Of a stretch of 64,000 nt of DNA, positions 1 to 64,000 are shown piece after piece. Source of the DNA: Hirudinaria manillensis. Taxonomy: Eukaryota > Annelida > Clitellata > Hirudinida > Hirudinidae. Each line of letters opens with the position of its first letter. Position 1 is the first letter of the stretch. The notes beneath the pieces are model-generated. The model searched no databases, had not been told where the DNA came from, and saw nothing but the letters and a program-made list of their open reading frames with translations. Where the stretch lies: the NCBI GenBank assembly GCA_034509925.1, contig CM067528.1, forward strand, positions 1,634,501 to 1,698,500. Direction: 5' to 3'. The position numbers and the translations under genes were made by a program.

Positions 1-21
1 GTGGTTATTTCAAGGGCAAAC

Positions 22-938
22 CTGGCTTTCATTCTTGATCTCCTTTGGATCTGATTTTTGAACGTCTGACAGGAAAGTAACAAAACAAACTTCTTCTTTT
101 AACGAGCTTATCTTTACAACACTCAGAAACTGGGGGGAAAACATTAAAATTTTAAATTTTAAAAATGTTCGGAACAACAGAAAAATTTAAGAGAAGAAAA
201 AAATTTTAAATTCACTTAATAACCAAGTTCAGTTTACAAAAAAACAAATTAATTTTTGTTTGAAAAAGTTGTTAAAATGCAAATTCATGATGAGAATGAG
301 CGATAAGTACCGTGTCAAAATCGTCTATGAAATGCGCCTTGATGTCCAAATCGTTTTGAAAACGCTCGTAAACATTCGACCCATCGTGAGCTGAACTTCC
401 CTTTAATACTGACGTCGGAGAGACCTAAACAGAATTTTCAAACAAAACATTTTAAAATCAAAGCATCCTCTAACGAAGCAAGAGAACCCAAATCGTACTT
501 ACATCTCTAAACTCGCACCTGACTCCGGCAAAAAACGCAACACTAAGCACTGTCCCAATGACAAGGATGGACAAAAGAAATGCAATCCCAGCCAAAACTT
601 TTTTCTTGAAGTTTTGCATATCTCTCTTCTAGTTGAAATTAAACAAAGTCGATTCAATTTAACAATAAAAATAAGTTGGAAGATAATGATAGAAAAATAT
701 TATTATTTGGTAGTTAAATTGTAATTGATCTCATAATTCAGCAAAATAAATCCCAGGTAATCTTAAATGTCATCTGAAGGCTTATCTCTTCAGGAAGAAA
801 TTGTTAGAGACATCAAGACCTTGTCATTATAAATCCTCCTATAGTTTTTAATAACTTTATTATTACCAAATAGTTTACCTGGCGACTGACTTCATCTACA
901 AGGTTCTTATCGAAATCTCCGACAGGTTTCCACTGCAT
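22..938 (-). CDS. BRICHOS-domain membrane-anchored peptide precursor, 5' part (gene continues off left edge)
   Basis: Assembled by eye from the minus strand. Exons are 879-938, 503-628, 311-424 and 22-129, all with GT-AG borders and all in phase 0. The first exon gives a 20-residue cytosolic tail starting MQWKPVGDFD. The second gives KRDMQNFKKK followed by one hydrophobic segment (type II anchor). The third ends in DIKAHFIDDFDT, matching the linker/BRICHOS start of the downstream array genes. The fourth begins FLSVVKISS and carries the first BRICHOS Cys (EEVCFV). Intron positions match genes at 7.1-30.2 kb exactly. The exons for the second BRICHOS Cys and the C-terminal peptide must lie left of base 1. 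A TATA-like box lies about 65 bp upstream of the start. Membership in the family is well supported; the nature of its released peptide cannot be seen. Confidence 0.8.
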
Positions 939-1000
939 TTTGAAAGCACGATTGAGGATTGAAAGCGAATTCACATCGACGAAGATGAGATTTTTAGACT

Positions 1001-1008
1001 TTTATATA
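1001..1008 (-). promoter_or_regulatory. TATA-like box of the left-edge BRICHOS gene
   Basis: The minus strand reads TATATAAA, about 65 bp upstream of the proposed ATG at 938, in the spacing seen for the other array genes. Confidence 0.5.
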
Positions 1009-1009
1009 C

Positions 1010-2580
1010 ACGAGAATAGACAAAGTGCTTGGTCTCAATCGGCCTGAAGATGATCCGTCATAAAAGATTAGGAAACAAAAGACCAGGTACCACACCTTGC
1101 TTTCCAAGCCTTTCAGCTGCGTCCACCAGCAAACAATTTAAGTAAACTGTTAGCTTGGATTCGACCAGTACAAACTTTTGGAATCTCGTCGCCTAAGAAA
1201 ATGGTTTCGTCACCAACCTATCAGTGTTCACTGATAACGGACAAGAGGGAAGTAATGGGATTGTGACTTTGACTTCAGATTCCGTCAGAAGATATGCTGA
1301 GATGTCCCGAGGTAACTCAAACGTTCTTATAATAGCTTAAGATATACGTAATAGGATGATTCAAGCACTGAATGGTATTACGTTTGGTGATTAATATTTT
1401 AAATAAACGTTGCGTAACCAGATCATCGTGGTATAAATGTTAACCAACCTTAATACAAAATCGCAGGACAAGAAAACAATTTACACAACCCAGCATGATC
1501 TTTTGATAATGACGATGACTCTCGATCCACTGAAAATGAATTTTAAAAATCCTTGTGGCGAAAACTCATTTGAGGAAATCCGATATACGACTACGTAGAT
1601 GATCTTATCTAGTATTTCTTATACTTAGCATTAGACATCAATTTGATTACTGTTGCTCTTAAAGTTACAACCTGGTGTCTCTAATTTGTGACATACAAAT
1701 GTCTTCCATAAGTAATGAACATTTGTCATGAGATTGGTATCGCAAAATTTTGTCCAATTTATGTTTTAGCAAGAAAGATTCTTGATCTGTTTTGATCCAT
1801 TCTTGGCTTCTCGGCTGTATTACAATATACGTCTTCGTTTTATTGCTAGGTTTTTAAATGTACACTTTTATCGATTTATTTAACGCCGATCAATGATTTA
1901 GGCAGATGGGGCATCAATCGTGTTGATTTCAAAGCTACATGTTCACGTGTTTGCCATTTGAACTTGTTTTTAATAATCGGTTGTTATTTCTCGGACGATT
2001 TAAAAAATTGTTTTCAGATAAAGTATCGATCGAGTTGAAATTCAGCTTTTAGGTATCCAAAAATATCAGAAAAATAATTGATCAGGAAACATTTATGTCA
2101 GCTCCAGCAGTTACCAAGCGTGGCCTTAACTTGATCTTTGTCCATAATTTGCTTTTCTACTTATCTATAAGGGTAGGGTGAAATGGGGAGCTATAATGTT
2201 TAAGTATTTATTTCTATAATATTTAAATTCTCTCCAAGGTAAGAATGAAACAAGTCGTCAATTGTCTAAACGCGTCTCTTTAGAAACTTTACAAAACTTA
2301 AAGGTTGAAAATACATACATTTAGCGCAACATTCGACAGATTTTCCTTCTTCCGATTAAATCGGAAAAATAGCGACTCTAAATAAGTCCTTCAAAAAAAA
2401 AACGTACGAGCCTTGGCCTTCACCACCTCAAATAGTAGGCTATGAAATAACATTATGATAGATCACTTACAACAACAAAAAACACGCCTCGTCATTTCGT
2501 CGATAGCGGTTTTTGCATGGTAGCATTTGGGATGTTCATGCATCACTGTACGACTTATAATACAAAACGTGGCACAAAAA
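1010..2580. other. Intergenic, no gene seen
   Basis: AT-rich spacer between the left-edge minus-strand precursor gene and the plus-strand methyltransferase gene. I looked on both strands for exon-like stretches with splice borders and found none that could be supported. Confidence 0.4.
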
Positions 2581-2846
2581 CAGTACAGAAGAAATTTCTA
2601 GCATTCTAGTTTGGTTGGTCGGTCCCTCTGAAACGTAAGTTTTTCATACCAGTTTTTAATCGTTTTAATTATTGTAATTAAGTTATTATTGAATAATTTT
2701 ATTATTAATTTTTCTTTCACAAACTTACGTACAACTCGTCCATTGTTAAATAACGACTTATGGATGAGTATACCTCGTCAATGATTACTAGTAACTTATA
2801 AAGAGAGGCTGATCATGTACCTTTCAGGTAGTTTTCCAAATCCAAC

Positions 2847-3635
2847 ATGGATGACGAACGGTGCTGCAGCTACCTGGAAAAAATGAAGAGATTCCGTAAA
2901 CTCCACGACGAGATGCAAATTCTCGATGGCGTCTTGGATCAACTTTACCAGAAAACAGGATCGTTGGACGACGCAGAAATCTGTCTGTCCGTCGGGACTG
3001 GCTGGGGAGAATATGACATCAGGTTCGTTAAACGATTCATGCCGAATCTTAAGAAGTTCATTGCCGTCGAAATGGATCACTGTTCGGTGGAAGAACTGAA
3101 AAGGAATTTGGAGGACACCTTCGGAAGTAAACTGCAAGTTGAAATCTACGAGATGCTCATAGAAGATTTTCAGAAGAATACGAGAGAAAATAATGCCTTG
3201 AAGCAAGAAGCTGACGTTGTTTTGTGTTGTCATTCGTTGTACTCCTTGGATCCGAACGGAAGAATGGAATTCTTCAAATCCTGTACAGATTCATGGCTCA
3301 AACCTGAAACCGGAAAGATAGTCATCGGTAGCAGCGTTCACAAAGACAATGACGTGGCCAGACTTCACGAAAAAGTCAGAAACGAATCTCATACCACTAT
3401 GGACGTGCTGGAGGCTGAACTGAAGCTCTTTGGCTGGAAGCCGTTCCAGGAGGTATGCTACGAAACGACCTTCGATGTTAGCGACTCGCACGAGGCTTAC
3501 GAGGGCATGTTCACGCACAGTGATCAGGTCGAAGAGGAGGTTTTCAAGAAATATTTGGAGGAACTCGCTCGGGATGGAACCCTAATCCAACGGAGCAAGT
3601 TGAGTATTTTTGAGAAACTGGTTCTTCAGTCTTGA
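2847..3635 (+). CDS. Histamine N-methyltransferase-like class I SAM methyltransferase
   Basis: A 262-residue open frame in one coding exon. Residues about 43-58 (AEICLSVGTGWGEYDI) form a class I SAM-binding motif I. An acidic strand end (IAVEMD, about 73-78) fits motif II, and VVLCCHSLYSLDP (about 126-138) resembles the HNMT/carnosine-methyltransferase region following motif III. Length and order fit animal HNMT (about 290 aa), slightly shorter at the N-terminus. The reaction expected for the family is SAM-dependent methylation of a small imidazole or related amine in the cytosol; the substrate here is unknown. A 5' untranslated exon is likely: donor AAAC/gtaagt after 2634, acceptor tttcag at 2827, 19 bp before the ATG. 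A poly(A) signal cluster follows at about 3779-3787. Family is fairly sure, substrate is not. Confidence 0.75.
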   Translation: MDDERCCSYLEKMKRFRKLHDEMQILDGVLDQLYQKTGSLDDAEICLSVGTGWGEYDIRFVKRFMPNLKKFIAVEMDHCSVEELKRNLEDTFGSKLQVEIYEMLIEDFQKNTRENNALKQEADVVLCCHSLYSLDPNGRMEFFKSCTDSWLKPETGKIVIGSSVHKDNDVARLHEKVRNESHTTMDVLEAELKLFGWKPFQEVCYETTFDVSDSHEAYEGMFTHSDQVEEEVFKKYLEELARDGTLIQRSKLSIFEKLVLQS

Positions 3636-3639
3636 ATAT

Positions 3640-6600
3640 TCCACTTTCCTCCACTTCGTTATCAAACTTCTCCCACCAAACGTCAAGTTTTTCGGCCGAC
3701 AGATACATTTGTATTTTGATGACGGGGTCTCTCTTTTATTCCGGGAATATTTAATTGAATATTTGGAAATTAAGGAAAATAAATAAAGTCGTTTTCAAAT
3801 GACTCTTTATTTTTGATTTTTTTCTTGATAAATTCACTTCAAAGCGAAGACTTTTCTGAGAAACGCCAATAATTTATCGTTCGTGGTTACATTTTGAGCG
3901 GCTGTTGCTTTAATTACTAACCTAATTATAACCTTTTATAACCTTAGATGTATCTTATCCTAACATTTATATTATATTTGTATTTATATCTATATAGTAA
4001 TATTTTAATTATTACGATCTTATTTTATTTCTACGCTTTTGCAAAGAAGGCACAATCTTAAAAGCTCTAAGTTCGACTTTTCTTTGTCACTCCTAGGCAT
4101 GAGAGTAATTCTCCAGCCAGAGTTTCGTAGAGGCATCCCTAAGATAGGGAGGGAATTCTCTCCTCTTCCGCACCCTCTCCTATCTCTGCCCCCCCCCCCC
4201 CCCCAACAAGAAAAACCCAATGGACAGCCCCACGGCAGATATATTTTTTTGTTCTGATATTTATTTGAAAAATCCAATTAAATCTTGAGCAATAACAGTT
4301 TTTTTTTGCGATTTGGCATCCTGCTGGCTTTAACTGAAAATAAATTCGTAAAGGCATTTTAAATTGTTTTATTTTGGTTTTCTGAAATTTTCATGTGATT
4401 TAAACTAATTTAATTGCATTTGTTTTATTTTATGGATAAATAATTTTATTTATTTTATGGGTTTCATTGGATATTTAAGTAGTTTGGAGTGAAGGAAATT
4501 AGCTTAAATTTTAATATTTTAATATTTTATATTAAAAAGTATTTAAACTTTTTAAGATTGATCGATGATTGACCAATCGAAGGTTAATTTTTTTTTAGAT
4601 AAGTACTTTAATAAACATAAATAAATAAATATTAAATAAATAAATATGGTGTTAATACCTTTTAAAAGGATTATAAATATAAACATAAAAATTTATTTTA
4701 ATCTTTTTTCTTTTATGATGTCCGCAAAATTCTGAAACAATTGAAAGTAAAATTTAATAAATTAAAAAATATTGCAGCATAATTTATTACAAGTTGAACA
4801 ACGTAATTTATGTTATTTAGAAATACTCGAGGTTTTTCTATGAACCACTTCTCGGTTAACAAATCGTACGTACGTACGATGACCTTGTACTTAAGATGAC
4901 CTTGTTACGTACTCTTACAAGTACGTTAATGCAAATTGAAAAAAAAATTATTTTTCGTCCAAGAATTTTGACAAATCAATATTTCATTAAGACTTAATTA
5001 TTAGTAACTCGGTTCAAGTTGCTTTGAGCGCCTGATACACGGTGATAACCAAGAATAAAATCAGCAGAGAATGAGAAAAAAATACTTTCTTGTAATTAAG
5101 TTTGTTTGGAGGAGACTTTAATCTTAAATTTAAAGAGAATTAATCTTTAAATAAAATATTTTCTTACATTTCTTACACGGGTCTAGGCCTACACGCCACC
5201 ATATTTCTTTTCTTCCATTTCCAAAGTGTTCTAAATCCTCTGTTGATTGTTCGTCATCGGCTTGTAAAAAAAAAAGAATGATTTTCAAATTTTTAATATT
5301 TTTTCAGATGACATTATCTTGTTTCTGATTAAAATTGCATTTTAAAATTTTAATATTATTTATTTAATATTAAAAACATCGGCAGAATGGATGCCAATAA
5401 TATTGAACCCCTTTGAACCAACAGAATGAAAAAAAGAAATCGGTCAAAAGATAACAGACTTCTTGAAATAACCTCCTTCGTTGTGTTTGTTGTTGTCGTT
5501 GTTGTTGTTGCATTGTTGTTTTAGAAGCTATTTTTAAACCTATTGACACCTCAAACGAGGAAGGTGTTTAATCTCCTGAATTCCCCAAATCTTGAATCAT
5601 AAATTCATTTACTTCTTTGATTTCTAAAAATAAAAATAAAAATTACGCTATTTACAATTATTTTTTATTAAATTCTAATAAAATTGAAAAAAAACAATTT
5701 AATTTAGTTTAACATTCATTGTAGAACTCTTCGATGATCACAATTTAAGTCGATATTTAAATAAATAATTAATAATAAATAAATAAATAAATAATAATAA
5801 ATAAATAATAATAATAAATTAATTAATTAAATAATTTTTCAATTTGTTATTATTTTACACTATTTTTTCTATTAATCCCAATAACGAATTTATCAAATTA
5901 TTGCATCGCTTGTGACTGTGCTTCCTTAAATAAGATTTTAAATGTCGAATTAAGCATTAAATCGATCTAATTAACCAAATATTAATAAATAAATAAATTC
6001 ATAAATAAATTTATAGAATTCATAAATGAATTTCTTTATTTATTAATATTTATTAAATTTATTTATTTATTATTAACATCATCAATTATTTAGTACATGT
6101 AGAATTTTTAATCATTAATTTATAATATTATTATTTAATATAATATTATCATCTAAGTAAATGTTCATTACGAGTCATGGTTCGTTGATGTTACTGCACA
6201 TATTCTTAACAAAATAACTTTTATTTCAAAAATAATTATTGTATTTTATGTTTCTAGGAACTGTATCAAATTGATATACTAACAGGTCCACAAAATTTAG
6301 TCAAATTTTCATAATTTTCATAAAATTTATTAAAAATCATTTTGAAATATTCAGAAATAACTCGAACTTTGCACAATGCGTCTCTAGAAAAAAAAGGCGT
6401 CTTTGAAATAAATGCTATTCAGTCATCAAACCCACGCTTTTAAAATAGGACAGCTCATACTTAAAAATGATTCTTTAAACGGATATTTAGACAGATAAAA
6501 CCGAGATGAATTATTTATGGCATATTAAATTACAATTATCGTCATCATTATCATCATCGTCGTAATTATCATTACTGTAATTAACAATGCCATTAGCATA

Positions 6601-6985
6601 TATTATTAATATATTAATGAGGTAACCCATTCTGACATTACATCGGCTACCAGATAAACAATTATTTTCCATAAAATTATGGCGCCATGACAACTTTCAA
6701 CTTAAAGTTTCAAAGCAAAGTGGAAAAAGTATTCACAAGGCCTACATAAATATATGCATCACGTATTAGTCATTTCTGATATAAGTCGAGATAATCTCAG
6801 TAAAATTGAAAAAAAAAAACATTTCAAATCCAAACGCAGTTCTGAATGCGTACCACGAAAGCACTTGCACGGATATCGAGAAATTTATTGTCCAAACTGC
6901 GAATTACTAATAATAATAATAATAAACACCATGGTTAGACCTAACCATTCTGTATCTATTTTAACGAGCACAGTTCCATTGTCAG
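3640..6985. other. AT-rich intergenic spacer with low-complexity tracts
   Basis: No supportable gene on either strand. It holds a 16-base C homopolymer at 4189-4204 and ATAA/TAAA-rich simple sequence around 5760-6130. The open frames around 4.0-4.4 kb are produced by the C/G homopolymer. Confidence 0.5.
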
Positions 6986-6991
6986 AAAATC

Positions 6992-6999
6992 TATATAAG
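6992..6999 (+). promoter_or_regulatory. TATA box of BRICHOS gene A
   Basis: TATATAAG about 62 bp upstream of the ATG at 7061. Gene A's promoter is unlike the TATTTAAA promoter shared by genes B to E. Confidence 0.55.
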
Positions 7000-7060
7000 G
7001 CCGCCTTTACTTGCAACCGACATCTGACTCGACTTGTTAGACCATTTCTGTCTCCTACTA

Positions 7061-8362
7061 ATGGTTTGGACAATGCAGAGTGACAGCGAGAAGACAGTTG
7101 GAGTCGTCGCTAACGGCGAAGTCCAGGTAAAAAGAAAATTATTTATTTTTACTCAAATAAATGAATTGTAATTTTAATAATAGTTTTTTTAATATCTGTT
7201 AAATTTAAAAACATCTTTTAGCAGCCAAAGAGGTCAAACACAAAGAAGTACGTGATCATTGGTGTTACCAGCGTAACAGTTGCTGTGCTGCTCATCATTG
7301 GACTGCTTGTTGGCATCTATCTCTTCACTGATGCATTCAACAAGATTGCTACTGTAAATGTTTTATTTTATTTAATTTAGTGATGATTTTTGTAAAATTC
7401 ATTTAATTAATGCACCATTAATACTAACCCATGAATACTAATCCATTTAATTCATGTTTAATACTAACCCATTCCAGCAATCTTTGAAAACGAGCCAAAA
7501 CACCAACCAAGAAGTGACAGCTGATCTGACTGCAAACATCATTCAATACGACGTTGAAGACAAAGGCATCAAGGCTGTTTATGTGGAAGATTACAATTCG
7601 GTATTAATGCGACAAATTAAATCATAGAAAATAATAAAAGCAGAAAATAACAAATTCATTTCTCCATTTCGTTTCAGTTTTTGACTGTGGTCAAGTTGAC
7701 CAAAGACAAGGATGTTCAGTGCTACGCAACCTTCATGAATGGCACTGAAAAAATGGACATGAGCAAAGTTGGATCGGCGGTACAAAAGGTGAACTATCTT
7801 CTAAACAATATTAACTTTTTATTTATACACCATTACAATACACGATTGATATTATTTGATTATTGTATTCTTTAAAATTGTATTTGTCTCTCTGGAAACT
7901 ACTATAAATTGTGAACAACCAGGTTGATATGATATAAATTTTAACTTCATTTAAACACAATTTCGTTAAACTATTTTTTTGATAATTTCTATTAAAAATC
8001 ACAGGAGGAGACAAACGAAACTGTTGATTACATGAGAATCGGTGCCCCAATTCCGGACATCGGCTTCATGAATAAAAAAGCTCGAAACTTGTGCCAAGGA
8101 ATTTCTACCTACTGGGTACAACGAAGCTGCCCCCAGTCGAAGGGTTAAGAAATTTGCACTCATTTAACTTTATTATTATTATTATTATTATTAATATTAT
8201 TCTAATCATTAAACTCGAATGACAATCTAATCTATTCTATATCTTGTAACAGACGTCCAGAAGGTGAAGCGGGGTGTTTGCCGCGTTTGTGTGTACAGGT
8301 GCACCTTGTTGTACGGTTCAACATATAGTTGTCGTTACGCTTGCTACTACGTGAAGTGCTGA
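7061..8362 (+). CDS. BRICHOS-domain precursor A with six-Cys cationic C-terminal peptide
   Basis: Six exons: 7061-7126, 7222-7353, 7478-7600, 7678-7788, 8005-8143, 8253-8362; 226 aa. Order: cytosolic tail (about 1-31), one membrane segment (about 32-56, VIIGVTSVTVAVLLIIGLLV), linker, BRICHOS domain with Cys in KDVQCYAT and ARNLCQG, then KVKR followed by a 29-residue terminal peptide. That peptide has Cys at 3, 6, 10, 20, 24 and 29 (C-x2-C-x3-C-x9-C-x3-C-x4-C) around a Tyr-Gly-Ser-Thr turn, plus several Arg/Lys. This is the arrangement of annelid arenicin/alvinellacin/capitellacin precursors, where BRICHOS chaperones a beta-hairpin antimicrobial peptide released by a furin-like protease. Antimicrobial action here is inferred. 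A poly(A) signal is at 8532-8537. Exon 2 has a NAGNAG acceptor (ttttagCAG). Confidence 0.85.
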
Positions 8363-8494
8363 ATACTGCTTCAACTACGAAAGAGTTGGAGTTGAAAGAC
8401 AAATGAAAACATTAATTTAGACTTAACCTTTGAAATTATTCTGAAATTAATATTTCTTTTTATGTCAATTATGACAATTGTTAATGCTATATCT

Positions 8495-8830
8495 AATCAT
8501 TTGATCGAGTTAATCTAATAATAGTTAACCTAATAAAAGCTTGTCAATGTCTTATTCAGTTTGTTCTGCTTTGAAATTAAAAAATGCTAATTAAAAATTG
8601 TATCTAATACAAATCACCGAAATTAATATCTTCCCGTAGCTACTGAATATCTACGTATCATATAAATAAATGGTTTAGATATGACTTATAACAACAAAAT
8701 TATAGTTAAAAAACATGAGTGTCCCAACCTTATGACACGCACTGTACCATTAACGAATTTAATGAAATATAGAATTGCAAACTAGATAAAATACATAATA
8801 AGGCTTAATTTCAACCAAATATAACTTTTA
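8495..8830. repeat. 3'-flank repeat, copy 1 (copy 2 at about 12490-12830)
   Basis: The stretch starting GATCGAGTTAATCTAATAAT recurs with few differences at about 12,490-12,830, downstream of gene B. It is part of the duplicated segment. Confidence 0.7.
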
Positions 8831-9006
8831 ATCTAATTTAAACTTTTTAATTTAACTTTAAATTTAAACTTTTATAACTCAAGAACCGGTTTAAACTGAT
8901 TAAAGATTATAATTTGTTGAAAAGAGTTATTCTCGATAACATGACGTAGGACATTTTAACATAAGGACTCAAGTCTTAAAATAAAAGCCTTGGTGCTCAA
9001 AATGTT

Positions 9007-9500
9007 TTTCCGATTTCAATTTATTTTTATTCCAATGGCAAAATAATATCTGACAGTTGAAAATATTGATGAATAATAATATTTAAATAATCAAAGTCCG
9101 AGATAGTTTCTTGCGATTACTTTTGAGAAAGATTTTCAAAACTGCATTTCAGTGTTAAATATTTTTGCCAAACCACCAAACGTTACTAAATATTATATTT
9201 TCATGAAAATAAAGACAGGTTCAAGTTGAGTGTAGATTAAATTTGTAATCTGAATCGAACAATTATGAAAAAAAATCATTGTAATAAATAATAAATTGTT
9301 GTCCATTATCCACAAAAAGGTACAAGATATAATCTACTTAACTTTTCATTTTCCATGCGGATAATTGAATATTGATACCTTGAGACATTGAAATCCAAAG
9401 TGCGTTGAAATTTACAGAGGTATATATTATGATTATATTGTGATAAAGTATTTGTTGCATTTAAAAGAAAACAAGTCTTTGAACAAGTAGAGAAGGCAAG
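9007..9500. repeat. Segmental direct repeat, copy 1 (copy 2 at about 13597-14100)
   Basis: About 490 bp recurs nearly exactly at 13,597-14,100. Both copies run into a TTATA-type satellite. Copy 2 has the LINE inserted there. No gene seen within it. Confidence 0.85.
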
Positions 9501-9504
9501 TAAA

Positions 9505-9711
9505 TCATATATTATATTATATTATATTATATTATATTATATTATATTATATATATTATATTATATTATATTATATTATATTATATTATATTATATTATA
9601 TTATATTATATTATATTATATATTATATTATATTATATTATATTATATTATATTATATTATATTATATTATATTATATTATATTATATTATATTATATTA
9701 TATTATATTAT
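9505..9711. repeat. (TATAT)n-type pentanucleotide satellite
   Basis: About 40 units of ATATT with two phase slips. A shortened version borders the LINE at 14,100-14,130 and 15,541-15,565, and remnants sit at 19,510-19,540 and 28,505-28,525. Confidence 0.9.
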
Positions 9712-9714
9712 TAC

Positions 9715-9960
9715 TGTTACTTCAATAGGTTGCTGTTGTATTTTTTATAATTATATTTCGTTGAACGAACAGGTAAAGAAATTCCAGATTTCAATCTTTC
9801 TTCCTTAAAAATTTTACTTTGCTGACTCAAGTGGGCCATCCTTGTCAAACATTGATTGACAGTTTTGTCTATATTTGTTTCAAAACGAGAATAAAAATAT
9901 ATAAGAAATGTCGACGAACGAATTTTGAGAATCACGACAAAAATTAATTAATTAATTAAT
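9715..9960. repeat. Conserved 240-bp upstream block, copy 1 of 4
   Basis: A block starting CTTCAATAGGTTGCTG recurs at about 15,563-15,800, 19,535-19,780 and 28,520-28,755, each time about 0.3-1 kb upstream of a BRICHOS gene (B, C, D, E). A 72-codon minus-strand frame spans it in three copies but is shifted in the fourth (19,545-19,757). I therefore read it as non-coding duplicated flank. Confidence 0.8.
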
Positions 9961-10788
9961 TTAATTAAGAAATTTAAACAAACATAATATTTTAATAAAG
10001 AACAATTAAATTTTAATCATTAAATTCATTAAATAAATTTTCTTAAAATTACATTTTAAGTGCAATTAAATTATCTAGTAAAATAGACTTCAGAGCAATT
10101 ATTTACACTGTTTACACCATAAATAATACATACATTTTCATAAAAATCGAAGGTCAAACTTCGTACTTTATTTCTCAATAGTGAGAATCTTTCAATTCAA
10201 ATGTATTCATAGTTAAATGAACTTCCTTCGTTACAGGATTGTTACCATCTCATGTGAGTAACTTATGCGTTTCAAAATTATTACTAATAGGCAAAATATT
10301 TTAAAATTCAATAACAAGTATATAATAATATAATTAATATAAGTATAATATCAGCTTATCGACTGTAACCTTGTCCTTTTTCTGAACGTCTAATAATCCA
10401 TGTTATCAGCCATTTTTCTTGATTTTCCAGGTTCTGCTGAAAAATGGGAAGCGCCAGTTAATTAAAGATTATTTTAAAAACGATAGAAACAACAACAACT
10501 TTACAGACGAAAATATTTATTATTAATAGTTAGTATCGCTAATAATGTATTTATTAAAAGGAATTGTATTTATGGCAGACCAGGAAGTCCGTTCTTAAAA
10601 TTTGGAATTTTTTTCATTGGGGAAAAGAAATTTATTACAAAAACTTTCATCATTTTGTGATGGTGCAATCAAAGCCATTAATTTTACAAACGACAGATTT
10701 CTTAGTAGTCGACAATATAAAAAGTTAATCGATAGTAAACCATTTTAGTAATCACTTTATTATTCACTTTCTGTCATTCAACGGAGAC

Positions 10789-10796
10789 TATTTAAA
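10789..10796 (+). promoter_or_regulatory. TATTTAAA core promoter of gene B (same in C, D, E)
   Basis: TATTTAAA lies 58 bp upstream of the gene B ATG. The same motif and surroundings occur at 16080-16087, 20055-20062 and 29043-29050 before genes C, D and E, and at 27432-27439 with no gene attached. Confidence 0.6.
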
Positions 10797-10853
10797 GCCG
10801 AACGCTCTCAACAGTTCCAATTCGACTTTGCAGCTCTAGCAGGTATTCTGATA

Positions 10854-11946
10854 ATGGTTTGGACAATGCAGAGTGACAGCGAGAAGACAGTTGGAGTCGT
10901 CGCTAACGGCGAAGTCCAGGTAAAAAGAAAATTATTTATTTTTGCTCAAATAACTGAATTGTAATTTTAATTATAATTTTTTTAATATCTGTTAAATTTA
11001 AAAACATCTTTTAGCAGCCAAAGAGGTCAAACACAAAGAAGTCCGTGATCATTGGTGTTACCAGCGTAACAGTTGCTCTGATACTCATCATTGGACTGCT
11101 TGTTGGCATCTATCTCTTCACTGATGCATTCAACAAGATTGCCACTGTATGGATTTTACTTATTAAACTTTATTAACTCTTTAATTCTGATTTATTTATT
11201 TTAAATACTATTTCCATTCCAGCAATCAATTAAAACTAATCAGAACACCAACCAGGACGTGACTGCCGATTTGACTAGCAATATAGTCCAATATGACATT
11301 GATAGCAATGGCATCAAAGCTGTTTACGTGGAAGATTACAACTCGGTATCGATTCGATTGATCTATTCGATTCTATTTGTGAGAAACTAAAAAAAAATTA
11401 AAACGATTAATTCCTTATTTTGTTCTAGTTCTTGAGAGTGGTGAAGTTGACCAAAGACAAAGACGTCTTTTGCTATGCAAGTTTTATGAACGGGACTGAC
11501 AAAGTGGATCTCACCAACATTGGAAAAACATCTGACAAGGTTTGTAGCTTTGATTAAAACTATTAAAATTAATTAAATATAAAAAATATTTGATGATGCT
11601 GATCTCACTTTGATAGGTGGAGAGCAATGACACAATTACTCACGTAAGAGTCGGTGCCCCAATTCCTGACATCAGTTTCATGAACAAAAAGGCTCGCAGC
11701 TTGTGCCAGGGTATTTCTACCTATTGGGTTCAATCGAACTGTCAGCAATCCAAAGGTTAATAAAGAAATCATTTATCTAAAAAAATGGAATTTATTTCTA
11801 ATATTTTCCTTTCAATTTTGGCAGAAATTCAAAAGCAGAAAAGATCTATTTGCTACATTTGCCCATACTATTGCTATTGGGTGTATTACTACTGCTGTGG
11901 GTACAGATATTACTGCTACTTTGATTGCTATTATTACTACTGTTGA
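10854..11946 (+). CDS. BRICHOS-domain precursor B with Tyr/Cys-dominated terminal peptide
   Basis: Exons 10854-10919, 11015-11146, 11223-11345, 11429-11539, 11617-11755, 11825-11946; 230 aa. Tail and membrane segment (VIIGVTSVTVALILIIGLLV) are as in gene A. BRICHOS has Cys in KDVFCYAS and ARSLCQG. KQKR precedes a 33-residue peptide with 8 Cys (3, 6, 10, 17, 18, 24, 28, 33) and 15 Tyr, but only one Arg and one Asp. The outer six Cys share spacing with gene A; a central Cys-Cys pair is extra. With almost no net charge it is unlike classical cationic peptides of the family, so a different role (adhesive, cross-linking or membrane-active) is possible. Exon 1 is identical to that of gene A while exons 3-6 differ. 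Poly(A) signal at 12117-12122. Confidence 0.85.
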
Positions 11947-12129
11947 AAGAGAAGTTAAGAAGTCGTCGAGAATACTTTAGTACTTGGAGGTTTAAGATAA
12001 AACTAACCATCATTTGATGAAAGACTTTGCTAATCTGCTGACTTTTAATTGAAATTTTATTCCGCATTAACTCTAATTTACTCGTTCAATGAATTTATTT
12101 AATTTATATTGGGCTTAATAAAGAATTCT

Positions 12130-13590
12130 TTTTCTCAAATTGTGTTGCCAAGTATTTGTATTTTAATAATTGTTAGCAAAGAAAAACAAACCTGAAATTT
12201 GAATCCCTCGATCCAATTTAAATCGACATTCAAATTTTAATTATGCGACCTCTGAAGTTCAGTAAAAGATTTCAACCGATAAATATTTACAATGTATAAA
12301 TAAAATGTAAATAAGATTCAATACCTAACTCAACCCCGGTTTTAATTAGTTTTGCAAATTTGAAAGTATAATCAACAGTGTCGCTTGTCCCATGGGATCC
12401 CATGAATTTAAAATCTCATTATAACCAATCTCGGTAAAAAAAAAAGCCAAATTCAAAATTTAATCTCATCTAAGGCAAATTTATCAATAATGTCATTTGA
12501 TCGAGTTAATCTAATAATAGTTAACCTAATAAAAGCTTGTCAACGTCTTTTTCAGTTTGTTCTGATTTGAAGTTAAAAAATGCTAATTACAAAATATATC
12601 TAATACAAATCACTGAAATTGATATCTTCCCGTAACTATTGAACGTCTACGTATCATATAAATAAATGGGTCAGGTACGACTTATAACAACAAAATTATA
12701 GTTAAAAACCATGAGTGTCTCAACCTTATGACACGCACTGTACCATTAACGAATTTAATGAAATACAGAATTGCAAGCTTGATAAAATACATAATAAGGC
12801 TTAATTTCATCCAAAAATAATTTTTAGTCTAATTTAAACTTTTATAATTTAACTTTAAACTAACATCTCATAGGACTTTTTAGCGTAAGGACTCCAGTCT
12901 TAAAATAAAAGCTTTGGTGCTCAAAGCATCTCCAATAAGAATTCTTAAGGATTAGTGGAAGGGTTTGTCTTGAGTTACCAGCAAATTTGAAGGAATTGTA
13001 TTTTATTAATTTTAAAAATAACTGACATAAATAAAATAACAATCATAGCAACGATATGAAAAACAGGCAGCAATGTCCCTTGCGCTGTCATATCAATCAA
13101 ACCAAGCTGTAAACAAGGAAGTTGGACGCCCGTCGATTTTTTTTGTGTGAATATAATTGACATTTTAGGTGATTTAAATATAAAACTTAGTTTTAAAAAT
13201 ATTATAATATCGTTTAAATTCAAAATTAAGTCGTTATAAATAATATAATTTAATTTAATTAATTAATTAATATCAAAAATGTCGTCTTTCATTAATCGAT
13301 TCATCTCTTCGCGCAATTTCTTTCTTTTTTTTTTGCTTCAATCCAAATGTTGAATCCGAAAAATGGAGAAGATTTTGGACCAAAGTTGTAATAATGACCC
13401 TGAATGGCGTTTATAATTATTTTCGGGTTTTTTTTAGCTTATTTGAATATTCAATTTTATTTGAAAAATGAAACTATTTATAACAGGTACTTAGAAAACA
13501 AGGAGAAAAAAATGGCTAATGGTAACTATACATTGCAATAATAATTCATAATCTCAGAACAGATAGCAATAAAAATAAATTTTATGTATT
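12130..13590. other. Gene B 3' flank and spacer
   Basis: Contains copy 2 of the 8.5-kb flank repeat (about 12,490-12,830) and AT-rich spacer. The minus-strand open frames at 12.86-13.22 kb show no recognisable domain and are not called. Confidence 0.5.
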
Positions 13591-14129
13591 TTCCCAGTTT
13601 CAATTTATTTTTATTCCAATGGCAAAATAATATCTGACAGTTGAAAATATTGATGAATAATAATATTTAAATAATCAAAGTCCGAGATAGTTTCTTGCGA
13701 TTACTTTTGAGAAAGATTTTCAAAACTGCATTTCAGTGTTAAATATTTTTGCCAAACCACCAAACGTTACTAAATATTATATTTTCATGAAAATAAAGAC
13801 AGGTTCAAGTTGAGTGTAGATTAAATTTTTAATCTGAATCAAACAATTATGAAAAAAAAATTATTGTAATAAATAATAAATTGTTGTCCATTATCCACAA
13901 AAAGGTACAAGATATAATCTACTTAACTTTTCATTTTCCATGCGGCCATACCTGATAATTGAATATTGATACCTTGAGACATTGAAATCCAAAGTGCGTT
14001 GAAATTTACAGAGGTATATATTATGATTATATTGTGATAAAGTATTTATTGCATTTGAAAGAAAACAAGTCTTTGAACAAGTAGAGAAGGCAAGTAAATA
14101 ATTATATTATTATTTATTATATTATATTT

Positions 14130-15540
14130 TTTTTTTTACAAACTGAAGGGCCCAATAGGACCACTAACACAGTTTTGTCAATTCGAGCAAGGACAAATGA
14201 CAAATGACAGTAAGAGTCATGTGGCGATAATGACTACAATGGAGTCAGTTATATGTAAGGTACTTTGGCAGAAAAAGATTTCCTGATCATCCAAGTGATT
14301 TTGGCAGCTTTGTGAGTGATGGCTTCAATATGGGTAACAAACTTCAAAGGACCTATTACGACTCCGAGATCTCTAACCATGTCCATGCTTTGAAGGGCCT
14401 GACCGTTGATGGAGTATTTCCGGAGTTCGGCTGTTCTCTTTCTGCTGCCGGCTATAGTGAAGATCTGCCATTTATCAGGTGCAACTGCCATGTATTACTC
14501 CATTGTGCGACCTTATCAAGAACTGATTGTAACTGTGTTTGTGAAGGCGTTGGGAGGCAATAGAGCTTAACATCATCTGCAAATAGTTTGCAGACAATAT
14601 TAGTATCTTTAAACAGATTTGGGAGGTCATTGATGTATAGTGAGAGGAGAGTAGGTCCAAGTACAGTGCCCTGGGGGACGCCGCTGGTGACACAGGCCGT
14701 ATCTGATAGAATTCCACCGATATAAACACGTTGGCTCCTCAATGATAGGAAGTCGGTGAGCCATCCTATAATGTTGCCACTGATGCCGTAATGAGGTAGT
14801 TTGCTTAAGAGTTTGTAGTGTGATACTGAGTCAAAAGCCTTTTTGAAGTCGAGATATGCAACATCCACTGACTGTCCAGATTGGAGTGCTTCCGACCACT
14901 GTTGCATGCATTCAAGAAGATTTGTTACAGTAGATCTGCCTCTGACAAATCCGTGCTCATCCTTGCTTATTAATTTGTGGTGCAGTAAATGATGCATAGA
15001 TGCATAATTGTCTTGTTGATGATCCTCTCCATTACACGACAACGGGTATGAAGCTTACTATCGACATATCTGTGGAACCTTCCAAAATTTTTGCTCTTAA
15101 GTAAATTAAGTTCCAATGATGCATAGTGCTGCTTGATGGATTTACTAGAGTAACTGTAGATATTGTTATTTGATAAGTCCAATTGAAGGCAGGGAGATTG
15201 AAATCTCCGATTAAGCAGATGGTGTGTTTGATTGAACAAAAATGATAAAAGCACTTGATGCTCTCATTGGCGTAGTTCTCGGCCTCCGCGTCAAAACCTC
15301 CATAACATCTGCAGCATTTTTTCGAACATACTTTCTGCAAAGTCGCCCAGAACTTCTCTCGGGAAATCTTCCGATGTAGACGTTTTTGTTGACCTAGGCA
15401 TAGCGAAAAAGATGCTCGACAAAATTGAAACAGAAAAACACCGAACTTAAGACCCAGAAACGAAATTTGAGATAATTAAATCGTTCAAAAGTTCGAGATT
15501 GAAATCAAAACAACCGCTCTTATCGCCCACGACAAGTTAA
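14130..15540 (-). mobile_element. LINE (non-LTR retrotransposon) fragment inserted in satellite
   Basis: Minus-strand element with a poly(T) run at about 14,130-14,140 (its poly(A) tail). It carries an endonuclease C-terminal fragment (GDFNLPAFNW, near 15,170-15,200) and reverse-transcriptase motifs in 14,452-15,042: motif A YLDFKKAFDSVSH, motif B GVPQGTVLGP, motif C FADDVKLY. The frame shifts around 14,460-14,490, after which the C-terminal part continues (14,249-14,491). The endonuclease-to-RT spacing is too short, so there is an internal deletion. It resembles the Jockey/CR1-type clade. Not active. It splits the ATATT satellite of the second flank copy, giving a clean insertion site. Confidence 0.85.
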
Positions 15541-15562
15541 TATTATATTATATTATATTATT

Positions 15563-15800
15563 ATTGTTACTTCAATAGGTTGCTGCTGTATTTTTTATAA
15601 TTATATTTCGTTGAACGAACAGGTAAAGAAATTCCAGATTTCAATCTTTCTTCCTTAAAAATTTTACTTTGCTGACTCAAGTGGGCCATCCTTGTCAAAC
15701 ATTGATTGACAGTTTTGTCTATATTTGTTTCAAAATGAGAATAAAAATATATAAGAAATGTCGACGAACGAATTTTGAGAATCACGACAAATTAATTAAT
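15563..15800. repeat. Upstream block, copy 2
   Basis: Near-identical to 9,715-9,960; lies between the LINE 5' edge and gene C. Confidence 0.85.
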
Positions 15801-16144
15801 TAATTTAATTAAGAAATTTAAACAAACATAATATTTTAATAAAGAACGACTAATTTTAATCATTAAATTCATTAAATAAATTTTCTTAAAATTTTGAATT
15901 TTTTTCATTGAGAAAAAGAAATTTATTACAATAGCTTTCATCATTTTGTGATGGTGCAATCAAAGGCATTAATTTTACAAACGCCAGATTTCTTAGTGGT
16001 CGATAATATAAAAAGTTAATCGATAGTAAATCATTTTAGTAATCATTTTGTTATTCAATTTCTGTCATTCAACGGAGACTATTTAAAGCCGAACGCTCTC
16101 AACAGTTCCAATTTGATTTTGCAGCTCTAGCAGGTATTCTGATA

Positions 16145-17232
16145 ATGGTTTGGACAATGCAGATTGACAGCGATAAGAAAGTTGGAGTCGTCGCTAATGG
16201 CGAAGTCCAGGTAAAAAGAAAATTATTTATTTTTACTCAAATAAATGAATTGTAATTTTAATAATAATTTTTTTAATATCTGTTAAATTTATACACATCT
16301 TTTAGCAGCCAGAGCAGTCAAACACAAATAAGTGCGTGTTCCTTTGTGTTATCGGCGTAATAGGTGCTGTGATGGTCATCGTTGGACAGCTTGTTAACGT
16401 CTATCTCCTCACTGATGCATTCAACAAGATTGCCACTGTATGGATTTTACTTATTAAACTTTATTAACTCTTTAATTCTGATTTATTTATTTTAAATACT
16501 ATTTCCATTCCAGCAATCAATTAAAACTAATCAGAACACCAGCCAGGACGTGACTGCTGATTTGACTAGCAAAATAGTCCAATATGACATTGATAGCAAT
16601 GGCATCAAAGCTGTTTACGTGGAAGATTACAACTCGGTATCGATTCGATTGATCTATTCGATTCTATTTGTGAGAAACTAAAAAAAATTAAAACGATTAA
16701 TTCCATATTTTGTTCTAGTTCTTGAGAGTGGTGAAGTTGACCAAAGACAAAGACGTCTTTTGCTATGCAAGTGTTATGAACGGGACTGAGAAAGTGGATC
16801 TCACCAACATTGGAAAAACATCCGAAAAGGTTTGTAGCTATGATTGAAACTATTAAAATTAATTAAATATAAAAAATATTTGATGATGCTGATCTCACTT
16901 TGATAGGTGGAGAGCAATGACACAATTACTCACGTAAGAGTCAGTGCCCCAATTCCTGACATCAGTTTCATGAACAAAAAGGCTCGCATCTTGTGCAAGG
17001 GTACTCCTACCTATTGGGTTCAATCGAACTGTCAGCAATCCAAAGGTTAATAAAGTAATCATTTATCTAAAAAATGGAATTTATATCTAATATTTTCCTT
17101 TCATTTTTGGCAGAAATTCAAAAGCAGAAAAGATCTATTTGCAACATTTGCCCATACTCTTGCAATTGGGTGTATTACTACTGCTGTGGGTACAGATATT
17201 ACTGCTACTTTGATTGCTATTACCACTGTTGA
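16145..17232 (+). CDS. BRICHOS-domain precursor C
   Basis: Exons 16145-16210, 16306-16437, 16514-16636, 16719-16829, 16907-17045, 17114-17232; 229 aa. The membrane exon is strongly altered relative to gene B: 19 of 44 codons differ, every one an amino-acid change, including Gln and Asn within the hydrophobic run (VGQLVNVYLL). The following 76-bp intron is identical to that of B. BRICHOS Cys are in KDVFCYAS and ARILCKG. KQKR is intact before a 32-residue terminal peptide with 8 Cys and 10 Tyr, where several Tyr of gene B are replaced by Asn, Ser or His and one codon is missing near the end. The polar membrane segment may still anchor, or the product may behave differently. Confidence 0.82.
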
Positions 17233-17942
17233 AAGAGAAGTTAAGAAGTCATCGAGAATACTTTAGTACTTGGAGGTTTAAGATAAAACTAACCAGCCTT
17301 TGATGAAAGACTTTGCTAGTGACTTTTAATTGGAATTTTATTCCACACTAAACTCTAATTTACTCGTTCAATGAATTTATTTAATTTATATTGGGCTTAA
17401 TAAAGATTTATTTTTCTCAAATTGTGTTTCCAAGTTTTTATATTTTAATAATTGTTAGCAAAGAAATAAACCTGAAATTTGAATCCCTCGATCCAATTTA
17501 AATCGACATTTAAATTTTAATTATACGACCTCTGAAGTTCAGTAAAACATTTCAACCGATAAATATTTACAATATATAAATGTAAATAAGATTCAATACC
17601 TAACTCAACCCTGGTTTTAATTAGTTGTGTAAATTTGAAAGTATAATCAATAGTGCCAACTTAAAATCTCATTATAACCAATCTCGGTAAAAAAAAAAGC
17701 CAAATTCAAAATTTAATCTCTTCTAAGGCAATTTTATCATTAATGTCGTACATTCGACTCGACCTAGTAATGATGTTAATGCTTAAAATCATGAAATTAA
17801 AATCATAATTGCTCTACCAACATCGAGATCAACATCAACTAAACTAAGCAGTCGAACTCTATGACTTTACTCGTAACATTCCTCCTTTTGTTGAAATCAA
17901 GGGTTTTCCCAGGAAAGACAGAAACTGATTCTCGTCTGGTTT

Positions 17943-19093
17943 CTAATTGAAGAGACTGAAGATAAAGCATCCCACTTCTGCCACCCAGCAGTGATCTCCG
18001 CAATCCCAAATGTTTCGAATGAATCTGCATGCATAGTTACAAATCTGACCGCAGTTGCCTCTTTTCTGTCTGACGACTCCTATGAGAATCATCATGAAAA
18101 AGTAAACTCATCAACTCATTTCTAGGTTTTTTTTTAAATAAATTTATTAAATGATGAGAGCTTCATGGTCGATCAATGATGATGGCTGGTGACTTAATTG
18201 TGTCTGCAAATCTGTAATCTAATTTTGTGGAAATGAAGTCGAAATTGAATCAAATATAATCTAATAAAGAATATACGTACCACCAGCAGGTTGCCATATA
18301 GGTATCGTCCAATAAGTCAAGACATTTTTGCACATATTTCGCGCCTTTCTATTCAGGAAGCTGATGTCAGGGATGGGCAGAGTATTCCTCAGGTAAAAAA
18401 AGTTTTGTTCTGAATGCCACCTACCAATACACCACATTAATATTAGATTTTACCGATATATTCAACATCAGGCACGTTGAATCACGAGTTATTCGTAACA
18501 TTTGAGCCTTTTATAACCATTAGAAATTCGTTTTATCATGAAATTTATGAAAATTATCCAATAACCGTATCCGCCACCGTATTGATTCGAGATGAATCAG
18601 GCATTTGAGTTTCGTTTATCGTTGACGCGTAGCAGACGATTCCGGAAGGCGTGGAAACCCTAACAACTTCCACAAACTTTATAAGAATAAAATAAGTAAT
18701 AAATTTTTGATCTAATTAATTTTTGTTATTTTAACTATAATTATCATAAATTAATTATTATAATTGTAAATGTTTTTACAATCACGCGATAACTTCAAAT
18801 TTGAAAGCATCACTAACAGAATTGAAATCGTCAACATAGTCCACGTTAACGTCGCCATCTTTGACTTGATATTCTATTGTTCCGCTGGTTGTATCGAAAT
18901 AAATATCTTGTTTCGTCTCTTTTCTGATCCTGATTGATCGCTGAAAACAGGAGTTTGAAAGTAACATAAATAAAGTAACATAAATACAGCCATAGTTTTA
19001 TGTCTCAAAGTGCAAACAATCTACGAGATTGAAAATTTCGTCAGTTTGCAACTTAAAGAAAGTACCGCTTCGATTCTGTGAAAGACTTCCGTT
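17943..19093 (-). pseudogene. Broken copy of the divergent BRICHOS gene F
   Basis: Recognisable exons on the minus strand, numbered as in gene F: exon 6 17943-18079 (intact RQKR and six-Cys terminal peptide frame), exon 5 from about 18410 down to 18281 (5' end lost), exon 4 18566-18676 (FVEVVRVS), exon 3 18818-18940, and only the last 28 bp of exon 2 (19066-19093). The membrane exon is cut at 19093/19094, where LINE-derived sequence begins. Exon 5 is broken at about 18410, where an inverted copy of 22,240-22,369 begins. With no anchor or start exon it cannot make the full precursor, although the terminal-peptide exon is still clean. Confidence 0.8.
18410..18538. repeat. Inverted repeat arm 1 (arm 2 at 22240-22369)
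   Basis: About 125 bp, the reverse complement of 22,240-22,369 essentially without mismatch. It includes a TTATAAAAGGCTC promoter-like motif on the minus strand. Confidence 0.85.
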
Positions 19094-19510
19094 GCTTGAT
19101 GGATTTACTACAGTAACTGTAGATATTGTTATTTGGTACTGCATGATAAGTCCAATTGAAGGCAGGGAGATTGAAATCTCCGAGTAAGCAGATGGTGTGT
19201 TTGATTGAACAAAAATGATAAAAACACTTGATGCTCACATTGGCGTAGTTCTCGGCCTCCGCGTCAAAACCTCCATAACATCTGCAGCATTTTTTCGAAC
19301 ATACTTTCTGAAAAGTCGCCCAGGACTTCTCTCGGGAAATCTTCCGATGTAGACGTTTTTGTTGACCTAGGCATAGCGAAAAAGATGCTAGACAAAATAG
19401 AAACAGAAAAACACTGAACTTAAGACCCAGAAACGAAATTTGAGATAATTAAATCGTACAAAAGTTCGAGATTGAAATCAAAACAACCGCTCTTATCGCC
19501 CACAACAAGT
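19094..19510 (-). mobile_element. LINE 5' fragment upstream of gene D
   Basis: Minus-strand frame contains CLLGDFNLPAFNWTY, the endonuclease tail of the LINE at 14.1-15.5 kb. It joins satellite remnants and the upstream block exactly as in gene C's flank, showing that the D flank was copied after the LINE had inserted. Confidence 0.8.
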
Positions 19511-19534
19511 TAATATTATATTATATTATATTAT

Positions 19535-19780
19535 TATTGTTACTTCAATAGGTTGCTGTTGTATTTTTTATAATTATATTTCGTTGAACGAACAGATAAA
19601 GAAATTCCAATTTCAATCTTTCTTCCTTAAAAATTTTACTTTGCTGACTCAAGTGGGCCATCCTTGTCAAACCTTGATTGACAGTTTTGTCTTTATTTGT
19701 TTCAAAACGAGAATAAAAATATACAAGAAATGTCGACGAACGAATTTTGAGAATCACGACAGAAATTAATTAATTTATTT
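19535..19780. repeat. Upstream block, copy 3
   Basis: Near-identical to 9,715-9,960, with a small deletion that shifts the minus-strand frame. Confidence 0.85.
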
Positions 19781-20119
19781 AATTAAGAAATTTAAACAAA
19801 CACAATATTTTAATAAAGAACAATTAAATTTTAATAATTAAATTCATTACATAAATTTTCTTAAAATTTGGAATTTTTTTCATTGAGAAAACGAAATTTA
19901 TTACAATAGCTTTCATCATTTTGTGGTGGTACAATCAAAGCCATTAATTTTACAAACGCCAGGTTTCTTAGCGGTCGATAATATGAAACGTTAATCGATA
20001 GTAAATCATTTTAGTAATCATTTTGTTATTCAATTTCTGTCATTCAACGGAGACTATTTAAAGCCGAACGCTCTCAACAGTTCCAATTCTACTTTGCAGT
20101 TCTAGCAGGTATTCTGATA

Positions 20120-21214
20120 ATGGTTTGGACAATGCAGATTGCTGAGAATAAGAAAGTTGGAGTCGTCGCTAATGGCGAAGTCCAGGTAAAAAGAAAATTA
20201 TTTATTTTTACTCAAATAAATGAATTGTAATTTTAATAATAATTTTTTTAATATCTGTTAAATTTATACACATCTTTTAGCAGCCAAAGCAGTCAAGCAC
20301 AAATAAGTGCGTGAACTTTTGTGTTACCATCGTAGCAGTTACTGTGATAGTCATCGGTGGACTGGTCGTTGACGTCTATCTCGGCACTGGTGCATTCAAC
20401 AAGATTGCCACTGTATGGATTTTACTTATTAAACTTTATTAACTCTTTAATTCTGATTTATTTATTTTAAATACTATTTCCATTCCAGCAATCAATTAAA
20501 ACTAATCAGAACACCAGCCAGGACGTGGCTGCTGATTTGACTAGCAATATAGTAAAATATGTCATTGATAGCAATGGCATCAAAGCTGTTTACGTGGAAG
20601 ATTACAACTCGGTATCGATTCGATTGATCTATTCGATTCTATTTGTGAGAAACTAAAAAAAAATTAAAACGATTAATTCCATATTTTGTTCTAGTTCTTG
20701 AGAGTGGTGAAGTTGACCAAAGACAAAGACGTCTTTTGCTATGCAAATTTTATGAACGGGACTGACAAAGTGGATCTCACCAACATTGGAAAAACATCCG
20801 AAAAGGTTTGTAGCTATGATTAAAACTATTAAAATTAATTAAATATAAAAAATATTTGATGATGCTGATCTCACTTTGATAGGTGGAGAGCAATGACACA
20901 ATTACTCACGTAAGAGTCAGTGCCCCAATTCCTGACATCAGTTTCATGAACAAAAAGGCTCGCATCTTGTGCAAGGGTACTCCTACCTATTGGGTTCAAT
21001 CGAACTGTCAGCAATCCAAAGGTTAATAAAGAAATCATTTATCTAAAAAAAAATGGAATTTATATCTAATATTTTCCTTTCATTTTTGGCAGAAATTCAA
21101 AAGCAGAAAATATCTATTTTCAGCATTTGCCCATACTATTGCAATTGGGTGTATTACCACTGCTGTGGGTACAGATATTACTGCTACTTTGATTGCTATT
21201 ATTACTACTTTTGA
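20120..21214 (+). CDS. BRICHOS-domain precursor D, processing site and two Cys altered
   Basis: Exons 20120-20185, 20281-20412, 20489-20611, 20695-20805, 20883-21021, 21093-21214; 230 aa, frame fully open. Against gene C the membrane exon has 16 changed codons, all amino-acid changes, now with Asp inside the hydrophobic run (VVDVYLG). In the last exon the Lys-Arg site reads Lys-Ile (AGA to ATA). Terminal-peptide Cys 3 has become Phe and the final Cys 33 has also become Phe, leaving six of eight Cys. The paired loss suggests these two were disulfide partners. Without the dibasic site the peptide may stay attached or be cut elsewhere. The open frame and intact splice sites argue against simple decay, but a pseudogene is not excluded. 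Confidence 0.8.
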
Positions 21215-21617
21215 AAGAGAAGTTAAGAAGTCATCGAGAATACTTTAGTACTTGGAGGTTTAAGATAAAACTAACCATCATTTGATGAAAGACTTTGCTA
21301 ATCTGCTGACTTTTAATTGAAATTTTATTCCGCACTAAACTCTAATTTACTCGTTCAATGAATTTATTTAATTTATATTGGGCTTAATAAAGAATTCTTT
21401 TTCTCAAATTGTGTTGCCAAGTTTTTATATTTTAATAATTGTTAGCAAAGAAATAAACCTGAAATTTGAATCCCTCGATCCAATTTAAATCGACATTTAA
21501 ATTTTAATTATACGACCTCTGAAGTTCAGTGAAACATTTCAACCGATAAATATTTACAATATATAAATGTAAATAAGATTTTTAATTAGGTTTGGTTTTA
21601 ATTAGTTGTGTAAATTT

Positions 21618-21936
21618 AGGTAAAAAAAAGGTTTTGTTCTGTTCTTGAGAATGGATGCTCTTGATACAAATATTTTTCTCAAACTTATTAAAACGTTCAA
21701 AGTACAAATTTCAAAATACAAAATCCTTTACTAAAAAATATCTTCAAAAACTTTGTGTAGCATTCGAATTTATTCAATTTATGACACCAAGGATATCATG
21801 AAATTTATGAAAATTATCCAATAACCGTATCCGCCACCGTATTGATTCGAGATGAATCAGGCATTTGAGTTTCGTTTATCGTTGACGCGTAGCAGACGAT
21901 TCCGGAAGGCGTGGAAACCCTAACAACTTCCACAAA
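21618..21936 (-). pseudogene. Two-exon fragment of a gene F relative
   Basis: Minus strand: 5' part of the fifth exon (about 21618-21659) and the complete fourth exon (21826-21936, identical in frame to the intact gene). It is joined directly to the 3' flank of gene D at about 21,618 and diverges after 21,963. It is the piece missing from the 17.9-kb copy. Confidence 0.75.
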
Positions 21937-22239
21937 CTTTATAAGAATAAAATAAGTAATAAATTCGAACATTTAAAGTAGAAAAGTTTAATTTATTGAA
22001 TTTCAAAGTTTAACGAAGATATATTTATAAATAGAATTATAATATTATTATATAATAAATGTATTTTTGTCTTCTGACCAATAAAGATTTTTTTTTATCA
22101 AATCAATTTGTTTCTAGCTCCCGCCGAAAGATTCCTCGTCTGTTCTTTTCAATCATTGCGACCAAATTGGTAACATTTACAAATTGCATTTTATTTGTGA
22201 AAATAAATTAAAAAAAATACAACCCAAAATGGCGGACCA

Positions 22240-22369
22240 GCTTAAAAAGAATTTCTAATGGTTATAAAAGGCTCAAATGTTACGAATAACTCGTGATTCA
22301 ACGTGCCTGATGTTGAATATATCGGTAAAATCTAATATTAATGTGGTGTATTGGTAGGTGGCATTCAGT
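22240..22369. repeat. Inverted repeat arm 2
   Basis: Reverse complement of 18,410-18,538. The two arms bracket gene D and its flanks, about 3.7 kb apart. Confidence 0.85.
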
Positions 22370-22762
22370 TTTTGAAGATGCCATGGACACATTATAATAT
22401 TCAGAATATTATTAATATTCTAACAATAATAATAAATAAATATTATAATTATATTAAGCATTATATAAAGCAAAATATTATTAATATTCTAACAATGATA
22501 ATAAATAAATAAATAATTTATTTATAACCAATACGGGCTAACCCCGTAAAATAACAATAATTTCAATTCAAAGTGTAAATGGATTTAAGCATTTTTTAAC
22601 CACCTATTTTCACCATTCCAAAAATTTCTATTTATAAACGTCAACAATAATCATTATTAATTAATCTTTTGTAATTATTAATTTAGATTTACAATTAGTT
22701 GTCATCAGATTTTCAGATGTTTTTGTTTTCATTCCCTCCAGTAATAGGTCATTTCCTCGGTA

Positions 22763-23309
22763 CTAAATGCCATATCCAACTGAGAATGGAAATGATGATT
22801 GTAGATCCAAGTAAATCACTGAAATTAATACCAACTGTTTTTCTGGTTCGTTTAAAGCTTGTAGGGGTTTGAAGGATGTTGTTCAATTATAATGGAAATA
22901 ATTCATTAACATTTAAAATTAATTAATGTTTAAAATTAATAATTTGTGACTTCAAATCAACTGAGATCTTACGTCTGCAGCAATGATCAGTGTCGCAACG
23001 GATATCTGTGCCAAAGCAATTTCTATCCTAAACGTTTTAGTATTAATGAACGAACAATTTCAATTGTATCATAACTATTTTAACAGATTAATAAATAATA
23101 ATAATAAGCAATAAATCAATACTCACACTATGGCAATGATCGCATACAGTAGCTAACCCGGCATTCGAATAAAATAGGAAATCATTAAGCACCAATTTAT
23201 CCATGTGTCTTATTATGTATCTTCAACAGAGAGATATCACAAATCAGTAACCTAGGATAATTGTAAGCGAAAGAATTTCAAGCAGGAAAACATAAACGCT
23301 TTTCAACAT
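22763..23309 (-). CDS. Small secreted six-Cys peptide 1
   Basis: Minus strand, exons 23252-23309, 23127-23152, 22973-23027 and 22763-22779; 51 aa. Exon 1 encodes a hydrophobic signal peptide (about 20 residues, MLKSVYVFLLEILSL onward). The mature part is about 30 residues with C-x2-C-x5-C-x6-C-x4-CC. A TATAAAAG box lies at 23344-23351, about 35 bp upstream of the ATG. Exon lengths, phases and total length match the paralogue at 24.4-24.9 kb. I do not recognise the family; secreted Cys-stabilised peptides of this size are commonly defence or venom-type, but no activity is claimed. The Glu within the signal core (FLLEIL) is unusual. Confidence 0.65.
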
Positions 23310-23343
23310 GATGAACCAATCATATTCACATGACGTTCAAATA

Positions 23344-23351
23344 CTTTTATA
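23344..23351 (-). promoter_or_regulatory. TATA box of six-Cys peptide 1
   Basis: TATAAAAG on the minus strand about 35 bp before the ATG; the paralogue has the same motif at 24943-24950. Confidence 0.6.
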
Positions 23352-23612
23352 TTTCATATAAGAATTTAAGTGATTTATTATCGTTGTCAAACATCCATTT
23401 TGAAAAGATGAAGTTGCAGTTAGCGATGAAAGGTATGTCTCAGTGCACTGCAATAATTTGTTTGATTTATCATTCCATATTGAAAAGGAAAATATAATAA
23501 AAACTTTAAATCCTGAAATTTGTACCGTTAATGAACGACCAATACCTCAGACTCGTTTCAGTTTATAAACAGATTTTTAACAGGTTATTAAATACTAAAT
23601 AACAATACTCAC

Positions 23613-23647
23613 TGGAGGCCAAGGATAGTCACATCCACTGGTCGGCC
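23613..23647 (-). pseudogene. Isolated second exon of a six-Cys peptide gene
   Basis: 35 bp with cgtag acceptor and gtgagt donor, same length and phase as exon 2 of the 24.4-kb gene, encoding GPTSGCDYPWPP. The flanking intron sequence is also related. No matching exons 1 or 3 could be found around it, so it is a remnant of a third copy. Confidence 0.5.
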
Positions 23648-23869
23648 CTACGTTGAAATAAAAAGCTATTTGTTAGTGCACTGCAATGATTTGTTTGATT
23701 TATCATCCCATATTGAAAAGGAAACTGTAATGAAAAAAGAAAAGTATTTATTTTGAAAATTATTATAAACAATATTTTATTTTAAATAAATGGAAATGGA
23801 AGTGGCACTGTTGTGTAATTGCGATTCCTTGCTTCAATGAGTGGAGAGAAAATATTAATTGAAATTCGG

Positions 23870-24222
23870 GAATCGCAATCCAGCTCAGGCGCCCAAAATA
23901 ATTGAATTTCAATTAAAACTTTAATTTAGTTTCATGTTTTAACATAAAATGCATTTTATTTGTGAAAATAAATTTCATAAAAGTGTCCCATTACAACAAA
24001 ATGGTCGCTATGATATTCTGGCTTTATTAAGGATGATTTCATGATGATTTCTTCAATTTCTGTGAAAATCATTTTTAATTTAAATTTGAATATTTAAATT
24101 TAAATATTTAAAACCATTTCAAAAACAAAATGTTTCGATAATTTCGCTTCGATTTGTTCCTATTAAAATGGATTTAATTCAAATTCCTATTAACCATTCG
24201 CTTTTCTTATTTTAAACATTTC
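23870..24222. repeat. Direct repeat, copy 1 (copy 2 at about 26168-26531)
   Basis: About 350 bp beginning GGAATCGCAATCCAGCTCAG recurs at 26,168-26,531 with scattered differences. No gene seen within it. Confidence 0.8.
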
Positions 24223-24379
24223 TTCATATGCCAACAATTTTATTCACAATTTATTTATTTATAATTATTAATTTAGTTTTAAAATTAAGGGTAGTTATTA
24301 TCAGATTATAAGATGCTTCCACTTTCTTTCACTAGCAAGAGGTCAAATTCTTGGCAGAAGGTTCAAATATCGAGTGAAA

Positions 24380-24906
24380 TCAGGAATCTACAAAATAAAA
24401 CGAAACAAAAATGTGATGTAGATTCATGTAAATCACTGAAATTATTATCAACGGTCTAAATTTATGCTTTCTACAAGTATTTTGTAGTGTATGGAGGATG
24501 TTTTTCAGTATATTTCAATAGAAATAATTTATCAAAACGTTTTAAACAAAATTAATAGTTGGTGATTTTCTAATAAATTAGTATCTTACCTTTGCAACAG
24601 CCACTAATGCAAACCTCACTTTGTCTTTGAGAACAATGTGCAGTCTAAAAGATTTACTATTAATGAACGAAAGATTCCAATTGTATCATAACTATTTTAA
24701 CGGGTTATTAAAACAATACAAACAATCATGCAAGGCTTATTGCATCCGGTAGCGAGTCCTGCCAACGAATGAAATAATAAAATATTATGCAACTTGTTAT
24801 CTGTAACTTATCCACGTGTCCAGCAGAGAAATATCAGTAATTAGTAACCCAGGATAAGGGTGAGTAAAAGCATTGCAAGCAGGAAAACACAAACAATCTT
24901 CGACAT
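24380..24906 (-). CDS. Small secreted six-Cys peptide 2
   Basis: Minus strand, exons 24849-24906, 24724-24758, 24590-24644 and 24380-24387; 51 aa. Exon 1 is a clean signal peptide (MSKIVCVFLLAMLLLTL onward). The mature region has six Cys as C-x3-C-x5-C-x7-C-x3-CC, ending Lys-Asp-Ser. The last exon contributes only two residues and the stop. Paralogue of the gene at 22.8-23.3 kb: exons 1 and 3 have identical lengths and the introns are related. A TATAAAAG box is at 24943-24950. Both genes lie within the BRICHOS array, suggesting a defence-peptide locus. The family is not recognised; the terminal Cys-Cys spacing does not clearly match macins, defensins or a standard knottin. Confidence 0.7.
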
Positions 24907-25178
24907 GATGAACTGTTGAACTGTGAAGCGATCGTTCAAATTCTTTTATAAGCAGATAAATGTTTGATGCAAGTTGTCATAACTCTGATTTTCAAAATCA
25001 TATTTAACATTGATGTAAGATATTTGTTGTGAGCCACCTGTGGCCATCAATAAAAAGCTATTTGTAAGTGCACTGCAATGATTTGTTTGATTTATCATTC
25101 CATATTGAAAAGGAATAAATAATGAAAAAAGAAAAGTATTTATTTTGAAAAGTATTATAAACAATATTTTATTTTAAA

Positions 25179-25458
25179 CTAGAGGTGGCCAACCACGCGA
25201 TGCTGTGGCTCAATCCGATTAATTTTATAAGAAAGAAATTTTCTAATATGTTTATTTTTACAATTTCACAATGCTTGAGGGTTACGATATTTTAAGCTTT
25301 TTCATGTCCATGACAAGATGGTAAGATTTTCGAAAAAAGCGTATTTTTACATGATATAGTTGTGGCATATATATATGAAAATTTCAAAACAATTGGTGTA
25401 GTAGTTTCAGAGAACATTTGCACGATGCAAACACACATTGCATTTTTATTTATATAGA
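25179..25458 (-). mobile_element. Non-autonomous Helitron
   Basis: 280 bp. On the minus strand it begins TCTATATAAATAAAAATG and ends CCTCTAG, the TC...CTRR termini of Helitrons, with a short GC-rich hairpin-capable stretch (CCAC...GTGG) just before the 3' end. It sits exactly between A and T without target-site duplication. The unoccupied version of the same sequence is present at 23,786/23,787. Confidence 0.8.
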
Positions 25459-26167
25459 TAAATGGAAATGAAGTGGCGCTGTTGTGTAATTGCGATTTCT
25501 TGCTTCAATGTGTGGAAGGAAAATATTAATTGAGATTTGATTTTGTAGTTTATTTTATAATTTGCATTAAAATGTTTATTAATAACATATTTTTACTAAT
25601 TTATGATTTATGTAAAGTAATTATCAGTCATGTTAATATGATAAACATTTATTTTGTGGCCTGTGAACTTTTGGACTCTCATCACGTCTGTTGAGACATC
25701 TTCAAATGTGATTAATACAACACGTGTTCTTTCTGCTTTTGGTCAAATATTTAATTGTCTCATGGTTTTTGAGCAATTTATTTTCGCCATTTTGTATTAT
25801 AATTATATTTTTAACTTTTAATTTAAATATCATAATAAATATCAATATAATTTGAATAACTAGTTATTTTTCTACATCTTACTTTTTAGAAAAGAAAATG
25901 GAATCGAAATGTTGATGCCATGCAAACGTGGCTTCTTGTTTCAAGGATCTAAGTGAAAATATCAAACGTTATATTTAACACTATATTTAAATAATTGTTA
26001 TTATTATTATTATTTAAATTATTGTTATTATTATTATAAAAGTTGCCTTTATCCGTTTCTGCCCGACTTGAAATAAAGACTAATAACCAAGTAGATGAAT
26101 AATATCGGAATTGTTGTTTTAATTTTTCAATTTTTCAATTTATTCATTCTTGGGAAAGCAGAAATTC

Positions 26168-26531
26168 TGGAATCGCAATCCAGCTCAGGCGCCCAAATAA
26201 TTGAATTTAAATTACAACATTAATTTCATTTGTTAACATAAAATGCATTTTATTTGTGAAAATAAATTTAATAAAAATGTCCCATTATAACAATATTATA
26301 ACAATAATAAGAGAAATGGTAGCTATGATATTCGAGCTTTATAAGGATGACTTCATACTGATTTACTCAATTCTGTGAAAATCATATCATTTAAATTTGA
26401 ATATTTAAACTTAAATATTTAAAATCATTTCAAAAACAAAATGTTTCGATAACTCCGCTTCGATTTGTTCCTATTAAATTGGTTTTAATTCAAATTCCTA
26501 TTATCCATTCGCTTTTCTTATTTTAAACATT
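26168..26531. repeat. Direct repeat, copy 2
   Basis: Related to 23,870-24,222; ends abruptly where LINE sequence starts. Confidence 0.8.
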
Positions 26532-26762
26532 CACGCTTTGAAGGGCCTGACCGTTGATGAAGTATTTCCGGAATTCACCTGTTTTCTTTCTGCGGCCGGC
26601 TATAGTGAAGATCTGACATTTATCGGGTGCGAGTTGCAACTGCCATGTATTACTCCGTTGTGCGACCTTTTCAAGAGCTGATTGTAACTGTGTTTGTGAA
26701 GGCTTTGGGAGGCAATAGAGCTTAACCTCGTCCGCAAATAGTTTGCAGACATTATTAGTATT
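26532..26762 (-). mobile_element. LINE reverse-transcriptase fragment
   Basis: Matches the 14,380-14,610 part of the LINE on the same strand, with more divergence. A small insertion relative to 14,480 suggests it is an independent copy rather than a segmental duplicate. Confidence 0.7.
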
Positions 26763-26789
26763 GTTGTAAACCGGGGTCTGATGAATTAA

Positions 26790-27340
26790 TTAACGTAAGG
26801 ATATCTTTATTGGAATTAACTTAATGGCAAATACGGCTGGACGATTTGGTCTATTGCAATTTCTGACTCCACCCCCTTTTGTGTCTCTGTCCCACCTAAT
26901 TGTATGGTAGCCATTGGGACAAAACAATGAGTTGGGGGAGTCAGAATTAAGCCATGTTTCTGTGCAACAAAAAATATCGTGATCCTCTGAGCTAACAAAA
27001 CAGAAGCACTTCATTAAACTTATTGTTGCAACTTCTGAGATTTGTTAAAATATCCTTGCATATCAGATGTCTTTCATCGAAAGGGCTTTGTAGGAGCCAC
27101 AGCTTGATCTCGAGAAGCTGAGCGTCTCTCAACCCTCAGAAAGTGATGCTTGTTCTGATTGCAAACGTGTAAAGTCGCGATTGAAAAACACTTTCCTCAG
27201 CTCAGGGTCGGGTGAAGACCTAAGTACCCGAGATGAAGATAGGATTGAATCAACACAACTTTTGCTTTCAAGAGTGACACAGAGCTTGGAAGTAGGACCT
27301 CTGTCTCTACCAAATCTCCTGGTTTTAATCATTCGAGGCT
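26790..27340 (-). mobile_element. LINE endonuclease-region fragment
   Basis: Minus-strand frames give DIFCCTETWLNSD and IRWDRDTKGGGV, typical of the apurinic-endonuclease domain of CR1/Jockey-type LINEs. Upstream ORF-like sequence (27,129-27,332) contains RRFGRDRGPTSK. The reading frame is interrupted. It represents the 5' half missing from the 14-kb element. Confidence 0.65.
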
Positions 27341-27361
27341 TGACAGGCTTAATTTTACAAA

Positions 27362-27477
27362 CGACAGATTAATCGATAGTAAATCATTTTAGTAATCATT
27401 TGTTATTCACTTTCTGTCATTCAACGGAGACTATTTAAAGCCGAAAGCTCTCAACAGTTCCAATTTGACTTTGCAGA
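27362..27477 (+). promoter_or_regulatory. Orphan BRICHOS promoter and 5' UTR
   Basis: The stretch from the CGATAGTAAATC region through TATTTAAA (27432-27439) to CTTTGCAG matches the B-E promoters, but stops before the ATG and joins the fourth exon of a gene F relative in opposite orientation. Confidence 0.75.
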
Positions 27478-28090
27478 CGATTCCGGAAGGCGTGGAAACC
27501 CTAACAACTTCCACAAACTTTATAAGAATAAAATAAGTAATAAATTTTTGATCTAATTAATTTTTGTTATTTTAACTATAATTATTATTAATTAATTATT
27601 ATAATTGTAGATGTTTTTACAATCACGCGATAACTTCAAATTTGAAAGCATCACTAACAGAGTCCATTGCCGTTAGCGACATTCATCGCCACCAACCAAA
27701 GATTTGTTTATTTCGATTTGCGATACTAAAACGACATTGACATGATATAAATTATACATTTTCGGAAAGGTAATAGAATAAACAATTTGATTATGTAAGT
27801 CATGGAGTCACTAACAGAATTGAAATCGTCAACATAGTCCGCATTAACGTCGCCATCTTTGACTTGATATTCTATTGTTCCGCTGGTTGTATCGGAATAA
27901 ATATCTTGTTTCGTCTCTTTTCTGATCCTGATTGATCGCTGAAAACAGGAGTTTGAAAGTAACATAAATAAAGTAACATAAATACAGCCATAGTTTTATG
28001 TCTCAAAGTGCAAACAATCTACGAGATTGAAAATTTCGTCAGTTTGCAACTTAAAGAAAGTACCGCTTCGATTCTGTGAAAGACTTCCGT
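27477..28090 (-). pseudogene. Fragment of a gene F relative with a small insertion
   Basis: Minus strand: partial fourth exon (27477-27517), complete third exon (27816-27938) and the last 27 bp of the membrane exon (28064-28090), then LINE fragment as at 19,094. A 147-bp insertion (27661-27807) flanked by TCACTAACAG on both sides lies in the intron next to the third exon. Confidence 0.75.
27661..27807. mobile_element. Short insertion with 10-bp target duplication
   Basis: TCACTAACAG occurs at 27651-27660 and again at 27808-27817; the other three copies of this locus have it once. No terminal inverted repeat or tail was recognised, so the element class is open. Confidence 0.6.
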
Positions 28091-28505
28091 TGCTTGATGG
28101 ATTTACTACAGTAACTGTAGATATTGTTATTTGGTACTGCATGATAAGTCCAATTGAAGGCAGGGAGATTGAAATCTCCGAGTAAGCAGATGGTGTGTTT
28201 GAACAAAAATGATTAAAACACTTGATGCTCTCATTGGCGTAGTTCTCGGTCTCCGCGTCAAAACCTCAATAACATCTGCAGCATTTTTTCGAACATACTT
28301 TCTGAAAAGTCGCCCAGGACTTCTCTCGGGAAATCTTCCGATGTAGACGTTTTTGTTGACCTAGGCATGGCGAAAAAGATGCTAGACAAAATAGAAACAG
28401 AAAAACACTGAACTTAAGACCCAGAAACGAAATTTGAGATAATTAAATCGTTCAAAAGTTCGAGAGTGAAATCAAAACATTCGCTCTTATCGCCCACAAC
28501 AAGTT
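28091..28505 (-). mobile_element. LINE 5' fragment upstream of gene E
   Basis: Same junction and content as 19,094-19,510, part of the duplicated flank. Confidence 0.8.
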
Positions 28506-28519
28506 AATATTATATTATA

Positions 28520-28755
28520 TTATTATTGTTACTTCAATAGGTTGCTGCTGTATTTTTTATAATTATATTTCATTGAACGAACAGGTAAAGAAATTTCAGA
28601 TTTCAATCTTTCTTCCTTAAAAATTTTACTTTGCTGACTCAAGTGGACCATCCTTGTCAAACATTGATTGACAGTTTTGTCTTTATTTGTTTCAAAACGA
28701 GAATAAAAATATACAAGAAATGTCGACGAACGAATTTTGAGAATCACGACAAATT
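28520..28755. repeat. Upstream block, copy 4
   Basis: Near-identical to 9,715-9,960; precedes gene E. Confidence 0.85.
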
Positions 28756-29107
28756 AATTAATTTATTTAATTAAGAAATTTAAACAAACATAATATTTTA
28801 ATAAAGAACAATTAAATTTTAATAATTAAATTCATTAAATAAATTTTCTTAAAATTTGGAATTTTTTTCATTGAGAAAACGAAATTTATTACAATAGCTT
28901 TCATCATTTTGTGATTGTACAATAAAAGCCATTAATTTTACAAACGCCAGATTTCGTAGCGGTCGATAATATAAAGAGTTAATCAATAGTAAATCATTTT
29001 AGTAATCATTTTGTTATTCACTTTCTGTCATTCAAGGGAGACTATTTAAAGCCGAACGCTCTCAACAGTTCCAATTTGACTTTGCAGCTCTAGCAGGTAT
29101 TCTGATA

Positions 29108-30193
29108 ATGGTTTGGACAATGCATATTGACAGCGATAAGACAGTTGGAGTCGTCGCTAATGGCGAAGTCCAGGTAAAAAGAAAATTATTTATTTTTACT
29201 CAAATAAATGAATTGTAATTTTAATAATAATTTTTTTAATATCTGTTAAATTTATACACATCTTTTAGCAGTCAAACACAAATAAGTGCGTGATCTTTTG
29301 TGTTACCATCGTAGCAGCTACTGTGATAGTCATCGGTGGACTGGTCGTTGACGTCTATCTCGGCACTGGTGCATTCAACAAGATTGCCACTGTATGGATT
29401 TTACTTATTAAACTTTATTAACTCTTTAATTCTGATTTATTTATTTTAAATACTATTTCCATTCCAGCAATCAATTAAAACTAATCAGAACACCAGCCAG
29501 GACGTGACTGCTGATTTGACTAGCAAAATAGTCCAATATGACATTGATAGCAATGGCATCAAAGCTGTTTACGTGGAAGATTACAACTCGGTATCGATTC
29601 GATTGATCTATTCGATTCTATTTGTGAGAAACTAAAAAAAAATTAAAACGATTAATTCCTTATTTTGTTCTAGTTCTTGAGAGTGGTGAAGTTGACCAAA
29701 GACAAAGACGTCTTTTGCTATGCAAGTTTTATGAACGGGACTGACAAAGTGGATCTCACCAACATTGGAAAAACATCTGACAAGGTTTGTAGCTTTGATT
29801 AAAACTATTAAAATTAATTAAATATAAAAAATATTTGATGATGCTGATCTCACTTTGATAGGTGGAGAGCAATGACACAATTACTCACGTAAGAGTCAGT
29901 GCCCCAATTCCTGACATCAGTTTCATGAACAAAAAGGCTCGCATCTTGTGCAAGGGTACTCCTACCTATTGGGTTCAATCGAACTGTCAGCAATCCAAAG
30001 GTTAATAAAGAAATCATTTATCTAAAAAAAAATGGAATTTATATCTAATATTTTCCTTTCATTTTTGGCAGAAATTCAAAAGCAGAAAATATCTATTTTC
30101 AGCATTTGCCCATACTATTGCAATTGGGTGTATTACCACTGCTGTGGGTACAGATATTACTGCTACTTTGATTGCTATTATTACTACTTTTGA
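29108..30193 (+). CDS. BRICHOS-domain precursor E, sister of D
   Basis: Exons 29108-29173, 29269-29391, 29468-29590, 29674-29784, 29862-30000, 30072-30193; 227 aa. The membrane exon resembles D (CVIFCVTIVAATVIVIGGLV, then VDVYLG) but lacks three codons near its start (in-frame 9-bp loss). The terminal exon shares D's changes: Lys-Ile instead of Lys-Arg, and Phe for the first and last Cys of the peptide. BRICHOS Cys are present. All splice sites are intact and the promoter has TATTTAAA at 29043-29050. D and E therefore form a sub-lineage with the altered terminal peptide; both keep an open frame. Confidence 0.8.
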
Positions 30194-30919
30194 AAGAGAA
30201 GTTAAGAAGTCATCGAGAATACTTTAGTACTTGGAGGTTTAAGATAAAACTAACCATACTTTGATGAAAGACTTTGCTAATCTGCTGACTTTTAATTGGA
30301 ATTTTATTCCACACTAAACTCTAATTTACTCGTTCAATGAATTTATTTAATTTATATTGGGCTTAATAAAGATTTATTTTTCTCAAATTGTGTTGCCAAG
30401 TTTTTATATTTTAATAATTGTTAGCAAAGAAATAAACCTGAAATTTGAATCCCTCGATCCAATTTAAATTTTAATTATAAGACCTCTGAAGTTCAGTAAA
30501 ACATTTCAACCGATAAATATTTACAATATATAAATGTAAATAAGATTAAATACCTAAATCAACCCTGGTTTTAATTAGTTGTGTAAATTTGAAAGTATAA
30601 TCAATAGTGCCACTTGTCCCATGGGATCCCATGAATTTAAAATCTCATTATAACCAATCTCGGTAAAAAAAAAAAGCCAAATTCAAAATTTAATCTCATC
30701 TAAGGCAAATTTATCAATAATGTCGTACATTCGACTCGACCTAGTAATGATGTTAATGCTTAAAATCATGAAATTAAAATCATAATTGCTCTACCAACAT
30801 CGAGATCAACATCAACTAAACTAAGCAGTCGAACTCTATGACTTTACTCGTAACAATCCTCCTTTTGTTGAAATCAAGGGTTTTCCCAGGAAAGACAGAA
30901 ACTGATTCTCGTCTGGTTT

Positions 30920-32357
30920 CTAATCGAAGAGACTGAAGATAAAGCATCCCACTTCTGCCACCCAACAGTGATCTCCGCAATCCCAAATGTTTCGAATGAA
31001 TCTGCATGCATAGTTACAAATCTGACCGCAGTTGCCTCTTTTCTGTCTGACGACTCCTATGAGAATCATCATGAAAAAGTAAACTCATCAACTCATTTCT
31101 AGGTTTTTTTTAAATAAATTTATTAAATGATGAGAGCTTTATAGTCGTTCAATGATGATGGCTGGTGACTTAATTGTGTCTGCAAATCTGTGATCTAATT
31201 TTGTGGAAATGAAGTCGAAATTGAATCAAATATAATCTAATAAAGAATATACGTACCACCAGCAGGTTGCCATATAGGTATCGTCCAATAAGTCAGGACA
31301 TTTTTGCACATATTTCGTGCCTTTCTATTCAGGAAGCTGATGTCAGGGATTGGCAGAGTATTCCTCAGGTAAAAAAAGGTTTTGTTCTGTTCTTGTGAAT
31401 GGATGCTCTTGATACAAATATTTTTCTCAAACTTATTAAAACGTTTAAAGTACAAATTTCAAAATACAAAATCCTTTACTAAAAAATATCTTCAAAAACT
31501 TTGTGTAGCATTTGAATTTATTCAATTTATGACACCAAGGATATCATGAAATTTATGAAAATTATCCAATAACCGTATCCGCCACCGTATTGATTCGAGA
31601 TGAATCAGGCATTTGAGTTTCGTTTATCGTTGACGCGTAGCAGACGATTCCGGAAGGCGTGGAAACCCTAACAACTTCCACAAACTTTATAAGAATAAAA
31701 TAAGTAATAAATTTTTGATCTAATTAATTTTTGTTATTTTAACTATAATTATTATTAATCAATTATTATAATTGTAGATGTTTTTACAATCACGCGATAA
31801 CTTCAAATTTGAAAGCATCACTAACAGAATTGAAATCGTCAACATAGTCCGCGTTAACGTCGCCATCTTTGACTTGATATTCTATTGTTCCGCTGGTTGT
31901 ATCGAAATAAATATCTTGTTTCGTCTCTTTTCTGATCCTGATTGATCGCTGAAAACAGGAGTTTGAAAGTAACATAAATAAAGTAACATAAATACAGCCA
32001 TAGTTTTATGACTCAAAGTGCAAACAATCTACGAGATTGAAAATTTCGTCAGTTTGCAACTTAAAGAACGTACCGCTTCGATTCTGTGAAAGACTTCCGT
32101 ACTTAAGTAGATCCAGATGAGCAAGACCGAGGCCGTTAAGAGCACAATCAAAAGACCAGTCGCTCCGATAAACAAACGTTTTCTCGGTGGCTTCCACCAA
32201 CCTTCCAGGCGCTGTTTTTTTTTTTCAAAGCTTAGCTATTCATTTTCTTTATTTTTTGTAGATTTCTCGGATCAAATCTAACCGTCTGGGTTTCGGGGTT
32301 CGTCCGATTCCCATCGCATTTGTTTTCCTTGCTGGCATCATACACCGCAACGACCAT
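30920..32357 (-). CDS. Divergent BRICHOS-domain precursor F with distinct six-Cys peptide
   Basis: Minus strand, exons 32283-32357, 32074-32211, 31826-31948, 31574-31684, 31257-31407, 30920-31056; 244 aa. Tail starts MVVAVYDASKENK; the second exon has PPRKRLFIGATGLLIVLLTA (anchor); BRICHOS Cys are in SGIVCYAS and ARNMCKN; LPIPDISFLNRKARN matches the plus-strand family. After VVRQKR comes a 38-residue peptide with Cys at 3, 7, 11, 20, 24 and 31 (C-x3-C-x3-C-x8-C-x3-C-x6-C) and an uncleaved hydrophobic end (FIFSLFD). Exon lengths of 123 and 111 nt are identical to genes A-E. A TTTATAAAA box sits about 41 bp before the ATG (32398-32403). The fifth-exon acceptor (31407) is the least certain border. 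The only intact member of this sub-family in the window. Confidence 0.82.
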
Positions 32358-32974
32358 TCTGCCTATCTATCAATTGTAACTGCCCTTACACTACGGATTT
32401 TATAAACGCCTAAACCGTTCAGATATTCAGACCTTCGAATAGAAAGGCTTTATTTCTTGTTTATTTTGATAATCTTTAACGTCCTTGAGCTATTTTTTTA
32501 AGTCTCAAAGACGTGACTGGTACTAAGCTCCTACAAATTGCAATTGTCGAAGGCCAAGATTGCTCTCAAATCGAGACTTTTTGAGTGCATTATGAGGGAA
32601 GTTACTGCTTTCATAAGTTATTATTTGTTCAGGGTAGCTCTTGCAAAAACTTGGTCGGTGGGCAACTAATATTAAGCGATGTATTTAAGATGGTGACAAG
32701 GAAATCTCTCGGAAGAGCGAATAATCCGAGATAATAATAAACTAAGTTAGTTTCAAAGCACAAACTAATTAATTTTAATCTAAACGAATTGAAATACAAA
32801 ACCAATGGAGCAAGAGCGTGGATGGATGGATGGATGGATCGTACGAAGATGAATTAGCAGTGGTACGAGCAAAAATGAGAGTAATCTTATTTCAGTCGGC
32901 AACAGTGGCAATTTCTCGAACAAATAATAGTAATAAAATAATAATAATCATTATAAGTCGATAAAGGAGATGAA

Positions 32975-33139
32975 ATGGAATTAACCACACGCAAACCTTG
33001 GAATGTTGGCGTTAAAAGACGACGAATGTCGGTGGGAGACGCTCCCACTTCTGTAGAATTTATGCAATTTATTCAAAGAGAGAAGAACGTTCAAATGGAA
33101 ACGTGCAGCGAGAAGGTGCCAACATGGCGGAACCTTTGA
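32975..33139 (+). CDS. Possible small ORF (54 aa), unrecognised
   Basis: Starts MELTTRKPWNVGVKRRRMSV and is basic, with a codon texture less AT-skewed than its surroundings. No recognised domain, no clear splice partner. It could be a small gene, the first exon of something, or chance. Confidence 0.2.
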   Translation: MELTTRKPWNVGVKRRRMSVGDAPTSVEFMQFIQREKNVQMETCSEKVPTWRNL

Positions 33140-33695
33140 CGATGAAGTTAACGAGATAATTATAAAAAACGAGGAGGGTCCTGAAAGTTGCCGTTAGTGC
33201 AGCGACGGAGTTCTAAAAATAATTTTGTACATTTTTTCCGACGTCAACCTCGAAGCCTGTGACCTGATTCGTGGTCACGTTCAACCTATTTGCAATTAGC
33301 ACTGCCGACGTCGTCTCTGTCTCCAGTACGACGACGGCGATGACGACGATGATGATGACGATGAGATGTTGCTGGAGAGGATTTAAAGCATCTTCGAGAT
33401 CTCGAACTTCTTCTGATTTATCTCCTCGTCCGATTCCACGAGATTTGAGAGAGCCCTAAAAATGGCGATTGATTACAAAAAACTGAAACTTTAAATTCTT
33501 ATTCAGCCATGAAGAGGTTTGGAGAAACAAAAATTGATCATTAAGGAGCATCAAAAACTAAAACAAAAAGATAGAAAATTCATTTTCCCAGGCAAAAATC
33601 TGGCCATGTTGCCAAAGGTAACATAACATCTGCATATTGTTGTTTCATTTTGTTTGCATTTATCAAATCATATTGAAGGTTCTCGAATCTCGAAC

Positions 33696-36600
33696 TCACG
33701 AGTCAATGATTGATTTTGGTATGTTCTCCTCAACCCACTTGAGATCATCATCCTGCAATTCCAGGGGATCAAAATTAAGTAGGAGAACGCTTGTTGGGCA
33801 ACACAATAATAACAATAATAATAATAATAATATAATAAGGAGAATAAATTATCATAATTTATGGAATTTGCAGTCGATTAACTGGCAACCTCGTTGTTGG
33901 TCGATTTCTTTGCATTTTCAGCATTTTCATTTCCTCTCTTCGACACTGGAGATAATTTATATTCACTAACATCAAAATTAACTTCAACAATTGATTAAAA
34001 GTAATCAAACAAATAAAATAACGCTTTTTCATTGCTGGTCCTCGAGGACGTTACTTTCAATTACTATAATGGCTATTATAACAAAAGCTATGATTATCTA
34101 ATCATGAAATAATTATTTACCAACAAATAATGGGCTAAAAATAGTCATTATGATTAATAATTATGTTATTATTATTATCATTGTTATAATTATTATTATA
34201 TTATTATTATCATTGTTATAATAATCATAATAATAATATTATTATCATTATTGTTCTTGTTATTGCTGTGGTTATTATTGCTTTAAGTGTTCAACCAGAC
34301 TGACCTCCAAATCCTTCATTGGTGCACTCAGTCAACCCGTCAGCGTCATCCTCGTCAATGTCTTGCAGAGGAGAGTATGCATACCTGCGAGCAAGTCGTT
34401 CTTTATTTATTTATCTTGACAACGAAATAAATTACTCTGCAAACCAAGAATAAACAAAAGCAAACGAGCAAGCTCAGATAAGACCGATGACCTCGAAAAT
34501 TATCTTCGAGAAATATGACTAAAGGGCAGCAATTGCTGCGTTGATAGACTTAAAGCAAGAAAACAAAGATCATCAAAGGCATCATCATCATCATCATAGG
34601 CGTCATCGTCATCACCATCATCACCTCTGGTTGTTGGCCGAAGGTCTCCAGAGGACGATGATTGCCAGGAGGATCACGGAGAACAAGAGGCTCCAGAAGG
34701 CATCTTCCCACCATTGCTCGTCCAACATCCTGTCCTGGAAGTCAGCCAATTGGAAAATTATAATTGCAGTTATTAATAGCATAATTATAATGTTGTGACA
34801 TTATGACCAATTAAAGCTATGGAACAATAACATTTACAAAATAAGTTTGTAGTAATCATTAATTACATCTTCAAATTGTCTAACCCAGAGGCAGCCCTTG
34901 TCAAGAAACCTATCCTTGATGTACAGACCCAGCATGAAAACGACAGAAGCTGAAATGAAGCAGACGTAGTTGTCTCAACAAAACAGAAACAGATTACGAA
35001 TCAATTCAAGAGCCTGACATGTTAGTAAACAATCATAGCCACGATCAGCCATGTGATGATGAAGATGGTGGTGGTGATGACGATGATATCCTATGATGAC
35101 AATGATACATGATAACTATGATGATTAGATAGTGTTAGTGATTAAGGGGGGTGACCCAACGAAACCCAGCTCAACGCTCACCCAGAACGGAAAAGATGAG
35201 GACATTCCTGAAGTGTCTGTAGAGGTTCAGTTTGACAAGATTCTTCCTCAGGATGAGCAGAGATATGGTCTTGACGATGCTATAGAAGATGTGACGGGCA
35301 TGGAGTCAAGGAACTTTTGGAGCTTTCCCGTTGAGATTGTGCTTTCGATTAGCCATTTCAATGATACCAATGGGTATCAATCGATATGATTGACAATCAA
35401 TCGACAATCAATTGATGATCAATTAGAACAACATCTTAATAGCTAATACCAACACCAGTGCTAACCCCTCTTATCACGGTCTCTATAGTCACATCTAACT
35501 TGTCCATTTGAACCTATGTTATACCGATATTATGACCTCCATAATTATCATCATCATCATTATCATCATTGACATCATCTCAAAAAAAAAGGATATCCAT
35601 AGGAAGATGATGGCATCTGTGATGGAGAGCATCAGTCTCAACACGGTGAGTACCCTGTCTGAATATTCCTCCTGAAAGTTTACCAACAAACATTTATAAA
35701 TCAGGATAAAGGTCATTGATTTTCATTAAGCTTTAAAAATGCTTTCAGTTCAAAAGCAAAATTGAAGAAGCAAAAAAAATAACTAATCAAATGAAAATCA
35801 AGAAATAATTTTCAGCTATTAGGAACAAAAATTATTCCAACAAAATAAATTATGGCAAGTTTTTATAAGTACAGCCAGACGCAGAGTCTGAGCAGGATTT
35901 GTAGATTTGGTTGCAGCCTTGCTTTTTTTTTATTTATATTTTTTAAAAATAATTTTTAATGAATTTCAGATGACAACACAACAATGGGTTCATTGATATA
36001 TATGAAATGAAATCAATTAACAAACATTGAAAAATACTGATGATGATGATCACCATCATCATCATCATCGCTGCCATCATCAATAATATCACTATCATCA
36101 TCATTGCAATGACTACGTCATCGTCTGTCGAGACTCACGTCATTGGATCTGACGACCCCGTCGGCACAGCTGATGACGAAGAAGATGATCCCAACCAGCG
36201 TCACTTTGTGCAGGTCTGCTCCGAGTCTGGGTCTTTAAGAATCAGAAGCACGTGAGCACGTTAATTATACATGAGGGTCCAAATAATAATAATAACAATA
36301 ATAATAATAATAATAATAATTACAAACAAGGATATGGAGAAAGAGCTTGAACAAATAAACAGAAGTGGCCATTGACGTTAGGACTATCTTCTCGACAAGA
36401 CCATAAGTCTCATGATGTATGGGGACCATATTTGGACATATGTTTATATATATAAATATCCCAACATACACAATAGTATTATATTTTGATATTTGTTTAC
36501 ATATATCCCAACAAACATAATAATATTATATTTGAATATATGTTTATATATATCCAACATACACAATAATATTATATTTGGATATTTGTTTATATATATC

Positions 36601-38747
36601 CCACATACACAATAATATTATATTTGGATATTTGTTTACAAATATGCCAACATACATAATAATATTATACTTTGATAAATCATAATTCCCCAAATTTGGG
36701 ACACCCACTTGACGATTCCAAATCCAAGGGAGACGATGATGACCAGCATCCTGGACAAAGTCCTCTTCAGACTGGAGACGACCTCCGCTGCCATGAGCAT
36801 GCTGCCGGCTGCGTGTGCGACGTGAATATGCATTAGGCATTAGTGAATAATTAAGAAGGTTGGTTCGCATAAATTGCAAATAAATTATTAACGGATTGAT
36901 TATCATTTAATATTCGAACATGATTCAAAAAGAAAAACCAAAGAACCCACTCGTCTCTCCAAATCTCCTGACGGCATCGTATTCGCCAACAAACATGGCT
37001 TTTTCGAGCATTCCTGGAGTTATTCAGACGTTTAAATATGATTAATTATTATTAAATCATAATTATTTATTTGTCTAATAATCAACAAATTAATTTTAAA
37101 TTTAACGAAGCTCGACCATGAAGCAAAATCAAAACAGTGTCTTGACATTCATACATCCAATGTTAATTAATTTACATATTAATTCATCCACCAAGTGGGA
37201 GGAGTCACAGGTTACTGACAAAAATAGCTTAGAAGTAAATGAAAGATTGAAAACCACATGAAAAATATCATTCTTAAATATGCAAAAGAAATTATCCTGA
37301 GTGGATTTAATTCAATTAACTAATCAAAACAAAATTATGACCAAAAGGAACTCACCCAGCAAGATGACTCCACCAATCCAGAACTGGATCCTGAGCAACT
37401 CTCGCCAGTGGAAACAGCACAGAACCAACCACACCAAAGCATAGATGCTGTATACGACGCACATGACAGAATAGAACTGAAATGTAATTGTGTCGTGACA
37501 TCAGCTATCATCACCGTGAGGATATGTTGATACATCATGTCGAACACGATGATAATGGATAGTATCTTTAAGGAAGATGACCGGCCTATTCAAACTTTGA
37601 AACAATTAAGACATCTGATGAAATGTTTAAATTATTCCAATGAAAAAATAAGTCCTGGCTTCTCCCAAGGACATTTTGTTTTCAATCACTCACAACAAAC
37701 AGAGGATAATCTTTTGGGGTCAGATAGTCAAACTTAGTGCCAAATTCCAGGGTAAGAATTACTGAAATGTATATATGTTCATTAAATGCAGAAAATTTCA
37801 GTAAAAATTATGCCTAAATCATCATTTCTATCATCATTCACGTGACCTTCTTGGCATTGACATCATCACTGTCATCAGTGCTACCATAAGTGTTCATCAT
37901 CATTGCAATGCCATATTTGCTCCATCACTGATGGGCCACTAGCATCAGCTCATCATCGGATGAAGATGAAATACAGACACATGCACAGTGGTTCATCCCA
38001 AGACCATCCTTACCTCCTTTAGAAGCATTCAGAATGAAAGAAAAGTTGAGGCCATAGACGCCAGTCCTGTCTATTTTCATTGGGAGATGCTTTAAGAAAT
38101 TTAATTTTTTGTTTAAAATTATTTCTGATTAGAATCAAACAGATTTCAATCATCACTCACGAATGTTTCCACTTGACTGTGACATATAATCTTCTCCTTC
38201 CATAATTGTGGCTAGAACATATGATAATGAAAACTGTTCTTTTAGATTTAGTTCTAAAAACTTCAATTCTTATTTCTCACCTTCACAGTTGAGTTTTGAG
38301 GTGAGCAGAGCTGTGGCATCACCACAAATTCACCAGTCACAACTCCATCGCATTCCACTGAAGATGCAAAGCAACAGTTACTATGAACATTAATAACAGG
38401 ATAACAACATTAATGTCATTTTATCGCATTAAGCATGACGTCCCCTCTGGCTAGTCAGTCCTTGCTTTTGTTATCAGCACAATCATCATAACCACAGATA
38501 ACATTTCGCATCATCTCAATTAAATCTTTCACCTGATACAGTGACATTAGTTCCTTCATAAAATGTTCTACGCTGCTGATAACTGAACTGAAAAGACAAA
38601 CCGATGTTAACCTTTGACAACTTGTCTACCGTCTCAACTCAAAATTCCTACCGTCTTATTGTTTACTAGTGAAAATCTTTCTTTTCCCATCTCCAGTCTG
38701 CAGTGCACCAGGGCAAATAACACAAAAAAGCTAATAAACCTCAACAT
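33696..38747 (-). CDS. TMEM87-like seven-transmembrane Golgi protein
   Basis: Seventeen minus-strand exons, all GT-AG and phase-consistent: 38652-38747, 38533-38587, 38281-38357, 38161-38211, 38014-38089, 37694-37761, 37356-37476, 36951-37013, 36709-36808, 36139-36232, 35574-35671, 35182-35279, 34885-34949, 34625-34734, 34305-34384, 33890-33945, 33696-33752; 454 aa. Signal peptide ([16 protein letters not shown]), luminal GOLD-like region, then seven helices with family landmarks: [39 protein letters not shown] followed by [45 protein letters not shown] and C-terminal [12 protein letters not shown]. These are hallmarks of TMEM87A/B (LUSTR family), implicated in Golgi trafficking. Shorter than vertebrate forms mainly in the luminal part. 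The introns hold ATC/GAT and TTA simple repeats. The exon 11/12 junction is the least certain. Confidence 0.85.
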
Positions 38748-38749
38748 TT

Positions 38750-39297
38750 TCGCTATGACAAATCCACTGCGTTTTTTGGCAACGTAAACGAAACCAAAAA
38801 CAAAAGTAATTAAACGATGCCACCTTGAAAGAATTTTTAATCAAAGGAAATTTAACTCCTGCCAATTATTTATCAATAGTTTTTCTCTTTAAAAGTGATA
38901 TCATTATTTAACAATTTTTATATTGGCATCTCGTTCTTTCAGATTATGATAAACAGTGTTAGCTTCATTAAAGTTTTCGATCTGTGGCTAACAAATGGTT
39001 AAAATGTTAGATTTAGTGTTAGAAATGTTAGAATTAGGAGAACGTTTTATTGCCACATTTCGTGACGTAAATAATCAGCAATTCAAGATGGTTGTGTTTC
39101 GTTGTCGTTTTTCTTGGGCCTCGGTCAGTTTATAATAAAGCTTGTGATGCGAGGGTTGCAGTCTTGAAAAAGCTACGATGTTTTTGCGAACAATTTTTCA
39201 TGCGATTCCGCAGATTACTGTCCTCGGCTCTAAGATGCTCAGATAAATTGGTGGGAAGATCAGGTGTTGGAGATAAAAGTAGTATCTATCTGGTATT
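38750..39297. promoter_or_regulatory. Shared upstream region of divergent TMEM87-like and ASB-like genes
   Basis: About 550 bp lies between the two divergent start codons, so both promoters must sit here or within 5' untranslated exons. No TATA box was evident. Confidence 0.5.
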
Positions 39298-42200
39298 ATG
39301 CACAACAATAATAGCGAACAAGAAGAGGTGCATTGCCTGAAAACAGCCATACCTGGCATCAGTGGACTGAGAAAAGCATTCTTCCATGACCGTTCCCTGC
39401 TGAGTACAGCCAGTCACCAGAGGGTATCGTTTGTGACCAGGGAGAACATAGAGAGGAGTTTCATGCTGATAAGAGAGGGTCACCAACTCGACAGAACTGA
39501 ACTGCAGCACGTACAGACGCTGATCAACAGGTGTCCGAAGTCTGACAACATACTCGATGTACTGGACGAAAATGGCTGGAATGTTTTGCAGAGGGCCATC
39601 ATCTGTAACCAATCTCAAGTTGTTATTTGACAAATTCATCATTTTGTTTTAAGATTTGTGGCATCTTTATGAGTATCACATTGAAAGGCAATTTAGAAAC
39701 AGAATTTAGTCACTTGATTACATTAAGGATAAGGGACGAATGCAAGTTTTTCAAGTTTTAAATCATCAATCTCTTCCTTAAAATCAACTCTCGCATTAGG
39801 TCGTGCAAATCCTCATCACGAGGGGTTGTGACCTGAACACGGGGGCGTGCACTCTGCCCCTCCACCTGGCCACCAAGTGCGGTCATGCTGTCATAGTTCA
39901 GATGCTGCTGGACAGCGGCGCAAAGGCAGACATTGCCAAACGGGTTTGCTACCCCGTTAATCACATGAAACCCACCACTCTGTCCGGGAAGTCGGTAGCC
40001 AAGTTTCAATGCAAGGTAGTTTGGACTACTGATGTAACAACAATTGTGATTAATTATTTCTTCAATCTCAATGTTTTCATTACTGATTAACTCAAAGATA
40101 CTTCATAAAATTGTTATTAGATATTGGCATCTTGAGCAACATTGTTGATATCACAATCGCCAAAAAATAAATAAATTTGTAGTCGTTAAAGCTAGGATTT
40201 TCTATCGTGATTTTCTCGAAAACAATCCAGGTGGCCAAGAACCCCTTCCCGCCGATCACTTATGCATTCCCGAGCGACCGGCACGAAGTCATGAGGGTTC
40301 TTCTGACTCACAGGACCTCAAGGGACCTGATTAAGAAAGAATTCCTTCTCCACGAGGCATGCAAGTTCAGAGCCAAGAGATGCCTCAAGTTGCTGGTCGA
40401 GATGTTGCCAGAACAGGTAGGAAACAAGGGGTCACCATCTGGAAAGATTGTGTTGATGTCTGTCTTCGTTAGAACATTGTTGGCTCCATCATTGTGATCA
40501 TCTTCTACTGTTGTTACCATTGAAAGGGATGCAAACAAACAACAACTTGAGTCTTTAAACAAAGAAACAAAAACTAATTATTAAAAATAAACTAAGCATT
40601 TCTTAATAAATAGAAAGTGTTTGTTTTGTTTGTTTTTTTGTGAATTTAAATTTCCTTCCTTTATTTATTCCAACTGTCTTGGCTCAAACACGTACTTGAG
40701 CATCTGCCAATCTGCTCCCTAATCCAGGTGAACGTCAGAGACAGAAAGGGTTTGACCCCGCTGCAGCACGCCCTCCAGGGTCACAAGAACAGGGACTGCG
40801 CCGTCATCTTGCTCGAGAGCAATGCTTACTTTGACGAGGAAATCTTCGAAACGGAGACTGGGACGCTCCTCCATCAGATCTACGTCTCGGACGACACGAG
40901 TCACCTCCTCAGGCTGACGGAGTTGATGCTGGAAAAGGGTCCCGAAGATCTGGCCATGATGGTGACTAAGGGAGACGGGGACACGCTCCTCAATAAGCTG
41001 CTCAAGCACTACGGCAGTGCCACCCCCAGAGAAAGGGATCAGTATGTCAGAGAAGTGAGTCTTTAGAAGTCATCAGCCTTCTAAGTGACCTAATGGTTAT
41101 ACTGTTATATTAATAGTAATAAAATGTTAATTGATACTGTTTCGTAAATAGTAATGTTGTTTTAATAGTAAAAATAGAGTCTTTAACATAATAACTTATT
41201 TATGTTATGTAATAATAAACCTGGTTATTAATCCACTACAACAGTCATGGTTGATGGCAGGTGCGCCAGTGCGTGGCCCTGCTGATAGACCACGGCTGTG
41301 ACCCGAACCAGACAAACAAAAAGGGCGAAGGGGCACTCCACAGCCTACTGGCCCACCACAGTGGCCGGCCGCTCTTCTACATGAGGGACAGGTTCGGAGT
41401 GGCCCCCGTATATCTCGTCGGACTGCTGGAGAGCATGCTGCCTCTGCTCCAAGAGCTCCTGGAAAGGGGAGCCAATGCCAACCTCATGTCCCCTCCGAAC
41501 GTGGTGTCTCCGCTGTATTACCTCATGAGAGTCGTCTGCTCCATGTCTCCGCAGCTGCTGGGCGCCACATGCAAGCAGGTCGTCCGTCTGCGTTTCTGCA
41601 TGACTCCGAATGGAACCGTCTCCGAAATTCTTTTTGAATGTTTTTAATTAATTTAATTAAATATAAGCTCATGTTTTGTTTACATCGCAATCTGTAGAAT
41701 GTTTTCATTCATAAGCCTTTCGCTTATATTCAACAAATCGATTGCACGTCCCACTGACGACAAAATATGCTCAATCAACCAACCAGCCAATCGATCAATC
41801 CAACCGGTCGTTTATCTCGTCCAGGTGGCGGCCTGCGTCGAGACGCTGTGTGCGTACAACGCTGACCCGAACGTCATCAACGCTGTCGGGGAGAACCCCA
41901 TCACCCTCCTCCTCAACTCCCTGAGCAGGTGGTTGTACAACGCCGTTGACGACGCAGAGAGACTCGAGGTGCTGCTCAGCTTCACGAGAGAGATGCTCGG
42001 TCAGCAATTTGTTTGCGTGCGTGCGTATGTGCTTCGTTATTATGTGTAGTCGTTAGTTGAGTGCTACCTAGTGATTTTATATTCAATTCCTTGCTTTAAG
42101 AGACTTACAGCTAGCATCAGTGTCTCTGAAAGTTCTTTATCAGTACCATTACTATTGTTGTCAATAACATCATCATTGTCATCATCATCTTTGTTTTTGT

Positions 42201-43133
42201 TTAATTAAAATCATTTATTAAGAAAGTTGAGTTATCTTTCCTTTCCAGGGTTGTTCCTGTCCTATGGATTGGATCCACAGATGGTCCTGAGGAAGAATCT
42301 GAAGCAGTTTGTCATCATCTTCAACTCTGCCATCCTAGATCCTTCGTTCATTCATCACCTCAATCAACTCTTTCGCTCCATTATCAGAGCAGGAGGTATT
42401 CCAACTTGATATTTTCAAATTGTTTTCATAATCATCGTCGTCATTATTACTGCTGTTACTATAACTACTACATTTATTAGTATTATTTTTGTTATTATTA
42501 TTATTATTATGTTGGTAGGTTATTGGATGAGTCATGGAGAGCATTAGAAATAGTATTCCATCCATCCATAGATTCATGCATTTCCTATCATTTACAGGTA
42601 ACCCAAACCTCATCAATCTGGTGGAGCTGCAGAGCTCCAGCAACGGATCTGCTCCATCTACCTCATCTTCGTCATCATCATCCCATCACCACCACCACCA
42701 CCATCAGCAGCAGCAACAACAGCAGCAACAGCAGCCCTCCACCTCTGCCACCACGACTTCGGGGGGCACGAACTACCCTTCCCCTCGCAAATACACGGTC
42801 AGCTACTATCTTGCCCGCGGTCTCTACATACATGCCAGGTACAGGAACGAGGCCGCCTTCGACATTCTCGACGTCTTCTGCGCCACTCTCTGCCAGGCGC
42901 ACCTCACGCGCTGCGTCGACGGAATCTGCTCCAATCTCGACCATGAATTCGAGCAGGGACCTAGGAACGCCAGGGTCCAGGCCAGGGTCAAGCTGAGGAG
43001 TTCCGAGCCGCGGAGACTCAAGCAGCTCTGCCGCATCTCCGTTTGCAGGGCCATCGGTTGGAAGGTCGGCCAGCACGCCAGAAACCTGCCGCTCCCTCAG
43101 CCGCTAAGAGATTACATCTGGAGCCTGGAATAG
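39298..43133 (+). CDS. Ankyrin-repeat and SOCS-box protein (ASB-like)
   Basis: Eight exons: 39298-39618, 39800-40015, 40231-40416, 40728-41054, 41261-41578, 41825-41999, 42249-42395, 42598-43133; 741 aa with no frame break. Ankyrin-type units include LPLHLATKCGHAVIVQMLL, DRKGLTPLQHALQ, KKGEGALHSLLAH, and LLERGANANL. The last exon carries a Ser-rich stretch, then about 7 His and 10 Gln in a row, and ends in a SOCS box: BC-box-like RLKQLCRISVCRAI and Cul5-box-like LPLPQPLRDYIWSLE. Such proteins act as substrate adaptors of Cullin5-ElonginB/C ubiquitin ligases; the substrate is unknown and the orthologue among ASBs is not assignable by eye. Start chosen at the first in-frame ATG after a stop. 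Coding GC is notably higher than in the flanks. Confidence 0.82.
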
Positions 43134-43202
43134 CCGGCCGACAGCCCACCTTACCTTTCCCTAACCTCCTCCCCATTCCCCGGTTTCCTTTCTCTGTTAG
43201 AA

Positions 43203-43817
43203 ATGGGTCGGCATTCGTACTCCGGAGATCCGAATAGTGCACGTCATTTTCTACCTTTAGATTCAGTCCGAGTAGCTCGATCGATCTATTTTCATCTCGT
43301 GCCGAAGGTCATCCGTTCCCCGACCCCATCCTCGATTGGAAGACGAGACTTAACGAGTCCAATAACGAGGAGCCGTCGATCTCCCTTTTTCGATTTTCAT
43401 TCCTCACTGAATTTAGTTAAGCGCTCGCTAAGTGCAGTCTTGGGCTTTCCGTTTCAGAAGGTACAAGAAACTCAGAAGAGCAGGGAGTCGATCTTAACTT
43501 TTCGATCCCGAAAAGTTCCGCTCTTTGAGCGTCCGCCGCAGCTTGTAAAGTTTTCGATCCGGTCGTTACCTCACCGTCGTCGTGGTAGTCATCGATTCCT
43601 AGTCGTGCAATGCAGTCGAACTCGCAAGGGTCTCAACTTTATTTCATTCCTCGAGCCGCAGGGAAAGCATCTCCGAACGACTTGCACCCGACGATCTCCT
43701 TTCCGAGGCGAACCGCTTGCACTCAATGCCCGGCAACTTCTGATGCAAATCGCAACCGGGAGTTATAATTATCCAACCTTCCGCTTCGGCCGGAATTCTT
43801 CCGCAAGTTCAATTTGA
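43203..43817 (+). other. 204-codon open frame in ASB 3' region, unrecognised
   Basis: Begins 70 bp after the ASB stop; rich in Arg, Ser, Pro and Phe with no domain seen. It lies in a GC-richer stretch, where long chance frames are more likely. Probably 3' UTR; a separate or read-through product cannot be excluded. Confidence 0.25.
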
Positions 43818-44445
43818 AATTGCCGTGTTCACGTGATAGCCAAAGAAAAATGTAGAGTTGCCGAGGTTTCAAAATGGCTATATATACGTGATGATGTTGT
43901 GTATGTTATCGAATCCCTGGTGCAACCAATCCCTTGGAATGCAGCATCATGTTTCGTTCTTGTCAAAGCATAGAAAGTGCAATCTGCATTCTCATTCGTG
44001 ACTTTGGAAACTAGGTTATTGGTGATCATTTGGCACTTTTCAGGAATTTTCGTCGTTTCCAAATCAACCCTTTCTTGCATTCGATAGACATGTTAAAATA
44101 AAAAGGTTTTATCTAAAACATTTAAACCTTTTAATTTTAAAAGATATCCCACTGATTGGCATTTCTGGAAACATTTTGTTTTTTTTTTTTTTGACACAAA
44201 CATTTAAGCAACACATCAATGGCCTATCATCCAAACGTTTACAAAAAAAAAGAATCTTGGAGACATCTTGGCAAAGACACGAGCCCTGGGCTTTGCCGCC
44301 AACGGTCTCTGAGGAACGACGGAACAGGAAAAAAGGGCGCAGACCTCCATGAATAGAAAATTAGCACAAAGTTTACGAACGCACAAACAACGAAACCTCA
44401 AGAGGTGCCATCGCAAATTTCAAAGGCATCGCATTGCGAGAGACG

Positions 44446-47400
44446 TTAGCAGGGACGTCTGTCTACGTTCCTCTGCCTGGGTGTGGCCTTGAGGATCGTG
44501 TCCACCCTCAGGATCATCTCTGCAGCTTCAGAGCCACTGACAAGCATCTGCTGCTTGACTCTGTAGGATTCAAGAATTCCCAATTCGGACATGTCACCAA
44601 CCTGTCCCTTCTCCATGTCTGAAAATATGGAGAACGTTCCGATCAGAAATTCGAGAGCAAGATGAACTCATGAATGAGTTTGCCGAGGCAGACAAGAGGG
44701 TCCAGTCGGACAATATCAAATGGTTCAAACTAACCCAAGCCCATGTTGTGCTTGCCTCCAGTGTGATGTGCTCTCAGCTGGGACACCAGCTCTGCACTGT
44801 CGTAACCTCCGTTGTCAGCCACATATGTCGGGAGCTGAAGAGTAGAATGATGATTTACTCGCACTGCATGAAATTTTGGTTTTCAGTAGAAGTAGGTCGG
44901 TGCGCTTACCATCCTCAGAGCCTTGGCGTAGGCTTCAATGGCAAGGGCCTCCTTTCCAGGAGTCTTGGCTGCCAGTTTGGCAACTGCGTTTGCCATTAGC
45001 ATCTCTGCAGCTCCTGCATCGAGACAACAAATTGGCATTAGTTGTTGAATCGATTATACAACTTACAAGACATTCAAACCGACCTCCTCCACAGATGGTC
45101 TTGGTGTCTATGACGGTCTGCGTCATGACGCAGAGGGCATCATGGAGCGACCTCTCTGCCTCGTCAAGGATCTGCTGGGTGGCTCCCCTGAGGATCACTG
45201 TGCATGCCTCTCCAAGAGCAACACCTGGGCAACATCAAAAACTATGTCTAGCAATTCCCACAATTAAGTAATTTAAATCAATCAATAGCATAATATTCTG
45301 ATTTCCCCCATCCGTTTATAAATCAAGATGGTCAGAAGTTCTCATTAATGGCAGTTTCATTTGTTTGTTTATTTATTTTATTTCTCTTCACTCACCTGAA
45401 AACTTGAGGAGTTTGTCCTCTCCGATGATGACTTCCTCGATGAGGTCGCACTTTCCGATCTTGACGCCCTCTGGCATGTCAAAGGTCGAGACGATTTCAC
45501 CTCCTGTTACGAAAAAGGAACGACTTCAGTTCAATTACTTGCTAAACTATTACAGGTCGAGCTTCTTTATCAGATAAAAACGGGTCTTAAGTTTTAGCTT
45601 TCCGGTGATTATAAACAAAACTTTGAAAACATTGATTCGGATTCACAAACCGGTGACGAGGGCAAGTCTCTCAACGCCTTCGAAGTCCGCATGTTCGATG
45701 GCCATCACTCCTGCATCTGCAAACAGTTGCTCAGGGTAGTTGTAGATGAGCTGCCTGTGATTGATTGATAACATATCTCAACGTAATGCACTAAATGGCA
45801 TTATCATACAAGCCAGAGCTTGAACAATAAAATATTTAATTGATTATATAACCCTCTTTGTGTATTATATAATATTATAATAACAATAATTGGTAAAAAC
45901 CTAAATACATTAAGTTCCAAACTAATCCAACATATTTCAACAGTCAAAAAATTCTATCAAATTAAAGTTTAACAAAGAAGAAACCAGATTGACTGGATTG
46001 GTCCGATCTCACATACCTGTTGATGAAGACGTTGATGTCGTGCTTCAAGATCTTGTTGACTTTGGTTTTCATCTTTTCCTTCTCAGCAACCTCCAATTCT
46101 GCAACCTTGGCAACACCATCGACTCTAACCCTGGCAGCAAAGACCTGCAAACGATGATAAACATCCGTGAATTCCGTTTAATCATGAATAAAAATCAAAA
46201 TACAAATATTAAGCCTAATTAACTATGAAATTATGCATAATATTTATCTCCATTTTACAATTTGAACAATAACTATAAATAAAGATTGATAATTGTCTAC
46301 AATGTCATCATCACAACCTTGATCTTGTCTGTGTCCATGGGTGTGTTGGCAATCAGAATCCTGGCATTCTCAACCCTCTTTGGCTGGTTGATTCCAATCT
46401 TCTTGTCCAAAAGGAACCCTGAAAAGTAAAATGGACACCTTGATCATATGGGATTTCATACTGGATACTTGGTGTTTGTTATAAGCTGGTCATGTAGCTC
46501 AACAGTGAAGTACTCTGCAATTTGTTCTGCTCACAAACCTTCATCAAGGAAAGAGTCCTGAAGACCTCCGCCCAACTTCTTGATTATCTGGATGGCATCC
46601 AAGTCAGCCTTTCCCTACAAAAGTTTTGTAGTTATAAATTATTTATACTTTAAAATTTGGCCAATTAACAATATTAACAGTTTAATGTTATGCTTTAAAT
46701 TCAGCCAGAAATCTGCTATATCTTTCAACTGAATCAATCCAAAGCCATTTGAGTGGCATCATTATCATAACACGAGAAGATTGAACCGAGCGATCGTTCA
46801 CTGACCTTGAGTCTGAGAACGGCATCGACGGCAAGGTTCGAGAAGTAATCCTTGTGCTGAGTCAGAATCTTGGAGCTGAGGGTGGTCCTGGCGATGTTCA
46901 GGAGGTCCTCGCGGAATTTCACGGGATCGGATCTGAGGGGCAAGAAATGTGAGTCCATTGAGTCAACTGCTTAACTTTAATTTAGAGGAAGGCGTTATTG
47001 TGCTGGCTATCCATCTACAGCTCAGCAACATTTTCCTCCATTATAATTTCCAGAAATAAACCAGTAAATGGAATTTGTATTTAGATACTTTGAAATCTTT
47101 ATTACATAAAATGTAATCAGTAAATCTAATAATCAGTAATAATAACTTATTGTTATTATTTTACTCCAACAAATACTATCCCTTTAGATAGCCATCTTTT
47201 GATTGATACTCTATCATTATCATCGTCGGCTATTGTTACTTACCCGTGATCAAGGGCAGACTCAGAGAGGGCCTTTCTGGCTTCCACAGTGGCCTTCCTC
47301 CACCCGGAGACGATCGTCTGAGGATGAACCTTCTGTGCGATCAGGTTCTCTGCTTCCTATAGCAAGATTACATAAGCATTACATCACACTATATTGATCA

Positions 47401-48282
47401 TTTTACAAAAAAAAATTAAACAGTTAACACTAAATAAACTTTAAGGATTTAAGGAAAAATTAAAATTAAAGCAAAAGAAATGTGAGAATGGATCTGTCAA
47501 AGATAAGTTTACAAACCTTGAGAAGTTCACAGGCAAACACAACAACAGATGTGGTTCCATCTCCAACTTCATCATCTTGAACCTTTGAAATGTCTGCAAT
47601 GGAATTAACAGATTTTTAACTAGAATCTCATCAGATGAGTTTCATCTGGTAACATGCTTAAAAACTTAAAAAACTAGACTAAGAATTCAAAACTTTGGTA
47701 AGGATACCTACCAACTAAGATTTTTCCAGCAGCATTATCCACTCCAATTGACTTAAGGATGGTTGCACCATCGTTGGTGACTTGGATGCTTTCATTGCGG
47801 CCTCCTGTTTGAAGGATTTTGTCCTTGATTGTAAAAAAAATAAATTATTCAGCCAAATTCTCACCATAAAACAGAATAAGCAAGCAAAAAAGCAATTTGC
47901 TTTTCCACTTCAAGTCAACAACATACCATCCCCTTTGGTCCAAGAGTGGATTTAATGAGGTCTCCAATGGCAATGGCGCCAATAAAGCAGGACTGCATAC
48001 AATAAAAAACAGATAAATTTCTGCAAATGATCATTTCGTACTTTACATTTACGTACCATTCTGGCATTTTCTGACTTCTCTTCCTCAGCACCCATTCTCA
48101 AAACTTGAACCGGATTCAGTGACAGGGCCTTTATCACATTTTAATCGGAATAATGGAATCAATAAGACCGAATTTCGCTGCCGAAACTATGAACGCATCG
48201 CCATGACAAAGTAGCATTACAATTATTCATCTAAGCGTGATCCTGTCAAACTTAATTCAAAAGTATAACAAAAACAAACCAT
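44446..48282 (-). CDS. CCT2: T-complex protein 1 subunit beta (chaperonin CCT2), complete
   Basis: Sixteen minus-strand exons: 48280-48282, 48057-48128, 47927-47992, 47712-47823, 47517-47593, 47244-47356, 46806-46932, 46539-46614, 46318-46418, 46017-46144, 45651-45754, 45396-45503, 45084-45224, 44910-45013, 44735-44834, 44446-44618; total 534 aa, matching the family's about 535. One of eight paralogous subunits of the cytosolic TRiC/CCT ring that folds actin, tubulin and WD40 proteins using ATP. Visible: start [18 protein letters not shown], nucleotide-binding [11 protein letters not shown] (39-49) and GDGTTSV (95-101), and late [19 protein letters not shown]. The first coding exon contains only the ATG. 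The C-terminus ends RRPC, as CCT2 proteins typically end in a short basic tail and Cys. Convergent with the ASB-like gene. Confidence 0.95.
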
Positions 48283-48289
48283 TTTGTTC

Positions 48290-52900
<4,611 letters not shown>

Positions 52901-52908
52901 TCGAGACA

Positions 52909-53022
52909 ATGAGAGAAATAGACAGAGACAAGGATGACAAGAAACGGGATGACAAAAATGGCTACTGTCAACACGGATTGTCGAACTGTTTGCACTGTTT
53001 GGGATCATATAACAACAGTGAG
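52909..53022 (+). CDS. Candidate first coding exon of the FoxA gene
   Basis: An ATG-initiated frame of 38 codons (MREIDRDKDDKKRDD onward, with several Cys/His) ends at a gttagt donor in phase 0. The main FoxA exon is preceded directly by a ttccag acceptor at 54,321, also compatible with phase 0. No homology supports it; the FoxA frame has its own ATG as its first codon. Confidence 0.25.
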
Positions 53023-54321
53023 GTTAGTAAACTTTTTAGAGAAAAAAAAATTTGTCACACTGTTATCATTCTTATGCTTCACCTTTTGTATTTAACGTGC
53101 ATACAAAAAATGTGTTGGCATTGGAGAGAACCGTTGTCAGATCACTTGTTTACCAGTTACCATAGTTACGTTCTCAACCGAGATAATAATATTGTTAATA
53201 TAATATTATTTATTATTTTAGCCGGTTCTATCTTTTCATCATTTTAACATTTTAATTACCGATAAATTTAGTTATAAGATATGGTGCCTGCTTCTATGTT
53301 AGCCATTTTTTACACTTTAAAATCCTCTGCATAAATAATACATACTTGCGTAAAAAGATATTGAGAATAAGATGATAATGATGATAAAGATGATGAAGCA
53401 TGTGATTGAAAAATAACATTCGAACGTTTTTAAACACTTTCAGAATGATATGTAATTTTTCAATATATATTTCTATGCATCGACTGTGCATAGAAAATTA
53501 TTTTTGTCCATTATTTGTGCATGGACGATAAATAATGATTCATCGTACTCGAATTTATTGCACACTACGTGCACGGTTATGATTTGCAAATTTTTTTTGC
53601 GTCCCTTCTGCTTTTTGTGCTCTTGTGCGTGCAATGCATTTGCAAGGCTCATAAAAGCAATCCGCGCATGCAGGCCTGCAGAAATCGTCAACAGCTTTAG
53701 CTAAGATTCAACCTGGCAATCATCCATTCTTTCCCCAACGCGTCACTCCCTCAATGCTAGAGATCGCTCAGCAGCGCTGGTGCAGCAACATTGCAGATGG
53801 AAAAAAATATTCAGGGACTCGTATGCAGGAATTTTTTGTCAATAATTTGTCTAATTTTTGTTAATTATTTTTTAAAGGCAGACAAAAACCTTCAGTTAAA
53901 TATAGACTAGAATTTATTTGCATTTTTATTATTATCGAAGGTCAATCGGGGTATTTTACAATGATATTTAAGGAAATCCTTCGTCCAAAATGGCAATTCT
54001 TCTAAGGACAGACATATTTTCAAAAATTATTCAGAAATATGTTGTGGTTGAGACTTTTTCAAATCTCTAAGAAATTGTTGGCAAAAAACATCTTGTACCA
54101 CCAGTTACATCAAATTTTGTTACATTTTATAATCGTAATATAATTGTACTTATTATCATCAACTTTTTCTATTGGGTCATTCAACTTGATATTTATAATT
54201 CTATGCTATTATTATTTCTTTAAATAAAAGCAAAGTTCTTGCTTAAAAAAAACACACACACATAAATTGGCAGCATTATTAACAACTTGACTACAACTTT
54301 TTTACAAACTAAAATTTCCAG

Positions 54322-56256
54322 ATGCCCGGTCTCACGGCAGACAACCACAAAAATACGAATCCAAACTCTCAGCTATTTTGGCAAGAAGCACAGCAATACG
54401 ACCAGACCAATCAAAGTCTGACACATCACTTGAGCCACCAAAAGAGTCCATATTTCCTCTCCAACAACCAGTTTCCCAGTACGTCTAACGGCAGCACTTT
54501 GAAGACGATTCTCAGCGCTGGAATCGAAAAAGATGCCGTCAACAGAATGGGCTACTGCAACAACGATTACTCCGCTCTTGGAGATAAATTTGCCTACAAC
54601 AAATACATCGTCAACAGCGTCAGTAACGCCAGTAACGGAACATCTCAATATCTTTATCCCACGCAAAGCTCGTCCATCGGCTCTTTCGCCTCAAATCCGT
54701 CCTTCATGGGTTCGTTGGAGAATGACTACAGCAGCGGGGAAAAGAGCAGTCCCGGAATGCCGCCCAACGTCAACTTCATGGCCAGGCGACAGTATCACAA
54801 CTCTAAGCCTCCTTATTCGTACATATCTCTCATCACTCTGGCTATAACCTCGTCTCCGAATAAGATGTGCACTTTGAACGAAATCTACCAGTTCATCATG
54901 GACAATTACTCGTTCTATCGTCAGAATCAGCAGAGGTGGCAAAATTCCATAAGACACAGTTTATCGTTCAACGATTGCTTCGTTAAAGTGACCAGGCAGG
55001 CGGACAAGCCGGGCAAGGGCAGTTACTGGGCTCTCCATCCCGATTCTCACAACATGTTTGAAAACGGCTGCTTTTTGAGACGTCAAAAGAGGTTTAAATG
55101 TGCAGAGAAAGAGTCGTTACGACAAAAATTAAAACATTCGGTCAACAACCATTCAAATTCCGGCAGCAACTGCAGTAAAACTCCCTGTTCTCGGCCCTCA
55201 AATGGTTCCGAGATCGACAAAGACGCTCTGGTCAAAACTTCTACAAAAAAGCAGACTCCAAATTCCAGCTTTAACGAATCTCTGGAGACTGACAACACCA
55301 ACGCTCCGATCAACGTTGGAGAAAATGGTTGCCCGACGTCCAAAAAGCAAAAGAAATCAAAAGACCAGTCAAAATCTGGACTGAAAAGCAACAACATTTC
55401 CAACAACCACTCCATGGCCGGAGTTACCAACAACTGTCCAGTCGATACTCCAGCTGAGTTCCAAGACAAATCGACGTCGAAACCAAAAAGCGATCGCGAA
55501 GCCAGCGACAAATCATTCGATAAAAACTCTCTGCCTCTCTGCCAATCGGATTACAATTCAGTCAACGGCGTTCTAGACAAACGGCGCTACTCGGACATGA
55601 CTCTGGATTACACGGCCTCGGTCGGTAGTTCCGGAGTTTTGAATCAATCGCTATTTCCTTTTTACTACTCGTCGATTTCCGGTCAAACGCCTTCGGTTTG
55701 GTCGTCGTCTCAGAGTTCGTACGCTCTGTACAACCTCCCTCTTTCCACTTCCTCGTCGTCGGCCATTTCCAGTCACACGTTTCCCTTCTCCATCAACCAA
55801 CTGATCGATCCGCTGAAGCCGAGTGCAGATCATCAGAAAAGCCAACACCCTACCTATCAGTCCGAGTTCTACGGTACATTCGGCCATCAATTTCCGACTA
55901 CGTCCATGTTCGGCCAGGAATTTCCGAAACACAAGCAGCATTACCTGGCCGCGAACAGCTCAGTCGAAACGGCAGAGCATCAATCCCAATACTTCGATCC
56001 CGTCGGCTCCAGTTCGGCCACCAGTCACCAGCAGCTGCACCCCGTAAACCAACTCAATACGCTCCTCCAACCCCAAATCTCTGACCAATCGTCGTCATTC
56101 GTTTCGCCAAATTACCAGCACTACCACGGAGGCTACGAAGGTCTACATCTGTTCAAGCCTTCTTCCAACTCAGAAGCCGACGGTATAAGCGACGGAATGC
56201 TCTCTGCTCTGCCATCCACCCAGCATTTCCAGTGGAATAATTTTAAAGATTACTGA
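54322..56256 (+). CDS. FoxA: FoxA-class forkhead transcription factor
   Basis: 644 aa in one exon, preceded by a ttccag acceptor, so at least one upstream exon (coding or not) is likely. The forkhead domain spans about 162-260: [14 protein letters not shown], recognition helix [16 protein letters not shown], wing [15 protein letters not shown]. The combination of [14 protein letters not shown] and MFENGC is diagnostic of FoxA (HNF3/fork head). A FoxA C-terminal conserved-region-II-like motif, FSINQL, is at 489-494. Rest is Ser/Asn/Gln-rich transactivation-type sequence. A nuclear pioneer factor for gut endoderm in animals. Domain peculiarities: [23 protein letters not shown] differs from the very conserved MAIQ...LTLSEIYQWIMD, and TRQAD replaces the usual PRSPD-type wing, so it is a fast-evolving FoxA. 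A paralogue lies 7 kb downstream. Confidence 0.93.
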
Positions 56257-56259
56257 TGC

Positions 56260-58490
56260 GATGCTAGAGTGTATTTTTTTATGAATTTCTCCAAATTTAT
56301 CACTGTTTTTAAGCATTTTTAACAGATTTTTTTCTCGAGTAACTGAGTCTATTCTGGTCGTTTTCTTTTTGTTTGATGCAATTTTGAATGTTGCAAAGAC
56401 TATAGCACATCCGTTTATTTTCTTAGTCATAGCTAGATAAAGCAGATCTGAACTAACTTGCCATTCACTAAATGTTTGAATCTCTCTCTCTCTACGAAGC
56501 TACGGAACTGAATCGTACATGCTAATCTGATTTTGTCTTTGTTTTGGTCGTTTTTGTCGAACAAAATGGCTTTACAGATAAGTAAGACATTCTTTAATTG
56601 TTTGTCTCGTGAATGAATTCCGTTAAATTTCTGGAGATCCGTGGCAAGAAATTCGAAATAACACGAACGGAGCAGATGGGTTAATTAAAGGAGCGTGCTT
56701 CAGCCAAAAGTAGTCAGCTCTGTTGACACAGTGTCATCGCTGTTAAGTAGTTAAGACCCTAACAAGCCTTGCAAACATCTTACCATATCATACGGGTCCA
56801 ATGCACGGTGACATATCGTTTATGGCTCTTAGAACAGACACTTGTCGAGGCGTGTCAAATGGTCCGTCAGAAGTCAACCCCGAACTCGATTGAGTGACTG
56901 TTTTGTTGTGGTATTCTTGGATTGTACAACTTCTCTACATTGCGTTTTTGTTATTATTATTATTATCATTTCCATCATTTTCCTCCTGGAAGACGCATAA
57001 CTGTATGATAGTGGGATCAGATCTTTTGTACGAATTCGTCAGCCGTGTGAGACACAAAACGTTTTTCGAATCACTGCGATTTCAGGCCGATCAAACCATT
57101 AATCTCTACTTCAAACAATGGCATAATTGTCAGGAAATCGCAGCACTTCGAGTGTGGTTACTTCAAAGTTCAAGTTCATCCCTGATCAGTAATTATAATA
57201 TTTGCTTCATGAGATTTATAATTTCTCAGGTCTTAGTAGACTAAGCCTGCAGCTTTCAGGATATTTCTCTCCAAAATACCGATTGGATAGACGCTTCGCG
57301 AGTCAAAGAGTTGAACAAGAGGACTTCAATCGGAAGGTTGCACTTTGATCTTCTCAAAATATTCGAAGGGAATGTCAGAACAGAAATTACATTAGGCGTT
57401 GCTGAGTGAATACAGCCATTTTGCTGCTCTCATTAGCTTAAGGTCGATTTGGGATCAACTTTTTGCCAGTTTATTGACGACGAAGGCATGGGGATAAAGA
57501 AGAAATGTTAATAGTACTTTGAAGGTGAGTTTAAATTCGAAGTGCTAAATTTTTAAATATTTCGCTAGATTGCATTTCAATCCCGATGTGATCAATTTGT
57601 GTTATTTTAGTTATTTAAGGATTTTTTTTTTATTGATTTTAAAATTCGATTGGGCTCAATGAGTGTTGCGTAAAAAATAGATGACTAATCTTAAGTCCTC
57701 AAATGTAATCATTATTACGTAATTGTTTTAATTACGGATTAAATTTCAACCCTGCTTTGCGAGCTGTAGAAATTTGCTGAGGTTTTACTAAGAGATGGTC
57801 CTCATTCAAATTAATCCGACAAAATCCATTACGACAGCTCTCGATTAAAATAGAATTGCTCATTTCATTTTAAAATTTCACTATTATGCTTATCTTAATC
57901 AATTGTAATTAATTTTAAATATTTTATTTATTAAAAATAAAAGTCACCCGCAACTAGAGGATCATTTATTTACTTACATGTAAGGGCTTCTTTATTCTCC
58001 TACTCTCCTCCAAAATTGATATTAGTTGCAAAACTATGACCTCTTCAAGTGATTGCTTTTAAAGCGTTTTTTAGATAAGTCAGTTAATCACTGTTTTCCT
58101 TCAACAATTCAAAGTTTTGGTGACTTCGATGGAAGAAGCTGACTAAAGTATCAAATTTGATGCATTTGTCGTTTAAACTGATGAAAATATAGAGGGTGAT
58201 ATAGTTGTTTTTAAAAATGTCAAAATTCCCAGACGCCATATAATTTTTGGGGCAGAGGAAATGAAGAACAGGAGCAGACGTCCTTTGATCGAATATCGAT
58301 ATTTTGTGATGATGTCCTTTAGATACCATTAAAAAAATAGTTCTTTATGAAATATCTATTAGATTTACGATCATAAACATCCTTTTGACAAATCACAATT
58401 CTGTTTACATTTGCTATAAATAGAAGTTTAACGGTTGGAAGGCTAAGAGCCGTGAAGATATTTTTCTTAATTCAATGAGATATCGAAAGA
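56260..58490. other. FoxA 3' region and spacer
   Basis: AT-rich; a 116-codon frame at 56,894-57,244 shows no domain. No gene called. Confidence 0.4.
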
Positions 58491-58491
58491 T

Positions 58492-61138
58492 ATGGGTGGA
58501 GCCTTTACTGAGCCTGTGACCGCGAAAGAAACTCGTAAAGTAGAAAATGAGAAATTCATTTGTGGATCTAGCTCGATGCAGGGATGGAGGCCAAGTATAT
58601 CTTTTAAACACATTTTATTACTTTTATATAATTTCTTCTTAGTGGTTGCCATTTTACGTTAAATCAGAACTGGAATTAGCAGAAAATGTATGTGCCATGA
58701 TGCTTATGAATGCTTAAATTTTAGCTATGGAAGATGCCCATCTTCACGTTTTGAATTGTGAAAAGAATCCTGAATATAGCTTCTTTGCAGTCTTTGATGG
58801 GCATGGAGGTTAATTCTTGGAATTGTTCATGAAAATGTTCAATGTCATCAAAATGTTTGTCAATTGACAAACAATTGTCTTTCATATTTCAGGAGATGAA
58901 GTCTCACTTCATGTCAGTAGCAACATCATTGATATTTTCTTTAGCCAGCAACAACTTGGTTAGACATTGACTCTAGTCATGGTTGAAAGATGATTGATAT
59001 GCCCTGATTGATATGTGATGGAATGGATGTATTTTAAACTTTATAGTGATTTATGAGACAGTTGTGAACCTGTTTAAATCAATCAACTACTTACCAAATT
59101 AGTATTAAGTTAGCAAGTTGTTATTTGATGTAGTACTGATTTGCAATGCCACTGTAACAATGACAAAAAGTAGTGCATTTCTTGTTGGACATTGTTTTAA
59201 GCAAGTTCCGTTTCTTTATTTCAGAGATCAACTTGCCTAGGGCACTCAGATCAACTTTTGCTGATATGGATAGAAATGTCAGAGGTAAGAATGATTTTCT
59301 TATTGTGGTTGTTATGCAGGGGCCACTATATTTCTTAGCTGTTATTAATTAGTACTTAAACTTATTTATTTTTTATATAACAGTCAATTGATAATATTCA
59401 TAAATTGCTTATTCAAATCATTTTTTGTTTTGTTCTGAAACATCTCTAGAAGCCATCCAATCAAATTCAGTTGGAGCCACAGGAAATGTGATCATCATCA
59501 AGGATAACCTAATGACTTGTGTGAGTGATACGCCCTCTGATCATTGATTTGTTGAGATCGACTCAAAAAGAGTTTAAATTTATTTATAACGTTTTGTTCT
59601 GAATGGTTGTTTGAATTTATCATTTTAGTGTTTGCACTGAAGAACCTCTTGTTCCTAACTAGTGGTTCTTGGATCAGACTATTTGTTGATAAATATAAGC
59701 TATTTATGATCATTAGCAACCTCTCGACTGGCTGCTTTAGGCCAGCCAAATTACATGAATTACTTGCTTTACATATAAAAATGCTCATATTTACGTTTTC
59801 GGTAATCGACGGTTAGTTGGTGTAAGCCACCACTAAAACCCTGCAGGCAAACATCGGCGACACGAGAACCGTCGTGAGTGTCGGGGGATTGGCAAGGGAC
59901 ATGTCCGAGGACCACAAGCCGCACGGCGACAAAGAACTTCAGAGGATTGTCAGGGCTGGCGGATTCGTCACCAACTACAGAGTCAACGGTTGTGATAATG
60001 TACTGTTACGATGGCAGCAGTACAGCTCAGTACAATATAATTTAATTTAACTGAAAGTACATTATCTGACTGAGATGCGTTGCTTGACTAATTTAAAATG
60101 TGCCTTTAAAAATGACCAGAAGCTCCCAAATAGTTTGCTAATATTTCACTATGAAGATTATTTCATGGAATAAAGGATTGCAATCATGCGGGCAATTCTT
60201 TCATGCCAAATGTAATTCCCAACCGACGATGGCCGTGCCAAATTTTAAACCCCAAGGCAGACGATTTAAATCCTGCAGCAGATGATTTTAGCCCTGCACA
60301 GAAACCTTTTTCTTTCGTGAAGGAAGCTTAGCTCTGTCGAGGGCGTTCGGAGATTTCCAATACAAGGAGAATGGGAACGTGCCCATTGAGAATCAAATGG
60401 TCATAGGTAATGATGTCCACTATCATTTATTATGGATGGATTGATTGATGGATGGATGAAATGACGATATGCCAATACTAGGCACGCGATGTTTCGCAGT
60501 CAACCACTTGTTGAGTGAGTTTGTTTTCCTTTTCTAGCACTGCCCGATGTCTCGATTCTGGAAATAACGCCGGATTGCGAGTTCTTCGTCATGGCCTGCG
60601 ATGGCATTTGGGACGTCATGACGAGCCAAGAAGTCGTCAACTTCGTGAGGTTGAGGATTGCCAACCTCATGCCTCCAGAAATAGTGAGTGCTTTCTGAAG
60701 ATTTTAGGATAACTCCTATATCATAAAATGCAGTAAAACCTGCCTATAAGGATATCTAGATTTTACATGGAAAAGGATATTTGTCCCGAGAAGAAGTTTG
60801 TCCCTTTTATCAGGTGTCTATTAAATTAAAGTTGGTCCCTGGAAAAAAAAACAGCCCCAAGGACAGGTTTTACCCCCATTCTCGGGCAACCCTATTTAAA
60901 GATTTTACTATATTTCTTTCTCTTATACCTCTCCGATAAGATCTGCGAAGAGCTGATGACGAACTGCCTTGCACCCGATGCCAGAATGGGTGGCCTGGGC
61001 TGCGACAACATGACCACCATAGTGGCAGGGTTCATAGAGGGTCGAGACTACAGAACCCTGGCGCAGGTGTGCTCCACTCCGGTGCTCTACCAGTTCATGG
61101 ACCCTCTGCCGATGGCCGAAATGGTGTTGGTGGCTTGA
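58492..61138 (+). CDS. PP2C-family (PPM) serine/threonine phosphatase
   Basis: Nine exons: 58492-58594, 58725-58808, 58893-58958, 59225-59284, 59450-59520, 59847-59988, 60323-60406, 60538-60683, 60941-61138; 317 aa. Motifs in order: N-terminal [24 protein letters not shown] (metal-binding Glu/Asp), [10 protein letters not shown] (metal-binding Asp), [55 protein letters not shown], and [14 protein letters not shown] (last metal Asp and Asn). All catalytic metal ligands are present, so an active Mg/Mn-dependent phosphatase is expected. The MG... start could allow N-myristoylation, as in PPM1A/B. Closest to the PPM1A/B/G and yeast Ptc2/3 group; exact orthology not assignable. It sits between the two FoxA copies on the same strand. 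Confidence 0.9.
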
Positions 61139-62990
61139 CGGATTTTACCGTCTCGAAAAGGGGGCGCCGGCGTTTGTCGTGCTACTACGTGCTAAGCCTT
61201 TTGAGATCCTTGCATCGAGATATTCCTTTACAGCAGCACCTTTGGAGTCGAGAGAAAGTTGTTTTTCCAGTCGTTTGTTGTTCTAATGCTAGTCCAATTT
61301 ATTCAGATTTTCTAGTTAACTTTATTGTCACCTTACGTATACGACACACATCACTTGCAACATTGACTTCAGAGTCTTGTAGAATATGTTTTGTGATTTT
61401 ACTAATATGTGGAATTACTTTACGTCTTCTGGTTTATTTTGATATTTCACAAAGTCAGTTATTAAGTCAATTGGCTCCTGTGCGCCGAATGTTCCGTTAG
61501 CTATCACCTCAATGATCTCAGTGCTAAAATGCCCAAGCATATAATTGTCCTTTTGAAGTGGATTAACTGGAATAATCAATTAATTGTATCAGATTGTAAA
61601 TCCATTGTCTCAAAGATCATTAAAGAAAGTTGATTTCCTGGAGGTTTGTTTCTGGTTGCAGACAGACATAGGAACGATTGCTGATGCCTGCTGAATTCTT
61701 GATTGATTATCTTATGTTTATCATGAGAAAAAGCTTTGGATTAATTATTTTGAATTAGTAATTAATTTTAATTTCCAAGAAGGAGTGTGATCACAGTTTG
61801 AGAAGGATTCAGGGAGTGCTTGTTGCCTAGATCTGCTTCCAAGGAATTATTGGGTTTAGGAATCATTGCCAAGGGGAATCCCTTCAAAATCTGGGAAAGG
61901 ATGGTCAATGCCACAAAGAATTTTTCTATTTTGTTAGAAACCTCCGTGTCTTACATTTTTATTCAAGATTCCACGCTGGGCATCGCAATCCGTTGTTTGC
62001 GAATGGTTTCATACCCTCGAGTGTACATTTCGTGTACTAGAGACAAACGGATTAGCTTAATACATGTTACATAATGTTACCTTGATTTCCGCTAATCCAC
62101 TTTATGTGGATCAGTGGTTTCGCAAACAGTTATTTTAAAGATATTTAACAGATTTAGAAAAAACTTCGACAAACAGTTCAGATAATTGCGATTAACTGAG
62201 TCAAGTTTGGGAGGGGAATGCTTCTGATACTTAAGTCGTCTGCCAAATTAGAAAACAATTTAGACATTTGTTTTACGAATAATTGAATACCTAATACATA
62301 TTAATACATCAATTGTATCTCAATAAGAGCGTGAGGTACAGTCTTTGAGGTTTAAAAAACTTTGTGGCAAAAGGGGCATTTCCCGCTCATTTCCAATTGG
62401 GGAAATTCCCATTTCTTTCATTTTCAAAGAGATATTAAGCCGGTAGATTAAATTTAATAGGCTTATAATTTATCAGAAATGATCTAGTAAATAATGTTTA
62501 TTCGAGGAAGAAAAAAACTTGAGTGTGTTTAAATAGGATTAAAGGAAGATGCCAAGTCAATCAATCTTCACATAGAAACACATGAAGACATTGGAAAAGT
62601 TCATTGAGATGTATTAAATGCATTAAACGTAATTGAATAATATACAGACAGATCAAACGACACTTGCGTCTAAAGGATTGTGTACATCGTGTTTCGTAAC
62701 ATGACTTGAAGTTCATTAATAAGATAGTTAAGTTTATTGTCACCTTCAAGTGTATATAAGACATCATGTATGGGTAAATTCTTTTTTGAGAATCTGTACT
62801 TTGCTTTTCAGTGTGGACATCCTTCACATACTTTGGATAAAGAGGGGAATTAGTTGTGAAAGTATCAAAGTCAATGAGGTTAATGTTTTTCAAATATATT
62901 TATCATTTATATTGAATTATACAGCAGTATAAAAAAATTGGGGTAAACTTTATCGAATTAGTGTTGAATCAAGGCCTTTTTTTAAATATT
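61139..62990. other. PP2C 3' region and spacer
   Basis: Open frames here (61,069-61,500; 61,820-62,074) overlap the PP2C end or lack domains. No gene called. Confidence 0.4.
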
Positions 62991-63040
62991 TACAGGCCAG
63001 ACTACATAAGACACGTTTGGGTATAAACATCTATGCAAAA

Positions 63041-64000
63041 ATGCGATATAATAACTATATTGTAAACCAGCCCATGGCTATGGGTCAGAATTTCTCTAAC
63101 AATCGGTTCCCTAGAACATCGAGTGACAGTACGTTAAAGACACTCCTTAGAGCTGGAATAGAGAAAAATGCTGCCACCAGGACGGGTTACCATTCGAATC
63201 TCGCAGGTAGACATTCCTGCAACAGATACGACATCAACAACGTCAATAATGGAACACCTCAACATCACTACGCCACTCGAAGTTCATCCGTCAGACCAAT
63301 CGCTTCCAATCCATCGTTAATGGGTCTATTAGGGAATGAGTGCAAGGGTAGAGAGAAAAATAGCCCTGAAATTTCGCCAACTAACAACTCCAAGCCTCCT
63401 TATTCGTATGTATCTCTCATTACTCTGGCTATAACCTCGTCTCCGAATAAGATGTGTACTTTGAACGAAATCTACCAGTTCATCATGGACAATTACTCTT
63501 TCTATCGTCAGAACCATCAAAGATGGCAAAATTCAATAAGACACAGTTTATCGTTCAACGATTGCTTCGTTAAGGTGACCAGGCCAACAGATCAACCAGG
63601 CAAAGGAAGTTATTGGACTCTCCATCCCGATTCGTACCACATGTTTGCGAACGGTTGCATGTTGAGGCGCCGAAAGAGGTTTAAATGTCCCAAGAAAGAT
63701 TCACAGCACCAGCAGTTCACGGATTCTGAGAGCAACAAAAGCGCAAAGCCTCTGACTTCACAAGAACCGGGAGTAGAACACGAAAGTCCTGAAAACTCTA
63801 GGAAAAGACGTGCCACTGATAACGATACAACGAATGGACCAACCAATGGAATAGAGATCAGTACGTACCCTCCACCCAAAAAGAACATGGAATCGACACT
63901 CTCAATGAGCTGTGTTGGTGGTAGGTCTGAGCACGTTTATGAAACTTCACCCAGAGACTCTAGGAACAGCGTCCCAATGTCTGTTACTGGTACTCTCAGA
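63041..64000 (+). CDS. Second FoxA-class forkhead gene, truncated by window end
   Basis: 320 codons open to the right edge. Forkhead about 118-216: [50 protein letters not shown]-terminal blocks also match the first copy ([15 protein letters not shown] versus [22 protein letters not shown] versus SNPSFMG), so it is a duplicate of the whole gene. Much of the N-terminal 50 residues of the first copy is absent. An acceptor (tttacag at 62,995) with an open frame to the ATG suggests an upstream exon. Wing residues differ ([23 protein letters not shown]) and the downstream tail (Lys/Ser/Glu/Thr-rich) no longer resembles copy 1. No frame break within the window. Confidence 0.9.

Follow-up and report, generated by a model that had tools for sequence, protein, structure and literature searches.

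Tandem BRICHOS genes of the leech Hirudinaria manillensis raise the question of how a single exon, predicted to encode the membrane anchor, could come to differ between copies by amino acid replacements alone when the introns beside it are identical or nearly so. We examined this in one assembly (GCA_034509925.1), in a window of 64,000 nucleotides (contig CM067528.1, positions 1,634,501 to 1,698,500, forward strand) to which all coordinates refer. Exon 2 outpaces neutral DNA severalfold, almost exclusively by replacements, a pattern that argues for strong positive selection acting on the predicted anchor and not on the released peptide.

Organization of the array

Genes A to E each have six exons, every intron runs GT..AG, and all five reading frames are free of internal stops and end in a stop codon. 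B to E probably arose by recent tandem duplication of a gene whose product is a membrane-anchored BRICHOS peptide precursor, a judgment made jointly with the overall explanation given below. The features are as follows.

7061..8362, + strand: gene A (exons 7061-7126, 7222-7353, 7478-7600, 7678-7788, 8005-8143, 8253-8362)
10854..10919, + strand: gene B, exon 1
11015..11146, + strand: gene B, exon 2, predicted membrane anchor of the ancestral type (resembling A and outside relatives)
11147..11222, + strand: gene B, intron 2, same sequence in B, C, D and E
11223..11946, + strand: gene B, exons 3-6 (11223-11345, 11429-11539, 11617-11755, 11825-11946)
16145..16210, + strand: gene C, exon 1
16306..16437, + strand: gene C, exon 2, predicted anchor diverged from that of B at 19 codons, each a replacement
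16438..16513, + strand: gene C, intron 2, same sequence in B-E
16514..17232, + strand: gene C, exons 3-6 (16514-16636, 16719-16829, 16907-17045, 17114-17232)
20120..20185, + strand: gene D, exon 1, six adjacent bases altered relative to C
20281..20412, + strand: gene D, exon 2, predicted anchor diverged from that of C at 16 codons and from that of B at 18, each a replacement
20413..20488, + strand: gene D, intron 2, same sequence in B-E
20489..21214, + strand: gene D, exons 3-6 (20489-20611, 20695-20805, 20883-21021, 21093-21214)
29108..30193, + strand: gene E (exons 29108-29173, 29269-29391, 29468-29590, 29674-29784, 29862-30000, 30072-30193)

Gene A lies upstream of the stretch originally noted (10854..21214). 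A and B share an almost identical exon 1, intron 1 and exon 2, in a stretch that begins two bases before the ATG and stops at the end of exon 2; they share this stretch only, the remainder of A being diverged. Exon 2 of E is D-like, with three replacements and an in-frame 9-base deletion. Exons 3-6 of B encode a linker, the BRICHOS domain, a KR site and a Cys/Tyr-rich C-terminal peptide. When A, B and C were scanned with Pfam PF04089, residues 99-181 matched at 25.2 bits in A (cut-off, 25) and, just below the cut-off, at 23.1 in B and 24.7 in C. Hydrophobicity and family likeness identify exon 2 as the predicted anchor: the KD maximum over 19 residues is 2.61-2.83 in A-E, consistent with an N-terminal hydrophobic anchor.

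Exon 2 differs between copies by replacements

The first-pass annotation had reported 19 replaced codons between B and C and 16 between C and D with no silent change, and both its coordinates and its counts were reproduced. The other pairs agree (replacement/silent codons: BD, 18/0; BE, 16/0; CE, 14/0; DE, 3/0), and pairs with A add a single silent codon each (AB, 3/1; AC, 18/1; AD, 18/1; AE, 16/1). The identity of the 76-bp intron 2 across B-E also held (0/76 in 6/6 pairs), as did the near identity of intron 1 (0/95 among C, D and E; 5/95 for B versus each), so that the two introns around exon 2 show 0/171 differences among C, D and E. Tested against all five introns, the replacement sites of exon 2 are in strong excess for BC (Fisher's P = 2e-8), CD (3e-13) and CE (3e-10), weakly so for BD (0.032) and AD (0.075), and not significantly so for DE and AB.

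Exon 2 offers only a small number of silent sites (~33). About four silent codons were expected, and random mutation sets of equal size contained none in only 0.7-1.1% of draws for BC, BD and CD (P = 0.007-0.011). Pathway counting gives 0.5-1.5 silent steps for B-C, B-D and C-D, not strictly zero, because a few codons carry two changes. Parceled out by branch, the changes fall at 8 sites on the common C/D/E branch, 7 in C only, 8 in D and E only and 2 in D only, with 5 mixed. Six codons were hit in both C and D/E (of 10 and 11, respectively), a borderline excess (P = 0.050 over 32 codons; P = 0.008 over 44). An overlapping reading frame was considered and rejected: all five other frames of exon 2 contain stops, and none renders the changes mostly silent. 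Tandem repeats are difficult to assemble, and faulty assembly or base calls in exon 2 might be suspected; we give this scarcely any credence, as such errors would neither spare silent positions nor maintain the frame, and the flanking introns are identical.

Selection versus mutation rate

A raised replacement count could reflect selection or simply a higher mutation rate in exon 2. We compared the two by a joint likelihood test against three overlapping neutral yardsticks (introns, introns plus flank, and flank), using one tree although the copies evidently exchanged sequence. With equal numbers of parameters, the selection-only model (lnL = -864.3, -1843.1 and -1276.6, respectively) was ahead of the rate-only model (-871.4, -1850.2 and -1283.4) by ~7 units at each yardstick. 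Adding w to the rate model improved it (likelihood ratio statistic [LRT], 14.2, 15.2 and 15.6), whereas adding a rate to the w model did not matter (LRT, 0.0, 1.0 and 2.2). That exon 2 is a mutational hotspot, produced by targeted hypermutation or error-prone repair with no part for selection, is therefore highly improbable, even though the rate-only model beats the null (LRT, 45.8, 31.9 and 18.6) and six adjacent bases are altered in exon 1 of D. Besides trailing in likelihood, a hotspot does not account for the lack of silent codons or for the quiet exon 2 of older paralogs; the signature of targeted hypermutation, in which silent and replacement rates are both raised, is absent from exon 2. 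A complex or clustered mutation in this exon was likewise rejected, as adjacent changed pairs number 3, 3 and 4 against 4.3-4.7 expected. Of the causes proposed in the first-pass annotation, diversifying selection is supported, and targeted mutation is neither sufficient without selection nor needed on top of it.

At a normal mutation rate, w for exon 2 is 4.2-11.6 depending on the yardstick, the flank giving 4.2. Introns have diverged less than the flanks of the genes (2/398 versus 21/520 for C and D; P = 4e-4), so the intron yardstick overstates the effect. With introns plus flank, w is 5.69 for exon 2 (LRT, 46), in keeping with the earlier view of the anchor as the hotspot, 3.00 for exon 1 (LRT, 7.7) and a nonsignificant 1.75 for exon 6, the C-terminal peptide exon (LRT, 2.1). 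Exons 3, 4 and 5 give 0.97, 0.88 and 0.75: the BRICHOS exons are nearly unchanged in absolute terms, as first described, but their rate is about that of introns plus flank, which suggests generally relaxed constraint in B-E.

Exchange between copies and the search for a donor

Sequence has evidently been exchanged within the array. Besides the A/B stretch that runs through exon 2, E matches B over introns 3-4 and exon 4, whereas its exon 5 matches C/D, and gene bodies outside exon 2 have most likely been partly homogenized by such exchange. Exon 2 of C and of D/E might, by the same route, derive from diverged copies that were lost or lie outside the assembly. Among the best candidates scored, however, no place in the leech's own genome beyond the array matches exon 2 of C or of D at E ≤ 10, as an exact donor would. 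C and D also retain nearly all silent states of A/B in exon 2, whereas old paralogs differ from A, B, C and D at 43-70% of silent sites. The retained states and the absence of a further exon 2 copy among the candidates scored in the assembly make a diverged donor unlikely; introns 1 and 2, on both sides, are moreover identical among C, D and E, and conversion would not dispense with selection, since the donor itself would need replacement-only divergence. We consider exon-sized conversion improbable, and recombination alone, the other process proposed initially, is not supported.

The anchor is conserved elsewhere in the family

An alignment search recovered 28 outside relatives at E ≤ 1e-6, all 28 listed with PF04089 and 27 with an N terminus; a single-protein search with B gave one relative, included among the 28. 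The anchor is largely kept in the 27 and in nine older paralogs. Identity among the 27 is highest in the transmembrane segment (68%), followed by BRICHOS (52%) and the C-terminal peptide (25%), and among B, C and D this order is reversed (49%, 93% and 85%). The Gly of LVG, present in 27/27, is gone in C, D and E, and columns that hold G (27/27), F (27/27), K/R (27/27) and A/G (26/27) have become N/D, L/G, N and C in C/D/E.

The inequality of silent and replacement rates persisted when further copies were aligned. In the exon 2 core, pN/pS is 0.24-0.56 in all 14 of the pairs that A and B form with four old paralogs and that these form with one another (A-B excluded, at 3.5 replacement versus 0.5 silent changes), whereas C and D differ from A and B by 17-18.5 replacement and 0-1.5 silent changes. 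The old pair P1629-P1626 behaves in the opposite way to C-D, with 8/134 differences in exon 2 and 29/65 in the adjoining intron piece; its exon 5 is quieter still (5/135). The tandem pairs Q7134/Q7128, whose exon 2 cores are set apart by a single replacement, and Q7129/Q7136, in which exon 2 appears identical by eye, are nearly unchanged, so the effect is not general in the family. Solved structures included no relative (best E = 0.42). Titles and abstract openings of the literature matches listed, a scope outside which most subscription journals fall, contained no anchor diversification among BRICHOS copies.

Relaxed constraint as a rival explanation, and the predicted fate of the peptide

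Drift of exon 2 in C, D and E, were these on their way to becoming pseudogenes, would fit the roughly intron-like rate of exons 3-5, the loss of the KR site and two Cys in D/E, and the alteration of conserved columns as often as variable ones (7/12 versus 14/27). Drift cannot surpass the neutral rate, though, and exon 2 runs at 4 to 12 times that rate with reading frames and splice sites all intact. Hydrophobicity is held above that of random replacement sets of equal size, with borderline significance (P = 0.044 for C; P = 0.049 for D, for which two of three measures miss 5%). Relaxed constraint as the cause is accordingly very unlikely.

The putative cleavage site before the C-terminal peptide is KR in A, B and C and KI in D and E, which have lost an Arg present in 28/28 outside relatives; release of the peptide in D and E therefore probably departs from the ancestral route. 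In the peptide of D, Phe stands in place of both the first Cys and the last. The candidate antimicrobial peptide of A has 6 Cys, 4 K+R and 6 Tyr, and those of B-E have 6 or 8 Cys, 10-15 Tyr and 1 K+R.

DISCUSSION

We think it likely that positive selection, with mutation proceeding at its ordinary rate, altered exon 2 in recent tandem copies. On this reading of the sequences, the C/D/E lineage split from the A/B type, and selection then acted on exon 2 along the stem common to C, D and E and once more, independently, in C and in D/E; meanwhile, exons 3-5 stayed near the neutral rate and gene bodies were partly homogenized, most likely by copy exchange. The ancestral anchor motif (a basic pair, a small residue after II, LVG and FT) was dismantled in a segment that stayed hydrophobic. 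This segment presumably still spans the membrane, and its helix partners or handling (helix pairing, intramembrane cleavage or trafficking) would have been re-specified copy by copy. Nearly identical BRICHOS/peptide cargoes would then be carried by different anchors.

What drove the change may have been helix pairing, intramembrane cleavage, trafficking or an antagonist. It is possible, if doubtful, that transmembrane helices diversified so that paralogs stopped pairing mutually or with a common partner, or so that cleavage changed; if true, this would be anchor-level diversification that reverses the family's usual order of constraint. The changed residues follow no significant helical-face pattern (P = 0.11, 0.33 and 0.14), so a helix-packing interface lacks direct support. 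Within the same selective explanation, a pathogen or host antagonist might bind the anchor and draw the copies into an arms race like that of primate tetherin and Vpu, which offers a precedent (PMC2633611). Replacement-only change ahead of and within the transmembrane stretch would fit, but no antagonist is known, all 27 outside relatives with an N terminus keep the anchor, and repeat hits at the same codons are borderline; we regard an antagonist as unlikely.

In secreted defense and venom peptides, the mature peptide is expected to evolve fast and the leader or anchor to be conserved. This array reverses that order and carries its own internal controls, namely near-identical introns, near-neutral BRICHOS exons and an anchor largely kept elsewhere. 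Its transmembrane helix thereby becomes a candidate location for adaptive conflict or for insulation between paralogs. The system is small, and one exon of ~44 codons could be swapped. Bri2 (ITM2B), among the systems compared below, is a BRICHOS protein.

The closest likeness is to the preproalvinellacin genes of Alvinella, which are also tandem BRICHOS peptide-precursor copies with inter-copy exchange, a conserved mature peptide and an upstream part diversifying by positive selection (PMC5431198). There, the propiece is under positive selection (w of 4.84 for 34% of codons) and BRICHOS is diversified by Ka/Ks, with a nonsignificant site-model test (PMC5431198). Unlike in the leech array, it is the propiece and BRICHOS that diversify, almost every paralog carries one and the same signal peptide, and exons vary less than introns (PMC5431198); in the leech genes, introns are near identical and the anchor is the hotspot. 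HfBRI-20, -23, -25, -28 and -54 of Heteromastus filiformis share the layout of a short N-terminal piece, transmembrane helix, BRICHOS and C-terminal peptide, and the excerpted text does not mention anchor diversification among near-identical copies (PMC10745061). In Bri2, a transmembrane glycine promotes intramembrane cleavage by SPPL2b, and a GxxxG in the transmembrane segment is itself not critical (PMC9722940); for the predicted anchors of the array, intramembrane cleavage is a possibility. Primate tetherin (BST-2) is likewise a membrane protein with positively selected N-terminal cytoplasmic and transmembrane parts, but there the divergence is between species and driven by viral antagonists, and here it is between tandem paralogs of one genome (PMC2633611). 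Finally, exon 2 outruns adjacent non-coding DNA with an excess of replacements, as do the exons of positively selected conotoxin genes (there about threefold), but the roles are reversed: in conotoxins, divergence falls on the exon for the mature toxin, and the pro-peptide is described as conserved (PMC10561478), whereas the accelerated exon of the leech genes encodes the predicted anchor and not the mature peptide.

Results

The five tandem BRICHOS precursor genes (A to E) lie in a window that is a piece of contig C3 in a genome assembly of 148 Mb. In gene models built from the sequence, all five have six exons, an intact frame, and GT..AG introns. The N-terminal piece ends in exon 2, which also encodes the hydrophobic stretch and a few residues beyond; exons 3 to 5 encode the linker and BRICHOS domain, and exon 6 encodes the C-terminal peptide. 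When A, B, and C were scanned with Pfam PF04089, A exceeded the cut-off and B and C fell slightly below it.

7061-8362, plus strand: gene A; C-terminal peptide (8253-8362) cationic, with six Cys
10854 onward, plus strand: gene B; exon 2 at 11015-11146; C-terminal peptide (11825-11946), as in C to E, Tyr/Cys-rich and nearly uncharged
16145 onward, plus strand: gene C; exon 2 at 16306-16437
20120 onward, plus strand: gene D; exon 2 at 20281-20412; C-terminal peptide at 21093-21214
29108-30193, plus strand: gene E; C-terminal peptide at 30072-30193
18300-19110, 27375-28130, and 31300-32230, minus strand: three copies of a further BRICHOS gene
14452-15042, minus strand, between B and C: putative reverse-transcriptase-like open frame (motifs by eye)
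about 2848-3635: intronless open frame, putative small-molecule methyltransferase (by eye)

A Tyr/Cys-rich end also occurs in one outside relative, P0001. The minus-strand copy near 32 kb has the anchor exon; in those near 19 kb and 28 kb, the likeness ends inside that exon, and their 5' part seems to be absent.

The first-pass annotation had claimed that exon 2 differs between B and C, and between C and D, by replacements only, beside an intron identical in B to E. Our counts bear this out, with 19 replacement and 0 silent codons for BC, 16 and 0 for CD, and no difference in intron 2 among B to E or in intron 1 among C to E. The remaining pairs without A likewise lack silent changes (BD, 18/0; BE, 16/0; CE, 14/0; DE, 3/0), and pairs with A have one each (AB, 3/1; AC, 18/1; AD, 18/1; AE, 16/1). 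Among C, D, and E, 0 of the 171 sites of introns 1 and 2, which lie on either side of exon 2, are variable, whereas exon 2 has 20 variable sites of 123 and the flanks have 29 of 520. In sliding comparisons of BC, CD, and CE, windows centered on exon 2 hold 9 to 15 differences in 60, compared with 0 to 7 elsewhere; the DE peak (9) falls around the start and exon 1, not exon 2.

A single tree was fitted jointly to exon 2 and neutral DNA of B to E, with exon 2 given its own rate (a mutation hotspot), its own dN/dS (selection), or both. This model ignores exchange between copies; the data come from one assembly, and exon 2 is short (about 33 silent sites). The estimated dN/dS of exon 2 was 11.6, 5.7, or 4.2 with introns, introns plus flanks, or flanks alone as the neutral yardstick, three yardsticks that overlap and are not independent. 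The earlier reading had left selection, targeted mutation, and recombination side by side. Selection alone outperformed a hotspot alone by about 7 lnL units under each yardstick. The hotspot model still needed a separate dN/dS (likelihood ratio test [LRT] statistics of 14.2, 15.2, and 15.6 in the same order); a hotspot added to selection was not needed (0.0, 1.0, and 2.2). The proposed exon-by-exon comparison of rates gave the largest value for exon 2 (LRT, 46; exon 1, 7.7; exon 6, 2.1; exons 3 to 5, at most 0.4). Part of the exon 1 signal is due to a block of six adjacent changes in D that may have arisen in a single event. Pairwise counts point in the same direction but more weakly (P values: BC, 0.0017; CD, 0.013; BE, 0.014; CE, 0.027; BD, 0.032; AC, 0.040; AD, 0.075), and those for AB and DE were not significant.

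Introns are less diverged than flanks in CD (P = 4e-4), DE (7e-4), BE (1e-3), and CE (0.025), but not clearly so in BC (0.07) and BD (0.05). Matches among the copies are mosaic, which suggests that the copies exchange sequence; gene E, for example, resembles B in introns 3 and 4 and in the exon 4 between them, but C/D in exon 5. Because such exchange would homogenize introns, their identity is not a pure clock. A and B share a stretch that begins about two bases ahead of the ATG and ends where exon 2 meets intron 2 (A, 7061-7353; B, 10854-11146), with 0 of 66 differences in exon 1, 4 of 95 in intron 1, and 5 of 132 in exon 2. The adjoining segments on both sides are 23 to 52% different, a pattern that looks like exchange of the start-to-anchor module in one piece.

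Import of exon 2 of C and D from another locus would offer a different account. Genome searches with exon 2 of C and of D each found five places, every one inside the array, so the donor copy envisaged earlier did not turn up in this genome; exon 2 of B found seven, two of them in older paralogs on the opposite strand just upstream of the window. Only 0 to 1.5 silent steps separate exon 2 of C and D from that of A/B, whereas 43 to 70% of silent sites differ between A to D and four old paralogs, so exon 2 of C and D is a recent descendant of the A/B type. An unsampled donor would also require replacement-only change of its own, and we regard this origin as improbable.

The usual pattern was taken from 28 relatives found by alignment search of public assemblies (E <= 1e-6), 27 of which include the N terminus. 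Conservation in these 27 is highest in the anchor (mean pairwise identity: transmembrane stretch [TM], 68%; BRICHOS, 52%; beyond the KR cleavage site, 25%); the corresponding values for B, C, and D are 49, 93, and 85%. TM identity to the relatives is 47% for A and B and 28 to 31% for C, D, and E (least typical relative, 42%), and BRICHOS identity is 32 to 34% for all five. C, D, and E have replaced the first basic residue (K/R in 27/27 relatives) by N, the A/G after II (26/27) by C, the Gly of LVG (27/27) by N or D, and the Phe of FT (27/27) by L or G. The anchor motif is largely kept in nine older paralogs of the same genome. Comparisons among A, B, and four of these older paralogs show purifying selection on exon 2 (pN/pS, 0.24 to 0.56 in 14 of 14 pairs, A-B omitted). 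In the old pair P1629-P1626, 8 of 134 exon 2 sites and 29 of 65 in the adjacent intron piece differ, the opposite of C and D. A second BRICHOS cluster (C3:7123486-7140200) contains a 4.3-kb tandem duplication at 99% identity; exon 2 acceleration was absent in both duplicate pairs examined there.

Discussion

Overall, the explanation that we consider likely is that positive selection rewrote the exon 2 anchor in C, D, and E while the gene bodies were partly homogenized. Relative to random replacement, the hydrophobic stretch is somewhat better kept (P for C and D, respectively: 19-residue value, 0.044 and 0.049; TM mean, 0.018 and 0.055; charged or Pro residues, 0.027 and 0.137); therefore, the anchor role has probably been retained while its sequence was rewritten. 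The changed residues are not confined to one helix face in a helical-face test. Repeat hits on the same codon in C and D/E (6 common of 10 and 11) are borderline (P = 0.050 over 32 codons).

Candidate drivers would include helix pairing (GLLVG to GQLVN or GLVVD), trafficking, an antagonist, as for tetherin (PMC2633611), and intramembrane cleavage, by analogy with Bri2, whose cleavage by SPPL2b is promoted by a TM glycine (PMC9722940). The KR site of D and E, whose Arg occurs in 28/28 relatives, has also changed, to KI, and Phe replaces both the first and the last Cys of their C-terminal peptide, a joint change that may reflect loss of one outer disulfide. These losses fit an altered fate of the D/E peptide.

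The nearest case is preproalvinellacin of Alvinella, in which the peptide is conserved and the propiece and BRICHOS diversify (PMC5431198). Its signal peptide, by contrast, barely changes, and variation is greater in introns than in exons, whereas in genes B to E the anchor diverges beside nearly identical introns. Conotoxin exons, like exon 2 here, outpace neighboring noncoding DNA, but the accelerated part is the mature one (PMC10561478), and here it is the membrane anchor. From these comparisons, we read the array as a case of exon-limited accelerated evolution shifted to a membrane anchor.
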